Below are positions 1 to 64,000 of a stretch of DNA of 64,000 nucleotides, in pieces (positions within the stretch are counted from its first letter, which is position 1; each line of letters opens with the position of its first letter). Below the pieces are notes generated by a model. It saw only the letters and a list, made by a program, of their open reading frames with translations. It was not told the DNA's origin and did not search any database. The position numbers and the translations under genes were made by a program. The stretch is from the IMG/VR virus record IMGVR_UViG_3300025096_000008, positions 1 through 64,000 of that record; one strand, written 5' to 3'. This DNA is from a virus.

Positions 1-2
1 TT

Positions 3-779
3 GCTTCTGATCTTTCAGATTACGAAGCAAGTAATGATGCTGCTCTAGCTGCCGAAGCTACTACTGCTCGTGCTGCTGAAGCTGCTAACGCTACTGCTAT
101 TAGCACCGAAACTGCTCGTGCTACTGCTGCTGAAGGTGTTAATTCTACTGCTATTAGTGCCGAAGAGACTCGTGCTACTGCTGCTGAAGGTGTTAATTCT
201 ACTGCTATTAGTGCCGAAGAGACTCGCGCCACTGCTGTTGAAACCGCTACAAATCTTAGAACTGGTGGTATTTCTACCAATTCTAATCTTACCAATACTA
301 TTATTGGAGATGATGTTCGTTTTCAAATCGGTAGACATTCTACTGTTCCTGCTATCTTCAAGACTGGAGTACAGGTTCAATACGACGGCTCGATGTTCTT
401 CCTCGCTGGTGCTGGCGAAGCTGGATGGCCAGGTTACAAGTTCTACTTCTGTGAAGGTGGATCTTGGCACCCAAGCCCATTCGTAGCTGATCCAATGGCA
501 GACACAGACAGTGACGGATATTCCGATGCTGCTGAATATCACAGCAGTGCTGGTAATGCCGATCCTGCTGTAGCAGCAGTCCTCGGCTGTACGGATAGCG
601 GTTATACTGAGTATAATCCTGCCGCCAATGTGGACAATGCTACCTGTGTTACACCTGTCGGAGGCGGAGATCCAGGCGGAGATCCAGGCGGAGATCCAGG
701 CGGTGATCCAGGCGGTGATCCAGGCGGTGATCCAGGCGGAGATCCAGGCGGAGATCCAGGCGAAGATCCAATGCCATAA
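3..779 (+). CDS. Tail fibre / adhesin-like protein, C-terminal part (5' truncated by the window)
   Basis: The frame is open from the window edge to the TAA at 777-779, so only the last ~258 residues are visible. The first part is an Ala/Thr/Glu-rich repeat (AAEGVNSTAISAEETRAT) of the type that forms trimeric coiled stalks in phage fibres. It leads into a small aromatic domain ending GGSWHPSPF, then a calcium-loop-like stretch (DTDSDGYSDAAE, as in thrombospondin type 3 repeats), a cysteine segment (GCTDSGYTEYNPAANVDNATC) seen in secreted bacterial proteins, and a (GGDP)n tail. The WHPSPF end recurs in the neck protein at 6161-6967. A strong terminator follows. Fibre identity is inferred from the repeats and from linkage to structural genes. 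Confidence 0.65.
   Translation, partial: ASDLSDYEASNDAALAAEATTARAAEAANATAISTETARATAAEGVNSTAISAEETRATAAEGVNSTAISAEETRATAVETATNLRTGGISTNSNLTNTIIGDDVRFQIGRHSTVPAIFKTGVQVQYDGSMFFLAGAGEAGWPGYKFYFCEGGSWHPSPFVADPMADTDSDGYSDAAEYHSSAGNADPAVAAVLGCTDSGYTEYNPAANVDNATCVTPVGGGDPGGDPGGDPGGDPGGDPGGDPGGDPGGDPGEDPMP
120..227 (+). repeat. 54-bp tandem repeat coding for the fibre stalk
   Basis: Two near-identical 54-base units (120-173 and 174-227, differing in the last base) each encode 18 residues of the ATAAEGVNSTAISAEETR type. A more diverged copy lies upstream at about 61-119. Confidence 0.85.
663..770 (+). repeat. 12-bp tandem repeat encoding Gly-Gly-Asp-Pro
   Basis: Nine consecutive 12-base units (GGCGGAGATCCA and third-position variants) encode GGDP repeats at the C-terminus of the fibre-like protein. 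The last unit reads GEDP. Such arrays are prone to length change by slippage. Confidence 0.9.
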
Positions 780-832
780 TCTGAATGATTAGACATTCTG
801 TCTATCCAGCCTAGTTTCTGAATAGACACCCT

Positions 833-871
833 GAACACCCACAACTCTGGTAGTTGTGGGTGTTCTTTTTT
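833..871 (+). terminator. Rho-independent terminator after the fibre gene
   Basis: A perfect 14-bp inverted repeat (GAACACCCACAACT / AGTTGTGGGTGTTC) around a 5-base loop is followed by six T. It separates the fibre gene from the glutaredoxin operon. Confidence 0.93.
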
Positions 872-911
872 GTATAAACAGGAAGATCTTTCGGAGAACA
901 CAGGAGGGATA

Positions 912-921
912 ATCTATTTAT
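912..921 (+). promoter_or_regulatory. Candidate late-promoter box (ATCTATTTAT)
   Basis: A variant of the AACTAYTTAT box, 21 bases before the glutaredoxin start and just 3' of the terminator, which leaves room for a new transcript carrying the GGAGG ribosome site at 926-933. Confidence 0.45.
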
Positions 922-942
922 GTTATGGAGGAGTTATTTTAA

Positions 943-1230
943 ATGAAAAGTGAAGATCAGACAGAAGCAGTAATAATCTATTCGAGAGAAAGCTGCCCTT
1001 GGTGCAAAAGAGCAAAGCAAATGATGGACTATTGGAGTGTCTTTTACTATGAGGTGGATATAGATAAAACCCCAGATGTAAAGGATGAAATGATAAAAAT
1101 AACAATTGCCGCTGGAGGAGATCCTGGAGAACTTCCTGTGATGGTATACGGAGGCAAGACAATAGTCGGCTTCAAACATCAACAAATGCTAGATTTATTC
1201 CCACTTCTTGATCCTAACGAGAAAGACTAA
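943..1230 (+). CDS. Glutaredoxin
   Basis: A 95-residue thioredoxin-fold protein with the dithiol active site SCPWCKRAK near residue 18 and the cis-Pro/GSH-binding segment GELPVMVYGGKTIVGF near residues 65-80. Glutaredoxins pass electrons from glutathione to enzymes such as ribonucleotide reductase, and T4-like phages often carry one. The start follows an ATGGAGGAG ribosome site. The downstream nuclease gene begins 8 bases after the stop. A second, shorter glutaredoxin lies at 45408-45662. Because the reductase here is class II, its likely reductant role is reducing the C-terminal cysteines of NrdJ (inference). Confidence 0.9.
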   Translation: MKSEDQTEAVIIYSRESCPWCKRAKQMMDYWSVFYYEVDIDKTPDVKDEMIKITIAAGGDPGELPVMVYGGKTIVGFKHQQMLDLFPLLDPNEKD

Positions 1231-1239
1231 ACTACTTAT
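1230..1239 (+). promoter_or_regulatory. AACTACTTAT box overlapping a start codon
   Basis: An exact copy of the candidate late box between the glutaredoxin stop and the nuclease ATG (1238). It overlaps the start codon, so it would give a leaderless transcript, or is a chance match. Confidence 0.25.
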
Positions 1240-1789
1240 GGCTATGAGCAAGGGTCCGAGTTATTTTTACAAAGCCAAAGTTGTCTCTGTTTATGATGGC
1301 GATACATGTAGGGCAGATATAGATGTCGGCTTTGGTATCGTTTTAAAAAATAAAACCATCCGTCTTTCTAACATCGATACTGCCGAAATAAGAAGTGAAG
1401 AAAAAGAATCAGCAATCAAAGCAAGGGACAGGCTTAGAGAACTGGTGTTGGACAAAGAAATAATGCTCCAGACGATGAAAGACAGGACTGGAAAGTATGG
1501 AAGGATTATCGGTGTACTTTATTCTGATGGGAACAACATAAACGATTTGTTGGTAGAGGAAGGCTTGGCTGTAAAGATAGTCAAGAAGTCTCGTCGAAGA
1601 TCAAAGAAACAAACACAGGTAGAGAAAAAGCAGACAACCGAGAACCAAGCTCCTAGGAAGCAGGAAGAGCCAAAAGAAGAAGCCAGATCTTCCGATAAAG
1701 AAAAAAAAGAGCCAAAAGAAAAAGACGTGGCAGTCAAAATTGAAATACCCGAGAATCTCGTTCAAGCAATCTCAGGTTCCTCCGAATAA
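1238..1789 (+). CDS. Staphylococcal nuclease (SNase/thermonuclease)-like protein
   Basis: The N-terminal ~120 residues match the SNase OB-fold: KAKVVSVYDGDTCRADID (Asp ligands of the catalytic Ca2+), TIRLSNIDTAEIR (the first catalytic Arg with acidic partner), and DRTGKYGRIIGVLY (second catalytic Arg region), then NDLLVEEGLAVK. The last ~65 residues are a Lys/Glu-rich low-complexity tail. Members cut DNA or RNA non-specifically, and a role in host DNA breakdown is plausible. ATG 1238 is chosen because the longer TTG start (1208) lies inside glutaredoxin and has no ribosome site. ATG 1244 is also possible. Confidence 0.85.
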   Translation: MAMSKGPSYFYKAKVVSVYDGDTCRADIDVGFGIVLKNKTIRLSNIDTAEIRSEEKESAIKARDRLRELVLDKEIMLQTMKDRTGKYGRIIGVLYSDGNNINDLLVEEGLAVKIVKKSRRRSKKQTQVEKKQTTENQAPRKQEEPKEEARSSDKEKKEPKEKDVAVKIEIPENLVQAISGSSE

Positions 1790-1959
1790 CAAGCTAAATT
1801 TTTGTTTATGTTGATGAAAAGCGAATACCACCTCGCTATGTGTTATAGTGTTTTTTTACCCAAACTCAAAAAAGAAATAAAACATTTAGCAAAGGTATGG
1901 TATGATATAGCCAATATTGCTGATAAAAGACGATAAACAGAGATTTTCAGGAAACTTAC

Positions 1960-1969
1960 GACTATTTAT
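1960..1969 (+). promoter_or_regulatory. Candidate late promoter (GACTATTTAT) before scaffold gene
   Basis: Lies 36 bases before the scaffold start, inside the 216-base gap 1790-2005. The rest of that gap is AT-rich, with a TATGAT at about 1899 lacking a clear -35 and no coding ORF. Confidence 0.55.
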
Positions 1970-2005
1970 TTTGTGAAAAGATCTTTTTTATCGGGGAGAT
2001 AATAT

Positions 2006-3073
2006 ATGTCTAATGAAATGTTAAAACAGGCGATTATAGATGCCGAGGCTTTGAAAGAAGTTGCTTTGAAAAATGCTGAAGCTGCTGTGGTAGAGAAATA
2101 CTCTCGGCAGATAAGAGAGGCAGTAGATAATTTGCTGGAACAAGGCGAAGACGAAGAGCTTACCATCGATACAATGGAAGAACCAGCCCCTTCAGGTCTT
2201 GATGACCAACTGCCCTTGGCAGCCACTGACGGAGAGAACCTCTGCCCGTGCCCTGAAGAAGAAGAAACGATTGAGCTTGATTTCGATGACCTACAGAACA
2301 TCATGCAAGCATTAGATTCTGATGATGATGAAGCAAAGATGGCTGGACCGACTCCAGACGAAGTTCTTCCCGACGAGGAAGAGTTAGAGGTTTCGCCGAT
2401 AGCAGAGGATATTGCCGACACTGTAGCGAACATGCTCGATGGTGAAGAACAAGAAGAACAGTCGGACGAAGATGAGATTGTTGAGATTGCCATCGAAGAA
2501 GACGAAGACGAGATTGTTGAGATTGCTTTGGAAGAAGAGTCCGGCAATGATACCAAGGTGGAAGAAAAGAACAAGAAGAATATTGAAACCCTAGAGGAAG
2601 CTGTTGCCTTTTCTCACGATAAGACAAGCACTCTGTTACAAGAAAACGGAAACCTCTCCCAGACGAATTCAAAAATAATCAAAGAAAATAAAGTTCTCAA
2701 AGAGAAGCAAGGAAAGATTCTTGTCGAGAATAAAGATCTAAAGAAACTTATAGGAAAACTTTCCAATACATTAGAGAGCGTAAATCTTTCTAATGCAAAA
2801 CTAATTTATACGAATCAAATTCTAGGTAGCAACTCCTTGAATGAGCGACAAAAAGATAAAATTGTCGAGGCTATTGCCGATGCTGATTCTGTCGAAACAG
2901 CGAAAGCCGTATTTGAAACCCTTCAAAGCGCAGTGGGCGGATCCTCCAGGGGCGAGCCAAAATCACTAAGCGAAGTCGTGTCGAATAACCGGGTGTCGAT
3001 GTTTAGGCGAAAAGAAAAACAAGCGAGCACCAACCCTCATACAGAACGTATGAAAAAGCTCGCTGGCATTTAA
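2006..3073 (+). CDS. 22: Prohead core / scaffold protein (gp22-like)
   Basis: 355 residues directly upstream of the major capsid gene, the position of T4 gene 22. Residues ~45-195 are extremely acidic (runs of Glu/Asp, including two copies of a DEIVEIAxEE motif). The second half is a long predicted coiled coil (about 200-300) with ENKVLKEKQGKILVENKDLKK-type heptads, then a basic C-terminus ending MKKLAGI. T4 gp22 forms the core around which the prohead assembles and is degraded by the prohead protease. Several LxE/IxE sites of the type cut by T4 gp21 are present. Assignment rests on position and composition, because scaffold sequences diverge quickly. Confidence 0.75.
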   Translation: MSNEMLKQAIIDAEALKEVALKNAEAAVVEKYSRQIREAVDNLLEQGEDEELTIDTMEEPAPSGLDDQLPLAATDGENLCPCPEEEETIELDFDDLQNIMQALDSDDDEAKMAGPTPDEVLPDEEELEVSPIAEDIADTVANMLDGEEQEEQSDEDEIVEIAIEEDEDEIVEIALEEESGNDTKVEEKNKKNIETLEEAVAFSHDKTSTLLQENGNLSQTNSKIIKENKVLKEKQGKILVENKDLKKLIGKLSNTLESVNLSNAKLIYTNQILGSNSLNERQKDKIVEAIADADSVETAKAVFETLQSAVGGSSRGEPKSLSEVVSNNRVSMFRRKEKQASTNPHTERMKKLAGI

Positions 3074-3094
3074 TCATTTAAGGAGGAAAAACAA

Positions 3095-4777
3095 ATGTCT
3101 ATTTTAGAAAAACTAACTGAAGGCATCGTTAGCCGTGACCTAAGCAAGGAGTCTCACGCCATTGTTAATAAATGGGAAAAGACTGGTCTGCTAGAAGGTC
3201 TTACTAACGATACCAAACGAACCAACATGGCTTGCCTGTTGGAAAACCAAGCTAAGGAACTTCTCCGTGAGTCATCTTCGATGCACACGGGAGATGTGGA
3301 AGGATTCGCCGCTGTTGCGTTTCCAATCGTTCGCCGAGTGTTCGCCGGACTGATTGCCAATGATTTGGTATCTGTTCAGCCTATGAGCCTACCAAGCGGA
3401 CTTATCTTCTTCTTGGACTTTACCAAAGATCGAGCTCGCTTAGGTGATGCCGCTGGAGATTCGGTATATGGCGGCGGAGCCGTTGCTAACCAAATCACTG
3501 GTGGAGTTTCCCTGACTGGCGACGAAGCCGAGAAATCGTTCTACAACTTGAACAACGGCTACTCGTCCCCAACTGGTTCTGATACTGGTGTTAGCATCAG
3601 CCAGATTCTGTCCGGCAACGTCGGCGGAACTACTGATGCCGATGCAGAATTGGAGAAAATTCTACGCTTCGACCCAGACATTGCTTCTGGAACAGCGGCA
3701 ATCGTTGCCAGCGTCGCCATCAACGATCTCGACCAACTTAACCTGGATGACCTTGTTACAGTTACTGTTGATTCGACAATCGTTGGTCGTCAAGCTCGTC
3801 GCTTGACACAACTTAGCGGCACTGCCGGCACTGACTTGCTTCTTGTTGTTGCCGCTTCCGGCACTGAGACGTCACCAAACGAGCTCTCAACGAGTGTAGG
3901 AGCCGCCTTGGACTTTTCATGGGCTCAAGTTGACGACTTTACCACGGGCGGAGCAATCGGCTCAGTCGTGGGGAGAGAAGCATGGGGACTAGAAGGAAAC
4001 GAAAACATTCCAGAAATCGACATCAAGGTTGACAGTGTTGCTGTGACGGCACAAACCAAGAAGTTGAAAGCTAAGTGGACTCCTGAATTGGGTCAAGATT
4101 TGAATGCTTATCACAATCTTGATGCCGAGGTAGAGCTCACCAGCATCCTTTCTGAGCAAATCGCTCTTGAGATCGACCAAGAAATCTTGGAAGATCTTAT
4201 CAAAGGTGCTACGGCTGGTAAACTTTTCTGGTCTCGCCGACCAGGCAAGTTCCTGAACCGAGATACCGGTGCCCCAATTAGCACGAGTGCTAATGAAGAA
4301 ATGTTGGGTGCTGATTTCACGGGAACCGTTTCGGAATGGTATGAAACCCTTCTCGAAACAATCAATGATGTTTCGGCTCAAATCCATCGTAAAACATTGC
4401 GGGGTGGAGCTAACTTCTTGGTCTGCGGACCAGAGGTTGCTAACATCCTTGAGTTTACCGCTGGCTTTAAAGCAACTGTAACTCATGATGATGATCGTGG
4501 TAATGCTGGTGCTACCAATGTTGGAAGCATCTCTAAGAAATGGGATGTGTATGTTGACCCATACTTCCCACGCAATGTCGTTTTGGTCGGACGCAAAGGA
4601 AACTCATTCCTCGAAAGCGGATATGTGTATGCTCCTTATGTGCCCCTCCAAACCACTCCTACCATTTTTGGTACTGAAGACTTCGTGCCTCGCAAGGGTG
4701 TGATGACTCGGTATGCTAAGAAAATGGTACGACCGGACATGTACGGACTAGTTGTTGTGACAGATCTTCTCGGATAA
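3095..4777 (+). CDS. 23: Major capsid protein (gp23-like)
   Basis: 560 residues, near the T4 gp23 length of 521. Residues ~45-100 carry the T4-type pattern (LLENQAKELL, then FPIVRRVFAGLIANDLVSVQPM), matching the region around the gp23 cleavage site and the N-arm. The C-terminal half has the conserved capsid pattern (NFLVCGPEVANILE, VYVDPYFPRNVVLVGRKG, APYVPLQTTP, RYAKKMVRPDMYGLVVV). The N-terminal ~65 residues contain several LxE motifs and probably form the delta-domain removed on maturation (inference). A ribosome site AAGGAGG precedes the ATG, and a terminator follows the stop. Confidence 0.95.
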   Translation: MSILEKLTEGIVSRDLSKESHAIVNKWEKTGLLEGLTNDTKRTNMACLLENQAKELLRESSSMHTGDVEGFAAVAFPIVRRVFAGLIANDLVSVQPMSLPSGLIFFLDFTKDRARLGDAAGDSVYGGGAVANQITGGVSLTGDEAEKSFYNLNNGYSSPTGSDTGVSISQILSGNVGGTTDADAELEKILRFDPDIASGTAAIVASVAINDLDQLNLDDLVTVTVDSTIVGRQARRLTQLSGTAGTDLLLVVAASGTETSPNELSTSVGAALDFSWAQVDDFTTGGAIGSVVGREAWGLEGNENIPEIDIKVDSVAVTAQTKKLKAKWTPELGQDLNAYHNLDAEVELTSILSEQIALEIDQEILEDLIKGATAGKLFWSRRPGKFLNRDTGAPISTSANEEMLGADFTGTVSEWYETLLETINDVSAQIHRKTLRGGANFLVCGPEVANILEFTAGFKATVTHDDDRGNAGATNVGSISKKWDVYVDPYFPRNVVLVGRKGNSFLESGYVYAPYVPLQTTPTIFGTEDFVPRKGVMTRYAKKMVRPDMYGLVVVTDLLG

Positions 4778-4805
4778 GAACTGCCTTAACAGCCTAAAAA
4801 GAATT

Positions 4806-4836
4806 AGAGCCTCTTCGGGGGCTCTTTTCTTTTTTG
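4806..4836 (+). terminator. Terminator after the major capsid gene
   Basis: An 8-bp stem (AGAGCCTC / GGGGCTCT) closed by a TTCG tetraloop is followed by TTTTCTTTTTT. It ends the 22-23 transcript. Confidence 0.9.
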
Positions 4837-4840
4837 CTCA

Positions 4841-4850
4841 AACTACTTAT
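4841..4850 (+). promoter_or_regulatory. Candidate late promoter (AACTACTTAT) before neck gene
   Basis: Exact box, directly 3' of the capsid terminator and 30 bases before the GTG start at 4881. The terminator-box-gene arrangement supports a promoter role. Confidence 0.6.
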
Positions 4851-4880
4851 AAAGGCAACTAGCAGCGGAGGAAAAATATT

Positions 4881-6146
4881 GTGGCAGTACCTACACTAAC
4901 ACCAACTTCAACGGTCAGTGCTATAACACTCCCAGCAACAGGATCTAGGACTGATGTGACGGCATCGTTGCCTATTGGGGTATATACGGGAGAGCAGTTC
5001 ATCTCTGGTGCTGTCGATCAGGTTTCCTACACATATAGAAAGCTTGGCGGCGATGTTCTCGATATAGAATTGACTACTCGAAATGTCTATGCGGCATACG
5101 AAGAAGCTGTCCTGGAATATTCATATCTTGTAAATATCCATCAAAGCAAGAACACTATTTCAAACTTGATGGGACAAGTAACCGGCACCTTCGATAGCGA
5201 CGGTGAGTTAACCGACGGTAGCTTAAAAACCGAACTGAGTGGAGTTGGGGCAGAGCTTCGATACCCTAGGTTCGATCTAGGGTATGCCAACACAATGGCT
5301 TCTGCTGCTTCGGAAAGAGCTCAAGTTGGTGGCAACTTAACATTCTACTCTGCCTCTATTGATATAACTGATGGTGTTCAAGATTACGATCTACAATCTA
5401 TAGTCTCCTCCAGCGCTGCAGCCGGCGGCGTACCATTTTCCGGCATAGATACTTCCAAGAAGGTAAGAATTCAGAAAGTGTTTTATAAATCTCCAAGAGC
5501 AATGTGGCGATTTTACGGATACTATGGCGGGTTGAATACCATAGGAAACCTCAACACATACGGGCAATACTCGGATGATAGCACTTTCGAAGTGGTACCA
5601 ACCTGGCAAAACAAGCTCCAAGCTATGGCATATGAGGATGCCCTCTCGACACGAACCTCGCATTACTCTTATGAGATAAGGAATAACAAAATAAGGCTAT
5701 ATCCAATTCCAGATAAAGACTGGGTTACAAAAATTTGGTTTGAGTTTACGGTAGACACAGACACAATATTTGACGAAGATGGTGTTGATACTGGCAGAGC
5801 AGGTGTCAACAATATGAACACTCTGCCGTTTGCAAACATTCCTTTCACCAACATAAACTCGATTGGGAAACAGTGGATAAGAAGATTCGCCCTCTCTCTG
5901 TGTAAAGAGATGCTGGGACTTATAAGAAATAAGTTCACGACAATCCCAATCCCAGGCGAATCAGTAACTCTAAATGGAGATGCCCTATTGTCTCAAGCGA
6001 AAGAGGAGCAAAGCCTATTGAGGGAAGAGCTTAAGACCGTATTAGATGAGATGACATATGATAAGCTCGTGGAGCAAGATGCTGAAATCATGGAAGCAAC
6101 TGCAAACTTACAGGCAAAAATTCCAATGAACATTTTCACAGGGTGA
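4881..6146 (+). CDS. Neck / head-completion protein (gp13-like candidate)
   Basis: 421 residues with a GTG start after AGCGGAGG. It contains QVSYTYRKLGGDVLDIELT followed by a helical stretch (VYAAYEEAVLEYSYLVNI), a pattern I associate with connector proteins of marine T4-like phages. The C-terminus is helical (about 350-415). It lies between the capsid gene and a gp14-like gene, the place expected for gene 13, whose product joins head to tail. It is longer than T4 gp13 (309 residues), and sequence support is only moderate. An alternative is an unrelated connector. Confidence 0.55.
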   Translation: MAVPTLTPTSTVSAITLPATGSRTDVTASLPIGVYTGEQFISGAVDQVSYTYRKLGGDVLDIELTTRNVYAAYEEAVLEYSYLVNIHQSKNTISNLMGQVTGTFDSDGELTDGSLKTELSGVGAELRYPRFDLGYANTMASAASERAQVGGNLTFYSASIDITDGVQDYDLQSIVSSSAAAGGVPFSGIDTSKKVRIQKVFYKSPRAMWRFYGYYGGLNTIGNLNTYGQYSDDSTFEVVPTWQNKLQAMAYEDALSTRTSHYSYEIRNNKIRLYPIPDKDWVTKIWFEFTVDTDTIFDEDGVDTGRAGVNNMNTLPFANIPFTNINSIGKQWIRRFALSLCKEMLGLIRNKFTTIPIPGESVTLNGDALLSQAKEEQSLLREELKTVLDEMTYDKLVEQDAEIMEATANLQAKIPMNIFTG

Positions 6147-6160
6147 GAGGAGAATAGACA

Positions 6161-6967
6161 GTGGCTGAAAACATTACTTGGAAGCAACCCGCTAATCCTC
6201 CTCCTCCTATGTTTCTTGGGGAGAAAGAAAGAAACTTAGTTAAGCAGGTTAACGATGAGCTAATCGAGCGAGTTATCGGGCAGGGGATTATCTATTATCC
6301 TGTTAGCCTAAAACACACTAACTACCACTCTCTATATGGCGAAGCGATAAACAAGAGCTTTCTTACACCAATAAGAGTAAATGCTTTGATAAACTGGGAA
6401 GGCTCTCAGACAAGCACGACAGGCTTCGGAATAGATAGAAGATCCAGCATCACAATCAACTTCCACAAAAGAAGGTTGACGGAGGATCAAGATCTACAAG
6501 TTCAAGAGGGAGATTTTGTTCTTTACGGCAACTTGTTTTATGAAATAGTAACACTAGCACAGCCCAGAGAACTTTTCGGTCAAGTTGATCACAAGATGGA
6601 GATTGCAGCAAAGTGTATTCGAGCAAGGGATGGCATGTTCGAAGAGTCTAGTATGCCAGAAGTTACCATAGAGAAGTATAAGGCAACGGCTACAGAAACT
6701 TCTTATGTTTATTTAACCACTCCTGCCTCTTCTTCTTCACCAACTGTATCCGCTTCAGCGGCAGTTCCCACTTATTCCGGCGCCGACTCTGGCTCTTTGG
6801 ATTACCAAATTTTGGAAGATTTCGATTCTAATCCGTGTGACTACTCAGGATATCACTTCTACCTCACTGCAGCACCTGTGCCTCCTATAGCCTCTTTTGC
6901 CATGGCGAACAAGTGGTATTGGAACGAAAACTGTGTTTGGCACCCAAGCCCATTTATGGTACCTTGA
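6161..6967 (+). CDS. 14: Neck protein (gp14-like) with an extra C-terminal domain
   Basis: 268 residues with a GTG start after GAGAGGAG. Residues 1-165 follow the gp14 pattern: IIYYPVSL near the N-terminus, a middle part with TGFGIDRRSSITINFHKRRL, and QEGDFVLYGNLFYEIV. gp14 and gp13 form the neck that seals the filled head. After residue ~175 a Ser/Thr/Pro-rich linker leads to about 65 residues not expected in gp14, ending KWYWNENCVWHPSPFMVP. The same WHPSPF end, including 18 identical bases, occurs in the fibre-like protein at 3-779, which suggests a shared appended domain. Confidence 0.75.
   Translation: MAENITWKQPANPPPPMFLGEKERNLVKQVNDELIERVIGQGIIYYPVSLKHTNYHSLYGEAINKSFLTPIRVNALINWEGSQTSTTGFGIDRRSSITINFHKRRLTEDQDLQVQEGDFVLYGNLFYEIVTLAQPRELFGQVDHKMEIAAKCIRARDGMFEESSMPEVTIEKYKATATETSYVYLTTPASSSSPTVSASAAVPTYSGADSGSLDYQILEDFDSNPCDYSGYHFYLTAAPVPPIASFAMANKWYWNENCVWHPSPFMVP
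6937..6954 (+). repeat. 18-base repeat shared with the fibre gene (other copy 464-481)
   Basis: TTGGCACCCAAGCCCATT occurs here and at 464-481, encoding WHPSP(F) in the same reading frame in two different proteins. It marks recent duplication or recombination between their 3' ends. Confidence 0.8.
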
Positions 6968-6984
6968 TGTACTAGGAAAGACTT

Positions 6985-7821
6985 ATGACGAAAGAAAAGA
7001 TAACGGTATTGAGTCCGTCAAACTTAGAAAACATAGATGGAGCCATGCACGAGTGGGTAGACCAACAGATCAGTGCTTTCGCCACAACTAACCGAGGCTG
7101 GAAAAAGGTACCGGTCATTTGGGTATCGGCAGAAAGAGCATACCAGACAAAGAGAGATAAAGGGCTACGGGATAAGGAGGGTGCTCTCATATACCCTATC
7201 ATAACAGTCGAGAGGATTAGTATGGAAAAAGATCCATCATTCAAAGGATCCTTACAAGCCAACATATTCCCCGTTAACGATTACAGGGGAGGCTCGATAC
7301 CATTAGCCAACACCATAAATCAATCAAAGACCCAGAACTTTCAGAATGCTGACTCAAAGAGAGAGACCGGACAGTTGAATTTTAAAGTAAAGAAGAAGGA
7401 CAATAAGATAGTATATACCCATAAATCGATTCCGATTCCAACATACATTAGTATTATGTATCGAATCAGCTTAAGGGCAGAGTACCAACAACAGATTAAC
7501 GAGATGAACGAACCGTTCATTGTCTCCACTGGAAACATCAGCAGCTTTATTATGAAGAAAGAGGGTCATCGATATGAGGGATTCTTTCAACCATCTTACG
7601 AACAAAATAATAATGCCGGAAGTCTCGACGAGGATGAGAGAATCTATCAGACATCGTTCGATGTAAAAGTGTTGGGATATTTAATCGGCTCCAAAGACAA
7701 TCAAGAGCAGCCCCAAATTGTAGAAAGAGAGAACGCGGTAAAGCTGAAGACACCAAGAGAAAGGGTAATCGTGGGAGAAGATCCAGAACATCCCGATAAT
7801 TGGGGAAAGTATAGGGAATAA
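6985..7821 (+). CDS. 15: Tail sheath stabiliser / tail completion protein (gp15-like)
   Basis: 278 residues, near T4 gp15 (272). The order of conserved blocks fits: KVPVIWVSAERAYQ (about 41), ALIYPIITVERISM (about 67), YISIMYRISLRAEYQQQINE (about 155), a long middle, RIYQTSFDVKVLGYLIG (about 220), and a polar C-terminus. gp15 forms the hexameric ring at the top of the tail that holds the sheath and binds the neck. It lies between the gp14-like and sheath genes, matching T4 gene order 13-14-15-18. Confidence 0.8.
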   Translation: MTKEKITVLSPSNLENIDGAMHEWVDQQISAFATTNRGWKKVPVIWVSAERAYQTKRDKGLRDKEGALIYPIITVERISMEKDPSFKGSLQANIFPVNDYRGGSIPLANTINQSKTQNFQNADSKRETGQLNFKVKKKDNKIVYTHKSIPIPTYISIMYRISLRAEYQQQINEMNEPFIVSTGNISSFIMKKEGHRYEGFFQPSYEQNNNAGSLDEDERIYQTSFDVKVLGYLIGSKDNQEQPQIVERENAVKLKTPRERVIVGEDPEHPDNWGKYRE

Positions 7822-7845
7822 AAAATAGCATTTAGAGTATTTTAA

Positions 7846-7855
7846 AACTATTTAC
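7846..7855 (+). promoter_or_regulatory. Candidate late promoter (AACTATTTAC) before tail sheath
   Basis: Variant box 75 bases upstream of the sheath ATG, in the 109-base gap after the gp15-like gene. Confidence 0.45.
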
Positions 7856-7930
7856 AACAGGCTAGATTCACATTTAAAGAAAAATAACGAATGTTTTACT
7901 ATTGTTATTTGTAGAGGAGAGTAAAAGGAT

Positions 7931-10741
7931 ATGTCGGCAAAGAAATTCAAGTTCGTATCACCTGGAGTTTTCGTTGATGAAATTGACAACTCACAGTTAC
8001 CAGAAACACCAGAGGGTGTAGGACCAGTAGTTATAGGAAGGACGGAGAAGGGACCAGCAATGGTGCCTGTCCAAGTTAACTCGTTTTCAGACTTCGTTGA
8101 AACATTTGGTAATCCAGTTTTTGGCGGAGGTGTCCCTGATGCCTGGCGCGCCGGACCCAATTCCACTGCTCCGACCTACGCTTCTTATGCCGCCCAGGCA
8201 TACCTCAGAAATCAAAGCCCCCTGACGGTTGTGAGATTGGCAGGCATCGAAGATGCTAACCCAACAGCAGGCGGTGGTGCCGGCTGGGAAACCAACTCAG
8301 AGCCGATGGATTCAGATGAAGTCAATGGCGGTGCTTACGGTCTTTTCTTGGTGGAGTCTGGCTCGGATCTCACGGCTTTGCCGGGCACTGGCTCGCTGGC
8401 AGCAATCTTCTATTGCTCCGAGGGTGTTGTTGAACTTACGGGTACCTTGGCTGACGGAGACACGACTGCCAGCGGCACGGCTGGACTTTTCTTGTCCGAC
8501 GACACTCCTCACCAATACACGGCACAAGTTCGAGATGCTTCAGGTGTAACTGATAAGGTTGTTTTCAACTTCAACGAAAACAGCAAGCTTTACATCCGAA
8601 ATGTCTTCAACACGAACCCAACATTGGTCAATACCTTTGCTGGCGGGAAGAAATATTTCCTCGGAGAAACCTTCGATAGGAATATTGCTGATAAGCTCGC
8701 TAGCGACACAAAATCTTTCGGTGTCATCTTGGGACTCGCTACATCTGAGTTCACAGCGGATATCCAACAGAACTGGCAAGAGATGCCTCTTTCCGATGCC
8801 TCCACTGGATGGTTCTTTTCTCAAGATTTGGGAGACCAATCATTATTCAATGCTTTGGCGAAACAAAAGCTTTTTAAATTTGAGACACTTTCTGGTGGAG
8901 AGTGGGCTCAAGGCAATCTTAAGATCTCAATCACTAGCATCAAAGCTTCCCCTAACGAGGATCAGCCATACGGCACTTTCTCGGTCCAGGTTCGAAAAGC
9001 AACAGATTCCGATGCTAGAGTCTCTCCAGTAGAGACATTTAGTGATGTAAACCTAAATCCAAATTCCCCAGATTTCATTGCTCGTAGAATCGGCGATTCT
9101 TATCGAGTATGGGACAACGACGACAAGAGATATCAGACTTATGGAAACTATACAAATCAGTCTCGATACATCCGGGTTGTACTGGATTCCTCTGTGGAAG
9201 CCGGCACAACCGATCCTAAATTCTTACCATTTGGAGTATATGGACCAACTAGGTACCAAGCCTTTCAAACAGTGAGCGGCTCAACTGACCCGTTCGACAG
9301 CTATGTTGTCGGCGGCAGCAGTATCCCTCGCTCGTTAGCTGCTGGTTTCGAGAAGGTGAATGTGGGAACACTTGCTCTCACCGCTTCTTTCGAATTCCCT
9401 GAGATTCCGACGAAAACAAACAGCAATGATTCATCACTTATAAATCAGAGAGATGTATACTTTGGAGCAACAACGAATGTCGCCAACAGTAGTCGCCTCC
9501 AGCGGGATATTGTAGACTATGTTCGTCGTAAGCCAGGTGATGCTGATAATCTAGGTGTTACTGGTTCACTGAACTACTCCTGGGTATTCACCCTTGACGA
9601 TGTTTCCGGCTCCAATGCCGATGGCGTCTTGGGAACATGGACATCCGGTTCTCGTGTTTCCGGCTCCTCAATCACGGCTCAGGCAGGAAATACTTACGAG
9701 TCAGTTCTCAATGCTGGGTTTAACAAGTTCACGACAATGCTACAAGGTGGCTTTGAGGGTGTTGATGTTCTCGAACGAGAGCCTTTTGCTAATCGACTAT
9801 TGTTAGACGGAACATCGCCATCTAACTATGCCTATGCTTCTATTGAGCGAGCCATAAATACAGTAGCTGACCCTGATGTGGTTCAGTGTAATATGCTCTC
9901 TATGCCTGGTGTTACCAACGAGGCACTCACGGGCAAGCTTCTTGATGTCGCTGAAACCCGAGGCGATGCCTTGGCGATAGTTGACTTGAAGGGTGGCTAT
10001 GAGCCAGAGACAGAAGCTTCAGCGAGCTTGTCTGCTCGACTAGGCTCTGTATCTGAAACGATCTCAAACCTAAATCGAAGAAACATCAACAATAGCTACG
10101 GATGTGCCTACTATCCTTGGGTTCAAATCACCGATACAGTCACCACAGGAGGCTCTCTATGGGTTCCCCCAAGTGTGGCTGTGCTTGGTACCCTAGCGAG
10201 CAGCCAGGCTGCTAGCGAGCTCTGGTTTGCTCCTGCTGGGTTTACCCGAGGCGGCTTGACGGAAGGTAGTGCCGGCATTCCAGTAACGAATGTTCGACAA
10301 CGATTGACTTCGGACAACCGTGACGATCTTTATACGGCAAACATTAATCCGATTGCCCAGTTCCCAGCAGAAGGAATTGTGATTTTTGGACAGAAGACAC
10401 TCCAAGTGACACCTTCTGCCCTAGACAGAATCAATGTTCGACGAATGCTGATTTATGTTAAACGACAAATCTCTTTCATAGCTTCCAGATTGCTTTTTGA
10501 TCAAAATGTTCAATCAACGTGGGGTCGCTTCTTGGGAGAGGTGAACCCATTCTTAGGAAGTGTCAAGACTCGCTTAGGTCTTATGGACTATAAAGTGATT
10601 CTTGATAACACGACGACAACCCCTGACTTGGTTGATAGAAATATTATGTATGCCAAGATATTGTTGAAGCCAGCAAAGGCACTTGAGTTTATTGCTCTTG
10701 ATTTTGTTGTAACAAGATCTGGTGCTTCTTTTGATGACTAA
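7931..10741 (+). CDS. 18: Contractile tail sheath protein (gp18-like)
   Basis: 936 residues, larger than T4 gp18 (659). The N-terminus SPGVFVDEIDNSQLPETP with VVIGRTEKGPAMVPVQVNSF and a NQSPLTVVRLAG block is the standard sheath start. The C-terminal ~200 residues are the conserved sheath core (NINPIAQFPAEGIVIFGQKTL, INVRRMLIYVKRQIS, KVILDNTTTTPDLVD). The middle ~500 residues are variable and probably form protruding domains facing outward, which accounts for the extra length. Sheath contraction drives the tube through the host envelope. This is the clearest evidence that the phage is a myovirus. Confidence 0.96.
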   Translation: MSAKKFKFVSPGVFVDEIDNSQLPETPEGVGPVVIGRTEKGPAMVPVQVNSFSDFVETFGNPVFGGGVPDAWRAGPNSTAPTYASYAAQAYLRNQSPLTVVRLAGIEDANPTAGGGAGWETNSEPMDSDEVNGGAYGLFLVESGSDLTALPGTGSLAAIFYCSEGVVELTGTLADGDTTASGTAGLFLSDDTPHQYTAQVRDASGVTDKVVFNFNENSKLYIRNVFNTNPTLVNTFAGGKKYFLGETFDRNIADKLASDTKSFGVILGLATSEFTADIQQNWQEMPLSDASTGWFFSQDLGDQSLFNALAKQKLFKFETLSGGEWAQGNLKISITSIKASPNEDQPYGTFSVQVRKATDSDARVSPVETFSDVNLNPNSPDFIARRIGDSYRVWDNDDKRYQTYGNYTNQSRYIRVVLDSSVEAGTTDPKFLPFGVYGPTRYQAFQTVSGSTDPFDSYVVGGSSIPRSLAAGFEKVNVGTLALTASFEFPEIPTKTNSNDSSLINQRDVYFGATTNVANSSRLQRDIVDYVRRKPGDADNLGVTGSLNYSWVFTLDDVSGSNADGVLGTWTSGSRVSGSSITAQAGNTYESVLNAGFNKFTTMLQGGFEGVDVLEREPFANRLLLDGTSPSNYAYASIERAINTVADPDVVQCNMLSMPGVTNEALTGKLLDVAETRGDALAIVDLKGGYEPETEASASLSARLGSVSETISNLNRRNINNSYGCAYYPWVQITDTVTTGGSLWVPPSVAVLGTLASSQAASELWFAPAGFTRGGLTEGSAGIPVTNVRQRLTSDNRDDLYTANINPIAQFPAEGIVIFGQKTLQVTPSALDRINVRRMLIYVKRQISFIASRLLFDQNVQSTWGRFLGEVNPFLGSVKTRLGLMDYKVILDNTTTTPDLVDRNIMYAKILLKPAKALEFIALDFVVTRSGASFDD

Positions 10742-10754
10742 AAAACAAAGAAAT

Positions 10755-10764
10755 AACTACTTAT
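10755..10764 (+). promoter_or_regulatory. Candidate late promoter (AACTACTTAT) before tail tube
   Basis: Exact box 26 bases before the tube ATG, upstream of the ribosome site GACGAGGAG. Confidence 0.6.
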
Positions 10765-10790
10765 TTTATAAGACGAGGAGAAAATAAATT

Positions 10791-11345
10791 ATGCCATTCT
10801 GGAGTGACGCAACAATAGCAGACCCTAAGAGACAGCACCGCTGGCTCATCAACATCGGTGCACCCGAGCTCAGCAGTTTCATCACATATGTGTGTAAGTC
10901 TGTAGCGAAACCGAAAGTAACAGTGGCAGAAACGGAGCATAAATTTATTAACCACACCTTCTACTATCCAGGTGGAGTCACTTATGAGCCCATTACGATA
11001 ACACTGGTAGATCCGGCGAACCCTCACTCCTCACAGGCACTTTACGATCTTCTACAGGTATCTGGTTATACACTCCCAGGGAATATCACTCAAGTGAGCC
11101 CAGGCGAGAAAGATATGTCCACGATCAGTAAGAGGCAAGCCATTGGAGCCCTGAGAAGCTGCTATATAAGTCAGCTTGACGGAGACGGCAACGAGATTGA
11201 AAAGCTTACCTTAGAGAATGCTTGGATCAAGAGTGTTGACTTCGGCGGAGATTTGAACTATGAGAACGAAGGGCTTGTTGAGCTTTCTCTTGAGCTTCGC
11301 TTTGATTCCTTTGATCTACAAACTTTCGGTCCATTCGCCTCATAA
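10791..11345 (+). CDS. 19: Tail tube protein (gp19-like)
   Basis: 184 residues, close to T4 gp19 (163). It begins with a DPKRQHRWLINIG strand typical of tube monomers and has the pattern HTFYYPGGVTYEPITITLVD and a C-terminal NAWIKSVDFGGDLNYENEGLVELSLELRFD, as in gp19/Hcp-type tubes. It forms the hexameric rings inside the sheath. It sits immediately after the sheath gene, as in T4. Confidence 0.92.
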   Translation: MPFWSDATIADPKRQHRWLINIGAPELSSFITYVCKSVAKPKVTVAETEHKFINHTFYYPGGVTYEPITITLVDPANPHSSQALYDLLQVSGYTLPGNITQVSPGEKDMSTISKRQAIGALRSCYISQLDGDGNEIEKLTLENAWIKSVDFGGDLNYENEGLVELSLELRFDSFDLQTFGPFAS

Positions 11346-11359
11346 AAACAAAATAATAC

Positions 11360-11388
11360 TTAACTTTGCTAGTTAGATGTGATATAAT
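11360..11388 (+). promoter_or_regulatory. Sigma70-like promoter overlapping an inverted repeat
   Basis: TTAACT (11360-11365), a 17-base spacer, then TATAAT (11383-11388) with a TGA extended -10. It is the only good sigma70-type promoter inside the structural block and lies before the gp26-like gene. Confidence 0.55.
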
Positions 11389-11413
11389 AATTCTACCCTA
11401 TGTCACATCTAAC
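11372..11413. repeat. Perfect 11-bp inverted repeat flanking the promoter -10
   Basis: GTTAGATGTGA (11372-11382) and TCACATCTAAC (11403-11413) are exact reverse complements 20 bases apart, enclosing the TATAAT and likely start site. No T-run follows, so a regulator-binding site or 5' mRNA hairpin is more likely than a terminator. Confidence 0.75.
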
Positions 11414-11427
11414 AATACGAGGTATAA

Positions 11428-12312
11428 ATGACAAAGCGAAATAACGAGGAGAGACTCGGATTACCTTCGACGGGCGCGAAGGGATCTACGTCTGATCCTC
11501 CTCCACCAGGGTCCGATAATGGCGGACTATCTTTTGTGGCGCCCACTGAACTAGTAGACCTGCCTTCTCAGGGAAGGTTCTACCCCGAAGGTCACCCCCT
11601 TCACAATCAAGAGTCAATTGAGATTCGAGAGATGACAGCCAAAGAAGAAGATATCCTTACTTCTAAATCTCTAATACAAAAAGGTGTCGTATTCGACAAG
11701 CTTTTACAAAACCTTATTGTCAACTCCATGATTGGACCACAGCAACTTCTAGTCGGCGATAAGAATGCTCTTCTGATTGCCGCCCGACGAAGCGGCTATG
11801 GTGAGATGTACGAAACATCCGTGGACTGTCCATCTTGTGGAACCAAACAAGATATATCTTTTGATCTTACAGGTGCGACTGTCAAGGGACCACCCTCTCT
11901 CGAAGCATGTTCCGAAGCTGTGGATGCCCCAATCATCCAGACTGATAGTGGCACTTTTTTAGCTAGGCTTCCAAAGTCAGATCTTGATGTGGAACTGAAA
12001 TTAATTACAGGTGCCGACGAAAGAAAGCTGTCGGCAACACTTGAGATGAGAAAAAAGAAAAAGCTTTCAGAGAATATACTCACTGAGCATCTGAGGCTTT
12101 GTGTTGTTTCGGTGGCAGGTACGGAAAATAGGCAAGAGATAGAGAAGTTTATCGGTGTTATGCCGGCTAAAGATTCTAGATTCATTAGAAAGGTTATGGC
12201 AGAAATCACTCCAAATATTGATTTGACGCAAGAGTTCGTTTGCGAGGAGTGCTATCACGAGCAGGACTTGGAGGTTCCTATTAATGCCACGTTTTTTTGG
12301 CCTGACCAGTGA
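11428..12312 (+). CDS. 26: Baseplate protein of the T4 gp26 type, with zinc-binding cysteines
   Basis: 294 residues. After a ~35-residue disordered start comes the family hallmark PTELVDLPSQGRFYP, then EIREMTAKEEDILTS, LLQNLIVNSMI and LVGDKNALLIAARRSGYG. This pattern belongs to the T4 baseplate family (gp26 and relatives) present in many myoviruses. Two CxxC pairs (VDCPSCGTK near 135 and FVCEECYHE near 275) can bind zinc. The gene overlaps or abuts a small conserved ORF downstream. The exact counterpart among T4 hub genes is uncertain. Confidence 0.75.
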   Translation: MTKRNNEERLGLPSTGAKGSTSDPPPPGSDNGGLSFVAPTELVDLPSQGRFYPEGHPLHNQESIEIREMTAKEEDILTSKSLIQKGVVFDKLLQNLIVNSMIGPQQLLVGDKNALLIAARRSGYGEMYETSVDCPSCGTKQDISFDLTGATVKGPPSLEACSEAVDAPIIQTDSGTFLARLPKSDLDVELKLITGADERKLSATLEMRKKKKLSENILTEHLRLCVVSVAGTENRQEIEKFIGVMPAKDSRFIRKVMAEITPNIDLTQEFVCEECYHEQDLEVPINATFFWPDQ

Positions 12313-12316
12313 TTAC

Positions 12317-12472
12317 ATGGAGATGGTATATGAACAGTTCTTTGTTCTAAAATACCACGGAGGATGGAGTCTTATTGAGGCTTATAATTTGCCGATACAG
12401 TTGAGAAACTGGTTTGTTGAGAGACTAGCAAAGCAAATAAAGGAAGAGTCAGATTCCATCAAGAAGAAATAA
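12317..12472 (+). CDS. Small conserved protein after the gp26-like gene (hub assembly factor candidate)
   Basis: About 51 residues: MEMVYEQFFVLKYHGGWSL followed by an amphipathic helix (YNLPIQLRNWFVERLAKQIKEE) and a Lys tail. A longer start at 12284 lies inside the gp26-like gene. ATG 12317 is just after its stop at 12312 and is preferred. A terminator overlaps the stop. Small proteins in this position may be assembly chaperones (compare T4 gp51, or tail assembly chaperones before tape-measure genes), but I have no sequence proof. Confidence 0.6.
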   Translation: MEMVYEQFFVLKYHGGWSLIEAYNLPIQLRNWFVERLAKQIKEESDSIKKK

Positions 12473-12494
12473 GGCATCCTAGGGTGCCTTTTTT
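12472..12494 (+). terminator. Terminator after the gp26-like pair
   Basis: A 7-bp stem AGGCATC / GGTGCCT with a CTAG loop, followed by six T. Confidence 0.85.
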
Positions 12495-12504
12495 CATGCT
12501 AAAA

Positions 12505-12514
12505 AACTACTTAT
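12505..12514 (+). promoter_or_regulatory. Candidate late promoter (AACTACTTAT)
   Basis: Exact box directly 3' of the terminator. The ribosome site GTGGAGG (12516-12522) begins two bases later, so a transcript starting ~6 bases after the box would have an extremely short leader. Confidence 0.5.
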
Positions 12515-12530
12515 TGTGGAGGTTTCCCTT

Positions 12531-12884
12531 ATGGAGAGCAAGAAAATTAATGAAAACGAAGAAATGGTGCCGACAGTTATTGACTTCACTAAGATGAGGG
12601 ACGACGACGGGCAAATAAACGAGTCTTGGATTCTCACATTCGGGGCGACAATGAGATGGCTGATGCCGTCCTTGTTCAGGGGGGGAGCCACGCCAATGAG
12701 TATTCGTGGTTCGAGGGGCGAGATTAGCAATTTTGCAAATGTCCTATCAAAGGAAAAGAAATATTTACAATCCTGGAAAAGTAATGGATTGAGCAGCCCA
12801 GCGACGTATCGAAACAAGAGCAAGCTTAATTCGGCTGTAAAGAAGTTCGAAAGAGTTACCGGACTTAAATGGCCATTCAAATAA
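12531..12884 (+). CDS. Conserved structural-region protein of unknown function
   Basis: 117 residues. ATG 12531 is chosen over GTG 12516 because the GTGGAGG there serves as its ribosome site. It contains WILTFGATMRWLMPSLFRGG, then SIRGSRGEISNFANVLSKEKKYLQSW and a C-terminal LNSAVKKFERVTGLKWPFK. The long basic helical segment and position before the tape measure suggest a tail-assembly or virion role. No named family recognised. Confidence 0.75.
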   Translation: MESKKINENEEMVPTVIDFTKMRDDDGQINESWILTFGATMRWLMPSLFRGGATPMSIRGSRGEISNFANVLSKEKKYLQSWKSNGLSSPATYRNKSKLNSAVKKFERVTGLKWPFK

Positions 12885-12916
12885 TAAATATCTAGAACAA
12901 GGACACCCAGAGATAG

Positions 12917-15784
12917 ATGACGACACAAGAAGACAAGACCCTGGACCATTTGGTTGAACAGAAGGAACGCCTTGCAAAAGTTGCTAAGGAACAAAACGAA
13001 GCTCTCGACGAGGAGCTAACGTTAAAAAAACAGCTTTTGTCCGTGGGGCAGTCACTTCTTGGCACTGCTAATGATAGGCTGGAAGCGGCATCTAATCGAA
13101 AGAAGCAAGTCCTCGAAGTACAGCAGGCTGAGCAAGAAGCCCGAGAAGCGGAAGTTGAGCATCTGGAAAAAGCCGCCGAAGCCGCAGCCCGCAATAATAA
13201 TCTTACTGAAGAAGAACTTAGAACACAACAAGCGAACCTTGCGGCTGCTCGGGAAGCATACGAGATATCCAAAAAGAAAGGAGTAACACTTAAAGAGCAG
13301 CTAACATCACTCGCAGCACAGAAAGGAGTGGTAGATTCTTCCACCAAAGCCTTCGACTCCATTGCTACAAGCATGGGGATTTCAAGATCCCATGCCGGAG
13401 ATATGGCTAAGAATATGGTATCTTCCTATATCACGGCTGTTAAGACAGAAGGAATTTTTTGGGGCACCGTCAAGTCAGTGGCAAGCTTGGCTAGTGCATT
13501 CTGGGATGTGTTCAGCCCAGTGAGCCTGATCTCCTCCGCAATGTCTGCTATATGGACTGCCAGTTGGGAGTTCCTAATAGAAAGCTCTCAGGCTCTTTCG
13601 AATTTTAGTGCTGCAGCCGGCGATGCCGGATCGATGGCAAAAGATGTCGGGGCAGCAATGAGCCTAGGCACTGGTGTTAATATAGAGCAGGCAGCTCAGG
13701 CAGCATCGGGATTAGCCGCTAGCTGGAGAGGCTTCTCGGGAGCATCTAGTGCCGCGAGAACCTCCATGATAAGAACTGCTGCCGAGCTTAATGTGCTTGG
13801 TATCAGTGCCGAATCAACAGGCGAAGCCATAGAGCTTCTCACAAGGACAATGGGTGTCTCTACTAAACAAGCAGAGAAGACGCTGAAGGGTATGGCATCA
13901 GCAGCTTCATCGCTTGGTACTACCCCCGCCAAGCTACAATCTGATCTTGCCTCTGTTCAGGGGAGCTTGTCTCTCTATGGCGATAGGATGATAGATGAGT
14001 TTTACGATCTTGCTGGGGCAGCAAAGGCTGCTGGATTGGAGATGTCAGACTTGACAGCTCTTGGAGAATCGTTTGATTCGTTTGATGATGCTTCATCCAA
14101 GACAGGAAACTTGAATGCTCTATTGGGCGGACCATTTCTTGACAGCATGGAGATGATGAGATTACAAGCAGAGGAAGGTCCGGATGCTGTTGCTTATGCT
14201 CTCAAGGATGCTTTTGCTGCAGCAGGTAAGTCTTACAAAGACATGAACTACATGGAAAAGAAATCCTATGCCGACTCGATAGGAATGAGTGCTGATAAGT
14301 TTGGTAAGCTAATGTCGATGTCGAAGAGCGAGGCTAAAGCAGAAGCCAAAAAAGCAAAGCAGGAGGCAGCTTCTCAAAAGAGATATAAGAAGATGCTTCG
14401 CTCCACGGTAAGTTTAGGAATGCAGATAAAGAACTTCTTCCAATCTGTATTCGCGAACAAGAAAGTGGTGGGAGCTATAAGAAGGCTCATGGGCATCCTC
14501 ATAGGTCCGAAATCCCAGAAAGGTCTGAAGGAAATAACGAAGGCACTTGGCGATAAAATGGCAGCAGCCATAGAAGTAGTTACAATTGTGGCAGAACGAC
14601 TCGTGAAGTGGTTCTCAAAGCTAACGGATGGCTGGGGCGATGTCGGCATGATGACAGATGAGAATGGCAATCTCATGAAGGATTGGGGAACAAAGGTGGA
14701 GGAAGTCATGGACTCCATGGAGGAGGCGATGGAGGGCTGGGGAACAAGGGTGGAGGAAGTCATGGACTCCATCGGACCCTCGCTGGATAGGTTCGGAAAG
14801 TGGCTGGAGGAGACACTCGAAAAAGTTGGAGAGGGCGAATCTTTTTGGGACCAAGTGTGGGAAGGGATGGGTTTTACTTTCGCCAACTTTTGGGATTCTA
14901 TTGGGCAATACATGGTCGGCGGCTATTTGGCCATCAAGGCCATCGGTGTGCTCTTTGCTTGGCTCGGAGATAAAGTTATGGCTACTTTTGCCAAGGGCTT
15001 TAGAAAGTCATCTGTCGGAATAGGAAAAGGATTCATCACTCTAGCTCGTGCAATTTCCAGATCCATAACCATTATAGGTAGGGCGTTTATGAGCCCAACA
15101 GGCATGTTTTTCACAGGCTCACTGGCGATAATTCTAGGTACACTGGGATATTCGCTGAAGCAACTGGCAGCAGCATTCCAAGGGTTCGGCGAGATGATGA
15201 CGGGCATCGGGAAAGCTTTCGATGCCATCGGAGGCTTTATAACACACCTCATTAAGATAACAACCGATGGCTTGTCAGTCAGAATGCTTAAATTTATGTA
15301 TGACTTTTCAAAAGCCCTCGATGTGATGGGCATGTCTATGAGGGCAATTCCGGGAGTCCAATCGAACTATATCGTCCAGCTCATAAAAGCCTTTCAGGCT
15401 AATGGTCCTGGTGCTGCTTCGGCAATGGATAAGTTTGCCGAAGCGGTAGAGAGGCTGGTTGCTGCTTTACAGAAGCTTTCAACCAGCAAGATATATGCCT
15501 TCGGGTGGAACATGACTCAAGCATTCGAAGCGACAGCAAAAGTAACACCACAGAGTGCCAAAGCGGCTGCTAAAGTTATCGACAAGGCAAAAGAGTATCA
15601 AAAAGAAGTGGTAAAAAACAAAGACAATGTTGATGCTCTTGCTGAGCTTCTGAAAGCCACAGGAGCAGCTCAGCCAGCAGGCGGACCTGGCGGCGAAACA
15701 GTTATTAGGCTTGAGCTCGGCGGCAAAGTTATGAGTGAATACATCTGGAACTCAGTCAATGGCGACATCAACCGCCGCCGATAG
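12917..15784 (+). CDS. Tail tape measure protein
   Basis: 955 residues. Residues 1-140 are a charged coiled coil. Residues ~220-470 are Ala/Ser/Gly-rich helical repeats (AAAGDAGSMAKDVGAAMSLG, AAQAASGLAASW) typical of tape measures. Hydrophobic stretches near 670-700 (YMVGGYLAIKAIGVLFAWLG) and 735-755 (MFFTGSLAIILGTLGYSL) could insert in the membrane during DNA ejection. Tape measures set tail length and fill the tube, and T4's counterpart gp29 is 590 residues. A 54-base in-frame duplication lies at 14684-14772. Confidence 0.88.
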   Translation: MTTQEDKTLDHLVEQKERLAKVAKEQNEALDEELTLKKQLLSVGQSLLGTANDRLEAASNRKKQVLEVQQAEQEAREAEVEHLEKAAEAAARNNNLTEEELRTQQANLAAAREAYEISKKKGVTLKEQLTSLAAQKGVVDSSTKAFDSIATSMGISRSHAGDMAKNMVSSYITAVKTEGIFWGTVKSVASLASAFWDVFSPVSLISSAMSAIWTASWEFLIESSQALSNFSAAAGDAGSMAKDVGAAMSLGTGVNIEQAAQAASGLAASWRGFSGASSAARTSMIRTAAELNVLGISAESTGEAIELLTRTMGVSTKQAEKTLKGMASAASSLGTTPAKLQSDLASVQGSLSLYGDRMIDEFYDLAGAAKAAGLEMSDLTALGESFDSFDDASSKTGNLNALLGGPFLDSMEMMRLQAEEGPDAVAYALKDAFAAAGKSYKDMNYMEKKSYADSIGMSADKFGKLMSMSKSEAKAEAKKAKQEAASQKRYKKMLRSTVSLGMQIKNFFQSVFANKKVVGAIRRLMGILIGPKSQKGLKEITKALGDKMAAAIEVVTIVAERLVKWFSKLTDGWGDVGMMTDENGNLMKDWGTKVEEVMDSMEEAMEGWGTRVEEVMDSIGPSLDRFGKWLEETLEKVGEGESFWDQVWEGMGFTFANFWDSIGQYMVGGYLAIKAIGVLFAWLGDKVMATFAKGFRKSSVGIGKGFITLARAISRSITIIGRAFMSPTGMFFTGSLAIILGTLGYSLKQLAAAFQGFGEMMTGIGKAFDAIGGFITHLIKITTDGLSVRMLKFMYDFSKALDVMGMSMRAIPGVQSNYIVQLIKAFQANGPGAASAMDKFAEAVERLVAALQKLSTSKIYAFGWNMTQAFEATAKVTPQSAKAAAKVIDKAKEYQKEVVKNKDNVDALAELLKATGAAQPAGGPGGETVIRLELGGKVMSEYIWNSVNGDINRRR
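14684..14772 (+). repeat. Direct repeat inside the tape measure gene
   Basis: Two 35-base copies (14684-14718 and 14738-14772, one mismatch) offset by 54 bases encode WGT(K/R)VEEVMDSM/I twice. An in-frame change in copy number would alter protein length by 18 residues. Confidence 0.85.
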
Positions 15785-15809
15785 AGATCACGATAAAAAA
15801 GCTCCACCT

Positions 15810-15819
15810 TCCTATTTAT
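15810..15819 (+). promoter_or_regulatory. Candidate late promoter (TCCTATTTAT)
   Basis: Variant box 19 bases before the tube-cap ATG and directly upstream of the ribosome site AGAGGAG. Confidence 0.45.
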
Positions 15820-15838
15820 AATAGAGGAGAAAATCACT

Positions 15839-16786
15839 ATGGAAGACGATTTAGATCTGGATGGGTTGATTGCTGGTCATGATCGAGCCCTGGGCGAAGA
15901 CCCTAACCTGGCGAAGGCTCTATCTTATGGCAATGCCGCCCCAGATGCTCAAGGGAGTCAGTTCTACAATGATCCGACAACAGAGGGCGCCGTCAGGCGA
16001 GGACACTTCATTGAGATATATCACATCATTTCCAAGACATCCCTTTACTTCAAAGCCTTTCTGACAGACTTCAGCGATAACTTCAATGTTAGTCACAACA
16101 AAGAGAAGGTCTTTGGTAGGACTGACCCTGTTATCACATACCAGAATACAGAGAGGATAATCAATGTGGCTTTTTCTGTCGTCGCCTCCAACCTCCAAGA
16201 AGCGAGAGCAAATATGGATAAGGCAAACCGATTCGCATCCATGATGTACCCGGCTTACGATGGAGACAATTTAAAAGCTGGACCAATGTTCAGAGTTAAG
16301 CTAGGGAACCTGATCTGTAAGCAAGGGCTGACTGAGGGTGAAGGCATGGCACTAGCCGAAACTGCTGGACTTACTTGTACTATAGGCGGCTTCAAATATA
16401 ATCCGAGCTTAGATGAGGGATTTTTCGATCCCGAGCCCGGCATACTTTATCCCCAGGCTATAACGATAGATCTTGAACTTTCCGTTATTCATGAGCAAAA
16501 ATTAGGATACGGACCCGATGGCACTCGCCGGGAACCTGGACGATACCCATATGGTGGCGAGAGAGCACCCCACCCGCCTGCCATACCCCCGCCAGATCCA
16601 AGCACTTTGAAGCCATTCGAATCGAAGCAACAGATCATTAGGGAGACCAGTATCTCAACCGAGCTCAAACTACAGAAAGATCTCATGAGAGCCCGCTATG
16701 AAGTTCAGAAAGCCAAAATGCTCTCTCCCGTTAGGAAGCTCGGCAAACTATTTGGGACAGTACATAGAACTGGCGGTGATAGCTAA
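15839..16786 (+). CDS. Baseplate tail-tube cap/initiator-like protein (gp48/gp54 type)
   Basis: 315 residues. The core pattern (GHFIEIYHIISKTSLYFKAFL, FSDNFNVSHNKEKVFGRTDP, ERIINVAFSVVASNLQEARAN, ending AITIDLELSVIHEQKLG) resembles the tube-like fold of proteins that nucleate the tail tube on the baseplate; T4 gp54 is 320 residues. The C-terminal ~90 residues are Pro-rich then helical and basic. Position between tape measure and the gp53-like gene supports a baseplate role. Whether it is the gp48 or gp54 equivalent cannot be decided by eye. Confidence 0.6.
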   Translation: MEDDLDLDGLIAGHDRALGEDPNLAKALSYGNAAPDAQGSQFYNDPTTEGAVRRGHFIEIYHIISKTSLYFKAFLTDFSDNFNVSHNKEKVFGRTDPVITYQNTERIINVAFSVVASNLQEARANMDKANRFASMMYPAYDGDNLKAGPMFRVKLGNLICKQGLTEGEGMALAETAGLTCTIGGFKYNPSLDEGFFDPEPGILYPQAITIDLELSVIHEQKLGYGPDGTRREPGRYPYGGERAPHPPAIPPPDPSTLKPFESKQQIIRETSISTELKLQKDLMRARYEVQKAKMLSPVRKLGKLFGTVHRTGGDS

Positions 16787-16808
16787 ATAAAGAAAATGGA
16801 GTTGACAA

Positions 16809-17156
16809 ATGGTATCCAGATATGATAATATGAAAATCTCTAGGAATAATTCCGAGAGAGATAAGAAGTTGAGAGAGAAGAGAGGAATAAGAACTATGAG
16901 ACAGTTCGGAACTCCTAGCATCAGTTACCCCACAGAAGAAGAGCAAGCTTTCTTGGAGAGCACTACTGTTGTTTGGAAAGTGGGAGATAGGCTTTATAAG
17001 TTGGCTAACACATTCTACGGAGATCCCACCCTGTGGTGGCTCATAGCCTGGTACAACCAAGCTCCCACCGAATCCCACATTACTGTCGGGGACACCATCG
17101 AAGTGCCTCAGCCGCTCGATAGGGCACTCTCAATCTATATGAGGAGATCAGCATAA
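16809..17156 (+). CDS. 53: LysM-like baseplate protein (gp53-like wedge candidate)
   Basis: 115 residues with a LysM-type core near 58-105: VGDRLYKLANTFYGDPTLWWLIAWYN, then ITVGDTIEVPQPL. Phages of many kinds use such a domain in a baseplate protein (T4 gp53, P2 gpX). GGAG at 16798 supports ATG 16809. A promoter-like TTGACA with GATAAT 16 bases later overlaps this start (16802-16829), so ATG 16896 (MRQFGTPSISYP) is an alternative. The stop overlaps the next gene's start region. Confidence 0.7.
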   Translation: MVSRYDNMKISRNNSERDKKLREKRGIRTMRQFGTPSISYPTEEEQAFLESTTVVWKVGDRLYKLANTFYGDPTLWWLIAWYNQAPTESHITVGDTIEVPQPLDRALSIYMRRSA

Positions 17157-19814
17157 ATGTCAGAAGATCCAAAGCCGACCGGGATGATGGAAGAAGATAA
17201 TAGCACCCGTGCTCCAATAGAGACTTTAGAGGATATTACAGCTCAAGAAGGGGAAGTAGAGCAATCTCTCGATCCAGATCTAGTCATCCAGTATTCAGAT
17301 CAAGAGGATGCTGCTCAATCCGTCACTCAAAGTGACCTCAATGAAGCAGAGCTTGCCGAGCTTGACATTGATCAAAGCGAAGTTGATGCAGCCACTCAGG
17401 GAGCAATTGTTGGCTCCATCACAGGAGCATCCAGGAACGAGAGAGAGCGCCAACGGAAGTTACGAAAGCTAGCCCAAGCCGAGACAGGGAGGAAAGTTGC
17501 CGGAGGCAGGAGAAAAAAGCAAGAAGCAAAGGAAGGTGTTTACGAACAGACAGAGCAAGCATATCTGATTCAAAACCTTGAGAAGTTTCTTTTGGCAGAG
17601 ACAACTCCCGAGTCAGAAAGCATGAAAAACCTGATCATTGCAAACTCGAAAGGAAACTTAATAAACACATTGACCATTGGCAATCGACTACTACCTCTTA
17701 TGGGAATAAGCCCAGAACAACTGAGCAGCTTAATACCATACATCAGATTCTTTAAGAGCACAAAGGAGGGCAATGAACGAAACTTAGAAGAGTTTAAGTT
17801 TTCGACGACAAGTCCAAACATGAAAGAATATTTCGAAAGCGGAGCCAACCAGCAGAAGAATGTTGGCTTAAAAAGCTTTTCATGGGAATCAACCGGCGAT
17901 AACTCCTACAATTCCAGAAGATCTTTTCTTGCCGATATCGTTATTACTTTTTCGTCGATGAGCGACCTACAGGCACCCGACCAAGGCATCTCGTGGATGG
18001 ATTTGATTCTCAACAATCCAACAAAAACAGAACTAGAAGGAGAGCCCAAAAGCGAATCTAAATTTAAGCGATACGAAATCCTCGCAGAGATTGGCTATAA
18101 CTTTCCAGATAATGCTCCAGGCTTTACACCTGAACTAAAGGCTTCGATTAGAGAGAGCCGAGTTTTCCTTTCTCTGTATGCCAATACAACAGAATTTGAT
18201 TTTAAAGACGACGGCAGCATTGAGCTCAAAGTGTCGTATACAGCTTCCGGAGAGTTTCTTTCGAATCAATTTAGCTCTAACATTCTCACAATTGGAACAA
18301 TGAGCGAGGAATTAAAATTGGATGCCGAAAAAGAAAGGCTCAAGAAACTGACGGAAGATGTCGCTGATGCCCCAAACAAATCGAAAAAGAAAAAGTCTTT
18401 GGAAGAGCAAATAAAAGATCTGGAGGTATCCATCGAAGAGAAAACCCAAAGGAACAGGGCATCCAACTATGCTAAATTCCTCCAGCACCTCGTCACTCAT
18501 CAGCGACTATTCACATTCACCGTGACAGAATCTCAGTATAAAAAAGGAATACTACCCAACAACAAAGAGTTGGATAGACTGCTCCAAGAAGCACCCGACG
18601 CAGATGTTGTACAGGATACTGTTAAGGAGCTGAAGAAAAAAGAGGAGGCTGGCAAAAACTTAGATAAGAAGCCGACTCCGACAGGCAAAAGAACCATATC
18701 ATATTTCTACCTCGGCGATCTTATGAACTATATGGCGGAATCCCTTAAGGAAAAGCCAGGGGAAGAAAGCTCAATGGCTTCTGAAGTGATAATCGGCGAT
18801 TATGAATTTTATATATTCCCTCCATACGATCCCAAAAAGAAGCTTGCTACCAAAGCCATTGTATCGGAGGAAGTTAAGAAAATGAGAGCCAATCTCTCTA
18901 CTTTACCGATATCTCTTGATATGTATAACCTCTTTATGTATGAGAATGCAATGAAGGAAGGAAGGGACACTTGGACATTCTTCGATTTCGTAAAAAAGGT
19001 AACTTCAGAGTTAGTAGATAATGCTGTTAATAGTTATGTTAAAAACCGGATTAACGACGAGGCAAAAAAGTCATTCACTTTTGGCAAGCCATCGATAAAG
19101 AGCACTGTTACCTCGGGGTACTCTAAGGCACTTATTGGGGTAAAGGGCGGCTGCCCCGCCACCATCAACACCCCTGGTACGGATTTTAGGATTGCTCCCC
19201 CCGAGACTCTTGAGCCTACATCCACCAAATTTATTCCTCCGAATAATTTCTTTATTATTTACGGTGCCAGAGTGCCTGCCTCTATTCGACGAGGCACTGA
19301 CGAGCAGGTAAATGCCCAAAATGGTGTCTACCACCTTGTCACTGGTGCCGATAGAGGAATAGTAAAGGGGATCAAATTTAAACAGAAAGCGAACAGACTT
19401 AGAGATCAGAACATCTTGAAGTCAAGAGACACCGGAAATGTTGATGTGGGGGTGCTGAAGCTCCCCTACAATGCAACGGTGGAGATTATGGGCACCTCTC
19501 CGTTCTATCCTGGTCAGGCACTATTTATTAGCCCTGCTCTTGTTGGAGTGGGCACACTAGACTCTAGAAAATCCATCGCCAAGAAGCTCGGTCTGGGCGG
19601 CTTCTACATTGTCCACAAAGTATCTTCTGATATATCCATGGGGATTCTCCAGAGCACGGTTGAATGTAACTGGGAAACTTTCCCCACCCCCGATCAGCAG
19701 ACTTTAGATGACAAAGAAGCCGATGATGCAACGCTAGATCCATTGAGCAATGACTGTTTCGCCAACCGAGCGATAAAAGAGGATAATATCAATTTCTCAG
19801 GGGAGAGCCCATGA
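17157..19814 (+). CDS. Large baseplate hub / virion structural protein
   Basis: 885 residues. Residues 1-110 are acidic and disordered. Residues ~190-370 form a beta-rich block (KSFSWESTGDNSYNSRRSFLADIVITFSSM). A Lys/Glu coiled coil follows (~390-440). The last ~200 residues (FFIIYGARVPASIRRGTDEQ, GIVKGIKFKQKANRLRDQ, LPYNATVEIMGTSPFYPGQALFISP, GGFYIVHKVSSDISMGILQSTVEC) have the order of strands seen in hub proteins of the gp27/gpD type. It overlaps the next gene by 4 bases. Hub assignment is an inference from the C-terminal pattern and location. Confidence 0.6.
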   Translation: MSEDPKPTGMMEEDNSTRAPIETLEDITAQEGEVEQSLDPDLVIQYSDQEDAAQSVTQSDLNEAELAELDIDQSEVDAATQGAIVGSITGASRNERERQRKLRKLAQAETGRKVAGGRRKKQEAKEGVYEQTEQAYLIQNLEKFLLAETTPESESMKNLIIANSKGNLINTLTIGNRLLPLMGISPEQLSSLIPYIRFFKSTKEGNERNLEEFKFSTTSPNMKEYFESGANQQKNVGLKSFSWESTGDNSYNSRRSFLADIVITFSSMSDLQAPDQGISWMDLILNNPTKTELEGEPKSESKFKRYEILAEIGYNFPDNAPGFTPELKASIRESRVFLSLYANTTEFDFKDDGSIELKVSYTASGEFLSNQFSSNILTIGTMSEELKLDAEKERLKKLTEDVADAPNKSKKKKSLEEQIKDLEVSIEEKTQRNRASNYAKFLQHLVTHQRLFTFTVTESQYKKGILPNNKELDRLLQEAPDADVVQDTVKELKKKEEAGKNLDKKPTPTGKRTISYFYLGDLMNYMAESLKEKPGEESSMASEVIIGDYEFYIFPPYDPKKKLATKAIVSEEVKKMRANLSTLPISLDMYNLFMYENAMKEGRDTWTFFDFVKKVTSELVDNAVNSYVKNRINDEAKKSFTFGKPSIKSTVTSGYSKALIGVKGGCPATINTPGTDFRIAPPETLEPTSTKFIPPNNFFIIYGARVPASIRRGTDEQVNAQNGVYHLVTGADRGIVKGIKFKQKANRLRDQNILKSRDTGNVDVGVLKLPYNATVEIMGTSPFYPGQALFISPALVGVGTLDSRKSIAKKLGLGGFYIVHKVSSDISMGILQSTVECNWETFPTPDQQTLDDKEADDATLDPLSNDCFANRAIKEDNINFSGESP

Positions 19815-21031
19815 AGCTAAGTTTTGGATCTAACAGTCTCCCAGCAAGCAGCTCTTATAGCGAGAGGCTGTCATATATAAAGAACTACCCTGTCGGCATT
19901 TTAGAGCAGAGCTCTGCCGACTATTGGTACGACCATGTTTTATTTGGAAGGATTGATAAGAATCAAGACTCAATATACCCCTCCCAGAACTTCCTAAAAG
20001 AAATACCCGATTACGAGACAAGTGTGGTAGCTTTGAACTTTGTAGCAGATGCCTTTACCACATTCCGAAGAAATATGGACTTACTTGGTTCAGATGGAAT
20101 GCTGTATGCCGGAGGGTTTATAAAGGACACGAACTTTCTACAACCCCTTCGAGGCTGGCAAAACGTCAATAGCGATTACGATTCGTTTATAAACTCTTTT
20201 TATAGCAACTACCTCTTCCCATTTCTATCCTCCCCAGAAATCAACGAGCACATCCAAAGCTTCCAGGACTTCGTTGAGCAGTTCACGATACTGATAGATA
20301 GAACAACACTACTCTCGCCATTTACAAAGACAGAATATATAACAAGCAATTTGGGAACTCCAATGTATAGTGGGCTTGCTGTTGAGATCGAAGACTCTCT
20401 CGATCACGGAGACGATCTAGAAAAGATACTATCCTACACTAACGACTCCAACTTCGAAATATACAGGCAGATTGCAGCAAACAATGGATTCGTTCTCGAT
20501 AAGAATGCCCCGTGGAGATTGCTAGCACTACCATATGCCCCTCAGATTCAAAATCATATGAATACCTACGGGATAAACTCCGAAACTATGGTAGACAAAT
20601 ACTATTATCGCTCCCATCATTTTGATATACCAAACCTCAAAGTGTACATGAGAGAGTTCTACAATGCCTTCGTCAAAACCCTTCCGACAGTCAGAATCCC
20701 CCTCGTGGGAGGAAAAGGTAAAAAGAAAAGCTTGACAAAGATTATCCATCGTGATACCATTAGCAAAGAACAATATAACGAGGAGTGGTATTTTGATAAT
20801 TCATTCTGGATTAGGCTGTATGTGTTTATTAGAGCGAAAGAGACGAACCGAGACTGGAACCAATACAAGCTTGACCAGGTTGCCTCAAAGGCAGCAGAGT
20901 TTTTTCTCTACTCCGGAGAAGAAGCAGCATACAAATTCATCAATAAAGAGGTCCGCCGACCGTGGAAAGAAAGCTCTCAGATAGACAAATATCGCCGAGG
21001 AACTTTCATGCTTAAAAGAAAGCGAGGATAG
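19811..21031 (+). CDS. Virion/baseplate-associated protein of unknown function
   Basis: 406 residues, rich in aromatic residues (many Tyr/Phe/Trp), no signal peptide. It includes PWRLLALPYAPQIQNHMNTYG and a C-terminal AYKFINKEVRRPWKESSQIDKYRRGTFMLKRKRG. The ATGA overlap with the hub-like gene means coupled translation and suggests equimolar structural partners. The family is unknown to me. It is the last gene of the structural block before the polymerase. Confidence 0.65.
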   Translation: MKLSFGSNSLPASSSYSERLSYIKNYPVGILEQSSADYWYDHVLFGRIDKNQDSIYPSQNFLKEIPDYETSVVALNFVADAFTTFRRNMDLLGSDGMLYAGGFIKDTNFLQPLRGWQNVNSDYDSFINSFYSNYLFPFLSSPEINEHIQSFQDFVEQFTILIDRTTLLSPFTKTEYITSNLGTPMYSGLAVEIEDSLDHGDDLEKILSYTNDSNFEIYRQIAANNGFVLDKNAPWRLLALPYAPQIQNHMNTYGINSETMVDKYYYRSHHFDIPNLKVYMREFYNAFVKTLPTVRIPLVGGKGKKKSLTKIIHRDTISKEQYNEEWYFDNSFWIRLYVFIRAKETNRDWNQYKLDQVASKAAEFFLYSGEEAAYKFINKEVRRPWKESSQIDKYRRGTFMLKRKRG

Positions 21032-21032
21032 C

Positions 21033-22208
21033 TTGTTTTACATAACTCTTGATTCGAAGGAAGAGTGTTTAGGATATTACTATGACGGCGCCATCCACGA
21101 TACGAGCCCCGATCCCGACAAAAACAATGTAACATGGGACTACTCCCATTCCCATCACCAAGACGGAATAGAGTATCTGAAGCTTTATTGTGGCGGCAAA
21201 TCTTTGGGAGAAATGTGCCCCGACCATCTGGGTAGAGACTGGGACGGAGCACTGGAAAAAAGAAAGGCATTCGAAACAGCCATCAAGAATAGTAAAATAG
21301 AAGTTCAAGATGTATGTATATACGATCTGGTTCCGCCATGGTTTATGAAAGAAATCTCCCAGCTCAAATGTGAGATTCTTGAGCATGTTCATCAAAACCT
21401 CCACAAGCCAGAGGCATACGACTTCATGCTTGGGCTGGAAAAACTATTTGCCGGAATCAAAGAAAACACTCTCAAGATTGATACATCGAGCCTCCGAGGC
21501 AAGCTCGGAAATTCGGCAGTTAGAAACTTCCTCCATAGAGTCAGAGGAAAGACTTCGATAGAATACAATCAGTTCGGGACTATTACCGGCAGGCTAACAG
21601 TAGCAAATTCTAGCTTTCCCATTCTAAACATTGAGCGATCTCTCAGGGAAATAGTCAAGCCAAATAACGATCTGTTTGTGGAGTTTGATTACAATGCTGC
21701 CGAACTAAGAACACTACTCTCTCTATCTGGACAAGAGCAGCCGAAAAGAGATATCCACGAGTGGAATATTGAGAATGTCTTCAAAAAGGAAATGACCAGA
21801 GCCGAAGCGAAGAAGAAGATCTTCTCTGCGATATATAATCCGAACATTGACCAAGACTACTACAAGGTGGAAAAGGTATTAAAAAAGTATTACAACTCAG
21901 GTAAGATCAAGACTCCATACGGAAGAGAAATAGAGTGTGACGACGGACATGCCCTGAACTATATTTTACAGAGCACTACTAGCGATCTGGTTCTTGATCA
22001 AGCTATGAAGATAAACAAGATCCTAGAGGGGAAGAAATCTAAGATAGTATTCTTGATCCACGACAGTTTTGTGGTGGATTTGGCACAGGAAGAGCGAGCC
22101 TTGATATACGAGATCAAGGAAATTTTTTCCCGGAACAAAATTGGAGATTTTTTAGTCAATGTTAGTGCCGGCAGAGACTTTGGCAATATGAGGAGGATTG
22201 ATATATGA
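21033..22208 (+). CDS. Mini family-A DNA polymerase (PolA polymerase domain)
   Basis: 391 residues with TTG start after GCGAGG; it begins one base after the previous stop. The family-A core is visible: TGRLTVANSSFPILNI (template-binding), motif A LFVEFDYNAAELRTLLSLSG (~213-232, catalytic Asp), motif B with exact R-x3-K-x3-F-x3-Y spacing in RAEAKKKIFSAIY (O-helix, ~256-268), and motif C LIHDSFVVD (~341). Motif C has Ser where PolA has Glu (HDE). There is no 5' or 3'-5' exonuclease domain: the N-terminal ~130 residues are short and divergent. It may fill gaps or repair next to DnaE. Activity is likely but unproven because of the HDS change. Confidence 0.85.
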   Translation: MFYITLDSKEECLGYYYDGAIHDTSPDPDKNNVTWDYSHSHHQDGIEYLKLYCGGKSLGEMCPDHLGRDWDGALEKRKAFETAIKNSKIEVQDVCIYDLVPPWFMKEISQLKCEILEHVHQNLHKPEAYDFMLGLEKLFAGIKENTLKIDTSSLRGKLGNSAVRNFLHRVRGKTSIEYNQFGTITGRLTVANSSFPILNIERSLREIVKPNNDLFVEFDYNAAELRTLLSLSGQEQPKRDIHEWNIENVFKKEMTRAEAKKKIFSAIYNPNIDQDYYKVEKVLKKYYNSGKIKTPYGREIECDDGHALNYILQSTTSDLVLDQAMKINKILEGKKSKIVFLIHDSFVVDLAQEERALIYEIKEIFSRNKIGDFLVNVSAGRDFGNMRRIDI

Positions 22209-22519
22209 AATACGATAAACTCGTTCGAGATAAAGTACCACATCGTCTAATAAAGGAGAAGAAGGTATTCTCATGCCGAGAGGCACTGAAAGAGGAATAC
22301 TTAGATTATGTTGATGACGCATTGCTTGAGCATGTAAATGGCTATTTGGAGAATCGATCTCTCGAAGCACTGGCAGAAGTCTTGGAAGTGGTGTATACTC
22401 TTTCTCTTGAGCTGGGATACACCATCGACGAGCTTATGGAAGAAAGAATCCAGAAAGAGGCTGACCTTGGGGCATATTACGAGGGAATCATCCTAGAGGA
22501 AGTGAAAGAAGATGATTAA
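22205..22519 (+). CDS. MazG-like nucleotide pyrophosphohydrolase
   Basis: 104 residues starting MKYDKLVRDKVPHRLIKEK, the hallmark of the phosphoribosyl-ATP pyrophosphohydrolase-like MazG subfamily. The metal-binding helix acidic residues lie in LKEEYLDYVDDALLEHVNGYLENRSLEALAEVLEVVY (ExxxD-type, here EEYLD / EVLE). Such enzymes hydrolyse non-canonical or signalling nucleotides and are frequent in phages. It overlaps the polymerase gene by ATGA and the following gene by 8 bases. Confidence 0.8.
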   Translation: MKYDKLVRDKVPHRLIKEKKVFSCREALKEEYLDYVDDALLEHVNGYLENRSLEALAEVLEVVYTLSLELGYTIDELMEERIQKEADLGAYYEGIILEEVKEDD

Positions 22520-23354
22520 TGTGATTGGCTTGGGCAAAGTCGGATGTGCTATAGCCGAGAAGTTTAGAAAGCATCCCCAGTATGAAGTATATAAGATAGG
22601 AGCAGGGCTTCCCGATAAGGATAATAAGAACTGCTTTTCCATCAAGAAGAGATCGGCACCAGAAGACTACGAAGATAAGTTCCCAGCAAGGGTTACGAAT
22701 GCTCTCAAGAAGATTGACGGTGACATTCTCTTTGTGGTTTCTGGCGGCACAGATATTTCCTCAGCATCGCTAAGAATACTGGAGGCAGTAAGTCCGAGAA
22801 GGATAGAGGTACTATACATAAAGCCAGACCTTACTGACGATCATTCAAAGAACCTCGACAGAGTGGTATCTAATGTATTCCAGGAATATGCTCGCTCTGG
22901 GCTATTCGAGAGACTCTATCTTATTTCAAATTCCGCAATCGAAAAAGTCATTGGGAATATTCCGATTGGCAGATATCAAGACACGATCAATGAATTTGTC
23001 TCTTCCACCATTCATATGCTAAATGTCTATAGAAACACCGAAGCAGTAATGTCCAGCTACCCAAAGGAGTCTGGTATTTGCCGGATTTGTACTATAGGAA
23101 TCGGTGAGATGGAAAAAATGGCAGATCAGATGTGCTTTTCTCTTGACAATGTGAACGAAAAGAGCTATTATTTTGCTATAAACAAAAAACAGGTAGATAA
23201 TGATTCTGATCTCCTCTTTAGGGTAAAGAAGAGAGTAACACAAAAAGACGAGGACATAAAAGTAGGTTTTGGAGTATACTCAACGGAATATGACAAGAAC
23301 TACATCTATATTGTTTCTCAAACAAAGATAATTCAAGGAGTAAACTATGGTTAA
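22512..23354 (+). CDS. FtsZ/tubulin-like or Rossmann nucleotide-binding protein
   Basis: 280 residues. It begins MINVIGLGKVGCAIAEKF, a strand-Gly-rich loop-helix as in FtsZ or NAD-binding folds, followed by ILFVVSGGTDISSASLRILE (~70-92), placed like the tubulin signature GGGTGSG, and IEVLYIKPD. The C-terminal third (KSYYFAINKKQVDN, VGFGVYSTEYDKNYIYIVSQT) is beta-rich. Similar proteins are, to my memory, common but uncharacterised in marine T4-like phages. It lies between MazG-like and SSB genes. GTPase or filament function is a hypothesis. A plain dehydrogenase-like Rossmann fold is the alternative. Confidence 0.6.
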   Translation: MINVIGLGKVGCAIAEKFRKHPQYEVYKIGAGLPDKDNKNCFSIKKRSAPEDYEDKFPARVTNALKKIDGDILFVVSGGTDISSASLRILEAVSPRRIEVLYIKPDLTDDHSKNLDRVVSNVFQEYARSGLFERLYLISNSAIEKVIGNIPIGRYQDTINEFVSSTIHMLNVYRNTEAVMSSYPKESGICRICTIGIGEMEKMADQMCFSLDNVNEKSYYFAINKKQVDNDSDLLFRVKKRVTQKDEDIKVGFGVYSTEYDKNYIYIVSQTKIIQGVNYG

Positions 23355-23622
23355 AATTTTTACAGGCTCTTTTAAGAAGAAGAACGACGACATTCGGACT
23401 ATGATTTTTGTAAAGCTGGAAGATCTCCCTTCCAGCTTTTTAAGTTCCAAGATCAAGGATGGATCATCTCAGCGAAAAGTACCAGAAGGGCAAGAGCTCG
23501 TATGGGATGTTTCCGAGTCTGCTTTCCGGACATTCAACTGGAACTCAGCACTGGGAGAAGTAGATGTGAAACTACTGGAAGGAAAGGAAAAAGAAAATTT
23601 TGAGAAAAAGCACTTGACATAA
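23347..23622 (+). CDS. Small SH3-barrel-like protein (WYL_2-type candidate)
   Basis: 91 residues, with AAGGAG 8 bases before the ATG. It contains KKNDDIRTMIFVKLEDLPSS and ELVWDVSESAFRTFNWNSAL, resembling small phage beta-barrel proteins that carry the pattern RTMxF...VWD...FRxFNW. The C-terminal end carries the -35 of the SSB promoter within its coding sequence. Function unknown. Confidence 0.7.
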   Translation: MVKIFTGSFKKKNDDIRTMIFVKLEDLPSSFLSSKIKDGSSQRKVPEGQELVWDVSESAFRTFNWNSALGEVDVKLLEGKEKENFEKKHLT

Positions 23623-23642
23623 GAAAAGTGATCTGATATAAT
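23614..23642 (+). promoter_or_regulatory. Consensus sigma70 promoter for SSB
   Basis: TTGACA (23614-23619), 17-base spacer, TATAAT (23637-23642): a perfect match to the bacterial housekeeping consensus. The spacer contains TGATCTGA. Confidence 0.92.
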
Positions 23643-23673
23643 AGTGTCTAACAAAAAGTAAAAGGAGTCATAA

Positions 23674-24426
23674 ATGACAATTGATATGAAAAAAATGAGA
23701 GAAAAGTACAGCACCCTCAAAAACCGAGGTCAGGGTGGTGGTAGTCAGTTCTGGAAACCTTCCGAGGGTTCACAGACTGTACGGATTGTTCCGACTGAAG
23801 ACGGAGATCCTTTCAAGAGCTTTTCTTTCCATTATGGTGTCGGCAAAGAGGGAGGCTTCCTATGTCCAAAGAATAATTTTGGAGAGGACTGCCCAGTATG
23901 TGGCTTTGTTCGTGGTCTTTACCAAGAAGGCGATGAAGAGAGCAAAGCTATGGCACGACAGCTCGGTGTTAAATCTCGATTCTTCTCTCCCGTCCTTGTT
24001 CGAGGGGAAGAGGAGCTTGGAGTCCGTCTATGGGGTTTTTCCAAGACGGTATATGAAACTCTCCTGGGTCTTGTGCTGAATCCGGACTACGGGGATATTA
24101 CGGATATTGAAACTGGTATCGATCTGGATCTACATTACGGTAAGCCACCTGGAGGTCAATTTCCTATGACCAAGGTGACACCAAAGCGACGTTCTAGCCG
24201 CCTTTGCAGCGATAAGATTAGCGAAGAGCAGTGTGAAGGTCTTTTGGGTACTGTACCAGATTTTGAATCTCTCTTTGAGAAAAAGACGACTGTCGAAGTC
24301 CAAGGATTCTTGGACACTCACTTGACAGCCGACAATCCAGAGGAGTTTTCCAGTGAAGTGGAAAAATATCCTGGAAAAAGTGTGAACAAGGTTGATAGTG
24401 CCCTTGACGAATTGATGACTCGTTAG
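23674..24426 (+). CDS. 32: Single-stranded DNA-binding protein (gp32-like)
   Basis: 250 residues. The basic N-terminus (KMREKYSTLKNRG) is followed by the gp32 core: SQFWKPSEGSQTVRIVPTED, then a zinc site formed by an upstream His and FLCPKNNFGEDCPVCGF (~61-77). T4 gp32 is 301 residues with the same His/Cys arrangement. The C-terminus is acidic and ends VDSALDELMTR, the probable partner-binding tail. It coats ssDNA during replication and recombination, next to UvsX. A strong promoter upstream and a terminator downstream make it a monocistronic, highly expressed unit. Confidence 0.93.
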   Translation: MTIDMKKMREKYSTLKNRGQGGGSQFWKPSEGSQTVRIVPTEDGDPFKSFSFHYGVGKEGGFLCPKNNFGEDCPVCGFVRGLYQEGDEESKAMARQLGVKSRFFSPVLVRGEEELGVRLWGFSKTVYETLLGLVLNPDYGDITDIETGIDLDLHYGKPPGGQFPMTKVTPKRRSSRLCSDKISEEQCEGLLGTVPDFESLFEKKTTVEVQGFLDTHLTADNPEEFSSEVEKYPGKSVNKVDSALDELMTR

Positions 24427-24444
24427 ACATCACACACCCACGGG

Positions 24445-24476
24445 GAGGCACAGGGTTAACGGGTGCCTCTTTTTTT
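24445..24476 (+). terminator. Terminator after SSB gene
   Basis: Stem GAGGCAC (24445-24451) / GTGCCTC (24463-24469) with T-run 24470-24476. Confidence 0.88.
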
Positions 24477-24498
24477 ACTTTATTTACGGAGTTGTGCT

Positions 24499-25623
24499 AT
24501 GGCGAGAAGTTTGAAACATAAAAAAGGTTCTTTGAACATCGATGAACTTAGGAAAAAGATCAATAAAAAGGCTGGCATGAATGTAGCACACGATCTTACG
24601 ACAGATAATCCAACTGAAGTCAAAGACTGGATTCCCACAGGCTCCACATGGCTAAATAGTGTCATTTGCCGAGGAAAGACTGCTGGTATCCCGGTAGGAA
24701 AGATATCAGAGATAGCAGGATTAGAAGCCTCCGGAAAGAGCTACATGGCAGCCCAGACAGCAGCCAATGCCCAGAAAATGGGAATCAATGTGGTATACTT
24801 CGACTCAGAATCATCCATCGATCCTACTTTTCTTAGCAAAAGCGGTCTGAATGTCGATGAAGTTCTGTATGTCCAGGCAAGCTCTGTTGAGTTTGTGCTG
24901 GAGACGATTGAGGAGCTCTTGAATTCGACGGAAGATAAGATGCTGTTTATTTGGGACAGTCTCGCCTTGACACCAGCGGTAAGTGATGTAGAGGGAACAT
25001 TTAACCCTAACGAATCGGTAGCTGTCAAGGCTCGTGTATTGGCTAAGGGAATGTCCAAACTAATAGTATCGCTAGCCAACTCACAGTCTACCCTTTTGGT
25101 ATTAAATCAGCTCAAGACAAATCTCCAAGTAGCGAACCCGAAGTACGCGACGGATAGTGAAAAATATACCACTCCTGGAGGCAAGTCGATGATGTATGCC
25201 TACAGTTTGAGAATTTGGCTGACTGGCAAGCGAGGCAAGAAGAGCATCATTGCCGACGACAAGGGTTTTGTCGTCGGCAATGAAGTCAAGGCTCGATTGG
25301 AAAAGTCTCGATTTGGAACAGCCGGCAGAATATGTAATTTCAAGATTATGTGGGGTAATGACATCGGGGTGAGGGATGACGAGAGTTTATTTGAGGCTAT
25401 ACAGTCTTCGGACCAGTTGATAAACTCGGGTCCATGGTGGACTCTCAAATATGGTGATGGATCTGAACAGAAATTCCAAGCCGCCAAGTGGGGCGAATTC
25501 ATGCTGGATTCAAAATTCCGAGATAGAGTCTTGCGGCTTGTGGACGAAGAGGTCGTCCTGAAGTTTGATAATAGGGATGTAGATGCCCAACACTTTTACG
25601 ATGAAGCAGAAGCAGAGGTATAG
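24499..25623 (+). CDS. uvsX: UvsX/RecA recombinase
   Basis: 374 residues from ATG 24499 (MARSLKHKKG). The longer GTG reading at 24463 would lie in the terminator. Walker A is GLEASGKSY (~74-82), the Walker B region is MLFIWDSLALTPAV, and loop-like segments follow with LLVLNQLKTN, SEKYTTPGGKSMMY and KARLEKSRFG. It forms helical filaments on ssDNA and catalyses strand exchange for recombination-dependent replication. Its position after gp32 fits a T4-like recombination module. A ClpP gene begins two bases after its stop. Confidence 0.93.
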   Translation: MARSLKHKKGSLNIDELRKKINKKAGMNVAHDLTTDNPTEVKDWIPTGSTWLNSVICRGKTAGIPVGKISEIAGLEASGKSYMAAQTAANAQKMGINVVYFDSESSIDPTFLSKSGLNVDEVLYVQASSVEFVLETIEELLNSTEDKMLFIWDSLALTPAVSDVEGTFNPNESVAVKARVLAKGMSKLIVSLANSQSTLLVLNQLKTNLQVANPKYATDSEKYTTPGGKSMMYAYSLRIWLTGKRGKKSIIADDKGFVVGNEVKARLEKSRFGTAGRICNFKIMWGNDIGVRDDESLFEAIQSSDQLINSGPWWTLKYGDGSEQKFQAAKWGEFMLDSKFRDRVLRLVDEEVVLKFDNRDVDAQHFYDEAEAEV

Positions 25624-25625
25624 AA

Positions 25626-26234
25626 ATGAAAATGTTAAAGCAAGATAAATACTGGGGGAGCACTAGTGATATCCGCCTAGACGACAGCAGCTCGAACGAG
25701 AATGAGGTATCTTCCTTAAACAACAGGATCTATTTCTACTCAGAAGTAACTCGACCGGAATGTCTGGCACTAAACAAAAACATCCAGACCCTATCTGATG
25801 CTATGTGCACAAATGGTCATAACTACAATATTCCAGTTCCCCCAATCCGGTTACATATCAGTTCCTATGGAGGCTCTGTCTTCGCCGGACTTTCATCGGT
25901 GGATTATATAATGGCTTCCAAGGCACCGATCCACTCGGTAGTAGAGGGATGTGCAGCATCAGCAGCAACACTGATGAGTGTCGTGGCTGAAAAGCGATAC
26001 ATCCATAAGAATTCATTTATGCTCATTCATCAGCTATCTTCTGGTATGTGGGGCAAATTTGAAGAGCTCAAGGACAGCATGGAGAATTGTGAGATTTTGA
26101 TGCAGACCATCAGGGAGATCTACAACAAACACACTAACATTCCAAAAAAGAAGCTTGACGAGATTCTCAAGCACGATTTGTGGTTCGATGCTGACACTTG
26201 TCTAAAGTATGGCTTAGTTGACGAAATTATTTGA
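25626..26234 (+). CDS. clpP: ClpP-like serine protease
   Basis: 202 residues with the ClpP core: IRLHISSYGGSVFAGLSSVDYI, the nucleophile Ser in GCAASAATLMSV (~110), catalytic His in FMLIHQLSSGMWGK (~133) and the Asp region KHDLWFDADTCLKYGLVDEII at the C-terminus. The N-terminal ~35 residues are longer than mature ClpP and could be a propeptide. ClpP forms a tetradecameric chamber that needs a ClpX/ClpA-type unfoldase, and none is seen in this window, so it may use the host ATPase or process phage proteins. It overlaps no neighbour and is probably co-transcribed with uvsX. Confidence 0.9.
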   Translation: MKMLKQDKYWGSTSDIRLDDSSSNENEVSSLNNRIYFYSEVTRPECLALNKNIQTLSDAMCTNGHNYNIPVPPIRLHISSYGGSVFAGLSSVDYIMASKAPIHSVVEGCAASAATLMSVVAEKRYIHKNSFMLIHQLSSGMWGKFEELKDSMENCEILMQTIREIYNKHTNIPKKKLDEILKHDLWFDADTCLKYGLVDEII

Positions 26235-26246
26235 GCTGATTCGTAG

Positions 26247-26423
26247 ATGAAAAAACCGAAAATAGAAACTCTCAAAGAAACAGTCAAGATATCTATAGAT
26301 GCGATAGAGAACCTTCTTGACGAAATATTTCTCCTGAGAGAAGAGAATGAAAAGATAAAGAAGAAGCTGAAGTCTGTTAGGGCGAAGCTTAAGCGATTGG
26401 TATCTGAGAATGGGCGAAAATAA
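26247..26423 (+). CDS. Small coiled-coil protein
   Basis: 58 residues, Lys/Glu-rich, almost entirely helical: KISIDAIENLLDEIFLLREE then NEKIKKKLKSVRAKLKRLVSE. Its ATG lies 12 bases after the clpP stop, and its end overlaps the 5' nuclease gene by 14 bases, the pattern of real coupled phage genes. It resembles stand-alone leucine-zipper peptides. No function assigned. Confidence 0.6.
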   Translation: MKKPKIETLKETVKISIDAIENLLDEIFLLREENEKIKKKLKSVRAKLKRLVSENGRK

Positions 26424-27396
26424 GAAAAGAATAATGATAGTTGATGGTCACAATGCTTTTATTAGGCACTATATTGTGAACCCAACTATCTCCTCCAACG
26501 GTCAGCCCATCGGAGGTTTAGTAGGCTTCCTCCAGGGACTACAGAAGCTAGCAAGAACGATAAAACCAGATCTGATATCTGTTGTGTGGGACGGAGAAAA
26601 CGGCAGCCGCCGCCGTCGAAGCATCGTCAAGGGGTACAAGGAAGGCAGGAAGCCAGTTCGGCTCAATCGATTTATAAGAAACCTGCCTGAGAATGAAGAG
26701 TCAAAAAATCTCATCTGGCAGCAGGTCAGAGTGCTTGAATACCTAAATGAGACCCCCGTGATTCAGTTTATGTTCCCAGAAACAGAGGCAGATGACACCG
26801 TAGCATATGTGAGTCAACTCCCTCAGCTTAGTGACTGGCACAAAGTGATAGTATCCAGCGACAAGGATTTCTTCCAACTATGTGGTGATTCGACAATCTT
26901 ATATCGTCCCATACAGGACGAGGTTGTGAACAAGAATTCTATTTTGGAAAAATTCAGCATCCACCCCGATAACTTTGCCCTCGCTAGGGCAATCTCTGGG
27001 GATAAATCAGACAACCTTCCTGGTGTGCCGAGAGTTGGAATTCCGACTGTGGCAAAACGACTCCCATTCCTGTCGGAGGACAAGGAATATCTGGTAGCTG
27101 ATATAGAGAAATATTGTGAAGAGAGAGAGGAAGAAAAGGTTAAGTTTTATAGAGATGTTTTGGAGAATATTGATATCGTAAAAATCAATTACAAGATGAT
27201 GCAACTCTATTCACCATCCCTCTCAACTCAGACAACTAGAAAAATAAGGGAAACATTTGACGAGTACATTCCCCTGTTTAATAAGACGGGAATGGTAAAG
27301 CTTCTGTTTGAAGACGGCTGCCCTCAAATCAACCTCGACAATCTCTTTGCCCTATTTCAGAGAACTGTTTATGAACTAAAGAAACAAACCTCTTGA
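26410..27396 (+). CDS. rnh: 5'-3' exonuclease / RNase H (FEN family)
   Basis: 328 residues. Metal-binding acids of the FEN/T4 RNase H family are in order: IMIVDGHNAF (~8), VVWDGENGSRRR (~59), PETEADDTVAYVSQ (~122), IVSSDKDFFQLCG (~148) and the helix-hairpin-helix ISGDKSDNLPGVPRVG (~195). T4 Rnh is 305 residues and removes RNA primers and flaps. It supplies the 5' nuclease activity missing from the mini family-A polymerase, so the two could act together like PolA (inference). Confidence 0.9.
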   Translation: MGENKKRIMIVDGHNAFIRHYIVNPTISSNGQPIGGLVGFLQGLQKLARTIKPDLISVVWDGENGSRRRRSIVKGYKEGRKPVRLNRFIRNLPENEESKNLIWQQVRVLEYLNETPVIQFMFPETEADDTVAYVSQLPQLSDWHKVIVSSDKDFFQLCGDSTILYRPIQDEVVNKNSILEKFSIHPDNFALARAISGDKSDNLPGVPRVGIPTVAKRLPFLSEDKEYLVADIEKYCEEREEEKVKFYRDVLENIDIVKINYKMMQLYSPSLSTQTTRKIRETFDEYIPLFNKTGMVKLLFEDGCPQINLDNLFALFQRTVYELKKQTS

Positions 27397-27421
27397 CTTT
27401 CGAAAGAAAAAAAGGTATACT
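27393..27421 (+). promoter_or_regulatory. Sigma70 promoter for replicative helicase
   Basis: TTGACT (27393-27398), 17 bases, TATACT (27416-27421), overlapping the end of the 5' nuclease gene and 21 bases before the helicase ATG. Confidence 0.85.
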
Positions 27422-27442
27422 ATATACCTGGGAGAAAAATAC

Positions 27443-28798
27443 ATGGAATTAGACAACGATTCGACTTTTGGCTCTTTCGGAAAAGGATTCCAAGAATCCC
27501 TAGCAAAGATGATTCTAGATGATTCTCGCTTTTCGACACAGATTGGCGAAGTGCTTAACATAAATTTCTTTGAATTAAAGTATCTTCAAAATTTTGTAGA
27601 TAAAGTTTATCTGTATAAAGAGAAATACAAGAAGCACCCATCGAGAGACACGTTCGAGAGCATTCTCAAAAGCGAAACTTCCTCTGGGAACGAAGCCGTT
27701 AGAAAGCAGGTTCGGGATTTTTATGTCCGAATCGCCAGCGGAAACTTCTCTAATGTTGATGAAGAGTATGTCCAGGATAAATCCCTTGACTTCTGTCGGA
27801 AGCAAAAGCTCCAAGAAGCTATGCTCAAAAGTGTGAAGCTCATGCAAAAGTCTTCCTTCGACGAAGTTAGCAAGATCATCAATGATGCTCTCAAGCTAGG
27901 TGTCGATAACGATACTGGGTATGATTTCATAAAAGATTTTGAGGCAAGGTACGAACTCAGATCCAGGCATCCAATTGCAACTGGCTGGGGAGAACTAGAT
28001 AGAATCACTGGCGGAGGTATGGGAAAGGGAGAACTCGGAGTCGTTATAGCTCCCACTGGTGTAGGTAAAAGCATGGTGCTAGCTCACTTGGGCGCCATGG
28101 CACTGAAGAACGGAGTAAATGTTGTCCACTATACACTAGAGCTTCAGGACATGACAATTGGGAATAGATATGATAGTTGCCTGACTGGAATCCCCATCAA
28201 CGAACTTCGTCACAGTAAAGAAGATGTATTCGAGGAGATCAAGGAACTGCCAGGAAAGCTTTTGATCAAAGAATACCCAACGAAGTCGGCTACCACCCAG
28301 ACTCTCAGGACTCACCTGGAGAAGCTCCGAAACCGAGATTTCAAGCCTGGAATGATCGTTGTTGACTATGGCGACATTTTGAAGCCTATTTCACACTCGA
28401 AGGAGAAAAGGGAAGAGCTCGAAACTATTTATGAAGAGTTGAGGGCAATCGCTCATGAATTCGAGTGCCCCGTCTGGACAGCGTCTCAAACGAACAGGAG
28501 TGGGATAAATGCTGAAGTCATTACAATGGAATCTATTAGTGAAGCATTCTCGAAATGTTTCGTGGCTGATTTTATTTTCTCAGTATCAAGAACTGGTGCT
28601 GACAAGATGAACAATACGGGGAGGGTTTATATAGCCAAAAATAGGAATGGTATTGACGGTGTAGTGTTTCCAATTTTTATGGACCCAGGAAATGTCTCGA
28701 TAAAGGTATTTCCACAAGACGAGCACTCGGCAGAGGTTTTGTCGGGTCCACAGAAGGTATATAAGATGCTCAGGGATGAAACAAGAAAAGAAGATTAG
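27443..28798 (+). CDS. 41: Replicative DNA helicase (gp41/DnaB-like)
   Basis: 451 residues, near T4 gp41 (475). Helical N-terminal domain (~1-160), then the RecA-like ATPase: TGWGELDRITGGGMGKGELGVVI, Walker A APTGVGKSMVLAH (~207), the H-bonding TLELQDMTIGNRYD, Walker B GMIVVDYGDILKP (~311), and the sensor WTASQTNRSG (~353). It forms a hexameric 5'-3' helicase at the fork. No primase was recognised in this window. Confidence 0.93.
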   Translation: MELDNDSTFGSFGKGFQESLAKMILDDSRFSTQIGEVLNINFFELKYLQNFVDKVYLYKEKYKKHPSRDTFESILKSETSSGNEAVRKQVRDFYVRIASGNFSNVDEEYVQDKSLDFCRKQKLQEAMLKSVKLMQKSSFDEVSKIINDALKLGVDNDTGYDFIKDFEARYELRSRHPIATGWGELDRITGGGMGKGELGVVIAPTGVGKSMVLAHLGAMALKNGVNVVHYTLELQDMTIGNRYDSCLTGIPINELRHSKEDVFEEIKELPGKLLIKEYPTKSATTQTLRTHLEKLRNRDFKPGMIVVDYGDILKPISHSKEKREELETIYEELRAIAHEFECPVWTASQTNRSGINAEVITMESISEAFSKCFVADFIFSVSRTGADKMNNTGRVYIAKNRNGIDGVVFPIFMDPGNVSIKVFPQDEHSAEVLSGPQKVYKMLRDETRKED

Positions 28799-28829
28799 TA
28801 AATAAAGACCAACAAATAGGAGAGAGAAA

Positions 28830-30686
28830 ATGGAATTAGCAAGTGAGATTTTGAGCAATATTACCGTTCACATGAAATATGCTCGGTACTTAGAGGATAA
28901 AAAGAGAAGGGAAACTTGGGATGAGCTAGTCACTAGGAACAAGCATATGCACCAGAAAAAGTATCCTCACCTCTATGATGATATAGAAGAAGCTTACAAG
29001 CTAGTTCACGACAAGAAGGTGTTGCCTTCTATGAGGTCGCTACAGTTCAGCGGCAAGCCTATTGAGATTTCGCCTAACCGAATCTATAACTGTGCTTATT
29101 TACCGGTAGATGATTGGCGAGCATTTGGGGAGATCTTGTTTCTCCTCCTCGGCGGAACGGGAGTAGGGTATAGTGTACAATCCCATCATGTAGAAGAGCT
29201 CCCAGAGATTAAAAAGCCAAATCCAGGCAAAATAAAGAGATACCTAGTTAGCGATAGCATTGAGGGCTGGGCTGACTCCGTGAAAGTTCTTATGAAGTCT
29301 TACTTTCGAGGAACTGCCACCTTAGATTTCGATTTCAGTGACATTCGCCCCAAAGGCTCCCAACTGATTACCAGTGGCGGCAAGGCACCTGGACCAGAGC
29401 CACTCAAAAACTGCTTGAGACACATCAAAAGTATCTTGAATGAAAAGTCTGACGGAGATCAGCTTCGACCGATTGAGGTTCACGATATCGTTTGCTATAT
29501 TGCTGATGCCGTATTGGCAGGCGGCATCCGTCGAGCAGCTTTGATATCCCTGTTCTCTGCAGATGATGACGAGATGATAGCTAGCAAATACGGCAACTGG
29601 TATGAGCTCAATCCACAACGAGGGAGAGCAAACAATAGTGCTGTTCTTTTACGACACAAGGTGGACGAAGAGTTCTTTTTCCAGTTGTGGGAGAAGATAA
29701 AGTTAAGCAACTCGGGCGAGCCGGGGATATACTTTTCTAACGATAAAGATTATGGCACCAACCCGTGCTGTGAAATTGCACTAAGACCGTTTCAGTTCTG
29801 TAACTTGTGTGAGGTTAATGCTTCAACGGTAGAGGGGCAGGAAGACTTGGAAGCTAGGATTCGTGCTGCTACCCTTATCGGCACCCTACAGGCAGGATAT
29901 ACTAACTTTCATTATTTAAGATCTGTATGGCAACGAACCACCGAGAGAGAGGCTCTTCTGGGCATTAGTCTGACCGGCATTGCTTCGAATAAGATACAAG
30001 ACTTGGATGTGAAGGCAGCAGCAAAAGCGGCACGACAAAAGAACAAAGAGGTGTCGTCATTGATTGGAATCAAGAGTGCCGCCAGGGTCACCACCATCAA
30101 GCCAGCGGGAACAACTTCGCTAGCACTTGGTTGTAGTTCTGGGATCCATGCTTGGCATAGCCAGCATTATATTCGCCGGATAAGAGTAGGAAAAAACGAG
30201 CCAATATATGGATATCTACTAAAGAACCATCCAGAGCTTGTTGAGGATGAGTATTTTCGACCTCACGACACAGCCGTCATCTCAGTCCCACAGAAGGCAC
30301 CAGAAGGAGCAACATTGAGGGACGAGAGTGCCCTAGATCTCCTCCAGAGGATCAAGTGGTTTTCCAAAAATTGGATAAAGCCGGGACACTCTAAAGGACA
30401 AAACACCCATAATATCTCTGCTACAATATCGATCAAAGATAACGAATGGGAAACCGTCGGTCGCTGGATGTGGGACAACCGAGGATGCTACAACGGGATT
30501 TCTTGCTTGCCGTATGATGGAGGTTCTTATGTTCAAGAGCCGTTCGAAGAATGTTCGGAGGAAACCTACGAGGAGATGATGAAGCATCTTAAGGATGTTG
30601 ATCTCACTCAGATCAGTGAAACGGAAGACAATACTGATCTCAAAGGTGAGCTAGCATGTGCCGGCGGAAGCTGTGAGATAAAATAA
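28830..30686 (+). CDS. nrdJ: Class II (adenosylcobalamin-dependent) ribonucleotide reductase
   Basis: 618 residues, shorter than Lactobacillus RTPR (739) but with the same block order: NRIYNCAYLPVDDWRAF, LLGGTGVGYSVQ, GGIRRAALISLFSADDDEM, SGEPGIYFSNDKDYGTNPCCEIAL, QFCNLCEVNAST (active-site Cys), PAGTTSLALGCSSGIHAWHS and a C-terminal shuttle pair CAGGSC. It converts ribonucleoside triphosphates to deoxy forms, generating its radical from B12, so the host must supply cobalamin. One polypeptide is sufficient and there is no small subunit. It is probably transcribed with the helicase. Confidence 0.93.
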   Translation: MELASEILSNITVHMKYARYLEDKKRRETWDELVTRNKHMHQKKYPHLYDDIEEAYKLVHDKKVLPSMRSLQFSGKPIEISPNRIYNCAYLPVDDWRAFGEILFLLLGGTGVGYSVQSHHVEELPEIKKPNPGKIKRYLVSDSIEGWADSVKVLMKSYFRGTATLDFDFSDIRPKGSQLITSGGKAPGPEPLKNCLRHIKSILNEKSDGDQLRPIEVHDIVCYIADAVLAGGIRRAALISLFSADDDEMIASKYGNWYELNPQRGRANNSAVLLRHKVDEEFFFQLWEKIKLSNSGEPGIYFSNDKDYGTNPCCEIALRPFQFCNLCEVNASTVEGQEDLEARIRAATLIGTLQAGYTNFHYLRSVWQRTTEREALLGISLTGIASNKIQDLDVKAAAKAARQKNKEVSSLIGIKSAARVTTIKPAGTTSLALGCSSGIHAWHSQHYIRRIRVGKNEPIYGYLLKNHPELVEDEYFRPHDTAVISVPQKAPEGATLRDESALDLLQRIKWFSKNWIKPGHSKGQNTHNISATISIKDNEWETVGRWMWDNRGCYNGISCLPYDGGSYVQEPFEECSEETYEEMMKHLKDVDLTQISETEDNTDLKGELACAGGSCEIK

Positions 30687-30689
30687 AGC

Positions 30690-30718
30690 TTGACACGGCA
30701 AAAAGAGTATGCTATACT
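30690..30718 (+). promoter_or_regulatory. Sigma70 promoter before GapR-like gene
   Basis: TTGACA (30690-30695), 17 bases, TATACT (30713-30718), directly after the nrdJ stop. Confidence 0.88.
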
Positions 30719-30744
30719 TAGACAATAAACAAAAAGGAGGCTAT

Positions 30745-31023
30745 ATGTCTAATGGTAATTTGAAGGTAGTTGATGGTGGAAATGACGTGGAGAAGGAGAA
30801 CAGAATTGTCGATTACATTAAATCACTTTCTGCCTTGGAAACCGAAATGGAGCCATATAAGGAACAGAAGCGAGATCTAAAACAAAACTATGTGGAGAAC
30901 GGATGGCTCTCCAAGGAAGAGATCTCTGCCGCTGTTAAAGCTTATCGACTGATGAAGTCGGAAGTTGATCTTGAGCAAATGAGAGATTTCTTTGAGCTCT
31001 ATTCTAAGACGAAGGTGTGCTGA
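30745..31023 (+). CDS. GapR-like (DUF2312-type) DNA-binding protein
   Basis: 92 residues from ATG 30745 with a strong AAGGAGG. The earlier ATG lies inside the promoter. The predicted all-helical core reads RIVDYIKSLSALETEMEPYK, then EQKRDLKQNYVENGW, and ISAAVKAYRLMKSEVDLEQM, matching the layout of GapR (long coiled helices, ALRKVIRLRK-like segment). GapR of alphaproteobacteria clamps over-twisted DNA ahead of polymerases. A similar role on phage DNA is inference. It ends in a TGATGA overlap with the GroES-like gene. Confidence 0.6.
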   Translation: MSNGNLKVVDGGNDVEKENRIVDYIKSLSALETEMEPYKEQKRDLKQNYVENGWLSKEEISAAVKAYRLMKSEVDLEQMRDFFELYSKTKVC

Positions 31024-31298
31024 TGAAATATTCCCCCTTCAATAGGCATTTGATGCTAGAGGAGTGTGAAGTCAATGAGGAGACTCCTATTTCGAAGGTA
31101 CTGGTACCGGACGACTATAAAGCTGTTAAAGATTTTGGCACTTATAGGGTTGTGGGCAAGTCTATGGACAGCTCTCCAGTATTTGCCGTTAATTCTAGAG
31201 TTATTGTAGAAGAGTCTATGGTAAGGTCAGTAAGTTTAGGCGACAAAAAGATATTCATAATCCCAGAGAACTTTGTTGTTCTTTATGAAAATGAATGA
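31023..31298 (+). CDS. groES: GroES-like co-chaperonin (gp31-like)
   Basis: 91 residues. The strand pattern matches the GroES barrel: PFNRHLMLEECEV (first strands), a mobile-loop-like NEETPISKVLVPDD, YRVVGKSM, NSRVIVEESMVRSVSLGDKK, and the C-terminal FIIPENFVVLYENE that aligns with the 'yxivxExdILAvie' end of GroES. Identity is low, as for T4 gp31. Unusually, a phage GroEL lies about 12 kb downstream (42677-44242), so both halves of a chaperonin may be phage-encoded. Overlaps neighbours at both ends. Confidence 0.65.
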   Translation: MKYSPFNRHLMLEECEVNEETPISKVLVPDDYKAVKDFGTYRVVGKSMDSSPVFAVNSRVIVEESMVRSVSLGDKKIFIIPENFVVLYENE

Positions 31299-32095
31299 AG
31301 AATAAAATATACCAATATGATAGAATAATAATTGGGGGATCCTTGGCATCGTTGTTATGTGGGTATTGTTATAATATTCCCGTAATCTATACGATGCCGA
31401 GGATACCTTTATTTTTTGAGACTGATGAGCGACTAGGCAGCAAGAGTCAGCTATGGAGAGAGTTGTCCGCAACCATGTCTCTGTCTGGCTTGCTCCCGAT
31501 GGAAAACAAGACTCAAAGCATCCGAATTGAGGACGGCACCCTCAAAGCCTTTACAGAAGATCCGGTATACGGTCATTTCGCCTTTGATGATATCATTGTC
31601 TTTGACGACACCGAGATTCATGGCTGGGATGGGAAGATTGAAAAAGAAAAGAAGCTTATGGTGCTTGACTGGATGAACGATAGAGGGAGCTCCCCTCACG
31701 ATATAGACTTCCTCGAAACTCCAGATGACTTTGTGAGAGATGTTCACTTTTATTTGTCTGATAGGATTTTCGGAAACCCACAGAAGAAGAAAGACATTCT
31801 TTCTATCTCGTGGCTAACAGAGCAGCAGATCAGGAGTGTGGAATACACCGACACTTATGCCAGGTTCAAGGTATTGGAAATGATGACGGATGCTGGAATC
31901 AAAGGAAGAAAGAACGGCATAGATAAGAAGACTGGCAGAGAAAAGAACCTCTCTATAAAGTTAGAGACAGCCAGCAGAGATGTCCTTCCTGTATTTAGAG
32001 AGCCATTCTCCGAGGAGCAGCTTTTGAGGCTATACGAGAAAGAACCCTCCCAGAACAAATATATCAGGACACTAAGAAAGTATCTGAATGGATGA
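31295..32095 (+). CDS. Rossmann/FAD-binding-like protein of unknown function
   Basis: 266 residues. The N-terminus QYDRIIIGGSLASLLCGYCYNIPVIYT looks like the strand-loop-helix of an FAD/NAD-binding fold (GGSLAS in place of GxGxxG), with the next strand NIPVIYT. The rest is helical and charged with no recognised motif. It overlaps the nucleotidyltransferase-like gene by 8 bases, so the two probably act together. A UDP-galactopyranose-mutase-like N-terminus is one possibility. Confidence 0.55.
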   Translation: MKNKIYQYDRIIIGGSLASLLCGYCYNIPVIYTMPRIPLFFETDERLGSKSQLWRELSATMSLSGLLPMENKTQSIRIEDGTLKAFTEDPVYGHFAFDDIIVFDDTEIHGWDGKIEKEKKLMVLDWMNDRGSSPHDIDFLETPDDFVRDVHFYLSDRIFGNPQKKKDILSISWLTEQQIRSVEYTDTYARFKVLEMMTDAGIKGRKNGIDKKTGREKNLSIKLETASRDVLPVFREPFSEEQLLRLYEKEPSQNKYIRTLRKYLNG

Positions 32096-33032
32096 GATCA
32101 AGCCAATTGGCGACACAACATACTTTACCTTAGCGGGGATCATTCCCGTCGCTGGGGAGAAGCTGGATTTTGGCTTCCCGTGGCACGACTCCTTGATGCC
32201 CATTGGAAAGGATTATCTTGCTGTAGAACGAAGTGTCTATGAGTGTGCCATGGCTGGCTGTGAGAGTATCTGGATAGTGTGCCATCGAGAGATGCAGCCC
32301 CTAATAAGACATCGGATAGGAGATTGGATTGTTGATCCGGTTTGGACAGCAGCAAACAGAAGGAAGTTTTCATTCTTTGGCGGAGGCAAGCAGCACGAAA
32401 AGACGATACCCATCTTCTATGTCCCCATCCACCCAAAGGACAGAGACAAGCGAGACTGCTTGGCTTGGAGCGTCATCTACGGTTCGATGAGAGCATTCTC
32501 CGTATCTAAGATCATAAGTAAGTGGACTGTCCCAGACAAATACTATGTTTCTTTTCCGTATGGAGTTCACAGTGTCCGAAGCCTTAGAAAACATAGGAAG
32601 GCTATATCCGACCAGAAGAAGAAGTTTTACATCTCTCACAACGGCAAGACGGTCAAGGATGGAGAGTATCTGTCTTTCACATTTGATGTGGAGGACTGGA
32701 AGAATTTCCGGAGGATAATAAGAAGCGAAGGCACCGGCATCTATGAGCCAGGATCTTATTTTGATGATGAGGAGAAGACTCTCAAGGGAGACAAGCTTCC
32801 GCCAGAGGAACGATACAGTGCCCGCCACTTCCCGCTAGAGAAAGTATTTGGGCAGCTAGACACGACAGGTCACACCATTATGGAAACAGACAGGTATTTC
32901 AACATCGGGAGTTGGGAGAACTATTGTACATATATGGCTGACGAATATTCAAAATATGTAATAAAACCAAAAATGATACTTAAATATCACGAACACAATC
33001 CTTTCGGCGAGGATACAAAAGAAGAAGTTTAG
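32088..33032 (+). CDS. Nucleotidyltransferase-like (GT-A fold) protein
   Basis: 314 residues. Residues ~14-75 read LAGIIPVAGEKLDFGFPWHD, SLMPIGKDYLAVERSVYECAMAGCESIWIVCHREM, the order of nucleotide-sugar pyrophosphorylases (nucleotide loop, 'P' motif, then AGCxxIxIVxxxxM). The usual GxGTRL loop is altered to AGEKLDFGFPW. The middle has YYVSFPYGVHSVRSLRKHR. Possible roles are activation of a sugar or other group for DNA or surface modification, but no transferase partner is visible. It is translationally coupled to the preceding gene. Confidence 0.55.
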   Translation: MDEIKPIGDTTYFTLAGIIPVAGEKLDFGFPWHDSLMPIGKDYLAVERSVYECAMAGCESIWIVCHREMQPLIRHRIGDWIVDPVWTAANRRKFSFFGGGKQHEKTIPIFYVPIHPKDRDKRDCLAWSVIYGSMRAFSVSKIISKWTVPDKYYVSFPYGVHSVRSLRKHRKAISDQKKKFYISHNGKTVKDGEYLSFTFDVEDWKNFRRIIRSEGTGIYEPGSYFDDEEKTLKGDKLPPEERYSARHFPLEKVFGQLDTTGHTIMETDRYFNIGSWENYCTYMADEYSKYVIKPKMILKYHEHNPFGEDTKEEV

Positions 33033-33042
33033 GACTACTTAT
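33033..33042 (+). promoter_or_regulatory. Candidate late promoter (GACTACTTAT)
   Basis: Box immediately after the nucleotidyltransferase stop and 19 bases before the DUF3293-like gene, inserted in an otherwise early region. Confidence 0.5.
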
Positions 33043-33061
33043 TAGGACTAAGGGAGAGAAA

Positions 33062-33709
33062 ATGAAAAAGATTATCAATGAATGGCGACAATACTTGAAC
33101 GAGTCATCTCTGTCTCGTGTATACCAGCATATTGGAGAGCATGACACGGCTATACTCACGGGCTTCCGTGGAGATCCATCTGATACCTCCAGGTGTGTAG
33201 AAGGCTCAGCAGAGTATGAGGAAGAGGTAGAGGAAGTGAAGAAGGGTAGGGCGAAAAGCTCGAACATGCTTCGGAACCGAGATGTGAAGGCTTCCTTATT
33301 GGCTAGCGGCTACGGAGTTACCAAAGTGGACGGCTCTTACATCGAAGACTTTGATACACCCTCGGCAATGGAAGTGTCGGAAGATAGCTTTTTCGTAGTC
33401 AACCTCAAAGATGATCCTTCTTTCGCTTCCAGAGTTGAGGAGATTGGTAAGAAGTTCTGCCAAGACTCCGTGTTAGTAATACCAAAAGGCGGCAAGGGAG
33501 CATACTTGCTTGGCACTAACAACAGCGAATTCCCTGGGCTCGGACAACAAATATCCGTAGGGGATATAAAAATGGGCAAAGAGTCGGAATTTATGACCCG
33601 AGTCGGCAAACGTCCATTTACTTTCGCTGAAGGGCTGGAGACATATAGTGATCTCTCCAAGAACGAGCGAATGGCTGTAAAGAACATCGCCAAGAAAATT
33701 CTCTCGTAA
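33062..33709 (+). CDS. DUF3293-like protein with a candidate capsid-targeting leader
   Basis: 215 residues. The N-terminus MKKIINEWRQYLNE|SSLSR resembles the T4 capsid-targeting peptides of internal proteins (e.g. short basic/hydrophobic start ending in IxE/LxE cut by gp21) and closely matches the start of the ART-like protein at 59749 (MKLLFENWRSHLEE). The body has AILTGFRGD, LRNRDVKASLLASGYGVTKV, DSFFVVNL, VEEIGKKFCQDSVLVIPKGGKG, YLLGTNNS, as I recall for DUF3293-type proteins. A late-type box precedes it although neighbours are early genes. Packaging into the head is a hypothesis. Confidence 0.6.
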   Translation: MKKIINEWRQYLNESSLSRVYQHIGEHDTAILTGFRGDPSDTSRCVEGSAEYEEEVEEVKKGRAKSSNMLRNRDVKASLLASGYGVTKVDGSYIEDFDTPSAMEVSEDSFFVVNLKDDPSFASRVEEIGKKFCQDSVLVIPKGGKGAYLLGTNNSEFPGLGQQISVGDIKMGKESEFMTRVGKRPFTFAEGLETYSDLSKNERMAVKNIAKKILS

Positions 33710-33741
33710 AATCAACAACTTACAAATACTCAACAAATCTC

Positions 33742-33770
33742 TTGACAAGAGATTTGTGATATGATATACT
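33742..33770 (+). promoter_or_regulatory. Sigma70 promoter for DnaE
   Basis: TTGACA (33742-33747), 17 bases, TATACT (33765-33770), 34 bases before the dnaE ATG. Confidence 0.9.
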
Positions 33771-33804
33771 CCTATAACTAACCCATTCCCAGGAGCTTTT
33801 TGAT

Positions 33805-36800
33805 ATGGAAAGAAAAGAATCAACGATTCCGTTCGTAGGATTACATGCCCACAGTGTCGCCAGTGTGTTTGATGGTCTTGGATACCCGCAAGAACACATG
33901 GACTTTGCTTATGAGAACGGTATGGATGCCCTAGCTCTAACTGATCACGGCAATATGAACGGGCTGGCATATCAAGTGCTTCATGCTAAAAAGATGAAAG
34001 AACAAGGTAAAGACTTTAAGCCAATTTTTGGTGTTGAGGCATACTTTATTCCGTCCGTATCGGAATGGCGAGATGACTATGATCGAATCAAGAAAGAGCG
34101 AGCCGAGAGCAAAAAGCGGCAATCCAAGTTGAACGATGATGTATCCGGTGCGACTGTCGAAGATGAGGAAGAGACAAAGAAGGCTATCAAGAGCATCCTG
34201 AATAGGCGACGCCACTTGATTCTATTAGCCCAGAACCAAAAAGGGCTAAATAATATTTTTCAACTAATCAGCAAGAGCTACAAGGAAGAGAATTATTATC
34301 GCTTTCCTCGCCTAGATTTTGATATGCTACAGGAACACAACGAGGGGGTCATTGCTGCCTCCGCTTGCCTAGGTGGTGTATATGCCGGAGACTTCTGGGA
34401 GAACCGAGAGGAAGGCTCTGAGGCAGTCAGAGAGGCAATGAGAAAGACAACATCGAGGATGGTGGACATCTTCGGCGACAGATGGTATGCCGAGCTCCAA
34501 TGGAACAGAATTGATGAACAGCATCAGCTAAACAAACATATTATCGAGGTAGCAAAAGAGTTTGATGTGAGCCTAATTAGTACCGCTGATAGTCACTATC
34601 CAAGCCCCGATGTGTGGAAGCAGCGAGAGGTATACAAAAAGATCGGATGGCTAAAAAAAGGCGATGATGGCTCGGGAATCCCCGAGACAATCGACGAAAT
34701 GGATTACCAGCTTTATCCCAAGAATGGTGATGAAATGTGGGCATCTTACAAGGGGTACTCAAAGGATTGTGGATATGAATACAATGATAATCTGGTACGC
34801 GACTCTATTGCCGAGACATATAACATTGCCCATGAGAGAATATCTAGGTTTTTACCAGATAACCAGGTACGGCTTCCAAGTTTTGTGGTCCCCGAAGGTA
34901 AAACGCCAGCAGATACTCTCATTGAGTGTTCCACTGAGGGGCTCCGAGAAGCCGGTCTTGATAAGAAAGATGTTTATGTAAATCGCCTAAACGAAGAGCT
35001 TGAGGTAATCAACACTAACGAGTTCTCTCAATACTTTCTTACGATGAAAGCAATTGCAGATATCGCCTCATCCAAGCAGCTCGTAGGTCCAGCCCGTGGT
35101 AGTGCGGCAGGCTCTCTTGTCGCTTATGTTCTGGGTATAACCCAAGTGGATCCGATAAAGTATGATCTTCTGTTCGAGCGTTTTATGACGAGGAACCAGA
35201 AGGATGTAGGCTTTCCCGACATCGACTATGATGTTTCAGATCCTTTTGAACTGAAAGAGGCTCTGATAGAAGAGTGGGGCGACGATAAAGTTGTGCCCAT
35301 CTCAAACTGGAACACCCTTCAACTAAAATCTCTGATAAAAGACATCAGCAAGATGCAGGGCATTCCCTTCAAGGAAGTGAACTTAGTTACCAGTGTGATG
35401 ATGAGAGAGGCAACCCCTTTGGCTAAAAAGGCGAAGGGCATGACGGCAGGCATGTATATTCCAGGCTTCGAGGAAGTGAAAGAATACAGCCCTACATTAC
35501 AGGAGTTCTTTCGAAAGTATCCCGATGTAGAGACTAATGTTGATGTACTGTACGGTCAAGTGAGAAGCTGCTCTCGTCATGCTGGCGGAGTAGTTGTTGG
35601 AGACAATCTAGACCAGCATATGCCGATCATCAATAGTGGTGGTGTGAAACAGACTCCATGGAGCGAAGGGCAGAATGTCCGGCATCTAGAGCCCATGGGC
35701 TTCATTAAGTTTGATATCTTGGGACTAGCATCGCTTCGAATGATGGAGTCAGCAATCGTCCATGTTCTCAAGCGACACAAGGGTAATCCTGAACCCACTT
35801 TTGATGATGTGAAAGAATTCTACGACAAGAATCTTCACCCAACAGTTATCAACTTGGATGACCAGAATGTATACAAGAACATCTTCGGGAGAGGAAAATG
35901 GGCAGGCATCTTCCAGTTTACTGAAGACGGAGCCCAAAGGTTTTGTAAGCATGTCAAGCCAAACAACATCGTTGATCTCTCTGCTATCACGAGTATCTAT
36001 CGACCTGGACCTCTCTCCGCCAAAGTGGACAAGCATTACATCCAAGCAAAGAACAATCCTGATGAGATTGAATATGCTCACGAGATTGTCGAGGAAGTAA
36101 CCAAGGAGACTTACGGGTTTCTTATCTTCCAGGAGCAAATAGCATTGCTAGCCCATCGCCTTGGTCACGACATCAGTCTAGACGAAGGGAATATGCTTCG
36201 TAAGATTTTGACCAAGCGAGGCTCTGGGAAAGACAAACTCAAAGAGGATATCCACAATCGGTTCATCACGGGATGTTTAGAGAAAGACATGAGAGCAGAC
36301 AAGGCTCAAAGACTATGGGATACATTTGAGTTCTTCTCAGGGTATGGATTCAACAAGTCTCATGCCTTGAGCTACAGCATCCTATCGTTTCAGTGTGCTT
36401 GGCTGCTGAACTACTATCCTTCCGAGTGGATGGCAGCATTCCTAGACAAGGAGCCAGAAGCACGAAAAGAGAAGGCTATCAACATAGCACGAAGTATGGG
36501 ATTCGATATTGAGAAGCTCAATGTAAATACTAGCGGCTTCACTTGGGAAATCAACGAAGATGGCAACACACTAATCCAGCCGCTTTCGAGCATCAAGGGC
36601 TTGGGGAGTACAGCCATCAAAGAGATAATGACCCACCGACCATTCAATACGGTGGAGGATTTCCTCTTCAACGATAGGATGCTCTACTCAAAGGTAAACA
36701 AGAAGAGCATCGATGCACTTGCTCGTTCTCAGGCGATGAACGAACTTATTGACGATAGGTTTAGTGGGATGAGGCACTTCTGGATGGCGATAGCCAATGA

Positions 36801-37239
36801 TCGTCCGAGAAAAGAGAAGAATCTTGTAGAGAACATAGAGAAGTATGTTAGTGAAGGAGACTTCACCCCAGAGGAGAAGCTTGACTACCTTATCGACTTG
36901 ACTGGGTTATTCCCATTCGAGCTTGTTATGACCAAGGAAGTAGAGCGACGATTGGAAGAGGTTGCTGTCCCTCCCATCAGCGAGTATGATCCGGGGCTAG
37001 GAATTGTGTGGTTTATTCCCAGGAAAGTAGTGGAGAAAAAGACGAAGCACGGCAAGGATTGGTGGCTCATAGAAGCCATAGACAAGAACAGCACTGTGAC
37101 AGCAATAAAGTGCTGGGGAGTCAGGAAGGGCTCTGACAGTGTACAGCTAAACCGCCCCTACATGGCACGACTAGATCACGATCCGGTATGGGGATTTAGC
37201 ACAAGAAGCATCAGGCATTCTTTTAGAATGCTAGGGTAA
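33805..37239 (+). CDS. dnaE: DNA polymerase III alpha subunit (DnaE-type)
   Basis: 1144 residues, essentially the full length of bacterial DnaE (1160 in E. coli). PHP domain at the N-terminus: FVGLHAHSVASVFDGL, ALALTDHGNMNGL, KPIFGVEAYFI. Palm motifs: RGSAAGSLVAYVLGIT, catalytic pair in VGFPDIDYDVSD (~475), third site in RSCSRHAGGVVVG (~590), then GIFQFTEDGAQRF, IYRPGPL, EQIALLAHRLG, FNKSHALSYS. The C-terminus has the helix-hairpin-helix-like LIQPLSSIKGLGSTAIKEI and an OB-like end. It is probably the main replicase of this phage. T4-like phages normally use family-B gp43, which is not seen here. Confidence 0.95.
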   Translation: MERKESTIPFVGLHAHSVASVFDGLGYPQEHMDFAYENGMDALALTDHGNMNGLAYQVLHAKKMKEQGKDFKPIFGVEAYFIPSVSEWRDDYDRIKKERAESKKRQSKLNDDVSGATVEDEEETKKAIKSILNRRRHLILLAQNQKGLNNIFQLISKSYKEENYYRFPRLDFDMLQEHNEGVIAASACLGGVYAGDFWENREEGSEAVREAMRKTTSRMVDIFGDRWYAELQWNRIDEQHQLNKHIIEVAKEFDVSLISTADSHYPSPDVWKQREVYKKIGWLKKGDDGSGIPETIDEMDYQLYPKNGDEMWASYKGYSKDCGYEYNDNLVRDSIAETYNIAHERISRFLPDNQVRLPSFVVPEGKTPADTLIECSTEGLREAGLDKKDVYVNRLNEELEVINTNEFSQYFLTMKAIADIASSKQLVGPARGSAAGSLVAYVLGITQVDPIKYDLLFERFMTRNQKDVGFPDIDYDVSDPFELKEALIEEWGDDKVVPISNWNTLQLKSLIKDISKMQGIPFKEVNLVTSVMMREATPLAKKAKGMTAGMYIPGFEEVKEYSPTLQEFFRKYPDVETNVDVLYGQVRSCSRHAGGVVVGDNLDQHMPIINSGGVKQTPWSEGQNVRHLEPMGFIKFDILGLASLRMMESAIVHVLKRHKGNPEPTFDDVKEFYDKNLHPTVINLDDQNVYKNIFGRGKWAGIFQFTEDGAQRFCKHVKPNNIVDLSAITSIYRPGPLSAKVDKHYIQAKNNPDEIEYAHEIVEEVTKETYGFLIFQEQIALLAHRLGHDISLDEGNMLRKILTKRGSGKDKLKEDIHNRFITGCLEKDMRADKAQRLWDTFEFFSGYGFNKSHALSYSILSFQCAWLLNYYPSEWMAAFLDKEPEARKEKAINIARSMGFDIEKLNVNTSGFTWEINEDGNTLIQPLSSIKGLGSTAIKEIMTHRPFNTVEDFLFNDRMLYSKVNKKSIDALARSQAMNELIDDRFSGMRHFWMAIANDRPRKEKNLVENIEKYVSEGDFTPEEKLDYLIDLTGLFPFELVMTKEVERRLEEVAVPPISEYDPGLGIVWFIPRKVVEKKTKHGKDWWLIEAIDKNSTVTAIKCWGVRKGSDSVQLNRPYMARLDHDPVWGFSTRSIRHSFRMLG

Positions 37240-37299
37240 AAAAACATTAATATTGTTTCTCTCCCGTATTTTATACTTGAGAGATAAAAGGAGTAAATT

Positions 37300-37476
37300 A
37301 TGAAAAAAATTATAGTAGCAGGCATTTTGTCCTTGACAGGATGTATCGAAGATGATAGAGTAAGATGTACCGACTTGGACGGTGGATTGCCCGATGCTGG
37401 AGCCGCCAGCGACGCTGGTTGTGTAGATGAAGAAATCATCGCATTTCCAGATATGGTAGTCCACATGGAGCGATAG
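37300..37476 (+). CDS. Small lipoprotein
   Basis: 58 residues with AAGGAG before the ATG. The signal peptide MKKIIVAGILSLTGC has a lipobox with Cys15. The mature part is Asp/Ala/Gly-rich (GGLPDAGAASDAGCVDEE), a style common in lipoproteins of Myxococcota-like bacteria. It lies directly after dnaE and before small genes leading to dUTPase. Possible lysis (outer-membrane spanin) or superinfection role, not provable. Confidence 0.65.
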   Translation: MKKIIVAGILSLTGCIEDDRVRCTDLDGGLPDAGAASDAGCVDEEIIAFPDMVVHMER

Positions 37477-37486
37477 GAGAAAGAAA

Positions 37487-37660
37487 ATGATTAGAATGGA
37501 ATTAGTAAGCGACCCGAACAACTATGAGGATAAATTTGTCCGGGTAGAAGTTGATAATGAAGTTTCCGTATACCGACAGATCGAGTTTGAGCTTGATGTC
37601 GAAGGCAGCAAGAAGATTGTCGTGCCTCGCCAAACACCCTTCTATCAAGTAAAGGATTAG
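37487..37660 (+). CDS. Small protein of unknown function
   Basis: 57 residues: MIRMELVSDPNNYEDKFVRV, then VDNEVSVYRQIEFEL and a C-terminal VVPRQTPFYQVKD. Starts 10 bases after the lipoprotein stop with GGAGAAAG, ends 8 bases before dUTPase. Predicted beta-rich and soluble. Confidence 0.6.
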   Translation: MIRMELVSDPNNYEDKFVRVEVDNEVSVYRQIEFELDVEGSKKIVVPRQTPFYQVKD

Positions 37661-37668
37661 GGGAAAAA

Positions 37669-38199
37669 ATGATACTAGAATATGTAAGAGTAAGAGAAGA
37701 TGCTTTGCCCCCCGAACGGGCAAACCCGAGTGATGCAGGGCTCGATTTGTTTTTCAATCCAGAAAACAAAGAGTCGATTTCAATCGAGCCCGGTCAAAGC
37801 AAGCTGTTTCAGACAGGCTACAAGTTTGGTATTCCTCACGGATACTGCTTGGAGGTGAAGAACCGCTCTGGCAATGCTTCCAAGAAGAATCTGCTGGTCG
37901 GAGCCTGTGTTATCGACCCAGGCTACGATGGCGAAGTCTTTGTCAACCTACACAATGTTGGCACAGAACAGAGGCAAATCAGCCCAGGTGATAAAATTGC
38001 CCAGGTGGTGATGTATCCGATTGTCCACTTCAAGGCATTCGAGAAGCATGACCAAGATTTGTATAACTACTATCCAATAGCGATGAGTGATCGTAAGGAT
38101 GGCGCACTTGGGAGCACCGACAACAAGAAGCAGGATCTGCTTTCGAAGCTTCCTGTGTATGCTGATATGTGCTTCGACTTCGAAGGGGAGCGGTCTTGA
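37669..38199 (+). CDS. dut: dUTP pyrophosphatase (dUTPase)
   Basis: 176 residues. All five trimeric dUTPase motifs are visible: motif 1 NPSDAGLDLFF, motif 2 KNRSGNASKK, motif 3 GACVIDPGYDGEVFVN, motif 4 GDKIAQVVMYP, motif 5 DGALGSTD. It hydrolyses dUTP to dUMP, keeping uracil out of DNA. The C-terminus extends ~30 residues past motif 5. Coupled (TTGA overlap) to a small membrane-protein gene. Confidence 0.94.
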   Translation: MILEYVRVREDALPPERANPSDAGLDLFFNPENKESISIEPGQSKLFQTGYKFGIPHGYCLEVKNRSGNASKKNLLVGACVIDPGYDGEVFVNLHNVGTEQRQISPGDKIAQVVMYPIVHFKAFEKHDQDLYNYYPIAMSDRKDGALGSTDNKKQDLLSKLPVYADMCFDFEGERS

Positions 38200-38345
38200 G
38201 CGACAAAAAACATTATGATGGCATCTTTTTGATAATAATAGCATCATTAGCAGGCTTCATTATCACAGCCCTCCTTTTTTCAGCTTTCACGGCTCCAATG
38301 GGGCTTGAGCGAATGTGTGAGGAGTTCAATGATGCCGGAGAATGA
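38196..38345 (+). CDS. Small single-span membrane protein
   Basis: 49 residues with a TTG start overlapping the dUTPase stop, ribosome site GGGGAG. One hydrophobic helix (FLIIIASLAGFIITALLF) after a short charged N-terminus, then an acidic tail containing MCEEFNDAGE. Its 3' end overlaps the next small membrane gene in another frame. Confidence 0.55.
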   Translation: MSDKKHYDGIFLIIIASLAGFIITALLFSAFTAPMGLERMCEEFNDAGE

Positions 38346-38448
38346 TTGGCTGGGAGTAGACTTTCTACTCTTAGCAGCGGAGACACTGATGCCCTGGGCA
38401 TTTGTTGGAATCTTCATATGGACTATAGCCAAATATTATAGAAAATAA
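38329..38448 (+). CDS. Very small membrane protein overlapping the previous gene
   Basis: 39 residues starting MMPENDWLGVD, with one hydrophobic span (FLLLAAETLMPWAFVGIFIWTIA) and a basic end KYYRK. GAGG lies 7 bases before ATG 38329. Overlapping pairs of small membrane proteins are common in phage lysis or exclusion modules, but no specific role is supported. Confidence 0.5.
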   Translation: MMPENDWLGVDFLLLAAETLMPWAFVGIFIWTIAKYYRK

Positions 38449-38472
38449 TAGTCACAAGAAAAGGGATAGAAA

Positions 38473-38952
38473 ATGGATAAGAATACAAAAAAGGTTATGT
38501 TTAGCAGTAAAGATATGAGTTGGGAAACTCCTCAAAAGTTGTTCGATAAGCTAGACGAGGAGTTCAGCTTTGATTTGGATCCCTGTGCCTCCAACGACAA
38601 TGCTAAATGTAAGAACTTCTTTACGGAGGACGACGACGGACTAGCACAGTCTTGGGGACCGAACAAGTCAATATTTGTCAACCCACCATATGGCAAGGCG
38701 ATAAAGAGCTGGGTAAAAAAGGCTTACGACGAGAGTCGAAAAGAAAAAACTACTGTCGTAATGCTAATACCTTCTCGAACTGATACATCGTATTGGCACG
38801 AGTATTGTATGAAAGCCGCCGAGATCTACTTCATAAAAGGGCGAATCAAATTTAGCGATAGCAGTATGTCAGCCCCATTTCCGTCTGCAGTTGTTGTTTT
38901 TCGGGACCACTGGAAGCAACAAAACCCGCTGATGGGAGCGATCACCAGGTAA
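38473..38952 (+). CDS. dam: Phage-type DNA N6-adenine methyltransferase
   Basis: 159 residues. Matches the compact phage Dam family: SWETPQKLFDKLDEEFSFDLDPCA (AdoMet-binding region), the catalytic NPPYG in SIFVNPPYGKAIKSW (~77), and MLIPSRTDTSYWHEYC, IYFIKGRIKF, FPSAVVVF. It methylates adenine in DNA, probably protecting phage DNA or altering regulation. No partner restriction enzyme is adjacent. GATC is frequent in the early promoter spacers, so a GATC specificity would be notable but is unproven. Confidence 0.9.
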   Translation: MDKNTKKVMFSSKDMSWETPQKLFDKLDEEFSFDLDPCASNDNAKCKNFFTEDDDGLAQSWGPNKSIFVNPPYGKAIKSWVKKAYDESRKEKTTVVMLIPSRTDTSYWHEYCMKAAEIYFIKGRIKFSDSSMSAPFPSAVVVFRDHWKQQNPLMGAITR

Positions 38953-38955
38953 AAA

Positions 38956-38965
38956 TACTACTTAT
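38956..38965 (+). promoter_or_regulatory. TACTACTTAT box at the start of a lipoprotein gene
   Basis: Ends two bases before the ATG at 38968, with no ribosome site between. A transcript from here would be leaderless or begin inside the gene. Confidence 0.35.
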
Positions 38966-38967
38966 TT

Positions 38968-39648
38968 ATGGTGTCTAGAGTTTTTACCCTCCCCATCGTG
39001 TTATTAGCAGCCATATTTTTCCTGGGTGCTGGGTGTGTATCTCTTGGCGAAGATGTTAAAGTTCGACCTGCTTCCTGTGAGGAAAAGAGCGAGATAACGA
39101 GGATACCAGGATGGGATATGTCCTATCAGATAGAACCATCCTGTAGCCTCCCGGATCCAGCCGACACATCGCTAGCATTACATGTTTTCTACATGGAGTG
39201 GTATAAAAGATTCGGAGATAAGTCGAACATCGTGCTCAAGAACTTGAACAGGATGACTATTGAGTGGCGACTAGAAAAGATGGTATTCAACAATGGCTAC
39301 CGGATGGACGGCACTTTCATAGAGCAAGGGACAGCAATTGGACTTACATTAGATAAAGATTATGTCGTTGTTTATTTAGGTCCAGGAGAAAAAGTACCAG
39401 ACACATCTCTGATTCACGAACTTGTCCATGCCTCGATAAGGGTTCTCTCTCCAGATAATCGAGGAGACCCAGACCACGAAGGTGGCATATACCCTGGATG
39501 GACAGAAAACCATACACGACTCATAAAAGAAGCAAACGAAATTTTAAAATTGATGGATTTAAGAAATGCCGAAAAAGATAAAAAAGACTACGAAGTCTTC
39601 CAAACGAGCGAAAAAAGACCTACAACAAAAAATGAACATGTTCGATAG
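38968..39648 (+). CDS. Lipoprotein zinc metalloprotease-like protein
   Basis: 226 residues. Signal peptide MVSRVFTLPIVLLAAIFFLGAGC with lipobox Cys23. The gluzincin/metzincin-type motif is TSLIHELVHASIRVL (HExxH at ~150-154), with DHEGG and WTENHTRLIKE downstream able to give the third ligand. It would be anchored in the host outer or inner membrane and could act on envelope proteins during lysis or adsorption. Its 3' end overlaps the next gene by 83 bases. Confidence 0.75.
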   Translation: MVSRVFTLPIVLLAAIFFLGAGCVSLGEDVKVRPASCEEKSEITRIPGWDMSYQIEPSCSLPDPADTSLALHVFYMEWYKRFGDKSNIVLKNLNRMTIEWRLEKMVFNNGYRMDGTFIEQGTAIGLTLDKDYVVVYLGPGEKVPDTSLIHELVHASIRVLSPDNRGDPDHEGGIYPGWTENHTRLIKEANEILKLMDLRNAEKDKKDYEVFQTSEKRPTTKNEHVR

Positions 39649-39823
39649 ATTACCAGACGAGTGTAGTGCTTGTTTGAAATCGTTCGACAAAAAAGACAAG
39701 GAGATGGTGAAGTCCTGGCATGTAGTGGTAAAGAATGACGAGAATGTGGTCAGGCTTTATTGTACAAGTTGCTGGAAGGCAGCCACCTCGGTTGTTGAAG
39801 ATTTCGAATCGGGCATAAAGTGA
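39566..39823 (+). CDS. Zinc-ribbon-like small protein
   Basis: 85 residues: basic start (MPKKIKKTTKSSKRAKKDLQ), MNMFDRLPDECSACLKSFDK, then SWHVVVKNDENVVRLYCTSCWK. Two CxxC pairs 30 residues apart form a probable zinc ribbon. Starts inside the lipoprotein gene (83-base overlap) and ends coupled to the next gene. I recall similar proteins in marine T4-like phages without known function. Location with a sigma-like gene suggests a transcription role. Confidence 0.7.
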   Translation: MPKKIKKTTKSSKRAKKDLQQKMNMFDRLPDECSACLKSFDKKDKEMVKSWHVVVKNDENVVRLYCTSCWKAATSVVEDFESGIK

Positions 39824-40122
39824 TCATCGGGTTCGAGGACGAAGACACCACTTATGCTAAGCTACTTACCAAGCTTAAGCATGAGGGCATCACAAAGAGA
39901 CAGTTTTTCAGAGGAGTTGTATCTTCTTTCCTGGAAGATGACCCGAAGTTTGCCGACTACATAATAGAGTTCAAAAAAAAGAAGCATCTTTTTGTAAAAA
40001 GTAAGCAGAAAATACTTGACAAAGAGAAACAAATATCCGATAATACAAAGAGAAAGTTTAGACTATCAGAAGATGAGATAGAAGGCTTGTTCGACATGTT
40101 TGAAGAGGAAATGGACATATGA
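39820..40122 (+). CDS. Small charged protein, candidate late-transcription coactivator
   Basis: 100 residues with GTG start overlapping the previous stop. Helical and basic in the middle (EFKKKKHLFVKSKQKILDKEK), with an acidic C-terminus LSEDEIEGLFDMFEEEMDI. That hydrophobic/acidic end resembles sliding-clamp-binding tails (compare the C-termini of T4 gp33 and gp55), which is inference. Coupled by ATGA to the sigma region-4-like gene. Confidence 0.6.
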   Translation: MIIGFEDEDTTYAKLLTKLKHEGITKRQFFRGVVSSFLEDDPKFADYIIEFKKKKHLFVKSKQKILDKEKQISDNTKRKFRLSEDEIEGLFDMFEEEMDI

Positions 40123-40355
40123 AGGACTGCGCTAAGAAATGCTACACATCGGGCGACATGTGTCTGAAAGAGGATTGTAGGCTGTGGATAGAGCACAAAG
40201 AGGATAACAACTGTGTAGCGATATCCATAGAGAAGAACGGAGAAATGACTCTCCACCAGATTTCTGAAAGGCTGGGAGTTAGTTATGTGAGAGTGAAGCA
40301 AATACAAGATAAGGCACTAAACAAGCTTAATAAAAGATTGCTTGTTATAGAGTGA
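40119..40355 (+). CDS. Sigma factor region 4-like mini-protein with Cys-rich head
   Basis: 78 residues. Residues ~44-75, MTLHQISERLGVSYVRVKQI then QDKALNKLNKR, match the helix-turn-helix of sigma70 region 4 (LTLxEIxxxLGVSxxRVxQIxxxALxKLR). The first 30 residues carry CAKKCYTSGDMCLKEDCRLW, a Cys cluster that could bind zinc or an iron-sulphur centre. There is no region 2, so it cannot be a complete sigma factor. It could pair with a separate region-2 protein, replace host region 4, or contact the -35 element. Confidence 0.75.
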   Translation: MKDCAKKCYTSGDMCLKEDCRLWIEHKEDNNCVAISIEKNGEMTLHQISERLGVSYVRVKQIQDKALNKLNKRLLVIE

Positions 40356-40381
40356 TAAAAAGGGATTTTTGCCTTTCTGAA

Positions 40382-40391
40382 CACTATTTAT
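40382..40391 (+). promoter_or_regulatory. Candidate late promoter (CACTATTTAT)
   Basis: Variant box 62 bases before the acidic prohead-like gene. Confidence 0.5.
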
Positions 40392-40453
40392 AGATGATTT
40401 AAAGTTTCTTTATCGCCACAAAGGCGAATTAATATTCATAGGGAGAGAGAGTT

Positions 40454-41008
40454 ATGTCTAAGAAAACGTTGCTAGAAGAAGGTTCAGTCCGTCATTTTAT
40501 GAAACTGGCTAGCCTACAACCACTAGCTGAAGAGTTCGTATCGGATTTGTACAAGGAAGAAGTAGTCGAAGAGGCTGCTGACGAAACAGAGGAAGTCGCC
40601 GAAGCAGTTGAAGCTGATACGGCAGAAGTTGTTGACGAAGATGTGACCGAAGAAGTCGTTAGTGAAGAAGAGCCAGCCCCTGAGATGGACATGGAAGCAG
40701 AAGAGCCAGCCCCTGAGATGGACATGGAAGCAGAAGAGCTCTCCATCACTCCAGAAGAGGCTGAAATTCTTGTGAAGCTCGGGCAAAAGATTGCTGCCGC
40801 CGGCACCGAAGAGGCTCCTGCCGAAGACGAGATGGAAATGGATTCCGAGCTAGAGGCACCCGCTGACGACATGGGCGGAGAAGAGATGGAAATGGCTTCC
40901 GAGGAAGAGGAAGAAGCTCCTGCCATGAGAGATATGTATGAGAACCTAGATGACTTGGTAGCCGAGGTTAGCAAGCGAGTAAAAGAACGACTAGCCGCTA
41001 AACAATAA
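40454..41008 (+). CDS. Acidic prohead-core-like protein
   Basis: 184 residues. N-terminus MSKKTLLEEGSVRHFMKLASLQPLAEEF with an LLEE site of the gp21 type. Residues 35-160 are almost only Glu, Ala, Asp, Met and Pro, including two copies of EEPAPEMDMEA. A short basic helix ends it (LVAEVSKRVKERLAAK). Composition and the late-type box suggest an internal head or prohead core protein (compare T4 gp67/68), but only by analogy. A terminator follows. Confidence 0.6.
   Translation: MSKKTLLEEGSVRHFMKLASLQPLAEEFVSDLYKEEVVEEAADETEEVAEAVEADTAEVVDEDVTEEVVSEEEPAPEMDMEAEEPAPEMDMEAEELSITPEEAEILVKLGQKIAAAGTEEAPAEDEMEMDSELEAPADDMGGEEMEMASEEEEEAPAMRDMYENLDDLVAEVSKRVKERLAAKQ
40667..40732 (+). repeat. Perfect 33-bp tandem duplication
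   Basis: Two identical 33-base copies (40667-40699, 40700-40732) encode EEPAPEMDMEA twice. Identity at third positions shows a recent event. Confidence 0.95.
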
Positions 41009-41035
41009 GCTATACATCTAGAAGAAGATGGAAAA

Positions 41036-41070
41036 AACCACCTGCATCCCTTTGAGCAGGTGGTTTTTTT
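41036..41070 (+). terminator. Terminator after the acidic protein gene
   Basis: Perfect 10-bp stem AACCACCTGC / GCAGGTGGTT with a 10-base loop and T-run. Confidence 0.93.
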
Positions 41071-41072
41071 GC

Positions 41073-41101
41073 TTGACAAGCTTGAAAAGAAGTTTTATAA
41101 T
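41073..41101 (+). promoter_or_regulatory. Consensus sigma70 promoter
   Basis: TTGACA (41073-41078), 17 bases, TATAAT (41096-41101), starting two bases after the terminator. It serves the 41143 and 41328 genes. Confidence 0.92.
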
Positions 41102-41108
41102 CTTTCTG

Positions 41109-41118
41109 AACTATTTAT
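41109..41118 (+). promoter_or_regulatory. AACTATTTAT box just 3' of a sigma70 promoter
   Basis: The late-type box sits 7 bases after the TATAAT, so this leader has both signal types. Genes 41143-42602 may be expressed in both phases. Confidence 0.5.
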
Positions 41119-41142
41119 TTTGAATATGGGAAGTTATTTATC

Positions 41143-41331
41143 ATGGTCGAGTTTTCTAGAAAGTTATGGTACAAGACAGTGCTACACACCCTACAGAAGA
41201 AATATGATCGGCAGTGGAACAGATGTCTTAAACTGAGAGGCTCCGGTCAGATCGGCAAGATGGCAACTGAATTTTTGAAAAGCGAGGAAATACGGACCAG
41301 AATTGAGTCCGAAAGGAAGAAGATGAAATGA
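41143..41331 (+). CDS. Small basic protein of unknown function
   Basis: 62 residues, Lys/Arg-rich (MVEFSRKLWYKTVLHTLQKK, ending RIESERKKMK), helical. Overlaps the following nuclease-like gene by 4 bases, indicating coupling. Confidence 0.65.
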   Translation: MVEFSRKLWYKTVLHTLQKKYDRQWNRCLKLRGSGQIGKMATEFLKSEEIRTRIESERKKMK

Positions 41332-42602
41332 AGAAAGAATCTAAGCTATTGTTGGAATTTATCGACGAAGAGATGGAGGCAATCGCCCCTTCAAAGGCTC
41401 GCCTTTTGAGAGAGGCTACTGAGGGCATGGGACTACACGATCTAGCGAGCTCGGGGCAGACCAAAGCATCGGCAGATGGATATGATTGTAGGCAGGATAA
41501 AGTAAACAGAGGAGACATCGTTGAGGGCATTGTGGCTGCAGCCATCGCTGCTTCTTTTTATAACAAAGGTGAGCCAGTTAAGGCAGGGCAGATCTTCTGG
41601 TGGCTCAAAGAAGGGGCAGGAGTTTTCGAGCTTCCAGGGCACCCCCACATCTCGATTGATTTCACTTCCAAGGTGGCTGGTGGTGGAGACTCTCACTTAG
41701 AAGATGTTAGATTTGTCCCGTGCCTAATCGGAGAATACGAGGGGGCACTAAGTTATGTGAACGATTATGCTGCTGGCATAGTTAAAGAGACAATAGAAGG
41801 GATTAATCGAGCTAAGAGTAAGTCGCCCCATACGATTTATATCGGAGCGGACGGAACTTCTGACCAAAAAGGGTCAAAGGCTGATGTAAAAGTGCTTCTG
41901 GATGATGAGCCTATAGCTGGCTTGAAGCCTCTGAGCCTGAAAGTAAAGGGTGGCGAGCAATTTTTTCAAGTGGCAGTCACCAATCCTGTTGCCGGCATTG
42001 ACAAAATGTTTAACGATACCCTAAAGCTAGGTATTAGTGTTCCAGGCTTCAAAAAATACTATGACAATGAGCCAGGCTGGAAAACTCAATATTCTGCTAG
42101 AATTTCCCAGGAAAATGCTGAGAAAGATCCTAGGATGAAACGTTTTCTAGAGAAAGCAATCTCCGAGTATAAGAATGTTTATAAAAAAGCAGAAGAAGAG
42201 CTCAGCCAGCTTCTGAAGGTTCCAGAGTACATAAAAACGACATTAGCTAGTGCGATTGTAGAGGGAATGGTTGGAAAAGAGGACATAGTTATGCTAAAGA
42301 TTGATAACCGAGCGGGACGATACTTTGTGAGGAATAGGGAGGCGATATCTAAGCTGGCTGAAAAAGATGTTTTCGACTTTAAAACTGAGCTTGTCGGTGA
42401 AAAAGGCTGGCCAGAGATAAAGGTTAATGTCGTCAACAAAACGACAGGCAAAGAGTATGAACTTCTCAAGATCAGACCCAGAGCAGACAGTGCTAAGAGC
42501 AGTTCAGGCAAATATTCTCCTTGGTTCCGACATCTAATGTCAACGGGATCTGGATTTTTCGATTTCGACGAAGATGTTGAAAGGCAAATTTCCGCTTCCT
42601 GA
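41328..42602 (+). CDS. PD-(D/E)XK nuclease-like protein
   Basis: 424 residues. A helical N-terminus (LLLEFIDEEMEAIAPSKARLL) is followed by VNRGDIVEGIVAAAIAASFY, a helix typical of restriction-like folds (Glu first). The candidate catalytic core is QKGSKADVKVLLDDE (~183) followed by LSLKVKGGEQFFQVAV (~203), i.e. D...(S)LKVK, the PD-ExK-type arrangement. Viral DNA repair, host DNA degradation or resolvase roles are possible. The N-terminus may also be a packaging leader. Assigned by motif only. Confidence 0.55.
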   Translation: MKKESKLLLEFIDEEMEAIAPSKARLLREATEGMGLHDLASSGQTKASADGYDCRQDKVNRGDIVEGIVAAAIAASFYNKGEPVKAGQIFWWLKEGAGVFELPGHPHISIDFTSKVAGGGDSHLEDVRFVPCLIGEYEGALSYVNDYAAGIVKETIEGINRAKSKSPHTIYIGADGTSDQKGSKADVKVLLDDEPIAGLKPLSLKVKGGEQFFQVAVTNPVAGIDKMFNDTLKLGISVPGFKKYYDNEPGWKTQYSARISQENAEKDPRMKRFLEKAISEYKNVYKKAEEELSQLLKVPEYIKTTLASAIVEGMVGKEDIVMLKIDNRAGRYFVRNREAISKLAEKDVFDFKTELVGEKGWPEIKVNVVNKTTGKEYELLKIRPRADSAKSSSGKYSPWFRHLMSTGSGFFDFDEDVERQISAS

Positions 42603-42615
42603 CGAAAAATAATCC

Positions 42616-42643
42616 TTGACTTTCTAAATAATACGGTTATAAT
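42616..42643 (+). promoter_or_regulatory. Sigma70 promoter for groEL
   Basis: TTGACT (42616-42621), 16 bases, TATAAT (42638-42643), 33 bases before the groEL ATG. Confidence 0.88.
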
Positions 42644-42676
42644 ACTAAGAGAGATTTTTCTTTTCTCGGAGGATAC

Positions 42677-44242
42677 ATGAAAAATTATGATGACGGCAGC
42701 TCTTTATCACAAAAAATTCTAGACGGAGTTAACAAGTTGGCGGACAATGTTGCCGCCACAATGGGACCAAGGGGCAGGAATGTTGTTATCCAGCCTAAGA
42801 ATGGAAATCCGATCATAACCAAAGACGGGGTAACAGTAGCACGGTTCATAGACTTTACTGACCCATTCGAAAATGTCGGTGCCCAAGTAATCAAACAGGC
42901 AAGCGAAGAGACGAACACCAGTGCTGGTGACGGCACCACCACAGCCATCGTCCTCTCTCGGGCAATCTTCATTGAGGCACAGAAATACATCGCTGCTGGA
43001 GCATCTCCAGTTGAGCTCAAACGAGGCATCGACAAGGCATCAGCCGTTATCGTAAATAACCTCCGAGCCAGTGCCAAGAGGGTGACGAAGCTGGACGACA
43101 TTGAAGACATCGCCACCATCTCGGCTAACGGTGATCGGACAATAGGAAAGCTCATCTCCACAGCCATCGACATGATCGGCAAAGACGGTTCAATAACCAT
43201 CGAGGACGGCAAGTCGCTAGAGACTAGCCTAGATGTAGTTGAGGGCTTTCGCTTCGACAGCGGCTATGCCGCCAGTGCCTTTATCACTGATGAGCGGAGA
43301 GGAGTTCTAAAATATAACGATCCTCTCTTCCTAATCACAGACGAAAAGATTGAGTTCGTGGAAGACATCCTCCCAGCACTAGAACTGGCGGCACGAGATG
43401 GTCGCCCCATCGTCGTCGTAGCAGAAGAGATTGAGGGTCAAGCTTTAGCGGCAATGATTATGAATACGGTGAGGGGAACGATGAAGGTCGCCGCCATCAA
43501 GGCACCTCGCTACGGAGACGAGCGAAGGAACATCCTCCAAGACTTGGCTACCAGTGTCGGTGCCACTTTTGTAACCAGGGAGTCAGGGCTCAGTCTTCGT
43601 GATATCAAATTGACTCACCTCGGAAACGCTAAAACGATTGAGGCATCAAAAATAGCCACAACCATCGTTGGCGGCAACGGGGATACTGCCCAGGTAGAAC
43701 AAAGGATTGAATCTCTTAAATCACTCTTTGAGCAGACAGACAACATGCAGGCTTGTGAGAGGATCCAAGAGAGGATTACTAGATTGGCTAGCGGCATTGC
43801 TATCATTAGTGTGGGGGGCAACACTGAAATAGAGATGACGGAAAAGAAGCATCGCATCGAAGATGCTCTTGAGGCAGTGAAGTCAGCTCAGCAAGAGGGG
43901 ATGGTATGTGGCGGAGGCATGGCACTCCTGTCGGCAGCCCGAGGTGTGGAGATACAGGCAGATAACTCTGACCAGGAATATGGTGCTCAGATTGTGCTCA
44001 AGGCGATTCAGGAGCCCTTGCGGCAAATGGCGGCTAATGCCGGCAAGAAGCCAGATGTCTTGTTAGATGGAGCTCTAGGGCTTGACGAGGGCTATGGCTT
44101 CGATATGTCAACAGGTAATACGGTGGATCTGCTGGGTAGCGGGATCATAGATCCAGCAAAAGTAACCAGGTGTGCTCTTCAGAATGCTGTATCGGCAATA
44201 GGGACACTTATTACTACGAGTCACGCCATTATCGAGGACTAG
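42677..44242 (+). CDS. groEL: GroEL-type chaperonin (HSP60)
   Basis: 521 residues, close to bacterial GroEL (548). Equatorial motifs: VAATMGPRGRNVVIQ, ITKDGVTVAR, SAGDGTTTAIVLSR (catalytic Asp region). Apical domain: EGFRFDSGYAASAFITD, FLITDEKIEF, IVVVAEEIEGQALAAMIMN, VAAIKAPRYGDERRNILQDLA. C-terminal equatorial: EGMVCGGGMALLSA, GYGFDMSTG, IIDPAKVTRCALQNAVSAI. The GGM-rich tail of bacterial GroEL is missing (ends HAIIED). Phage GroELs are rare, and this one looks intact and probably folds phage proteins together with the GroES-like protein at 31023. Confidence 0.96.
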   Translation: MKNYDDGSSLSQKILDGVNKLADNVAATMGPRGRNVVIQPKNGNPIITKDGVTVARFIDFTDPFENVGAQVIKQASEETNTSAGDGTTTAIVLSRAIFIEAQKYIAAGASPVELKRGIDKASAVIVNNLRASAKRVTKLDDIEDIATISANGDRTIGKLISTAIDMIGKDGSITIEDGKSLETSLDVVEGFRFDSGYAASAFITDERRGVLKYNDPLFLITDEKIEFVEDILPALELAARDGRPIVVVAEEIEGQALAAMIMNTVRGTMKVAAIKAPRYGDERRNILQDLATSVGATFVTRESGLSLRDIKLTHLGNAKTIEASKIATTIVGGNGDTAQVEQRIESLKSLFEQTDNMQACERIQERITRLASGIAIISVGGNTEIEMTEKKHRIEDALEAVKSAQQEGMVCGGGMALLSAARGVEIQADNSDQEYGAQIVLKAIQEPLRQMAANAGKKPDVLLDGALGLDEGYGFDMSTGNTVDLLGSGIIDPAKVTRCALQNAVSAIGTLITTSHAIIED

Positions 44243-44244
44243 CA

Positions 44245-44254
44245 TACTATTTAT
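44245..44254 (+). promoter_or_regulatory. Candidate late promoter (TACTATTTAT)
   Basis: Box immediately after the groEL stop, 24 bases before the coiled-coil membrane protein; AAGAGGA ribosome site follows. Confidence 0.5.
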
Positions 44255-44278
44255 GGTATCTAGCCAAGAGGATTTTCC

Positions 44279-44560
44279 ATGTCGCCCACGGACTCTGACG
44301 AAACAGTAAAACAACTAGTTGAGCTTAATTCTAAGCTGGATATGCTAGAGATGAAAATTGACGAAGTAAAAGAAAGGCAAGAAGGCATGGCTGAAGACAT
44401 GGCGAAAGTCCGAGAATCGGTATACCACCCCGATCAAGGATTGTATGCTCGACTTAGAGAGCTGGAGGCTTGGCAGAAGACATCCTCCAAGATCATTTGG
44501 ATGGTTGTATCGACAATGATAGGTATTGTTGCATACACCATCACAAAAACCCTAGGCTAA
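44279..44560 (+). CDS. Coiled-coil protein with C-terminal membrane anchor (XhlA-like)
   Basis: 93 residues. Heptad-rich region (~10-70: LNSKLDMLEMKIDEVKERQ) then a single C-terminal membrane span (IIWMVVSTMIGIVAYTITKTLG). This layout matches XhlA-type holin-associated proteins and small virion or lysis proteins of phages. The late-type box fits a lysis or virion role. No catalytic motif. Confidence 0.65.
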   Translation: MSPTDSDETVKQLVELNSKLDMLEMKIDEVKERQEGMAEDMAKVRESVYHPDQGLYARLRELEAWQKTSSKIIWMVVSTMIGIVAYTITKTLG

Positions 44561-44571
44561 ACAAAAAACAC

Positions 44572-44600
44572 TTGACTTATTTATATTAAGGTGCTATGAT
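44572..44600 (+). promoter_or_regulatory. Sigma70 promoter for a small-gene operon
   Basis: TTGACT (44572-44577), 17 bases, TATGAT (44595-44600). Confidence 0.82.
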
Positions 44601-44633
44601 TATGACTAGCATTGGACAAGTATGGAGGTATTT

Positions 44634-44927
44634 GTGAGCGAAGTAAAGATTTCTTTCCGAACATCCCTTAAGGATTTACCGGGAGATATAAAATTATTGA
44701 TTTCCGACATAGCTAATAACTTACAGTTGGAAGCCAACAACAGCAGAGCGGCTTCTGACTCTCTATCTCAAGGTAGATGTAGTCGAACCATCTCATCTCT
44801 GGAGGATATGAAGAAAGACATGAAAAAGATAGAATCCAGAATAGAGGACTGTATTTCTATTTTACGGCAATACGAGAGTTATATGACACTTGACACCTCA
44901 GAGGCAGAGCCCGATGAAGAGCGGTGA
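44634..44927 (+). CDS. Small helical protein of unknown function
   Basis: 97 residues from GTG 44634, placed after ATGGAGG (the ATG of that sequence, 44622, would start 4 codons earlier and overlaps its own ribosome site). Mostly helical with Ser-rich middle and coiled-coil part (MKKDMKKIESRIEDCISILRQ). Its end overlaps the next gene by 14 bases. Confidence 0.65.
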   Translation: MSEVKISFRTSLKDLPGDIKLLISDIANNLQLEANNSRAASDSLSQGRCSRTISSLEDMKKDMKKIESRIEDCISILRQYESYMTLDTSEAEPDEER

Positions 44928-45132
44928 TCTAGTTCATGTACCGTCAAATGTCCTTCTTCTTTCTGATGCCGAAGGTGGTTCGTTTAAGTTTACCACCGAG
45001 CCCACATTGGGAATCGTGACTCGGGAAAGCCTTAGTGACGGAAAGTATTATAAGATTTATTGCCTAGGAAGGGAGTGGACGATTCGCCAAGAGTGTGCCT
45101 ACCCTTTTAGCAAGAAGGAGACGAGATGTTAA
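44914..45132 (+). CDS. GDLV-motif small beta-barrel protein
   Basis: 72 residues: MKSGDLVHVPSNVLL, then TEPTLGIVTRESLSDGKYYKIYCLG and EWTIRQECAYPF. Shares GDLV near the N-terminus, a GIV turn and a C-terminal W...L/Y strand with at least five other proteins in this window. An SH3-like fold is inferred. Start chosen at ATG 44914 rather than the internal 44890. Confidence 0.65.
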   Translation: MKSGDLVHVPSNVLLLSDAEGGSFKFTTEPTLGIVTRESLSDGKYYKIYCLGREWTIRQECAYPFSKKETRC

Positions 45133-45404
45133 TTGAGCTTGTAGAAGTAGTGGACAGAGGAAAGGGAGTCTACGAAATAAAAGAGGTCTTTGTAAATCCA
45201 GATAGCATAGTGAGTGTCAAGAGGGATGACAATACCAAGAGGCTCCTAGATGAAGGTAAGCTTCCGTGGGATCTCCACAAGCAGCAATCATTTTCTAGGA
45301 TCGTGCTTGGAGCTACGGCAGAAGAGACTCTGGTAGTAGTGGGAACCCCAGCACAGGTTATGGAAAAGTGTTATGTTGCAACCTCTCGCCTCTTGAAAGG
45401 ATAG
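45126..45404 (+). CDS. Conserved small phage protein of unknown function
   Basis: 92 residues, beta-rich: YEIKEVFVNPDSIVSVKRDD, then SFSRIVLGATAEETLVVVGTP. The pattern 'VxVNPxxIVSV' occurs in many phage hypothetical proteins. Overlaps the previous gene by 7 bases. Confidence 0.65.
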   Translation: MLIELVEVVDRGKGVYEIKEVFVNPDSIVSVKRDDNTKRLLDEGKLPWDLHKQQSFSRIVLGATAEETLVVVGTPAQVMEKCYVATSRLLKG

Positions 45405-45407
45405 AAA

Positions 45408-45662
45408 ATGTTTTCATTCTACCATCTGTTTATAAAAGTGGATTGCCCATACTGCCGAGAAGCCATAGAGCTGCTGGAAGAACATCAAGAAAGCTATGTG
45501 GTATCTGTTGTCGATAAGTGCCAGGGATATCTCAACATGGTGAAAAAGCAATTCGGACACGAGACAGTTCCTGTCATCTTATATTGTAAGAGCGACGGAG
45601 CAATGGACTTAGTTGGCGGTGCCCGAGAACTCATTGAATTTCTTGAGACACAGAAAAAATAG
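45408..45662 (+). CDS. Glutaredoxin (second copy, short)
   Basis: 84 residues with CPYC active site (FIKVDCPYCREAIELLEEH, ~14), cis-Pro in HETVPVILYCKS (~50) and VGGARELIEFL. Distinct from the 943-1230 glutaredoxin (CPWC), so not a recent duplicate. Likely a dithiol reductant for ribonucleotide reductase or redox control. Confidence 0.85.
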   Translation: MFSFYHLFIKVDCPYCREAIELLEEHQESYVVSVVDKCQGYLNMVKKQFGHETVPVILYCKSDGAMDLVGGARELIEFLETQKK

Positions 45663-45670
45663 GAGCAGCT

Positions 45671-46054
45671 ATGGAAATCCCCTGTAAATGGAAACCAATC
45701 GAGGAGTTCTCATTTAGGAACGAAGAGAAGAAATACGGTAGGTATCACGGCTCTATGTTTTGGAACGTCAAAGGATTCGGCTTAAAGCGCTGGGTTGTCG
45801 GAGGATACCTAGAGGTTGATTATGAGGAGCTAAAGGCAGATGGGCTTACAGAGAGAGAAATAGTCGAGGGATGCTTGGTATACTTGAATAGGCCACCACC
45901 AAGACAAAAGTTCCAGAGGAAAGAAGGCAAGCCACTTTATGGGTGCCTAGAATACTACAAGCATAAGATCACACCAGCCGGCATTGAAGTTCTGGTGATC
46001 ACAAACGAAAGAAAGAATAAGCGTTTTTGGTCAGAAGGTGCCGTAGTTTCATAG
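45671..46054 (+). CDS. Conserved hypothetical protein
   Basis: 127 residues, Lys- and aromatic-rich: KYGRYHGSMFWNVKGFGLKR, GYLEVDYEELKADGLTEREI, then RKEGKPLYGCLEYYKHKITPAGIEVLVI. No recognised domain. Last gene of the operon from promoter 44572, followed by the tRNA promoter. Confidence 0.65.
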   Translation: MEIPCKWKPIEEFSFRNEEKKYGRYHGSMFWNVKGFGLKRWVVGGYLEVDYEELKADGLTEREIVEGCLVYLNRPPPRQKFQRKEGKPLYGCLEYYKHKITPAGIEVLVITNERKNKRFWSEGAVVS

Positions 46055-46078
46055 AGAACAGAAATATTGAGAAATAGC

Positions 46079-46107
46079 TTGACAGATTAGAGGCAATATG
46101 TTATGAT
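46079..46107 (+). promoter_or_regulatory. Sigma70 promoter for the tRNA
   Basis: TTGACA (46079-46084), 17 bases, TATGAT (46102-46107), 11 bases before the tRNA. Confidence 0.88.
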
Positions 46108-46118
46108 CTAATCTGCTT

Positions 46119-46193
46119 GGACTTGTAGCTCAGCGGTAGAGCGACCCGCTCATAACGGGTTGGTCGTAGGTTCAAATCCTACCGGGTCCACCA
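46119..46193 (+). tRNA. tRNA with CAU anticodon (Met or Ile2)
   Basis: 75 bases including encoded CCA. Acceptor GGACTTG pairs with CGGGTCC (two G-U). D-arm AGCTCAGCGGTAGAGC, anticodon stem ACCCG/CGGGT around loop CTCATAA, T-arm GTAGG-TTCAAATC-CTAC. It lacks the three G-C pairs in initiator orientation, so it is not an initiator. The loop plus TTGGTCG context resembles tRNA-Ile2 (CAU modified to lysidine, reading AUA). Elongator Met is the alternative. It has its own promoter. Confidence 0.95.
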
Positions 46194-46194
46194 C

Positions 46195-46224
46195 TTGACA
46201 GCCACTCTGTGGTGTTTATATTAT
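46195..46224 (+). promoter_or_regulatory. Sigma70 promoter for HSP20
   Basis: TTGACA (46195-46200) begins one base after the tRNA CCA. TATTAT (46219-46224) is 18 bases on, or TATATT at 16. Confidence 0.75.
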
Positions 46225-46286
46225 ATCTGTGTCGCCTTCTAGGGGCACACTAACTAAGTCATAAGCTTGCTTATAAAGGAGAACAG

Positions 46287-46727
46287 ATGACTAAACTAAC
46301 TAGAAACCATTACTTTCCGTCCATCATGGGGCAATCGGTGCTGGACTCGATCTTCGAACAGTTGATCGTTCGCTCGCCAGATTGGTCCGGCGAGGTCACC
46401 AAGAAATCCACAGAAGGATATCCTCTTACGGACATCTACAAGGACGAGGAAAACAATCAGGTAATCGAGGTAGCTCTCGCTGGCTTCTCCAGGGAAGACT
46501 TGAAGGTGGAAGTGAGGGATAACTACATTACGATTTCTTGTGAATCCATCTCAAAAGGAGATACAACCTCACGACGAATTGCTAGGAGGTCTTTCTCGAA
46601 GTCGTTCGTTGATTATGAGAATCAGCTTGATTTGAATAAGTCCGACGCATCCTTCGAGAATGGATTACTGAGGGTTACTATCCCCCCTACCGAAGAGGCG
46701 AAACCAACTGTTATTTCGATTGGGTAA
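46287..46727 (+). CDS. hsp20: HSP20 / small heat-shock protein
   Basis: 146 residues. The alpha-crystallin domain spans ~48-140: PLTDIYKDEENNQVIEVALAG, FSREDLKVEVRDNYITISCE, the RSFSKSFVDYENQ block, and the A-x-(F)-x-N-G-L box ASFENGLLRVTIP with an IxI-like end (VISI). Holds unfolding proteins; known in many cyanophages. AAAGGAG ribosome site. Adds to the chaperone set of this phage. Confidence 0.92.
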   Translation: MTKLTRNHYFPSIMGQSVLDSIFEQLIVRSPDWSGEVTKKSTEGYPLTDIYKDEENNQVIEVALAGFSREDLKVEVRDNYITISCESISKGDTTSRRIARRSFSKSFVDYENQLDLNKSDASFENGLLRVTIPPTEEAKPTVISIG

Positions 46728-46744
46728 AATTTGGTATGTATAGA

Positions 46745-46775
46745 AAAACACACTTCGGTGTGTTTTTTCTTTTTT
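46745..46775 (+). terminator. Terminator after HSP20
   Basis: Stem AAAACACAC / GTGTGTTTT with a TTCG tetraloop and TTCTTTTTT tail. Confidence 0.92.
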
Positions 46776-46787
46776 AGCTTTTTAGGA

Positions 46788-46797
46788 ACTAGTTATT
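46788..46797 (+). promoter_or_regulatory. Candidate late promoter variant (AACTAGTTAT)
   Basis: One base off the consensus, 12 bases after the terminator and upstream of a GGGAGAG ribosome site. Confidence 0.4.
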
Positions 46798-46838
46798 TTA
46801 GGGAGAGTAAGCGGAAACAGTGCCTGAAACGAACAAAA

Positions 46839-47045
46839 ATGCCTGAAAACGAACATAGCAAGCTCTACGTGAAGACGGGATGCCTAGTATGCTTAAATAA
46901 ATCGTATGCGTGTTCGTATTGTGACGGTGTTGGTAGTGTTTTTGTTGAAGCATCAGATAAAACTGTCTCAAAATGGCTCAGTCAGTTGACAGATGACAGA
47001 AGGCAAGATATAATAAATATGGCAGCAATAAAGGAAGGCGATTAG
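46839..47045 (+). CDS. Small zinc-knuckle-like protein
   Basis: 68 residues with GCLVCLNKSYACSYCDGVGS: two CxxC pairs close together, the second followed by a DnaJ-like DGVG. A direct repeat surrounds the start: GTGCCTGAAACGAACA (46820) and ATGCCTGAAAACGAACA (46839). The GTG copy runs out of frame after 8 codons, so ATG 46839 is chosen. Confidence 0.6.
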   Translation: MPENEHSKLYVKTGCLVCLNKSYACSYCDGVGSVFVEASDKTVSKWLSQLTDDRRQDIINMAAIKEGD

Positions 47046-47062
47046 CAAAAAAAGGTGAATCT

Positions 47063-49018
47063 ATGATAATCAGAAAGATATGGATGTTTCTTATAACGAT
47101 GATGGCACTTACGAGTGCATGTAATTGTGACGATGACCTTCTCTCTTTTTCATGTCCAGAGCCTATTCCGTGCCTAAATCTTTCTGACGGTGGTATATAT
47201 GTTTTCGATGACGACATCATTTCCCGAGCAAAGGGTGAGTGCGAACTCGGCAATACCACCTGTGATGCCCTAAACCGACAAATCTGCGTCAACGAGATAA
47301 AGCCCGTTGATGAAGTGTGTGACGGTCTGGATAACGACTGTGACGGCACCATAGACAATGGGCTATCCACTGATGCCGACGGTGATTTGTTCAATGACTA
47401 TTGGTCATGCCTAAAACCTGTTGATTGTGACGACAGCGACCCATACATCCACCCGAATGCCTCTGAGACTTGTGATGGCATTGACAATGACTGCAACGGT
47501 GAGATAGACGAGCTTGGTCCTTATGAGTGCTGGACTGGCGAATCTGACTCCGTTTTCGAAGGAACCCCATGCCAGACTGGGATAGTTTCATGTGTCGCTG
47601 GAGCCTGGACCGGATGTGAAGAACAGGTGTTACCAGCACACGAATTGTGTGATCTTGTTGATAATGATTGTGACGGGGAAGTAGACGAAGACTCTTGGCT
47701 AGAGGGATTTCCTTGCGGTCCAGACACTACTGTCGGGCAATGCTCTTACGGCAGAAATTCGTGTGTTGACGGAGAGCTCCTCTGTATTGATGCCCAGTAT
47801 TCCCAGAACGAAGTATGTGATGATATCGACAATGATTGTGACGGCATCATTGATAACGATTTGGAAAGACTCTGTGAGTCTGAGTGTGGAATGGGCATAG
47901 AGTTCTGCTCCTATGGCTCTTGGGGCGGCTGTACGGCACCATCACCAGGGATAGAATATTGTGATGGTGTTGATAATGACTGTGACGGAGAGGTGGACGA
48001 GAACTGTCCCTGTGTAGAGGGTGATGCCCAGACATGTCAAGAGGATCCTATGATGGATCAATACACGGGTGTTATGATGAGTTGCGGCATCGGAATCCAA
48101 GTATGTGACAACTTCGGAGTGTGGGGAGAGTGCTTTTGGTTTGGTCCATCTGTCGAGGTATGTAACAATTGGGATGACGACTGTGACAACATCATAGACG
48201 GAATGGAAGTCATATGTGGTGTCCAGCCAGAGGAGAATATGGGAGTTGGAGAGTGCAAAGCCGGAGTTACTATTTGTACAGCCGGTGAGTTTGGCGAATG
48301 TGTTGGAGAGATAGTGCCAACAGAGGAAGTGTGTGATGGCTTAGACAACGACTGTGACGGAGAAGTAGACGAAGATCTAAATATCCACGACAGAGTAGAT
48401 ATGGTATTCGCCATTGATATTTCCGGCTCTATGACTTCATACATTATTGCTCTCGCCCAGGGCATCTCGAACTATGTAGCAGACTTCGAAGACACAGAGC
48501 ATCGCTTCGCTCTTGTTCTATTTCCAGACTATCCAGACGGCTTGGGCGGAAATGGGGATCCCTACATTGTTGCAACGGCGCCCCCTCTGGTTGATGTAAA
48601 TACCTTCCTTAATACACTGACATCTATAAGTGCCCAAGGTGGAGGGTACGAACCATCCATAGATGTGATGTATGACCTGGCGGATCCCACCGACCCTGCT
48701 GGTATCGGCTGGAGAGAAGATGCCTACCCTTACATAATCTTGATCAGTGACGAGCCGGCACAGAGCTGGTCCTCACTCCAAGCATCTTCGGTGTATCCGA
48801 GTGCTCACAACTGCCAGATTGGTTCTTGTGAGCCCGGCGACGAGATAGAGACATTTATCATAAACAAGACACAGTTCTTTTTCGGCTTCCATGAGATAAT
48901 TTATGGAGATCCAGACAGATATTATGAAATTTCCCCACCTGACGGAAATCGCTATACCGAAGTCCTAAACGACATATTCGCCAATATCTGTTTATACGAA
49001 GCAGATGGTGGTGCATGA
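47063..49018 (+). CDS. Secreted lipoprotein with seven MopE-type repeats and a von Willebrand A domain
   Basis: 651 residues. Signal peptide MIIRKIWMFLITMMALTSAC with lipobox Cys20. Residues ~85-440 contain seven repeats of the form E-x-C-D-x-x-D-N-D-C-D-G-x-x-D-E/N, a putative metal-binding repeat known from MopE-like proteins and abundant in Myxococcota and relatives. The sixth copy is degenerate (EVCNNWDDDCDNIIDG). Between them are GxCxxGxxxC spacer modules. Residues ~445-640 form a vWA domain with MIDAS DISGSM (~451), then ALVLFPDYPDG and a late Thr/Asp region (ILISDEPAQ). It would sit on a host membrane or the particle. It looks host-derived and intact. Confidence 0.9.
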   Translation: MIIRKIWMFLITMMALTSACNCDDDLLSFSCPEPIPCLNLSDGGIYVFDDDIISRAKGECELGNTTCDALNRQICVNEIKPVDEVCDGLDNDCDGTIDNGLSTDADGDLFNDYWSCLKPVDCDDSDPYIHPNASETCDGIDNDCNGEIDELGPYECWTGESDSVFEGTPCQTGIVSCVAGAWTGCEEQVLPAHELCDLVDNDCDGEVDEDSWLEGFPCGPDTTVGQCSYGRNSCVDGELLCIDAQYSQNEVCDDIDNDCDGIIDNDLERLCESECGMGIEFCSYGSWGGCTAPSPGIEYCDGVDNDCDGEVDENCPCVEGDAQTCQEDPMMDQYTGVMMSCGIGIQVCDNFGVWGECFWFGPSVEVCNNWDDDCDNIIDGMEVICGVQPEENMGVGECKAGVTICTAGEFGECVGEIVPTEEVCDGLDNDCDGEVDEDLNIHDRVDMVFAIDISGSMTSYIIALAQGISNYVADFEDTEHRFALVLFPDYPDGLGGNGDPYIVATAPPLVDVNTFLNTLTSISAQGGGYEPSIDVMYDLADPTDPAGIGWREDAYPYIILISDEPAQSWSSLQASSVYPSAHNCQIGSCEPGDEIETFIINKTQFFFGFHEIIYGDPDRYYEISPPDGNRYTEVLNDIFANICLYEADGGA

Positions 49019-49031
49019 CTCTCGAAGGAGG

Positions 49032-49041
49032 CACTACTTAC
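49032..49041 (+). promoter_or_regulatory. CACTACTTAC box between ribosome site and start
   Basis: The box lies between GAAGGAGG (49024-49031) and ATG 49046, so a transcript starting here would lose that ribosome site. A weak case. Confidence 0.25.
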
Positions 49042-49045
49042 TGGT

Positions 49046-49324
49046 ATGATGACGGACTTTAAAGATTCGAACATGCGACAGAAAAAAGTGCTTGACTTTC
49101 ATGCGGGAGATCTGGTATACTTAAAAAGTGATCTCTCTCTGAGATCGGGAGTTGGGTTGATTTTATCAACAGAATTCAGGAGTTTTGATATACACGACTT
49201 GAGAGATCATAAGGCAGGAAAGTCGTTTTCTGTGCTGCTACCAAAGGTGTATGTTTGGTGGACCCAAGGAGATAAGAAGCTTTGGATGGACGAGCAAGAT
49301 CTTTGCTTGTTAGAAAAGAGCTGA
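49046..49324 (+). CDS. GDLV-motif small beta-barrel protein
   Basis: 92 residues: VLDFHAGDLVYLKSD, then GVGLILS, and VYVWWTQGDKKLWMDEQDLCLL. Clear relative of the 53232 gene product (HDFHPGDLIEDRKTG... FYVWWMD). ATG 49046 or 49049. A chance sigma70-like element (TTGACT at 49092, TATACT at 49116) lies inside the coding region. Confidence 0.65.
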   Translation: MMTDFKDSNMRQKKVLDFHAGDLVYLKSDLSLRSGVGLILSTEFRSFDIHDLRDHKAGKSFSVLLPKVYVWWTQGDKKLWMDEQDLCLLEKS

Positions 49325-49335
49325 GCGGAGATAAG

Positions 49336-49875
49336 ATGATAGTTTCTAATATTTTACTCATGTTTTTCATTAGCTCTGGCGATGTCAGTGCTACCAATTT
49401 TTCTATGAAAGTTAGGGGGTATGAAAACGGAGAGCCTAAGCCTCTCTATGTATCTTCCATCCTACAGAAGAGAAAGGCGAAGACACTCCTTCTGTCACGA
49501 GATGCTTCTGATAATTTTAGAGAGATGGTTGTACAGGCAGCGAAGGATGGATTCCACCTAGATGTACTCAGTGCCTTCCGTACCCACGGCGAACAGCATC
49601 GGATGAAGAGGCAGAGAGGTGATTTAGCAGCTCCGCCCGGCTGGAGCAATCACCAAATGGGACTGTCCATCGATGTGGGCGGCACAACTAGAATCATGCA
49701 AGGGAAGAGATATAGGACAATCTTGTATTGGTGGATGAAGCGAAATGCCAAGCGGTATGGATTCTACAATGATGTGGAAGCGGAACCATGGCACTGGACA
49801 TTCTACGGAGATAATCCGCCACCCCCCAAAAAGAAGGTGAGAGAATCACCAAAGGAGAAAAGTGATAATGTCTGA
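49336..49875 (+). CDS. Endolysin: M15 (VanY-type) D-Ala-D-Ala peptidase with signal peptide
   Basis: 179 residues from ATG 49336. Signal-like start MIVSNILLMFFISSGDVSA. Zinc-peptidase motifs: LDVLSAFRTHGEQ (~77), SNHQMGLSIDVGG (SxHxxGxAxD type, ~103, first His and Asp ligands), and EPWHWTFYG (~152, last His). It cleaves peptidoglycan cross-links. The secretory signal suggests sec-mediated export (signal-arrest-release or periplasmic). The C-terminus is Lys/Pro-rich. The holin-like gene overlaps its 3' end by 8 bases, making a lysis cassette. Confidence 0.88.
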   Translation: MIVSNILLMFFISSGDVSATNFSMKVRGYENGEPKPLYVSSILQKRKAKTLLLSRDASDNFREMVVQAAKDGFHLDVLSAFRTHGEQHRMKRQRGDLAAPPGWSNHQMGLSIDVGGTTRIMQGKRYRTILYWWMKRNAKRYGFYNDVEAEPWHWTFYGDNPPPPKKKVRESPKEKSDNV

Positions 49876-50149
49876 AGAAAAACAAGAAGAAACAAACAAA
49901 GAGAAGGAAGAACAAGTTCCCAGCCCTGATAGGTACGGTCTTTTGTGTATCCTAGCTTTCGCAATGCTTATTTCGTCCTTATTTACGGCAAGCACATTCA
50001 TGGTTAAGGTGTGCCTAATCTGGATGTTCGTTCTTCGTAGCTATGGACTTTTGGTCAAGAAAATGAATAGAGAGTGGTTAGCAGTTATTTTATATGGTTC
50101 GTGCTATGTATATTATGCTACTCAGGTTTATCCCACTGGGATACTATAA
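49868..50149 (+). CDS. Holin-like membrane protein
   Basis: 93 residues. Charged N-terminus (SEEKQEETNKEKEEQ) followed by two or three hydrophobic helices (YGLLCILAFAMLISSLFTAS, VKVCLIWMFVLRSYGLL, WLAVILYGSCYVYYATQVY). ATG 49868 is favoured over GTG 49862 by spacing from AAGGAG. Size, topology and overlap with the endolysin gene suggest a holin. No family signature. Confidence 0.6.
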   Translation: MSEEKQEETNKEKEEQVPSPDRYGLLCILAFAMLISSLFTASTFMVKVCLIWMFVLRSYGLLVKKMNREWLAVILYGSCYVYYATQVYPTGIL

Positions 50150-50167
50150 AAGAAAAGGAGCGAGAAA

Positions 50168-50524
50168 ATGTCTAACAAACAAAGCCGAATTTCACCGGCA
50201 CAACAACTGGCACAGGCGATGAGAGAAAACGGCAATGTGCATGTTATACCCACCAAGGCGGCAAAAATCGTAAAAGAAATGGAAAAGCAAATTGAGAATT
50301 TATTTGCCGAACTGGTCAAATCTAAATCGGAGGTGTCCAAGTTAAGTGATCTCGTGGAATACCAGAGAGATCGCATTCGAGCCTTGGAAGAGGCTAACCA
50401 GTCGAAAAATAAGACGGAAACACCTAAAGTGAGTAAAAACAGTGACTTGGCGAAACCAAAGAAATCGAGGGCAAAAAAGCCCAAGAAAACCAGCCGAGTA
50501 AAAAAATCCTCACAAAAGACTTGA
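50168..50524 (+). CDS. Coiled-coil protein with Lys-rich tail
   Basis: 118 residues: helical coiled coil (~35-85, IVKEMEKQIENLFAELVKSK) and a basic C-terminus (KPKKSRAKKPKKTSRVKKSS) resembling histone-like or nucleic-acid-binding tails. Function unknown. Its last codons overlap the next promoter's -35. Confidence 0.65.
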   Translation: MSNKQSRISPAQQLAQAMRENGNVHVIPTKAAKIVKEMEKQIENLFAELVKSKSEVSKLSDLVEYQRDRIRALEEANQSKNKTETPKVSKNSDLAKPKKSRAKKPKKTSRVKKSSQKT

Positions 50525-50551
50525 CATGATCTCTGCTTTGTGTAATAATAT
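50521..50551 (+). promoter_or_regulatory. Sigma70 promoter
   Basis: TTGACA (50521-50526) with the -10 region TAATAATAT (50543-50551; AATAAT at 17 bases or TAATAT at 19). The spacer begins TGATCTCTG. Confidence 0.7.
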
Positions 50552-50585
50552 GTAAATCAGCATTACTCACAAAGGAGCAACAAGA

Positions 50586-50852
50586 ATGGTTTCCGTTAAG
50601 ATTTATCAGAAAAGCAAAGATGGGCTCAGTGTACCAACCGTGACGAAAGAATTTACAATGGATTCTTTCGAAAAGAAGACTATAATGGATATTATCTCCC
50701 TTTACGATCCAGATGAGTACATGGTTGTCGCGACCTACGGTAAGATTTCGCCCCGAGGCAAAAACTGGGTTCGTCTTTCTTCTGCTTTCGATGAGATACA
50801 TATAAAATACGGCAATACTGATATGACAGATCATCTTATCGGAAAGGCATAA
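50586..50852 (+). CDS. Small protein of unknown function
   Basis: 88 residues with AAGGAG ribosome site. Beta-rich: MVSVKIYQKSKDGLSVPTVT, DEYMVVATYGKISPRGKNWVR. Pairs with the zinc-knuckle gene 3 bases downstream. Confidence 0.65.
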   Translation: MVSVKIYQKSKDGLSVPTVTKEFTMDSFEKKTIMDIISLYDPDEYMVVATYGKISPRGKNWVRLSSAFDEIHIKYGNTDMTDHLIGKA

Positions 50853-50855
50853 GAA

Positions 50856-51521
50856 GTGGTTACGAAACAGAGGAAGCCAAGAAGATGTTCCTACTGTCGA
50901 GAGGAAGGTCACGACAGAAGGACATGTGCCCCTCTTAGGCGAGATAAGTCTAAGGCAGCCGAGGTAAACAGAAGGTTTATTGATCTTGTGGTAGACGACA
51001 TGGTAGAGCGAGGGATCGGTCCAGGTGCTCTTATCGAGTTTACTATCCCAAATAAGGAGACTGCAGATAGAGAGCCCACACCACTGGCGATGGTTACTGG
51101 TCTTCATTGGGAACAGCTCTTTTATAGAAAGCCAGGTCGGCGATGGGTATCAATAAAGATGATGAACGGAGTGACCGTCTATCACATCGGGAACACTATC
51201 CGGAGAGTTAAATTCCCCCAACATGAGCTTGATAGAACTTACGATAGCAAGAAGGGGACATATATTTATTCTGAAGTTTTGAGACCACATCGCACACGGT
51301 CACCCGACCGAGCCGCTGACTATAGTTCATACCCGCTCCTTTCATCTGGCGAGTGGAATGTAATCTCCCCAGTGACCATTAACAAGGAGGCTCTAGTTCA
51401 GAGCCAACCTCTTGGTTTCTATCTTGGGTGGAATGGGATTGATGACTATTTTTTGGATTTAAATATTGAGAGTTGCCATCAAGGCAGTTACTACTTAGAG
51501 AAAAGAAGAAAAAGACTTTAG
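50856..51521 (+). CDS. CCHC zinc-knuckle protein
   Basis: 221 residues with GTG start. The N-terminus has CSYCREEGHDRRTC, exactly C-x2-C-x4-H-x4-C, the zinc knuckle of retroviral nucleocapsids and RNA-binding proteins, set in basic flanks (KQRKPRR...). The remaining ~190 residues are beta-rich (WVSIKMMNGVTVYHIGNTIR) with no family recognised. Single-stranded nucleic-acid binding is the likely activity. A viral decoy or RNA-directed role is speculation. Confidence 0.7.
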   Translation: MVTKQRKPRRCSYCREEGHDRRTCAPLRRDKSKAAEVNRRFIDLVVDDMVERGIGPGALIEFTIPNKETADREPTPLAMVTGLHWEQLFYRKPGRRWVSIKMMNGVTVYHIGNTIRRVKFPQHELDRTYDSKKGTYIYSEVLRPHRTRSPDRAADYSSYPLLSSGEWNVISPVTINKEALVQSQPLGFYLGWNGIDDYFLDLNIESCHQGSYYLEKRRKRL

Positions 51522-51541
51522 CCGCCAGTGTTTTTAGGTTG

Positions 51542-51551
51542 GCTTACTTAT
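51542..51551 (+). promoter_or_regulatory. Candidate late promoter variant (GCTTACTTAT)
   Basis: Variant box 29 bases before the MoxR ATG, in the 59-base gap after the zinc-knuckle gene. Confidence 0.35.
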
Positions 51552-51580
51552 AAGATTAAAAGAGAAGAGGAAAAGCTATT

Positions 51581-52681
51581 ATGGCATCAGTAGATTTTAA
51601 AACGTTTCTTTCAGCAGCCCCCGTCGTCCTTGGGGCTCGATACCCTGTTATCCTTCGAGGTCGCCACGGCATCGGCAAGTCAGAAATAGTCTACCAGATT
51701 GAGGAAATGCTGGGATACACTGATGGTGTTATCGAGAGACGAGCATCACAGATGACGGAGGGTGATTTGATTGGCTTGCCGTCAATCTCCTCAGATTCTT
51801 CATCAACCCGATGGAATCCACCAGATTGGTTCACGGAAGCATGTTCCCGTGGAGTGCTGCTCTTTCTAGACGAGATAGACAGAGCAATCCCAGAAGTGAG
51901 GCAGGGAATTTTCGAGCTCACCGATAGTCGGAAGATCAATGGGTACTCTCTACACGAGAATACTGTCATCGTTGCAGCCGTCAATGGCGGAGAGCACGGT
52001 TCGGAGTATCAAGTGGGAGAGATGGATCCAGCAGAACTGGATCGATACACTGTTTTTGATGTGGAGCCCACAGTCGAAGATTGGCTAACATGGTCGAAGG
52101 GGGAAGTTTCGGAAGTGGTATGGGATTTCATCAACCAGAATCGAAGCCATCTTGAGCACCTGGATAACTTCGAGCCGAACAAAGTATACCCCAGCCGACG
52201 ATCCTGGGTCCGGCTCGACAAGACACTCAAGACATGTCCAGACCAGCTAGCTCAGATGCACGAGCCTCTACTCTTCACTCTCTCTCAGGGTTTCGTCGGC
52301 TTCGAAGCTGCAATCGCTCTCAGAGATTTCGCCATCAATTATGGCAAACAGGTTACTGTTGAGGATGTTATCCATGAAGGCAATGTTTCGATGACGAAAG
52401 ACTTCGACATCAATGAGCATGGTGCCTTGATTGAGAAGATGGAAGCTTCTGGAATATTCAACACTCTCTTGTCTGAAAGCAATCTCTCGAATCTCGCTGG
52501 ATATTTTGTATCGGTCCCAGGCGAAATGGCAATGAAGCTGTTTAGCATCATAGGAAAGTCTCCATTGAGAGAGAATATTCTCAGCTTTCACGGCACAGAA
52601 GTGGAAGGAAAGCGGATCGGCGATCATGTTGTGTCCTTGGTCTCGAATATGGCAGATCAGGAAGCCGTAGAGCAGCCGTAA
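51581..52681 (+). CDS. MoxR-type AAA+ ATPase
   Basis: 366 residues. Walker A RGRHGIGKSEIVYQ (~26-39), MoxR-like QMTEGDLIGLPS (~63), Walker B VLLFLDEIDRAIPEVRQGIFEL (~90), sensor 1 VIVAAVNGG (~129) and MDPAELDRYTVFDVEP with Arg finger. C-terminal lid and helices follow. MoxR ATPases remodel proteins together with a vWA partner; such a partner lies at 53467-54642, with a metallopeptidase gene between. Confidence 0.88.
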   Translation: MASVDFKTFLSAAPVVLGARYPVILRGRHGIGKSEIVYQIEEMLGYTDGVIERRASQMTEGDLIGLPSISSDSSSTRWNPPDWFTEACSRGVLLFLDEIDRAIPEVRQGIFELTDSRKINGYSLHENTVIVAAVNGGEHGSEYQVGEMDPAELDRYTVFDVEPTVEDWLTWSKGEVSEVVWDFINQNRSHLEHLDNFEPNKVYPSRRSWVRLDKTLKTCPDQLAQMHEPLLFTLSQGFVGFEAAIALRDFAINYGKQVTVEDVIHEGNVSMTKDFDINEHGALIEKMEASGIFNTLLSESNLSNLAGYFVSVPGEMAMKLFSIIGKSPLRENILSFHGTEVEGKRIGDHVVSLVSNMADQEAVEQP

Positions 52682-52722
52682 GTGCTTGATTAATAAGGGA
52701 CAAAAAAACACTAAAAAAGAGC

Positions 52723-52751
52723 TTGACAGAGTTGATCTCCTGTGATATGGT
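52723..52751 (+). promoter_or_regulatory. Sigma70 promoter inside the MoxR/vWA cassette
   Basis: TTGACA (52723-52728), 17 bases containing TTGATCTCCTGTGA, then TATGGT (52746-52751). Confidence 0.75.
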
Positions 52752-52783
52752 ATTATATTCACAGGCAAAGAAGGAGCACTAAT

Positions 52784-53245
52784 ATGCCATATAAGAGCAA
52801 ATACAGCAAGAACATCAATAAGTTAGTAAAATGGGCGAAAGAAGTCAAGCAGATCACTGTTGTTTTTGCCACAGGTCAGGTAGATAGATACATGCCAGAA
52901 GATAGGCTAATCATAATCAACGAAACTCAGAACGGTGAAAATCAGCTCTACACTCTCCTGCACGAAGTGGGTCACTCAATGAATAGAGAGACCGGTAATC
53001 TCGCCTATCGCTATGGCAAATATAAACTGTTAGCTAAATCAGATGAGACAGGCAAGCCCATCAAGTCATATGCCTACAGAGTCCAACTTCTTGATGAGGA
53101 GATGCAGGCATGGAAGAACGGCAAAGAAATTGCCGAAGGTCTTGGAATGAAGCTAGATGAACGGGCATACGAGAACTGTGCCGCCAAGTGTATTATGTCG
53201 TATATCGACTGGGCTGCCGAAAGAGAGTGGAATGCGCCGGCATGA
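52784..53245 (+). CDS. Small zinc metallopeptidase (HExxH)
   Basis: 153 residues from ATG 52784 after AAGGAG. LYTLLHEVGHSMNRETG (~55-70) holds the HExxH motif. LLDEEMQAWKNGKEIAEGLG (~107) provides the acidic third ligand (EExxAW pattern as in small phage metallopeptidases). No signal peptide, so cytoplasmic. Lies between MoxR and vWA genes and may belong to the same system. Confidence 0.78.
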   Translation: MPYKSKYSKNINKLVKWAKEVKQITVVFATGQVDRYMPEDRLIIINETQNGENQLYTLLHEVGHSMNRETGNLAYRYGKYKLLAKSDETGKPIKSYAYRVQLLDEEMQAWKNGKEIAEGLGMKLDERAYENCAAKCIMSYIDWAAEREWNAPA

Positions 53246-53477
53246 TTTCCATCCAGGAGATCTGATCGAGGACCGGAAAACCGGGCTAATCGGTCTTGTC
53301 TATGGAGTCCATCAGGATCCGTACAACATCACCAAGGGACGAGGATATTTCTATGTCTGGTGGATGGATAACTCCAGAGGATACAGAAAGAGCCTGGTCT
53401 CACCCACAGATAAGCGAGTGAGACAACTGGGTAAGAAGCTTAAAGAGAAGAAAGTGGTGAGGAACAATGTCGTTTGA
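53232..53477 (+). CDS. GDLI-motif small beta-barrel protein
   Basis: 81 residues: MRRHDFHPGDLIEDRKTGLI, GLVYGVH, FYVWWMDNSRGYRKSLVSP. Same family as the 49046 gene product. Overlaps the metallopeptidase gene by 14 bases and the vWA gene by 11 bases. Confidence 0.65.
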   Translation: MRRHDFHPGDLIEDRKTGLIGLVYGVHQDPYNITKGRGYFYVWWMDNSRGYRKSLVSPTDKRVRQLGKKLKEKKVVRNNVV

Positions 53478-54642
53478 TTTGAACAAACATATATTCAGGC
53501 TCCTACAGGATGAGCCGTTTTTTGCTGCTCTTTCTCGGCGAATTGATAAGAGAGAAACTCTAGGGGTACCCACGGCTGGAATAGGAATCAACCCAGACTC
53601 CGGTCAGTTCGAGATGTTTTATAACCCCCAGTATTTCGACACCCTCACTGATCAACAGAAAGCTGGTGTCATCAAGCACGAGTTCTACCACCTTGTTTTC
53701 GAACATGTTACCGAAAGACTTCCAGAAGAGGGAATGTCTCCGATGTGGAACATTGCTACAGATCTTGCTATCAACGGATTTTTAAAGAGTGAGCTACCTC
53801 CAAAGTGCTGTATTCCAGGAGTTGACGATTTCAGCGAGATGATCCCACTCCAAACAGCGGAATGGTACTTCGAAGAGCTTAAGAAGAGGAAGGAGAAGGA
53901 TCCAAGTTTTATGTCTCCTCAGTCGGGCTCAGAAGTGGGCTCCGGAAGCCCAGAGGGTCAGTTCGATAGCCACGAATCTTGGGGCAAAAGTGATTCTCAG
54001 ACCAAAGAAATAGCCAAAGAGAGATTCAAAGACATGGCTAAGAAGGCTGTCGAGGAGTGTGATAAGGGGCGAGGCTGGGGCTCTCTATCTCACAGCATCA
54101 GAGAGCAGATTCGGACAAAGGTGAACTCTGCCACGATTGACTGGCGAAAGATGCTTAGATACTTCGTGAGGACATCTCAGGCATCATCTAAGAAGTCTTC
54201 TATCAAGCGAATTAACCGCCGATACCCATACATACATGCCGGCAAGAAGTCAGAGCGACAGGCAAGGATAGCTATTAGTATTGACCAGTCTGGCTCGGTA
54301 AGCGATAGCCTTCTTGAGCTTTTCTTCTCAGAGCTTGAGGCTCTCGCCAAGATTGCAGAGTTTGTAGTGGTTCCATTCGATGACTTGGTTTATACTGACG
54401 AAGTATTTGTCTGGAAAAAGGGTGAGCGCAGAGAACTGAATAGGGTTCTAAGAGGGGGAACCAATTTTGATGCCCCAACAGAGTATGTGAATCAACATAA
54501 GTTTGATGGTCATCTGATATTGACAGACATGTATGCTCCGATGCCAAAGGCTTCTAAATGCCAGAGAGCTTGGATAACGGACTCGAACGGAGCATCGATG
54601 CCTTACTTTAAGACCAAAGAGAGGGTGTTGGTACTAAAATAA
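53467..54642 (+). CDS. vWA protein with N-terminal metallopeptidase-like domain (DUF2201-type)
   Basis: 391 residues. N-terminal domain: TAGIGINPDSGQFEMFYNPQ, then AGVIKHEFYHLVFEHVTERL with HExxH (~72) and WNIATDLAINGFL. Linker with Gly/Ser ~160-175. C-terminal vWA-like domain: ARIAISIDQSGSVSDSLLELF (~270, MIDAS DxSGS), FVVVPFDDLVYTDEV, LRGGTNFDAPTEYV, GHLILTDMYAPMP. This two-domain form pairs with MoxR ATPases in many bacteria; MoxR is encoded at 51581. Likely remodels or matures metalloproteins, or acts in conflict (inference). Confidence 0.85.
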   Translation: MSFDLNKHIFRLLQDEPFFAALSRRIDKRETLGVPTAGIGINPDSGQFEMFYNPQYFDTLTDQQKAGVIKHEFYHLVFEHVTERLPEEGMSPMWNIATDLAINGFLKSELPPKCCIPGVDDFSEMIPLQTAEWYFEELKKRKEKDPSFMSPQSGSEVGSGSPEGQFDSHESWGKSDSQTKEIAKERFKDMAKKAVEECDKGRGWGSLSHSIREQIRTKVNSATIDWRKMLRYFVRTSQASSKKSSIKRINRRYPYIHAGKKSERQARIAISIDQSGSVSDSLLELFFSELEALAKIAEFVVVPFDDLVYTDEVFVWKKGERRELNRVLRGGTNFDAPTEYVNQHKFDGHLILTDMYAPMPKASKCQRAWITDSNGASMPYFKTKERVLVLK

Positions 54643-54656
54643 TACTACTTACTTAT
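54643..54656 (+). promoter_or_regulatory. Candidate late promoter (TACTACTTAC/ACTTACTTAT)
   Basis: Two overlapping variant boxes immediately after the vWA stop and 33 bases before the leader-peptide ATG. Confidence 0.4.
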
Positions 54657-54688
54657 AGGGGCAAAATTTACTATAGGAGAAATATAAA

Positions 54689-54727
54689 ATGTTATCTTTA
54701 TTAAATTCAGGAAAGTCACAGTTATGA
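54689..54727 (+). CDS. 12-residue leader peptide
   Basis: ATG 54689 with TAGGAGA 9 bases upstream encodes MLSLLNSGKSQL and stops at TGA overlapping the next ATG (TTATGACA). The only good ribosome site belongs to this leader, so the 54724 gene is probably translated by re-initiation. Confidence 0.45.
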   Translation: MLSLLNSGKSQL

Positions 54728-54993
54728 CAGGCGAGTTCAGCGGATCAGTTGATGTGGGCGACGAATTTGCCAGCGATAAGATGGAAGATTTGGCTTCTCT
54801 CATTGCTGACCTCCAAACTGAAGAAGGTGGATTACCACCCCTAACGGAAGCCTCAACAATCTTACAGGACTATATGGATGCCTGGGTGATGTGGAGCCAG
54901 CAAGCAGGACAGCCAGGCTCTCGAACATATTATGAATATCTTTTTCAAGCGGTGGCAACCCGTGCCATCTTTATAACGAGGAACACACAATGA
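54724..54993 (+). CDS. Acidic helical protein of unknown function
   Basis: 89 residues: MTGEFSGSVDVGDEFASDKM, then LASLIADLQTEEGGLPPLTE and a helical end (YYEYLFQAVATRAIFITRN). No strong ribosome site of its own; coupled to the leader peptide. Confidence 0.65.
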   Translation: MTGEFSGSVDVGDEFASDKMEDLASLIADLQTEEGGLPPLTEASTILQDYMDAWVMWSQQAGQPGSRTYYEYLFQAVATRAIFITRNTQ

Positions 54994-55005
54994 AAGGAAA
55001 GTATT

Positions 55006-55449
55006 ATGATGACTAACGATTGGACAGAGTTCGATATTTATTTCGAGGAAGAGGAAGCAAAGAGCGAAGAAGAAAAGCAGAAGGAACTCGACGCTCTCTA
55101 TGAAACTCCGCCAGAAGATATTACACTGGACAAAGAAAAGCTAATGAACATCACGAAGAGGGCTCTCGCGAAAGAGGAAAGCAAGAAGAGCTTTGTATCC
55201 CCAGAACAACAGGAAGAGGTAAACGCTCACGCCCGCCAAGTTGCTTATAATATTTTAGAATGGGTTTATTTATCCGCCGAAGCCGGCGAGTGGAGCTATA
55301 GACATGATATGACGAAGCTCCCTCGGGCATACCTGATGCCAACTGTACAAGAGGTGAAGAGGAATCTTTTAAATACCTTTGTTCGTTACTCAGATTCGGA
55401 ATCCAATCGATGGATCGAAGTAAGTTGGATAAAATCAAATGAAGTGTGA
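55006..55449 (+). CDS. Hypothetical protein
   Basis: 147 residues. Very acidic helical first third (EEEEAKSEEEKQKELDALYE), then NAHARQVAYNILEWVYLSAE and PTVQEVKRNLLNTFVRYSDS. Ribosome site GAAAGGAAAG. No known domain. Overlaps next gene by 11 bases. Confidence 0.65.
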   Translation: MMTNDWTEFDIYFEEEEAKSEEEKQKELDALYETPPEDITLDKEKLMNITKRALAKEESKKSFVSPEQQEEVNAHARQVAYNILEWVYLSAEAGEWSYRHDMTKLPRAYLMPTVQEVKRNLLNTFVRYSDSESNRWIEVSWIKSNEV

Positions 55450-55723
55450 GCGGAGGGGAGGAGCCATAGGCTTTGAGAAAGTTTATAACAACGATCTACT
55501 GGTCGAATGTCGTAAAGAACTTTTGGCAGTCGGTGTTAAGGTAGAGACAGAAATCATCAGAGAGAGGTATTTTGTTACATCGAGGATCGTTGGGTCCAGC
55601 CGACGCTATACCATACGAGCAATTGAGTCTGCCACTCAAAGCATATCTATTTTTGGTATGAGTGATGGGTTCTCAACAAGGAGATCGGCACTAAAATGGT
55701 TGATAGGAGACAAGCAAAAATAG
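55439..55723 (+). CDS. Hypothetical protein
   Basis: 94 residues: EKVYNNDLLVECRKELLAVG, KVETEIIRERYFVTSRIVGSS, YTIRAIESATQSISIFG. Alternating strand/helix pattern suggests a small alpha-beta fold. Start overlaps the preceding gene. Confidence 0.55.
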   Translation: MKCERRGGAIGFEKVYNNDLLVECRKELLAVGVKVETEIIRERYFVTSRIVGSSRRYTIRAIESATQSISIFGMSDGFSTRRSALKWLIGDKQK

Positions 55724-55830
55724 GTCCGGTGATATATTGTTACTCGATACTGGCACTCGGTGCCACCTTTATTGTACTAAGAGCCATTAAGGAGCTTGGA
55801 AGATGTCAAAGAAGAAGAGAGAAATGGTAA
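55696..55830 (+). CDS. Very small membrane peptide (tentative)
   Basis: 44 residues with one hydrophobic span (VIYCYSILALGATFIVLRAI) and a basic end (CQRRREKW). TAGGAGAC is inside the gene; the start could be GTG 55731. Fills the 79-base gap and overlaps both neighbours. Confidence 0.4.
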   Translation: MVDRRQAKIGPVIYCYSILALGATFIVLRAIKELGRCQRRREKW

Positions 55831-56021
55831 TTTATACCAGCCCCACTGAAGTGATTGTTGGACCGCTGTCCGCAGAGCTAGACTTAATAGAAAATTGCTT
55901 TACTTTGCCAGGCAGGAAGATAAAAGATTTTAAGAGAGAGATACATCCCATGAGTGATATGGGCGACATGTTCAAGAAAGCGAATGAAGCAAGGCGAGCA
56001 CAAGGAGGTATCGATGAATAG
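55803..56021 (+). CDS. Hypothetical protein
   Basis: 72 residues: MSKKKREMVIYTSPTEVIVG, then LDLIENCFTLPGRKIKDFKR and a polar end. AAGGAG 12 bases upstream. Unknown. Confidence 0.6.
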   Translation: MSKKKREMVIYTSPTEVIVGPLSAELDLIENCFTLPGRKIKDFKREIHPMSDMGDMFKKANEARRAQGGIDE

Positions 56022-56241
56022 TGTTACTGTGGTATTAGAACATCCAGCCTATTCAGATCTGAGCTCTGTAATACTACAAGAGCATTTTGAGCTTAGATAT
56101 TTAGCACTAAGGTGCTATCACGAATTATCAAACATATATACAGAAGGACACTATAGTGTGGTTATCACTGAAGACGGCAAGCAATTTAGTCTGGATTCAC
56201 ATAACGACATACTTTGCCGAATGAGAGAAGAGGTGAAATGA
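56014..56241 (+). CDS. Hypothetical protein
   Basis: 75 residues from ATG 56014 (ribosome site AAGGAGG): MNSVTVVLEHPAYSDLSSVI, then FELRYLALRCYHELSNIYTE and YSVVITEDGKQFSLDS. The upstream start at 55954 lies within another gene and is rejected. Confidence 0.6.
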   Translation: MNSVTVVLEHPAYSDLSSVILQEHFELRYLALRCYHELSNIYTEGHYSVVITEDGKQFSLDSHNDILCRMREEVK

Positions 56242-56281
56242 TTCAGCAATGGAGGGAATTATAAGATGGCAGGAATAGAAA

Positions 56282-56542
56282 ATGTATAATCTTTACACAT
56301 GCAACTCTGAACTAATTTTACAAGAGCTTGGCAGTTCTATTGAGGCTATCGATAGGAAACTACGATTCGACAGAGACCCAGAACTTATTGGGCAGCGAGA
56401 AGAATTGTATGATTTGAGAGAATGGGTTGAGTCGTACATGACACCTCGAAAGAGAGAGTCATCAAGTATGATCTATTATGATGCCAGATATCACAAAACC
56501 TGGCGAGCATTAAATGGGAGGAAATCAGATGAAAATTTTTGA
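56282..56542 (+). CDS. Hypothetical protein
   Basis: 86 residues, mostly helical: NSELILQELGSSIEAIDRKL, then QREELYDLREWVESYM and an aromatic/basic end. Overlaps the following membrane-protein gene by 14 bases. Confidence 0.6.
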   Translation: MYNLYTCNSELILQELGSSIEAIDRKLRFDRDPELIGQREELYDLREWVESYMTPRKRESSSMIYYDARYHKTWRALNGRKSDENF

Positions 56543-56783
56543 AAAAATGATCGGTATGAAAAAGAGATGTGAGGTGGGAATATCAGTCCTTCTTCTTGCT
56601 GTTAGCCTTTTTTGTTTATTCATTTGTCTTGAGGGTGTGGCTATGATAGTCAGGCATGATGTCGCTACAGCGATAAATGTCCTTTTTCTAGGGCTATTGC
56701 TCTCGATAAATGGTGCAGCAGTGTTTTTCAATCTTACGAGGCTATCGAATGCCATCCGAGAGAGACTCAAGAGCTATGACTAG
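56529..56783 (+). CDS. Two-span membrane protein
   Basis: 84 residues from ATG 56529 (GGGAGG upstream). Two hydrophobic helices: VGISVLLLAVSLFCLFICLE and AINVLFLGLLLSINGAAVFF, with basic ends. Possible holin or membrane-modifying early protein. Overlaps the next gene by 8 bases. Confidence 0.6.
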   Translation: MKIFEKMIGMKKRCEVGISVLLLAVSLFCLFICLEGVAMIVRHDVATAINVLFLGLLLSINGAAVFFNLTRLSNAIRERLKSYD

Positions 56784-56973
56784 TGGTGATTGGCACCCGG
56801 CAGTTGGCGATATGGTTCAAGTAACCCTCCAGAAGATTCCAAGTGTAGGAATGATCATTGACTTACGAGGTGAAGAGATCATTGTGAAGGGTGCCTGGTG
56901 GCAAGAAGTTTTTAGGAAGGAAGAGGTGACTTACATCCACCCAGAATCTGAAAAGGGAGAAGAAGAATGTTGA
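56776..56973 (+). CDS. GDMV-motif small beta-barrel protein
   Basis: 65 residues: DWHPAVGDMVQVTLQKIPSV, GMIIDLRGEEIIVKGAWWQE, FRKEEVTYIHPE. Short member of the GDLV family with all three blocks. ATG 56776 chosen over 56710. Confidence 0.6.
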   Translation: MTSGDWHPAVGDMVQVTLQKIPSVGMIIDLRGEEIIVKGAWWQEVFRKEEVTYIHPESEKGEEEC

Positions 56974-57194
56974 AGAAATTATTTACAAAACACCCAAACG
57001 AAGTTGGCGAAACTTACTGGCAGCACTTTCGAGTGGCTTCAAAAATATCGTGGAGAAGCTTTCTTGCTTCGACGACTCAATTGATTCATGCTATTTTTCC
57101 ATTCTTCAAGCCTCCTCTCGGAACGGATGTGAATTCTATGAAAAATTTCCTCCAAGAAGTATCTCCTGATACTCGAAAAAAAAATAACCTATAA
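56967..57194 (+). CDS. Small conserved protein (DUF6356-like)
   Basis: 75 residues: HPNEVGETYWQHFRVASKIS, then FLASTTQLIHAIFPFFKPPL. I recall this pattern (HPxxVxETYxxH...A.A.LIHAxxPFxF) from a small conserved family in alphaproteobacteria and phages. A run of nine A near its end (57176-57184) may allow fusion to the next frame. Confidence 0.55.
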   Translation: MLKKLFTKHPNEVGETYWQHFRVASKISWRSFLASTTQLIHAIFPFFKPPLGTDVNSMKNFLQEVSPDTRKKNNL

Positions 57195-57204
57195 GCGGGG
57201 CGAC

Positions 57205-57408
57205 TTGGTTCAATACTGTCGGCTAACAGCCTACCCAAGAACGCCATGGGTAAAGGTGGGCATTGTGCTAGATAGCTTTGATGGAATGTATTCGGAGATC
57301 GTAGAAGTCTATTGGTTCGAAGAGCAGAACATAGAGATCATTTCATCACCATGGCTTGAAAAAACAGCCGAAGTGCCTGATATTGCTGATGAAAACATAA
57401 GTAGCTGA
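57205..57408 (+). CDS. GDLV-motif protein lacking a normal start codon
   Basis: The only standard start is TTG 57205, which would cut off the conserved RGD of RGDLVQYC. The frame is open from 57142 and reads ...LLILEKKITYKRGDLVQYC. Then VGIVLDSFDGMYSEIVEVYW completes the GDLV-family pattern. It is in the +1 frame relative to the 56967 gene, and the A9 tract at 57176-57184 lies in the overlap, so slippage, an assembly error or a broken fusion is likely. Confidence 0.5.
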   Translation: MVQYCRLTAYPRTPWVKVGIVLDSFDGMYSEIVEVYWFEEQNIEIISSPWLEKTAEVPDIADENISS

Positions 57409-57489
57409 AAAGGTTATACTTTTTTTGGGACGAGATCTGGCTCTTGTAAGTGCCCGATATGTCTGTGTAAAAAAACTGTTATTATGTTC

Positions 57490-57518
57490 TTGACAGAGTG
57501 ATCTCTCTGTGTTACGAT
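57490..57518 (+). promoter_or_regulatory. Sigma70 promoter
   Basis: TTGACA (57490-57495), 17-base spacer GAGTGATCTCTCTGTGT, TACGAT (57513-57518). Spacer almost identical to that of the 52723 promoter. Confidence 0.78.
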
Positions 57519-57552
57519 GGTCCTACAACATCAAGCGAAAGGGATCACCACT

Positions 57553-57837
57553 ATGTCACTCAAACTTACAACACTCGGATCAAACCAAACTGAGATCAAA
57601 ACAAGCAAACACACTGTCCTGTTTTCATATGAAACCCCAGTAGTGGCTCATACTCACTATGGCAACGGGCATAAGCCTGTGGTGTTCATCACTAACGGAG
57701 CAAATGAGGAAGGCAAGAAGATCCGGACTCGAACCACCTACGGACACATCAATTCTTATGTGAAAGATCTGCCTTCCAACTGGGAAAGGTTCGATGTCGA
57801 TCAGGAAGAACTAGAAAACATTTTGGCGAACGGATAA
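57553..57837 (+). CDS. Conserved hypothetical protein
   Basis: 94 residues from ATG 57553. Beta-rich: TEIKTSKHTVLFSYETPVVA, HKPVVFITNGAN, RTTYGHINSYVKDLPSN. The pattern of 'LFSYxTPV...' with a later 'T.T...INxY' occurs in phage proteins of unknown function. First gene of a promoter-driven operon. Confidence 0.65.
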   Translation: MSLKLTTLGSNQTEIKTSKHTVLFSYETPVVAHTHYGNGHKPVVFITNGANEEGKKIRTRTTYGHINSYVKDLPSNWERFDVDQEELENILANG

Positions 57838-57843
57838 AGCACA

Positions 57844-58071
57844 ATGAAACTGAAACATATGAGCGGCAAGCTTAAGGCATTAGTTATTCTAGACTTCTTC
57901 TTCTGGACTCTCTTCATTCTCGTTTTATTGATAGGAATAAAGGGACTCCACCTCTCGGGCATCCTGGGAATTGATGTGGTCTGGTGGAACTGGCTAGTGC
58001 TTCCTCCATGTGGCGGAGCAACAACAACCTTAGCGGGATTATATCTCGCGAGAAAAGAAGGGATACGATGA
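57844..58071 (+). CDS. Two-span membrane protein
   Basis: 75 residues with hydrophobic helices ALVILDFFFWTLFILVLLIG and WNWLVLPPCGGATTTLAGLY and a basic end RKEGIR. Overlaps the next gene by 4 bases. Confidence 0.6.
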   Translation: MKLKHMSGKLKALVILDFFFWTLFILVLLIGIKGLHLSGILGIDVVWWNWLVLPPCGGATTTLAGLYLARKEGIR

Positions 58072-58382
58072 TGAAACAGGACTTCAAAAAAAAGCTAAAA
58101 GCACACGACTGGTATTATAGCTATAGTGATGATCACAATGTGTGGGAGCGAGGAAGGCGCCAGCTTCAGAACATTGTGGCACTGTACGACAGCACCAACT
58201 GCCCTTTTGATCTTGTGGAGCTTCGAAGGTGGGCTACGGGCATGGTCATAGGTCCATTTGCTGAAGAAGGACCAGACGAGTGGTACCTTCAGCCTCGAAA
58301 GTATAAGTGTACTGCCTCTGTCAAGAAAGCAGAGCTACTTACCACCGAGAGGAACCAGGAGATCGAAGTATGGTTCGAATAA
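58068..58382 (+). CDS. Hypothetical protein
   Basis: 104 residues from ATG 58068. Soluble: WYYSYSDDHNVWERGRRQLQ, LVELRRWATGMVIGPF, PDEWYLQPRKYKC. Overlaps both neighbours. Confidence 0.6.
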   Translation: MMKQDFKKKLKAHDWYYSYSDDHNVWERGRRQLQNIVALYDSTNCPFDLVELRRWATGMVIGPFAEEGPDEWYLQPRKYKCTASVKKAELLTTERNQEIEVWFE

Positions 58383-59014
58383 AGGACGACACCATTCCAG
58401 AGAGAATCAAAGAATGTCTGACCGTATTTGAGCGGCAAGGGAACTGGAACAGTATCAATATAGCCAAGTCGCTGCTAAGGCAACATGCCCAAAAGGGCGA
58501 ATTGAGCACCAAGCAGACTGCCATGGTTGAGATATGGGAAAGGGATTATACCCTCCCAGACGACAACTGGAAAGACGAATATTCAGCTTCGGAACAAGAG
58601 AGGAAATTGTTTGAAAAGGCAGTTAGCTATTTTGATAGCACCAACTCGCTTTACTATTACAGGCAACGAATCGCCTACTGTAAAGACCGAGAGGGGTACA
58701 TCCCAACCCGCCGAGACTTCAATAGGATGACCCAGAATAAGTATTTTGTTCGATGGCTGGAAGCTTCTGATGCAGAGCCCAAGTTTAGTCTGGGCGACTT
58801 GGTTGAGTCGCGCCAAGGCAGCGGCTCTCGTTGGAATCTAAGGGGGCTGCAATTTGTGATCACCAAAGTGATGGACGAGGTTGACCCTTGTAAAGGGGGA
58901 AGGTGGTATGCCGGGTATTCCATAACGGGAGAGGTGAAATACGGAAATCGGCTTTTCGAAAGCCGACGATTCACGAAGTTCAGAGAGAAAGAAGTAAAGA
59001 CTTTTAGAAAGTGA
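58370..59014 (+). CDS. Hypothetical protein with C-terminal GDLV-type domain
   Basis: 214 residues from ATG 58370. N-terminal ~130 residues helical (LTVFERQGNWNSINIAKSLL). From ~140: PKFSLGDLVESRQGSGSRW, LQFVITKVMDEVDPCKGG, RWYAGYSITGEVKYGNRLFE, a longer GDLV-family module. Shows that the small GDLV proteins also exist as a fused domain. Confidence 0.6.
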   Translation: MVRIKDDTIPERIKECLTVFERQGNWNSINIAKSLLRQHAQKGELSTKQTAMVEIWERDYTLPDDNWKDEYSASEQERKLFEKAVSYFDSTNSLYYYRQRIAYCKDREGYIPTRRDFNRMTQNKYFVRWLEASDAEPKFSLGDLVESRQGSGSRWNLRGLQFVITKVMDEVDPCKGGRWYAGYSITGEVKYGNRLFESRRFTKFREKEVKTFRK

Positions 59015-59020
59015 GATAAT

Positions 59021-59296
59021 ATGAAGCCGATAAAGAAAAGTAAACTAAAGAAATATAAGGGAAGAATCTTAGACCTCCACAAGGTTAGCCATGCTGATGT
59101 TCCGGAGGTGCTATCTGCCTTCCTGTACAAGAGCATAGACAAAAAAAGAATGCCTGTGGAAGTCATTACGGGCAACAGCAGTGCTATGAGGGATGTTGTG
59201 AATAGTGTGGTAGACTACATGGGCTTTATGTCTATTAGACAGCCAGCTACGGACGAGGCGGGCAAGCTTGTCATTGACATAGAAGAGCTGGACTGA
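59021..59296 (+). CDS. Smr-like nuclease domain protein
   Basis: 91 residues: RILDLHKVSHADVPEVLSAF (DLH of the LDLHxxxxxxA motif), LYKSIDKKRMPVEVITGNSS (TGxG-like, here TGNS) and DVVNSVVDYMGFM. Smr domains nick nucleic acids or bind ribosome-stalled mRNA. This compact form is, to my memory, seen in T4-like phages. Ends in a TGATG overlap with a microprotein. Confidence 0.65.
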   Translation: MKPIKKSKLKKYKGRILDLHKVSHADVPEVLSAFLYKSIDKKRMPVEVITGNSSAMRDVVNSVVDYMGFMSIRQPATDEAGKLVIDIEELD

Positions 59297-59376
59297 TGGT
59301 AGTAGAAACATTCGGAATCGTTTTCTTTGTAGGCTATCTGATTCTAGCAGGCTGTGTTGCCTACTATTTGTGGTAG
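59296..59376 (+). CDS. 26-residue transmembrane microprotein
   Basis: ATG overlaps the previous stop. One membrane helix (FGIVFFVGYLILAGCVAYYL) and almost nothing else. Coupled translation supports it. Function unknown. Confidence 0.45.
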   Translation: MVVETFGIVFFVGYLILAGCVAYYLW

Positions 59377-59404
59377 ATATAAATCGGGGTTTTGCTGCTT
59401 GAAA

Positions 59405-59414
59405 GACTATTTAT
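59405..59414 (+). promoter_or_regulatory. Candidate late promoter (GACTATTTAT)
   Basis: Box ending 5 bases before ATG 59420, in a region otherwise led by sigma70 promoters. The transcript would have almost no leader, but it would carry the ART-like gene downstream. Confidence 0.45.
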
Positions 59415-59419
59415 ATATT

Positions 59420-59743
59420 ATGAGAATAATAATTGAAGGTAACGGCTCTTTATCAAAGCAGCAGTTACAGAAAATGTCTCCCGAGGAAGTGAAGGCTTAC
59501 TTCTCGTCTATAGAATCAGAGGAAGAGCCCAGGGTAGGTCCACCGCTTAAAGGCTCTCCCGACTTCAAGAACTCCGGCAAAACCGTCCCCAGCAATGAAG
59601 ATGATCGTATCCGCCAAGCCGTCCAGTATGTACTCCAGGATCCATCCGTCATGGACATGATAAAGAAGCACCTTTCTGGTGTGGCTGGAGCATCCCCCTT
59701 GGAACCAACGAAGCCAGGCAGGAAGAAGCCTGCTAGCGAGTAA
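59420..59743 (+). CDS. Small protein upstream of the ART-like gene
   Basis: 107 residues from ATG 59420: MRIIIEGNGSLSKQQLQKMS, helical acidic stretch, RIRQAVQYVLQDPSVMDMI, then a Pro/Lys-rich end. The IIE near the start could be a prohead-protease site. No ribosome site is visible; may be leaderless. Possibly co-packaged with, or a partner of, the ART-like protein. Confidence 0.55.
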   Translation: MRIIIEGNGSLSKQQLQKMSPEEVKAYFSSIESEEEPRVGPPLKGSPDFKNSGKTVPSNEDDRIRQAVQYVLQDPSVMDMIKKHLSGVAGASPLEPTKPGRKKPASE

Positions 59744-59748
59744 GAGCT

Positions 59749-60948
59749 ATGAAGCTATTGTTTGAGAACTGGCGAAGCCACCTAGAAGAAGGAATAAGCG
59801 ATATCGTCTATCACGGCACCAGCCTAGGTAGACTATCGGATATCGCCAAAGGCAACCGACTTATGACATCTGGTGTCTTCGGTGCTGATGCTGAAGAGAT
59901 CATCGGCAAGGGAAAGTTCTACTTTCTCTCTACGGCACGGTCCCCATCAGCCTTCAAGCATGGATATCCTTTGGTCAAGGACGGCAAAACTCGTATCACT
60001 CTAGACGGCAAGAAGATCGGACAGAAGTATTCGGGTGGACCAATAGATTACTGGCGGGATCGAACTAAAGGCGGCAAGTCAGAGATGGAAGATAGGATCA
60101 TAACAGACGATCCTTGGATAGAGAATGCTGCTGATTACATTACAGAGATAGTCGTCTACCTTCCGATCCTCAGAGGAAAGGCAACTGATTCAGACAGCAT
60201 CCTAGGATCAATTGCATCGGACAAGCCGACAAAATATGAATACATTCCCAACCGAGATATTGGATTTGCCGATATCAAAGCTCTAAAAGAGGTAAGCGAT
60301 TTTGCTCAATCCCACGGGATCCCTCTAAAGATAATACCGACAGAAGAAAAAGAAAGTGAGTTCTATATGAACAACCAGCCCTCAGCAGTATCCCACGACG
60401 AATTCGATAAAATGAGAAAAGAGTTAGACATAGACCCAGAGGAAAAAACACATCGTGGGAAGGAGCGAGATGCCTTCCACATAAAGCTAAGGAATGCGTC
60501 ATCCTATTCTCTTCTTCCTCCACTAATGGAACTGACCAAGATGCTGGATGCCGGCAACTTTAACTCATCCTCATCCGAGAAATGGTTTCCAACGAAAGAG
60601 GACATGCTGGAGGTCAAAACAGATTTGTACGAGTGGTCCAAGAAGCCAGACTTTGAGGAGTATCCACTACCAGAGTATGATGAGCCCGAAAAGCGAGAGC
60701 TACGAAGGAAGTTCCTGGAAGGGCAAGTGATAGTTACCAAGGAAGACATCGATGATGTTGAGGAAAGGCTCACTCGGTTTAAAAACGAGGCAGCCAGTGT
60801 GTTCGGTACCGACTTTCTAAGTGCTAGGACAGATCCTCGCCGAAGACCCTTCATTCAATTCTTTACGAAATACATGAGAAGCAAAAAGCTTGAGAATGTC
60901 ACTGAACTAGTCAAGCATCTAGAGCAAGAGCTCAGAAAAACTATTTAG
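59749..60948 (+). CDS. ADP-ribosyltransferase-like protein with candidate capsid-targeting leader
   Basis: 399 residues. Leader-like N-terminus MKLLFENWRSHLEE matches that of the 33062 protein (MKKIINEWRQYLNE) and resembles T4 internal-protein targeting peptides. Residues ~18-100 look like an ART fold: ISDIVYHGTSLGRLSDIAKG (YHGTS, first strand), KFYFLSTARSPSAFKHGY (~57, the 'F-S-T-S' strand), and GKTRITLDGKKI. The catalytic Glu is not certain; candidates are in ITEIVVYLP (~127). C-terminal half helical and charged. Analogy with T4 Alt (packaged, modifies host RNA polymerase) is inference. Confidence 0.6.
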   Translation: MKLLFENWRSHLEEGISDIVYHGTSLGRLSDIAKGNRLMTSGVFGADAEEIIGKGKFYFLSTARSPSAFKHGYPLVKDGKTRITLDGKKIGQKYSGGPIDYWRDRTKGGKSEMEDRIITDDPWIENAADYITEIVVYLPILRGKATDSDSILGSIASDKPTKYEYIPNRDIGFADIKALKEVSDFAQSHGIPLKIIPTEEKESEFYMNNQPSAVSHDEFDKMRKELDIDPEEKTHRGKERDAFHIKLRNASSYSLLPPLMELTKMLDAGNFNSSSSEKWFPTKEDMLEVKTDLYEWSKKPDFEEYPLPEYDEPEKRELRRKFLEGQVIVTKEDIDDVEERLTRFKNEAASVFGTDFLSARTDPRRRPFIQFFTKYMRSKKLENVTELVKHLEQELRKTI

Positions 60949-60958
60949 GGGGAGCAAG

Positions 60959-61150
60959 ATGAAGGTGGACCTAAAAACACTAGCAACCATCCTAGGTTTG
61001 ATAGCCCTAGTCGGCGGCTCTGTCGCTCACTTTGGAGGCTTCTATTACACCACCCAGCTAAGACTGGAAAGCCTAGAAGAGAAAACATCTAAGCTAGAAA
61101 AGAAGATCCAGAAGCAGGATCGGAAAAAGAACAAAGGGAAGAACAAATGA
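60959..61150 (+). CDS. Inner-membrane spanin-like protein
   Basis: 63 residues: one N-terminal membrane helix (LATILGLIALVGGSVAHFGG) then a charged coiled coil (LRLESLEEKTSKLEKKIQKQ), type II topology as in Rz-like i-spanins but short. Overlaps the lipoprotein gene by 4 bases, as spanin pairs often do. Confidence 0.55.
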   Translation: MKVDLKTLATILGLIALVGGSVAHFGGFYYTTQLRLESLEEKTSKLEKKIQKQDRKKNKGKNK

Positions 61151-61740
61151 AAAACTTACTTACACTGATCGTATCACTATCATTCCTCTCCGGATGTATG
61201 CTAGAGAGGCAATACGATGTAGTATCAGAGCAATCTATGGTAGCAAGCGGAGGCGACTACTATGACTTCCTTTCTAACTCCAGCGATACTTTTGTTGATA
61301 TTGTGGGCAGCAGTCTCCACGGTGTGGTGGGGCAGGTAGAGGATATAGAGACAGACCTCAGCTCTGTCTCTGGCTTCGACGAAGGAGACCATACTTATGT
61401 CGAGGTATTGATGACTGGTGTCCACGGATCCGCCATGGTCGCCTTTACTTTCTATGGAGGCATCACCCACCCAGATGTGGCACCAGGACATGTCCATCGA
61501 TTCGTGCCTTCTTCTGCCGAGAGATATAAAGATGATTTGCATGTAGAGGCTATTGTTTGTTCGGGAGCATTCCCTCACGAGTGGTCGTATGACGACATAG
61601 TGAACATAGTTGGTATCGAAGTAGAGCAACTCGTGGTGCCCAACGACGAACCACCAGCAGTTCGAATCAATTTTACCACAACGACTGAAGGCGACATTGT
61701 TACAGGTCATCTCGATGTTGTCGCCACCTCACAAGAATAG
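61147..61740 (+). CDS. Lipoprotein, possible outer-membrane spanin partner
   Basis: 197 residues. Signal peptide MKNLLTLIVSLSFLSGC with lipobox Cys17. Mature part is acidic and beta-rich (THPDVAPGHVHRFVPSSAERY), longer than usual o-spanins, so another envelope role (surface exclusion, binding) is equally possible. Coupled by ATGA to the coiled-coil membrane protein. Confidence 0.7.
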   Translation: MKNLLTLIVSLSFLSGCMLERQYDVVSEQSMVASGGDYYDFLSNSSDTFVDIVGSSLHGVVGQVEDIETDLSSVSGFDEGDHTYVEVLMTGVHGSAMVAFTFYGGITHPDVAPGHVHRFVPSSAERYKDDLHVEAIVCSGAFPHEWSYDDIVNIVGIEVEQLVVPNDEPPAVRINFTTTTEGDIVTGHLDVVATSQE

Positions 61741-61755
61741 AAAGGGGTCGTTCCT

Positions 61756-62652
61756 ATGTCTATCGAAGAATACAGAAATAGCAATAGAATAGAGCAACTT
61801 TACCACAAGGGGCAGAAAAACATCTGGGATGGTAGAGAATATCTCCAGGCATGTATCGAAAAGAACAACGGAATAAGCCTTACCCCAGAGAAAAAGAATG
61901 CCCTTGGAAACATTTTTAGCACCATCTTGTGGGGCGAACTGGCAGCCTGGAAGATATCTTCCATCCTGGCAGCCCGGCTCGAAGACGAGCCAGCCAGGAT
62001 GGCAGCGACATCACAAGCACATGACGAAGCCAGACACTTTTATGTGATGAGAGACTACCTCCGTTTCCTAGGAATAGAGACAGCCGATGTCCAAGGAATG
62101 AAGAGTCACTCCCAAGACTTTCTCCAGTCGATAATGGAAGCAGACACGACACCCAAAATGATACTAGGTATGCAAATGATGGTTGAGCCGATGGCTCTTA
62201 CTCTGTTCAAGGTAGTGAGAGAGAGGAACATCGAGCCTGTGCTATCGGACTTGCTTCTGATGTATGAAAAGGACGAGGCAAGACATGTGGCACTCGGAAC
62301 ATTATACCTTCCCAAGATGATGTCTGAAATGGGACCAATAGCCAAGGCAGATCTGCTCGTATGGCAATTCTTTAGGTATATGAAGCAGTTCGAGATGCTA
62401 AAGGAGCTAAAAGACGACTTCAGAGCTCTTGACACCCCTCCCAGAGAAGTCTTCCTTCTCGCCCGTAAGAAGCAAGCCAAGACTATGGAGCTCCTCTCAG
62501 AGGAGATGGGAGAGCGCTACCCGCTGATGGATACGATGCTGAAATTCATCGATTTCCGTAACGAGATAGACTTTCCAGAAGAAGAGTCGAAATACCTAGA
62601 TAGACTTCGAGCAGCGGCTCGGAAGACATACCTCAAACAACCATCCAAATAA
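61756..62652 (+). CDS. Ferritin-like diiron protein
   Basis: 298 residues, all helical. Four-helix diiron signature: Glu in LWGELAAWKISS (~55), ExxH in HDEARHFYVMRDY (~89-92), Glu in MMVEPMALTLFKVV (~137), ExxH in EKDEARHVALGTLYLPK (~172-175). Fits the ferritin-like/R2-like/AurF-type oxygenase superfamily, with an intact metal site. It is not the class I reductase small subunit (the radical Tyr context is not seen and this phage uses NrdJ). Probably an auxiliary metabolic gene taken from a host; substrate unknown. Confidence 0.8.
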   Translation: MSIEEYRNSNRIEQLYHKGQKNIWDGREYLQACIEKNNGISLTPEKKNALGNIFSTILWGELAAWKISSILAARLEDEPARMAATSQAHDEARHFYVMRDYLRFLGIETADVQGMKSHSQDFLQSIMEADTTPKMILGMQMMVEPMALTLFKVVRERNIEPVLSDLLLMYEKDEARHVALGTLYLPKMMSEMGPIAKADLLVWQFFRYMKQFEMLKELKDDFRALDTPPREVFLLARKKQAKTMELLSEEMGERYPLMDTMLKFIDFRNEIDFPEEESKYLDRLRAAARKTYLKQPSK

Positions 62653-62666
62653 AACGAAAATACTGC

Positions 62667-62695
62667 TTGACATAGTGAAAATGATCTGCTATAAT
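62667..62695 (+). promoter_or_regulatory. Consensus sigma70 promoter
   Basis: TTGACA (62667-62672), 17 bases containing TGATCTGC, TATAAT (62690-62695). Drives the 62751 gene. Confidence 0.9.
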
Positions 62696-62750
62696 GGCTT
62701 ATGAGACTTGGTTAGCTAATTGAGTACCACTCAAAGAAAGGGCAAAGAAG

Positions 62751-63602
62751 ATGGGATACAATACTACGGGAGAGAGTCACACTAATGGTATTAGTGGAGA
62801 AAAGCTGGTATTAAAGTTGATTCGCGAAAACCGAGATCTTCAACTTGATCTGGATCCAGGCAGCACGTCAAAGACAAAAATATGTGAACTTGGAGGCACC
62901 AAGCAAACTGCCGATCTGGGATATGGTGAATCTCGAATTACCGTCAAGTCTAAGAAGGACAAAAAAAGCGGCACTACAGACTGGCTAAATACTAGCAGGG
63001 TGGGCGATCACCTCCCGAACACCATCGAGCTCTTAGCCTTGCAGGAAACAATCAAAAGCCTCAAAGGCAGCTTTGATTCTAGAACAAAAAGAGATTCACC
63101 CGAAGGAAAAGAAGCATGTGCCTCCGCTAAGAAAATGATAGAAGAAGATACCGATTCAGTCTTAGAATCTTTCCCCGAGTCATCACTCCGAGATTTTATC
63201 AAGCAGGTATACGAAAAACAAATCGAACAGCTTCACGTTATATACAACCTGGCTTATGACTCTAAGGTTTTGCTTTTCCATGGTAGTAGCCACCCAATCG
63301 GAAGGTACATATCCGATGGCGGCTGCTTTTTTCTAAAGAATACAAAGCGAAACGGAGACATATCGAATTCTCGAAAGATAATGTATAAAAAAGATAATCT
63401 TTCAGAAGAACAATATACGGGGTGGCGATTACGCATGGTACTAAATAACGGGACAGGAGCATTGCTAGCAGGAAAGCACTGGTCATCAAATCCAAGTTCC
63501 GTACTCACTTTAAAGATTCAGGAAGAGGGCTTCTCTAACATGGTAGCCCAATTGAAAGAAAGAAATTGTCTTAAGGAATATTCCCATTGTGAGGAGTATT
63601 GA
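62751..63602 (+). CDS. Restriction-fold-like protein of unknown function
   Basis: 283 residues. Begins MGYNTTGESHTNGISGEKLV; SGEKLVLKLIREN gives a helix with Glu, followed by GGTKQTADLGYGESRITVKS (~48-66, D...VKxK). That order (E helix, D, then K/K strand) is the PD-(D/E)XK pattern. The latter half is mixed with VLLFHGSSHPIGRYIS and ends in Cys-rich YSHCEEY. Early promoter. A possible host-DNA nuclease; low confidence in function. Confidence 0.5.
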   Translation: MGYNTTGESHTNGISGEKLVLKLIRENRDLQLDLDPGSTSKTKICELGGTKQTADLGYGESRITVKSKKDKKSGTTDWLNTSRVGDHLPNTIELLALQETIKSLKGSFDSRTKRDSPEGKEACASAKKMIEEDTDSVLESFPESSLRDFIKQVYEKQIEQLHVIYNLAYDSKVLLFHGSSHPIGRYISDGGCFFLKNTKRNGDISNSRKIMYKKDNLSEEQYTGWRLRMVLNNGTGALLAGKHWSSNPSSVLTLKIQEEGFSNMVAQLKERNCLKEYSHCEEY

Positions 63603-63624
63603 CTTAAGTTGTCATTGTGAGGAG
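63570..63624 (+). repeat. Imperfect direct repeat at the end of the 62751 gene
   Basis: CTTAAG followed by CATTGTGAGGAG occurs twice (63570-63596 and 63603-63624), spanning the stop codon. The rest of the 108-base gap to 63710 holds no gene; it contains two GCATTGAG copies and a GAAGGAAAA ribosome-type site. Confidence 0.65.
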
Positions 63625-63710
63625 ACTCTCTTCATGGCGACAATATGTGTGAGCATTGAGCTCATCACTTATAACCGTAGGCATTGAGTCCTACAAAGAA
63701 GGAAAATAAC

Positions 63711-64000
63711 ATGGATACACGATATCGAACAAACTGGAAAACACTTTATTCGCTAGCTAAAGGTAGTAAAAAAATAGGCTCCGCAGATGCGAATCTACAG
63801 AGAAAAAAAGGCTGCTGGTCCTCAAAGAGGTCCGTAGAGTGGCTTCTAACTGCTGTAGGGGGGAGAAACTATGCCCCTATTTACACTGTCGATCTCTCTA
63901 GCTGTCTGGAGTATTCCACACGTCTCGAAGAGCAGCTCGCAGACGAGTTGACTCGTCTTCAATTAGAAGACAAGCTTGGGGCTCGGATTAAGAGCCAAGC
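63711..64000 (+). CDS. Hypothetical protein, 3' truncated by the window
   Basis: Open from ATG 63711 (AAGGAAAA upstream) to the window end, ~96 residues visible: MDTRYRTNWKTLYSLAKGSK, RKKGCWSSKRSVEWLLTAVG, NYAPIYTVDLSSCLEYSTRL. Not recognised. Confidence 0.65.
   Translation, partial: MDTRYRTNWKTLYSLAKGSKKIGSADANLQRKKGCWSSKRSVEWLLTAVGGRNYAPIYTVDLSSCLEYSTRLEEQLADELTRLQLEDKLGARIKSQ

Follow-up and report, generated by a model that had tools for sequence, protein, structure and literature searches.

A family of predicted MopE-repeat/vWA surface lipoproteins in uncultured T4-like phages and its association with exported proteases

The stretch analyzed here, called the window, comprises positions 1-64,000 of an IMG/VR record of 87,182 bp (~87 kb) and encodes a 651-residue predicted lipoprotein combining seven MopE repeats with a C-terminal vWA domain. 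The protein belongs to a large, previously unannotated family of surface lipoproteins encoded by uncultured T4-like phages with a common replication core. Since most of the large phages carrying the gene also encode a membrane-anchored protease, the protein probably serves to modify the infected bacterium's surface.

The record is a T4-like phage contig, because it encodes a T4-like major head protein, tail sheath and tube proteins, UvsX, a DnaB-type helicase, and a Pol III alpha-type polymerase. Within it, the MopE-vWA gene is a single intact open reading frame with no internal stop (Table 1). A contaminating bacterial segment, raised as a possibility when only the sequence was read, is unlikely because the same gene, its neighbors, and its promoter recur in contigs of other metagenomes (L002-L005) and because the sequence composition is continuous.

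Table 1. Features of the MopE-vWA gene region and of its putative partner; positions are those of the window.
Feature	Position	Strand	Remarks
HExxH metallopeptidase-like exported protein, putative partner, lipoprotein-type N terminus	38968..39648	+	homologs adjoin the MopE-vWA gene elsewhere
Terminator-like hairpin after HSP20	46743..46768	+	upstream of MopE-vWA promoter
Small CxxC (zinc-finger-like) ORF	46839..47045	+	inverted together with MopE-vWA gene in L006
Perfect sigma-70 promoter, TTGACA-17-TATAAT	46986..47014	+	12/12; 48 nt before ATG
MopE-vWA lipoprotein gene	47063..49018	+	651 aa; PF11617, vWA model, lipoprotein N terminus
Signal peptide up to lipobox Cys20 (...ALTSAC)	47063..47122	+	sequence; family N termini
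Stalk, seven MopE motifs separated by small Cys/beta modules	47312..48373	+	PF11617, shuffles, model
vWA head	48377..49015	+	alignment, AlphaFold2 model, Foldseek
ACTACTTA motif, possible phage-specific promoter element	49033..49040	+	between MopE-vWA gene and g49046-VanY genes
VanY-type D,D-carboxypeptidase (PF02557), probable endolysin	49282..49875	+	neighbor in close relatives only

Several other genes of the window were recorded. GroEL (42677-44242) and HSP20 (46287-46727) each have a strong sigma-70-type promoter ahead of them, and the GroEL is less than 46% (at most about 45%) identical to the best phage copies among the matches listed. A MoxR-type AAA ATPase gene (PF07728) and, after it, one for a DUF2201 metallopeptidase/VWA-like protein (51581-54642) form a pair that is conserved in L003-L008, L054, and the MAG phage contig L176. 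Two proteins had no Pfam match: a conserved one (22512-23354), possibly tubulin/FtsZ-like, with an N-terminal GLGxxGCxIAEKF nucleotide-binding-like motif and counterparts among the neighbors at L061/L079, and a 399-residue one (59749-60948) that recalls ADP-ribosyltransferases by a YHGTS-type stretch close to its N terminus.

The sequence-only reading had described a 651-residue phage-borne lipoprotein with a clean signal peptide, seven EVCDGxDNDCDG-type repeats, and a vWA domain with an intact MIDAS. This architecture was confirmed by the intact reading frame, the PF11617 match, and the modeled vWA fold. The N terminus is predicted to be that of a bacterial lipoprotein, with a signal peptide and a lipobox cysteine. 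In 61 of 64 distinct relatives, a hydrophobic segment leads up to [GASTN]C (forming a canonical lipobox in 42 of these), and none has Asp at position +2. The lipoprotein N terminus is thus backed by the family, although the lipobox of the window protein (LTSAC) is slightly noncanonical.

The seven repeats were likewise confirmed by motif count, by shuffling, and by profile. The MopE motifs lie at residues 84, 135, 194, 250, 298, 365, and 422 (codons beginning at 47312, 47465, 47642, 47810, 47954, 48155, and 48326), whereas 2000 shuffles of the same protein gave a mean of 0.002 motifs and a maximum of one. PF11617 matched six stretches at 108.3 bits (E 2e-31) against a curated cut-off of 27, placing the protein in this family. 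Metal binding by the motifs may be expected from the Pfam family. The full-length model, of low accuracy (pLDDT 76, pTM 0.41) and used for modular outline only, places small beta modules between successive motifs.

The vWA head was modeled with higher confidence. The AlphaFold2 model of residues 439-651 (pLDDT 88, pTM 0.88) has the Rossmann-like fold of the vWA/I-domain superfamily with a DxSxS MIDAS, and Foldseek aligned it with integrin I domains (E 2.5e-8); the best PDB matches of the head are integrin I and beta-I domains. The curated Pfam vWA cut-offs were not reached by the window sequence, which scored 14.8-15.9 bits in a single-sequence scan of the whole protein and, for the domain alone, 19.0 (VWA_4) and 18.2 bits (VWA) against 27 and 23.8; PF00092 was matched by 26 of 36 family members. 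In an alignment of 36 divergent phage vWA domains, D452, S456, E530, D534, R551, D563, E564, Q567, and C643 are invariant, and S454, W550, and the full D-x-S-x-S pattern (D452-x-S-x-S456) are nearly so, which leaves WR and DExxQ motifs conserved across the family. The vWA domain by itself held no conserved stretch of 7 to 10 columns. The claim of an intact MIDAS stands for the DISGSM motif, but the Thr used by most vWA domains is apparently replaced in the family by the invariant Glu (E530).

This replacement may parallel integrin beta3, whose MIDAS uses E220 instead of Thr. The E-x3-D and WR-x11-[ST]D spacing of the phage proteins equals that of E220/D224, W238/R239, and D251 in integrin beta3, as a match in sequence spacing rather than a structural superposition. 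When the family profile was compared with PDB chains, integrin beta-8 came first (E 1.2e-4), with the WR...TD segment and DxSxS aligned. We regard this as an integrin-beta-like feature rather than integrin family membership, because PF00362, the integrin beta family, matched none of the 36 members at E 0.01. The vWA domains of flagellin-like or related proteins in Myxococcota genomes (L173, L174) share a WR-type or R-x-x-A motif and are without the MIDAS Glu.

The family is widespread among uncultured phages. At least 187 viral stretches encode it in one IMG/VR scan (187 confirmed, 80 kept), and a second scan with a distant member as query gave 73 loci; the contigs reach 281 kb and the proteins span 420 to 800 residues. 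Three diverse members had no match among the 50,697 phage records of INPHARED, so that the statement that the protein is not a known phage part is borne out for cultured phages, and our literature search turned up no account of phage MopE proteins. A tree of the vWA domains resolved three clades. The gene is under purifying selection, as first suggested from its full length and signal peptide, with dN/dS of about 0.1 (0.12 against L002 and 0.09 against L004). It is also accessory, being present in 6 of the 23 contigs of the window's polymerase lineage that measure 40 kb or more, and its position varies: beside GroEL/HSP20 in the clade of the window, after UvsX in L016/L017/L020, between ThyX and a g31295 homolog upstream of the polymerase in many contigs, and antisense beside RNR in L062-L081. 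In L006, the small CxxC ORF and the MopE-vWA gene are inverted as a pair between the same flanking neighbors.

Judged by sequence similarity, the closest homologs are this family of uncultured phages and not Myxococcota proteins. The proposed myxobacterial type therefore holds for the MopE repeats, which are common in Myxococcota (56 of the best 80 cellular matches), but not for the whole architecture. Most cellular matches stop at about query residue 440-490, past the MopE part. Among 284 Myxococcota genomes, scored on the best 10 candidates per genome, one held a phage-type full-length vWA, and that one was a phage contig binned into a MAG. The only full-length cellular homologs found are two tandem lipoproteins (L084, 9578-13849) in a groundwater 'Ca. 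Uhrbacteria' MAG, on a contig that otherwise looks chromosomal; they fall inside the phage clade of the window and represent either bacterial use of a phage-type protein or a misbinned contig. Because most cellular matches stop past the MopE part, the one positive genome in 284 owes its match to a binned phage contig, and the Uhrbacteria pair is nested among phages, the gene, once considered the best host clue in the window, points only weakly to Myxococcota-like bacteria. Host assignment by other routes was tried and set aside: the best INPHARED relatives are distant and disagree (Microcystis, Rhodothermus, and Flavobacterium phages for the capsid, Streptomyces phages for the polymerase), GroEL stays below 46% identity to the best phage copies listed, and the sole MAG link is one binned contig.

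In the clade of the window, to which promoter conservation is confined, the MopE-vWA gene has its own near-perfect sigma-70 promoter, which suggests early or independent transcription. In L002, L004-L006, L008, and L009, 11-12 of its 12 positions are retained while the spacer varies, and in L006 the promoter travels with the inverted unit. In the window, 13 distinct sigma-70 sites with at least 11 of 12 matches are present on the + strand, four of them perfect, and none on the - strand. A different motif, ACTACTTA, occurs 10 times on the + strand and twice on the - strand, ahead of several structural genes and of the g49046-VanY genes; occurrences at 1231, 4842, 10756, 12506, 33034, 38957, 49033, 51490, and 54644 often lie 10-40 nt ahead of start codons. 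The sigma-70 promoter on one side and ACTACTTA on the other suggest that MopE-vWA and VanY belong to different expression classes. T4-type late promoters (TATAAATA) were uninformative, with a single + strand occurrence in the record as a whole.

Exported proteases recur around the gene. Trypsin-like lipoproteins (PF13365), which keep the catalytic H/D/S and the N-terminal Cys, lie beside it in L010, L015, L023, L035, and clade B, and an HExxH family with mostly lipoprotein-type N termini directly adjoins it in L019, L049, L050, L064, and L172/L175; the window homolog of this family is 38968-39648. A protease lies within three genes of it in L010, L015, L019, L023, L035, L049/L050/L064, L172, and clade B, loci that represent all three vWA clades, and several genomes have the two genes widely separated. 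Of the 29 contigs of 100 kb or more that have the MopE-vWA gene, 26 encode such a protease (of the serine type in 23 and the metallo type in 3, with none carrying both), all but G292, G353, and G355, compared with none of eight contigs without the gene at E <=1e-30 or two of eight at E <=1e-6, the weaker serine-protease matches being in G294 (5e-8) and G334 (1e-21). Fisher's test gave p 4e-6 (strict) or 8e-4 (loose), with kinship between contigs ignored. In the first co-occurrence test, 5 of 17 gene-positive contigs had no such protease, namely four fragments and the 159-kb G292. The association is strongly suggested rather than proven, because contig relatedness is uncorrected in this phylogenetically structured sample, the set of eight contigs without the gene is small, and the profiles were built partly from neighbors of the MopE-vWA gene.

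A DUF5658 membrane protein lies at most two genes away in 11 of the 13 distinct loci that have one. It is absent from the window record, and the literature search found no paper on DUF5658 or on IMG genome 2716884848. Two further observations concern the proteases themselves. In clade B, an M50 site-2 protease (L072, 1658-2458; PF02163, 6.5e-57) adjoins a small TM protein and a trypsin-like lipoprotein in an envelope-protease island, and on the contig of L021 a trypsin-like lipoprotein gene (G341:C1:139305-140081) has two in-frame TAG codons, indicating a pseudogene or stop-codon recoding.

MopE-vWA is probably a metal-dependent binding or adhesion protein, in line with one of the possibilities raised by the sequence-only reading. 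Our favored, still tentative, reading is that it is a surface-anchored, MIDAS-dependent binding lipoprotein that works with a surface protease to block or destroy a structure on the host surface, in superinfection exclusion or surface remodeling. It fits best because the protein is a large, predicted exported MIDAS lipoprotein with a host-type promoter (in the clade of the window), an association with proteases, and no tie to lysis or virion genes. The infected cell would export the lipoprotein through Sec/Lsp and anchor it in the outer membrane, after transcription that in the clade of the window would be early or independent from the strong sigma-70 promoter. Seven metal-stabilized MopE modules would form a stalk holding up the vWA head, whose integrin-beta-type MIDAS would bind an acidic ligand through a divalent metal. 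The putative partner would be a phage lipoprotein protease, trypsin-like in most lineages and HExxH metallopeptidase-like in others, as possibly here (Table 1), and a small DUF5658 membrane protein may also take part in some. MopE-vWA would hold or mark this structure as the protease cuts or inactivates it, such that the infected cell and its debris stop binding phage or a host surface function is turned off. Weighing against this reading are the small size of the exclusion lipoproteins known so far, the restriction of the conserved sigma-70 promoter to one clade, the accessory distribution of the gene, and the gene-positive contigs in which the protease is distant or absent. A more specific version, which we put forward with greater reserve, is an undescribed surface-remodeling system in which the integrin-beta-like MIDAS/MopE lipoprotein recruits an interchangeable serine or zinc lipoprotein protease (with DUF5658 in some lineages) that cleaves particular host surface proteins during infection.

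The main rival is that the protein is an adhesin or a modifier of predation or motility, its integrin-like display altering adhesion or disturbing host vWA machinery such as myxobacterial CglB. The integrin-type MIDAS speaks for it, and MopE proteins are abundant in Myxococcota, where CglB, a vWA surface protein, mediates substrate binding in Myxococcus gliding (PMC13104615). This reading does not directly explain the protease association, and we consider it unlikely.

Less likely still is a spanin-like lysis role, in which the lipoprotein, endolysin, and small membrane proteins would break the outer membrane late. VanY and a small membrane protein (49862-50149) are among the next genes in the window, small TM/coiled-coil proteins adjoin the MopE-vWA gene in L010, L012, and L023, and the exported proteases could degrade envelope links. 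However, VanY adjoins the gene in close relatives only (L002-L006, L011), the pair is inverted relative to VanY in L006, the gene sits among replication genes in other lineages, and no consistent linkage to holin/endolysin genes was found. Exported or TM neighbors overall were not significantly enriched (p 0.13), and MopE-vWA and VanY differ in their promoter-like motifs. VanY thus probably lies outside the MopE-vWA unit, and the lysis cassette, first prompted by this downstream gene, was rejected as the main reading.

A virion component, such as a tail or capsid decoration binding the host, is very improbable. The adhesion-type head would suit it, and the phage vWA proteins matched by fold include at least one with a virion-structural annotation, but a lipoprotein signal would take the protein out of the cytoplasm, where tailed virions assemble. 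In most lineages, moreover, no structural gene adjoins it, and in the clade of the window it is preceded by a sigma-70 promoter of its own; the virion surface module once proposed is unlikely for a protein presumably exported by Sec/Lsp. Passive cargo, a recently acquired host gene without a role in infection, is already disfavored as the least credible reading, for despite the Myxococcota-like MopE parts and the accessory distribution, the family forms deep phage-specific clades with invariant residues, dN/dS of about 0.1, at least 187 viral stretches, and recurrent protease and DUF5658 partners.

The family would bring an integrin-beta-like adhesion module to viruses of bacteria and offers a candidate molecular mechanism for how lytic phages could change the exterior of the infected cell. 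It also suggests a testable partner rule of one exported protease per phage.

Among known systems, MopE-vWA shares seven matching motifs with the MopE-repeat proteins of PF11617, whose matched cellular members mostly are without a phage-type vWA. With integrin beta I-like and alpha I domains it shares the vWA fold and the DxSxS MIDAS, but the sequence relation is weak, and the DExxQ motif and MopE stalk are absent from integrins. CglB, likened here by description, is also a bacterial surface protein with a vWA domain, but it is chromosomal and part of a gliding complex. In complement factor B and C2, a MIDAS-type vWA domain docks a trypsin-like protease onto its substrate. The mechanism proposed here is drawn by analogy with these proteins, in which both parts belong to one vertebrate polypeptide, whereas the phages would use separate lipoproteins as putative partners. 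Superinfection exclusion has a precedent in T5 Llp and Cor, phage lipoproteins made early that block a receptor (PMC9586334). Like T5 Llp and T1-family Cor, to which we liken it by description, MopE-vWA is a phage-encoded, predicted exported lipoprotein, presumably apart from the virion and perhaps of early-type expression; Llp and Cor are small receptor plugs, whereas MopE-vWA proteins have 420-800 residues, a putative metal-binding stalk with a vWA head, and an association with proteases.
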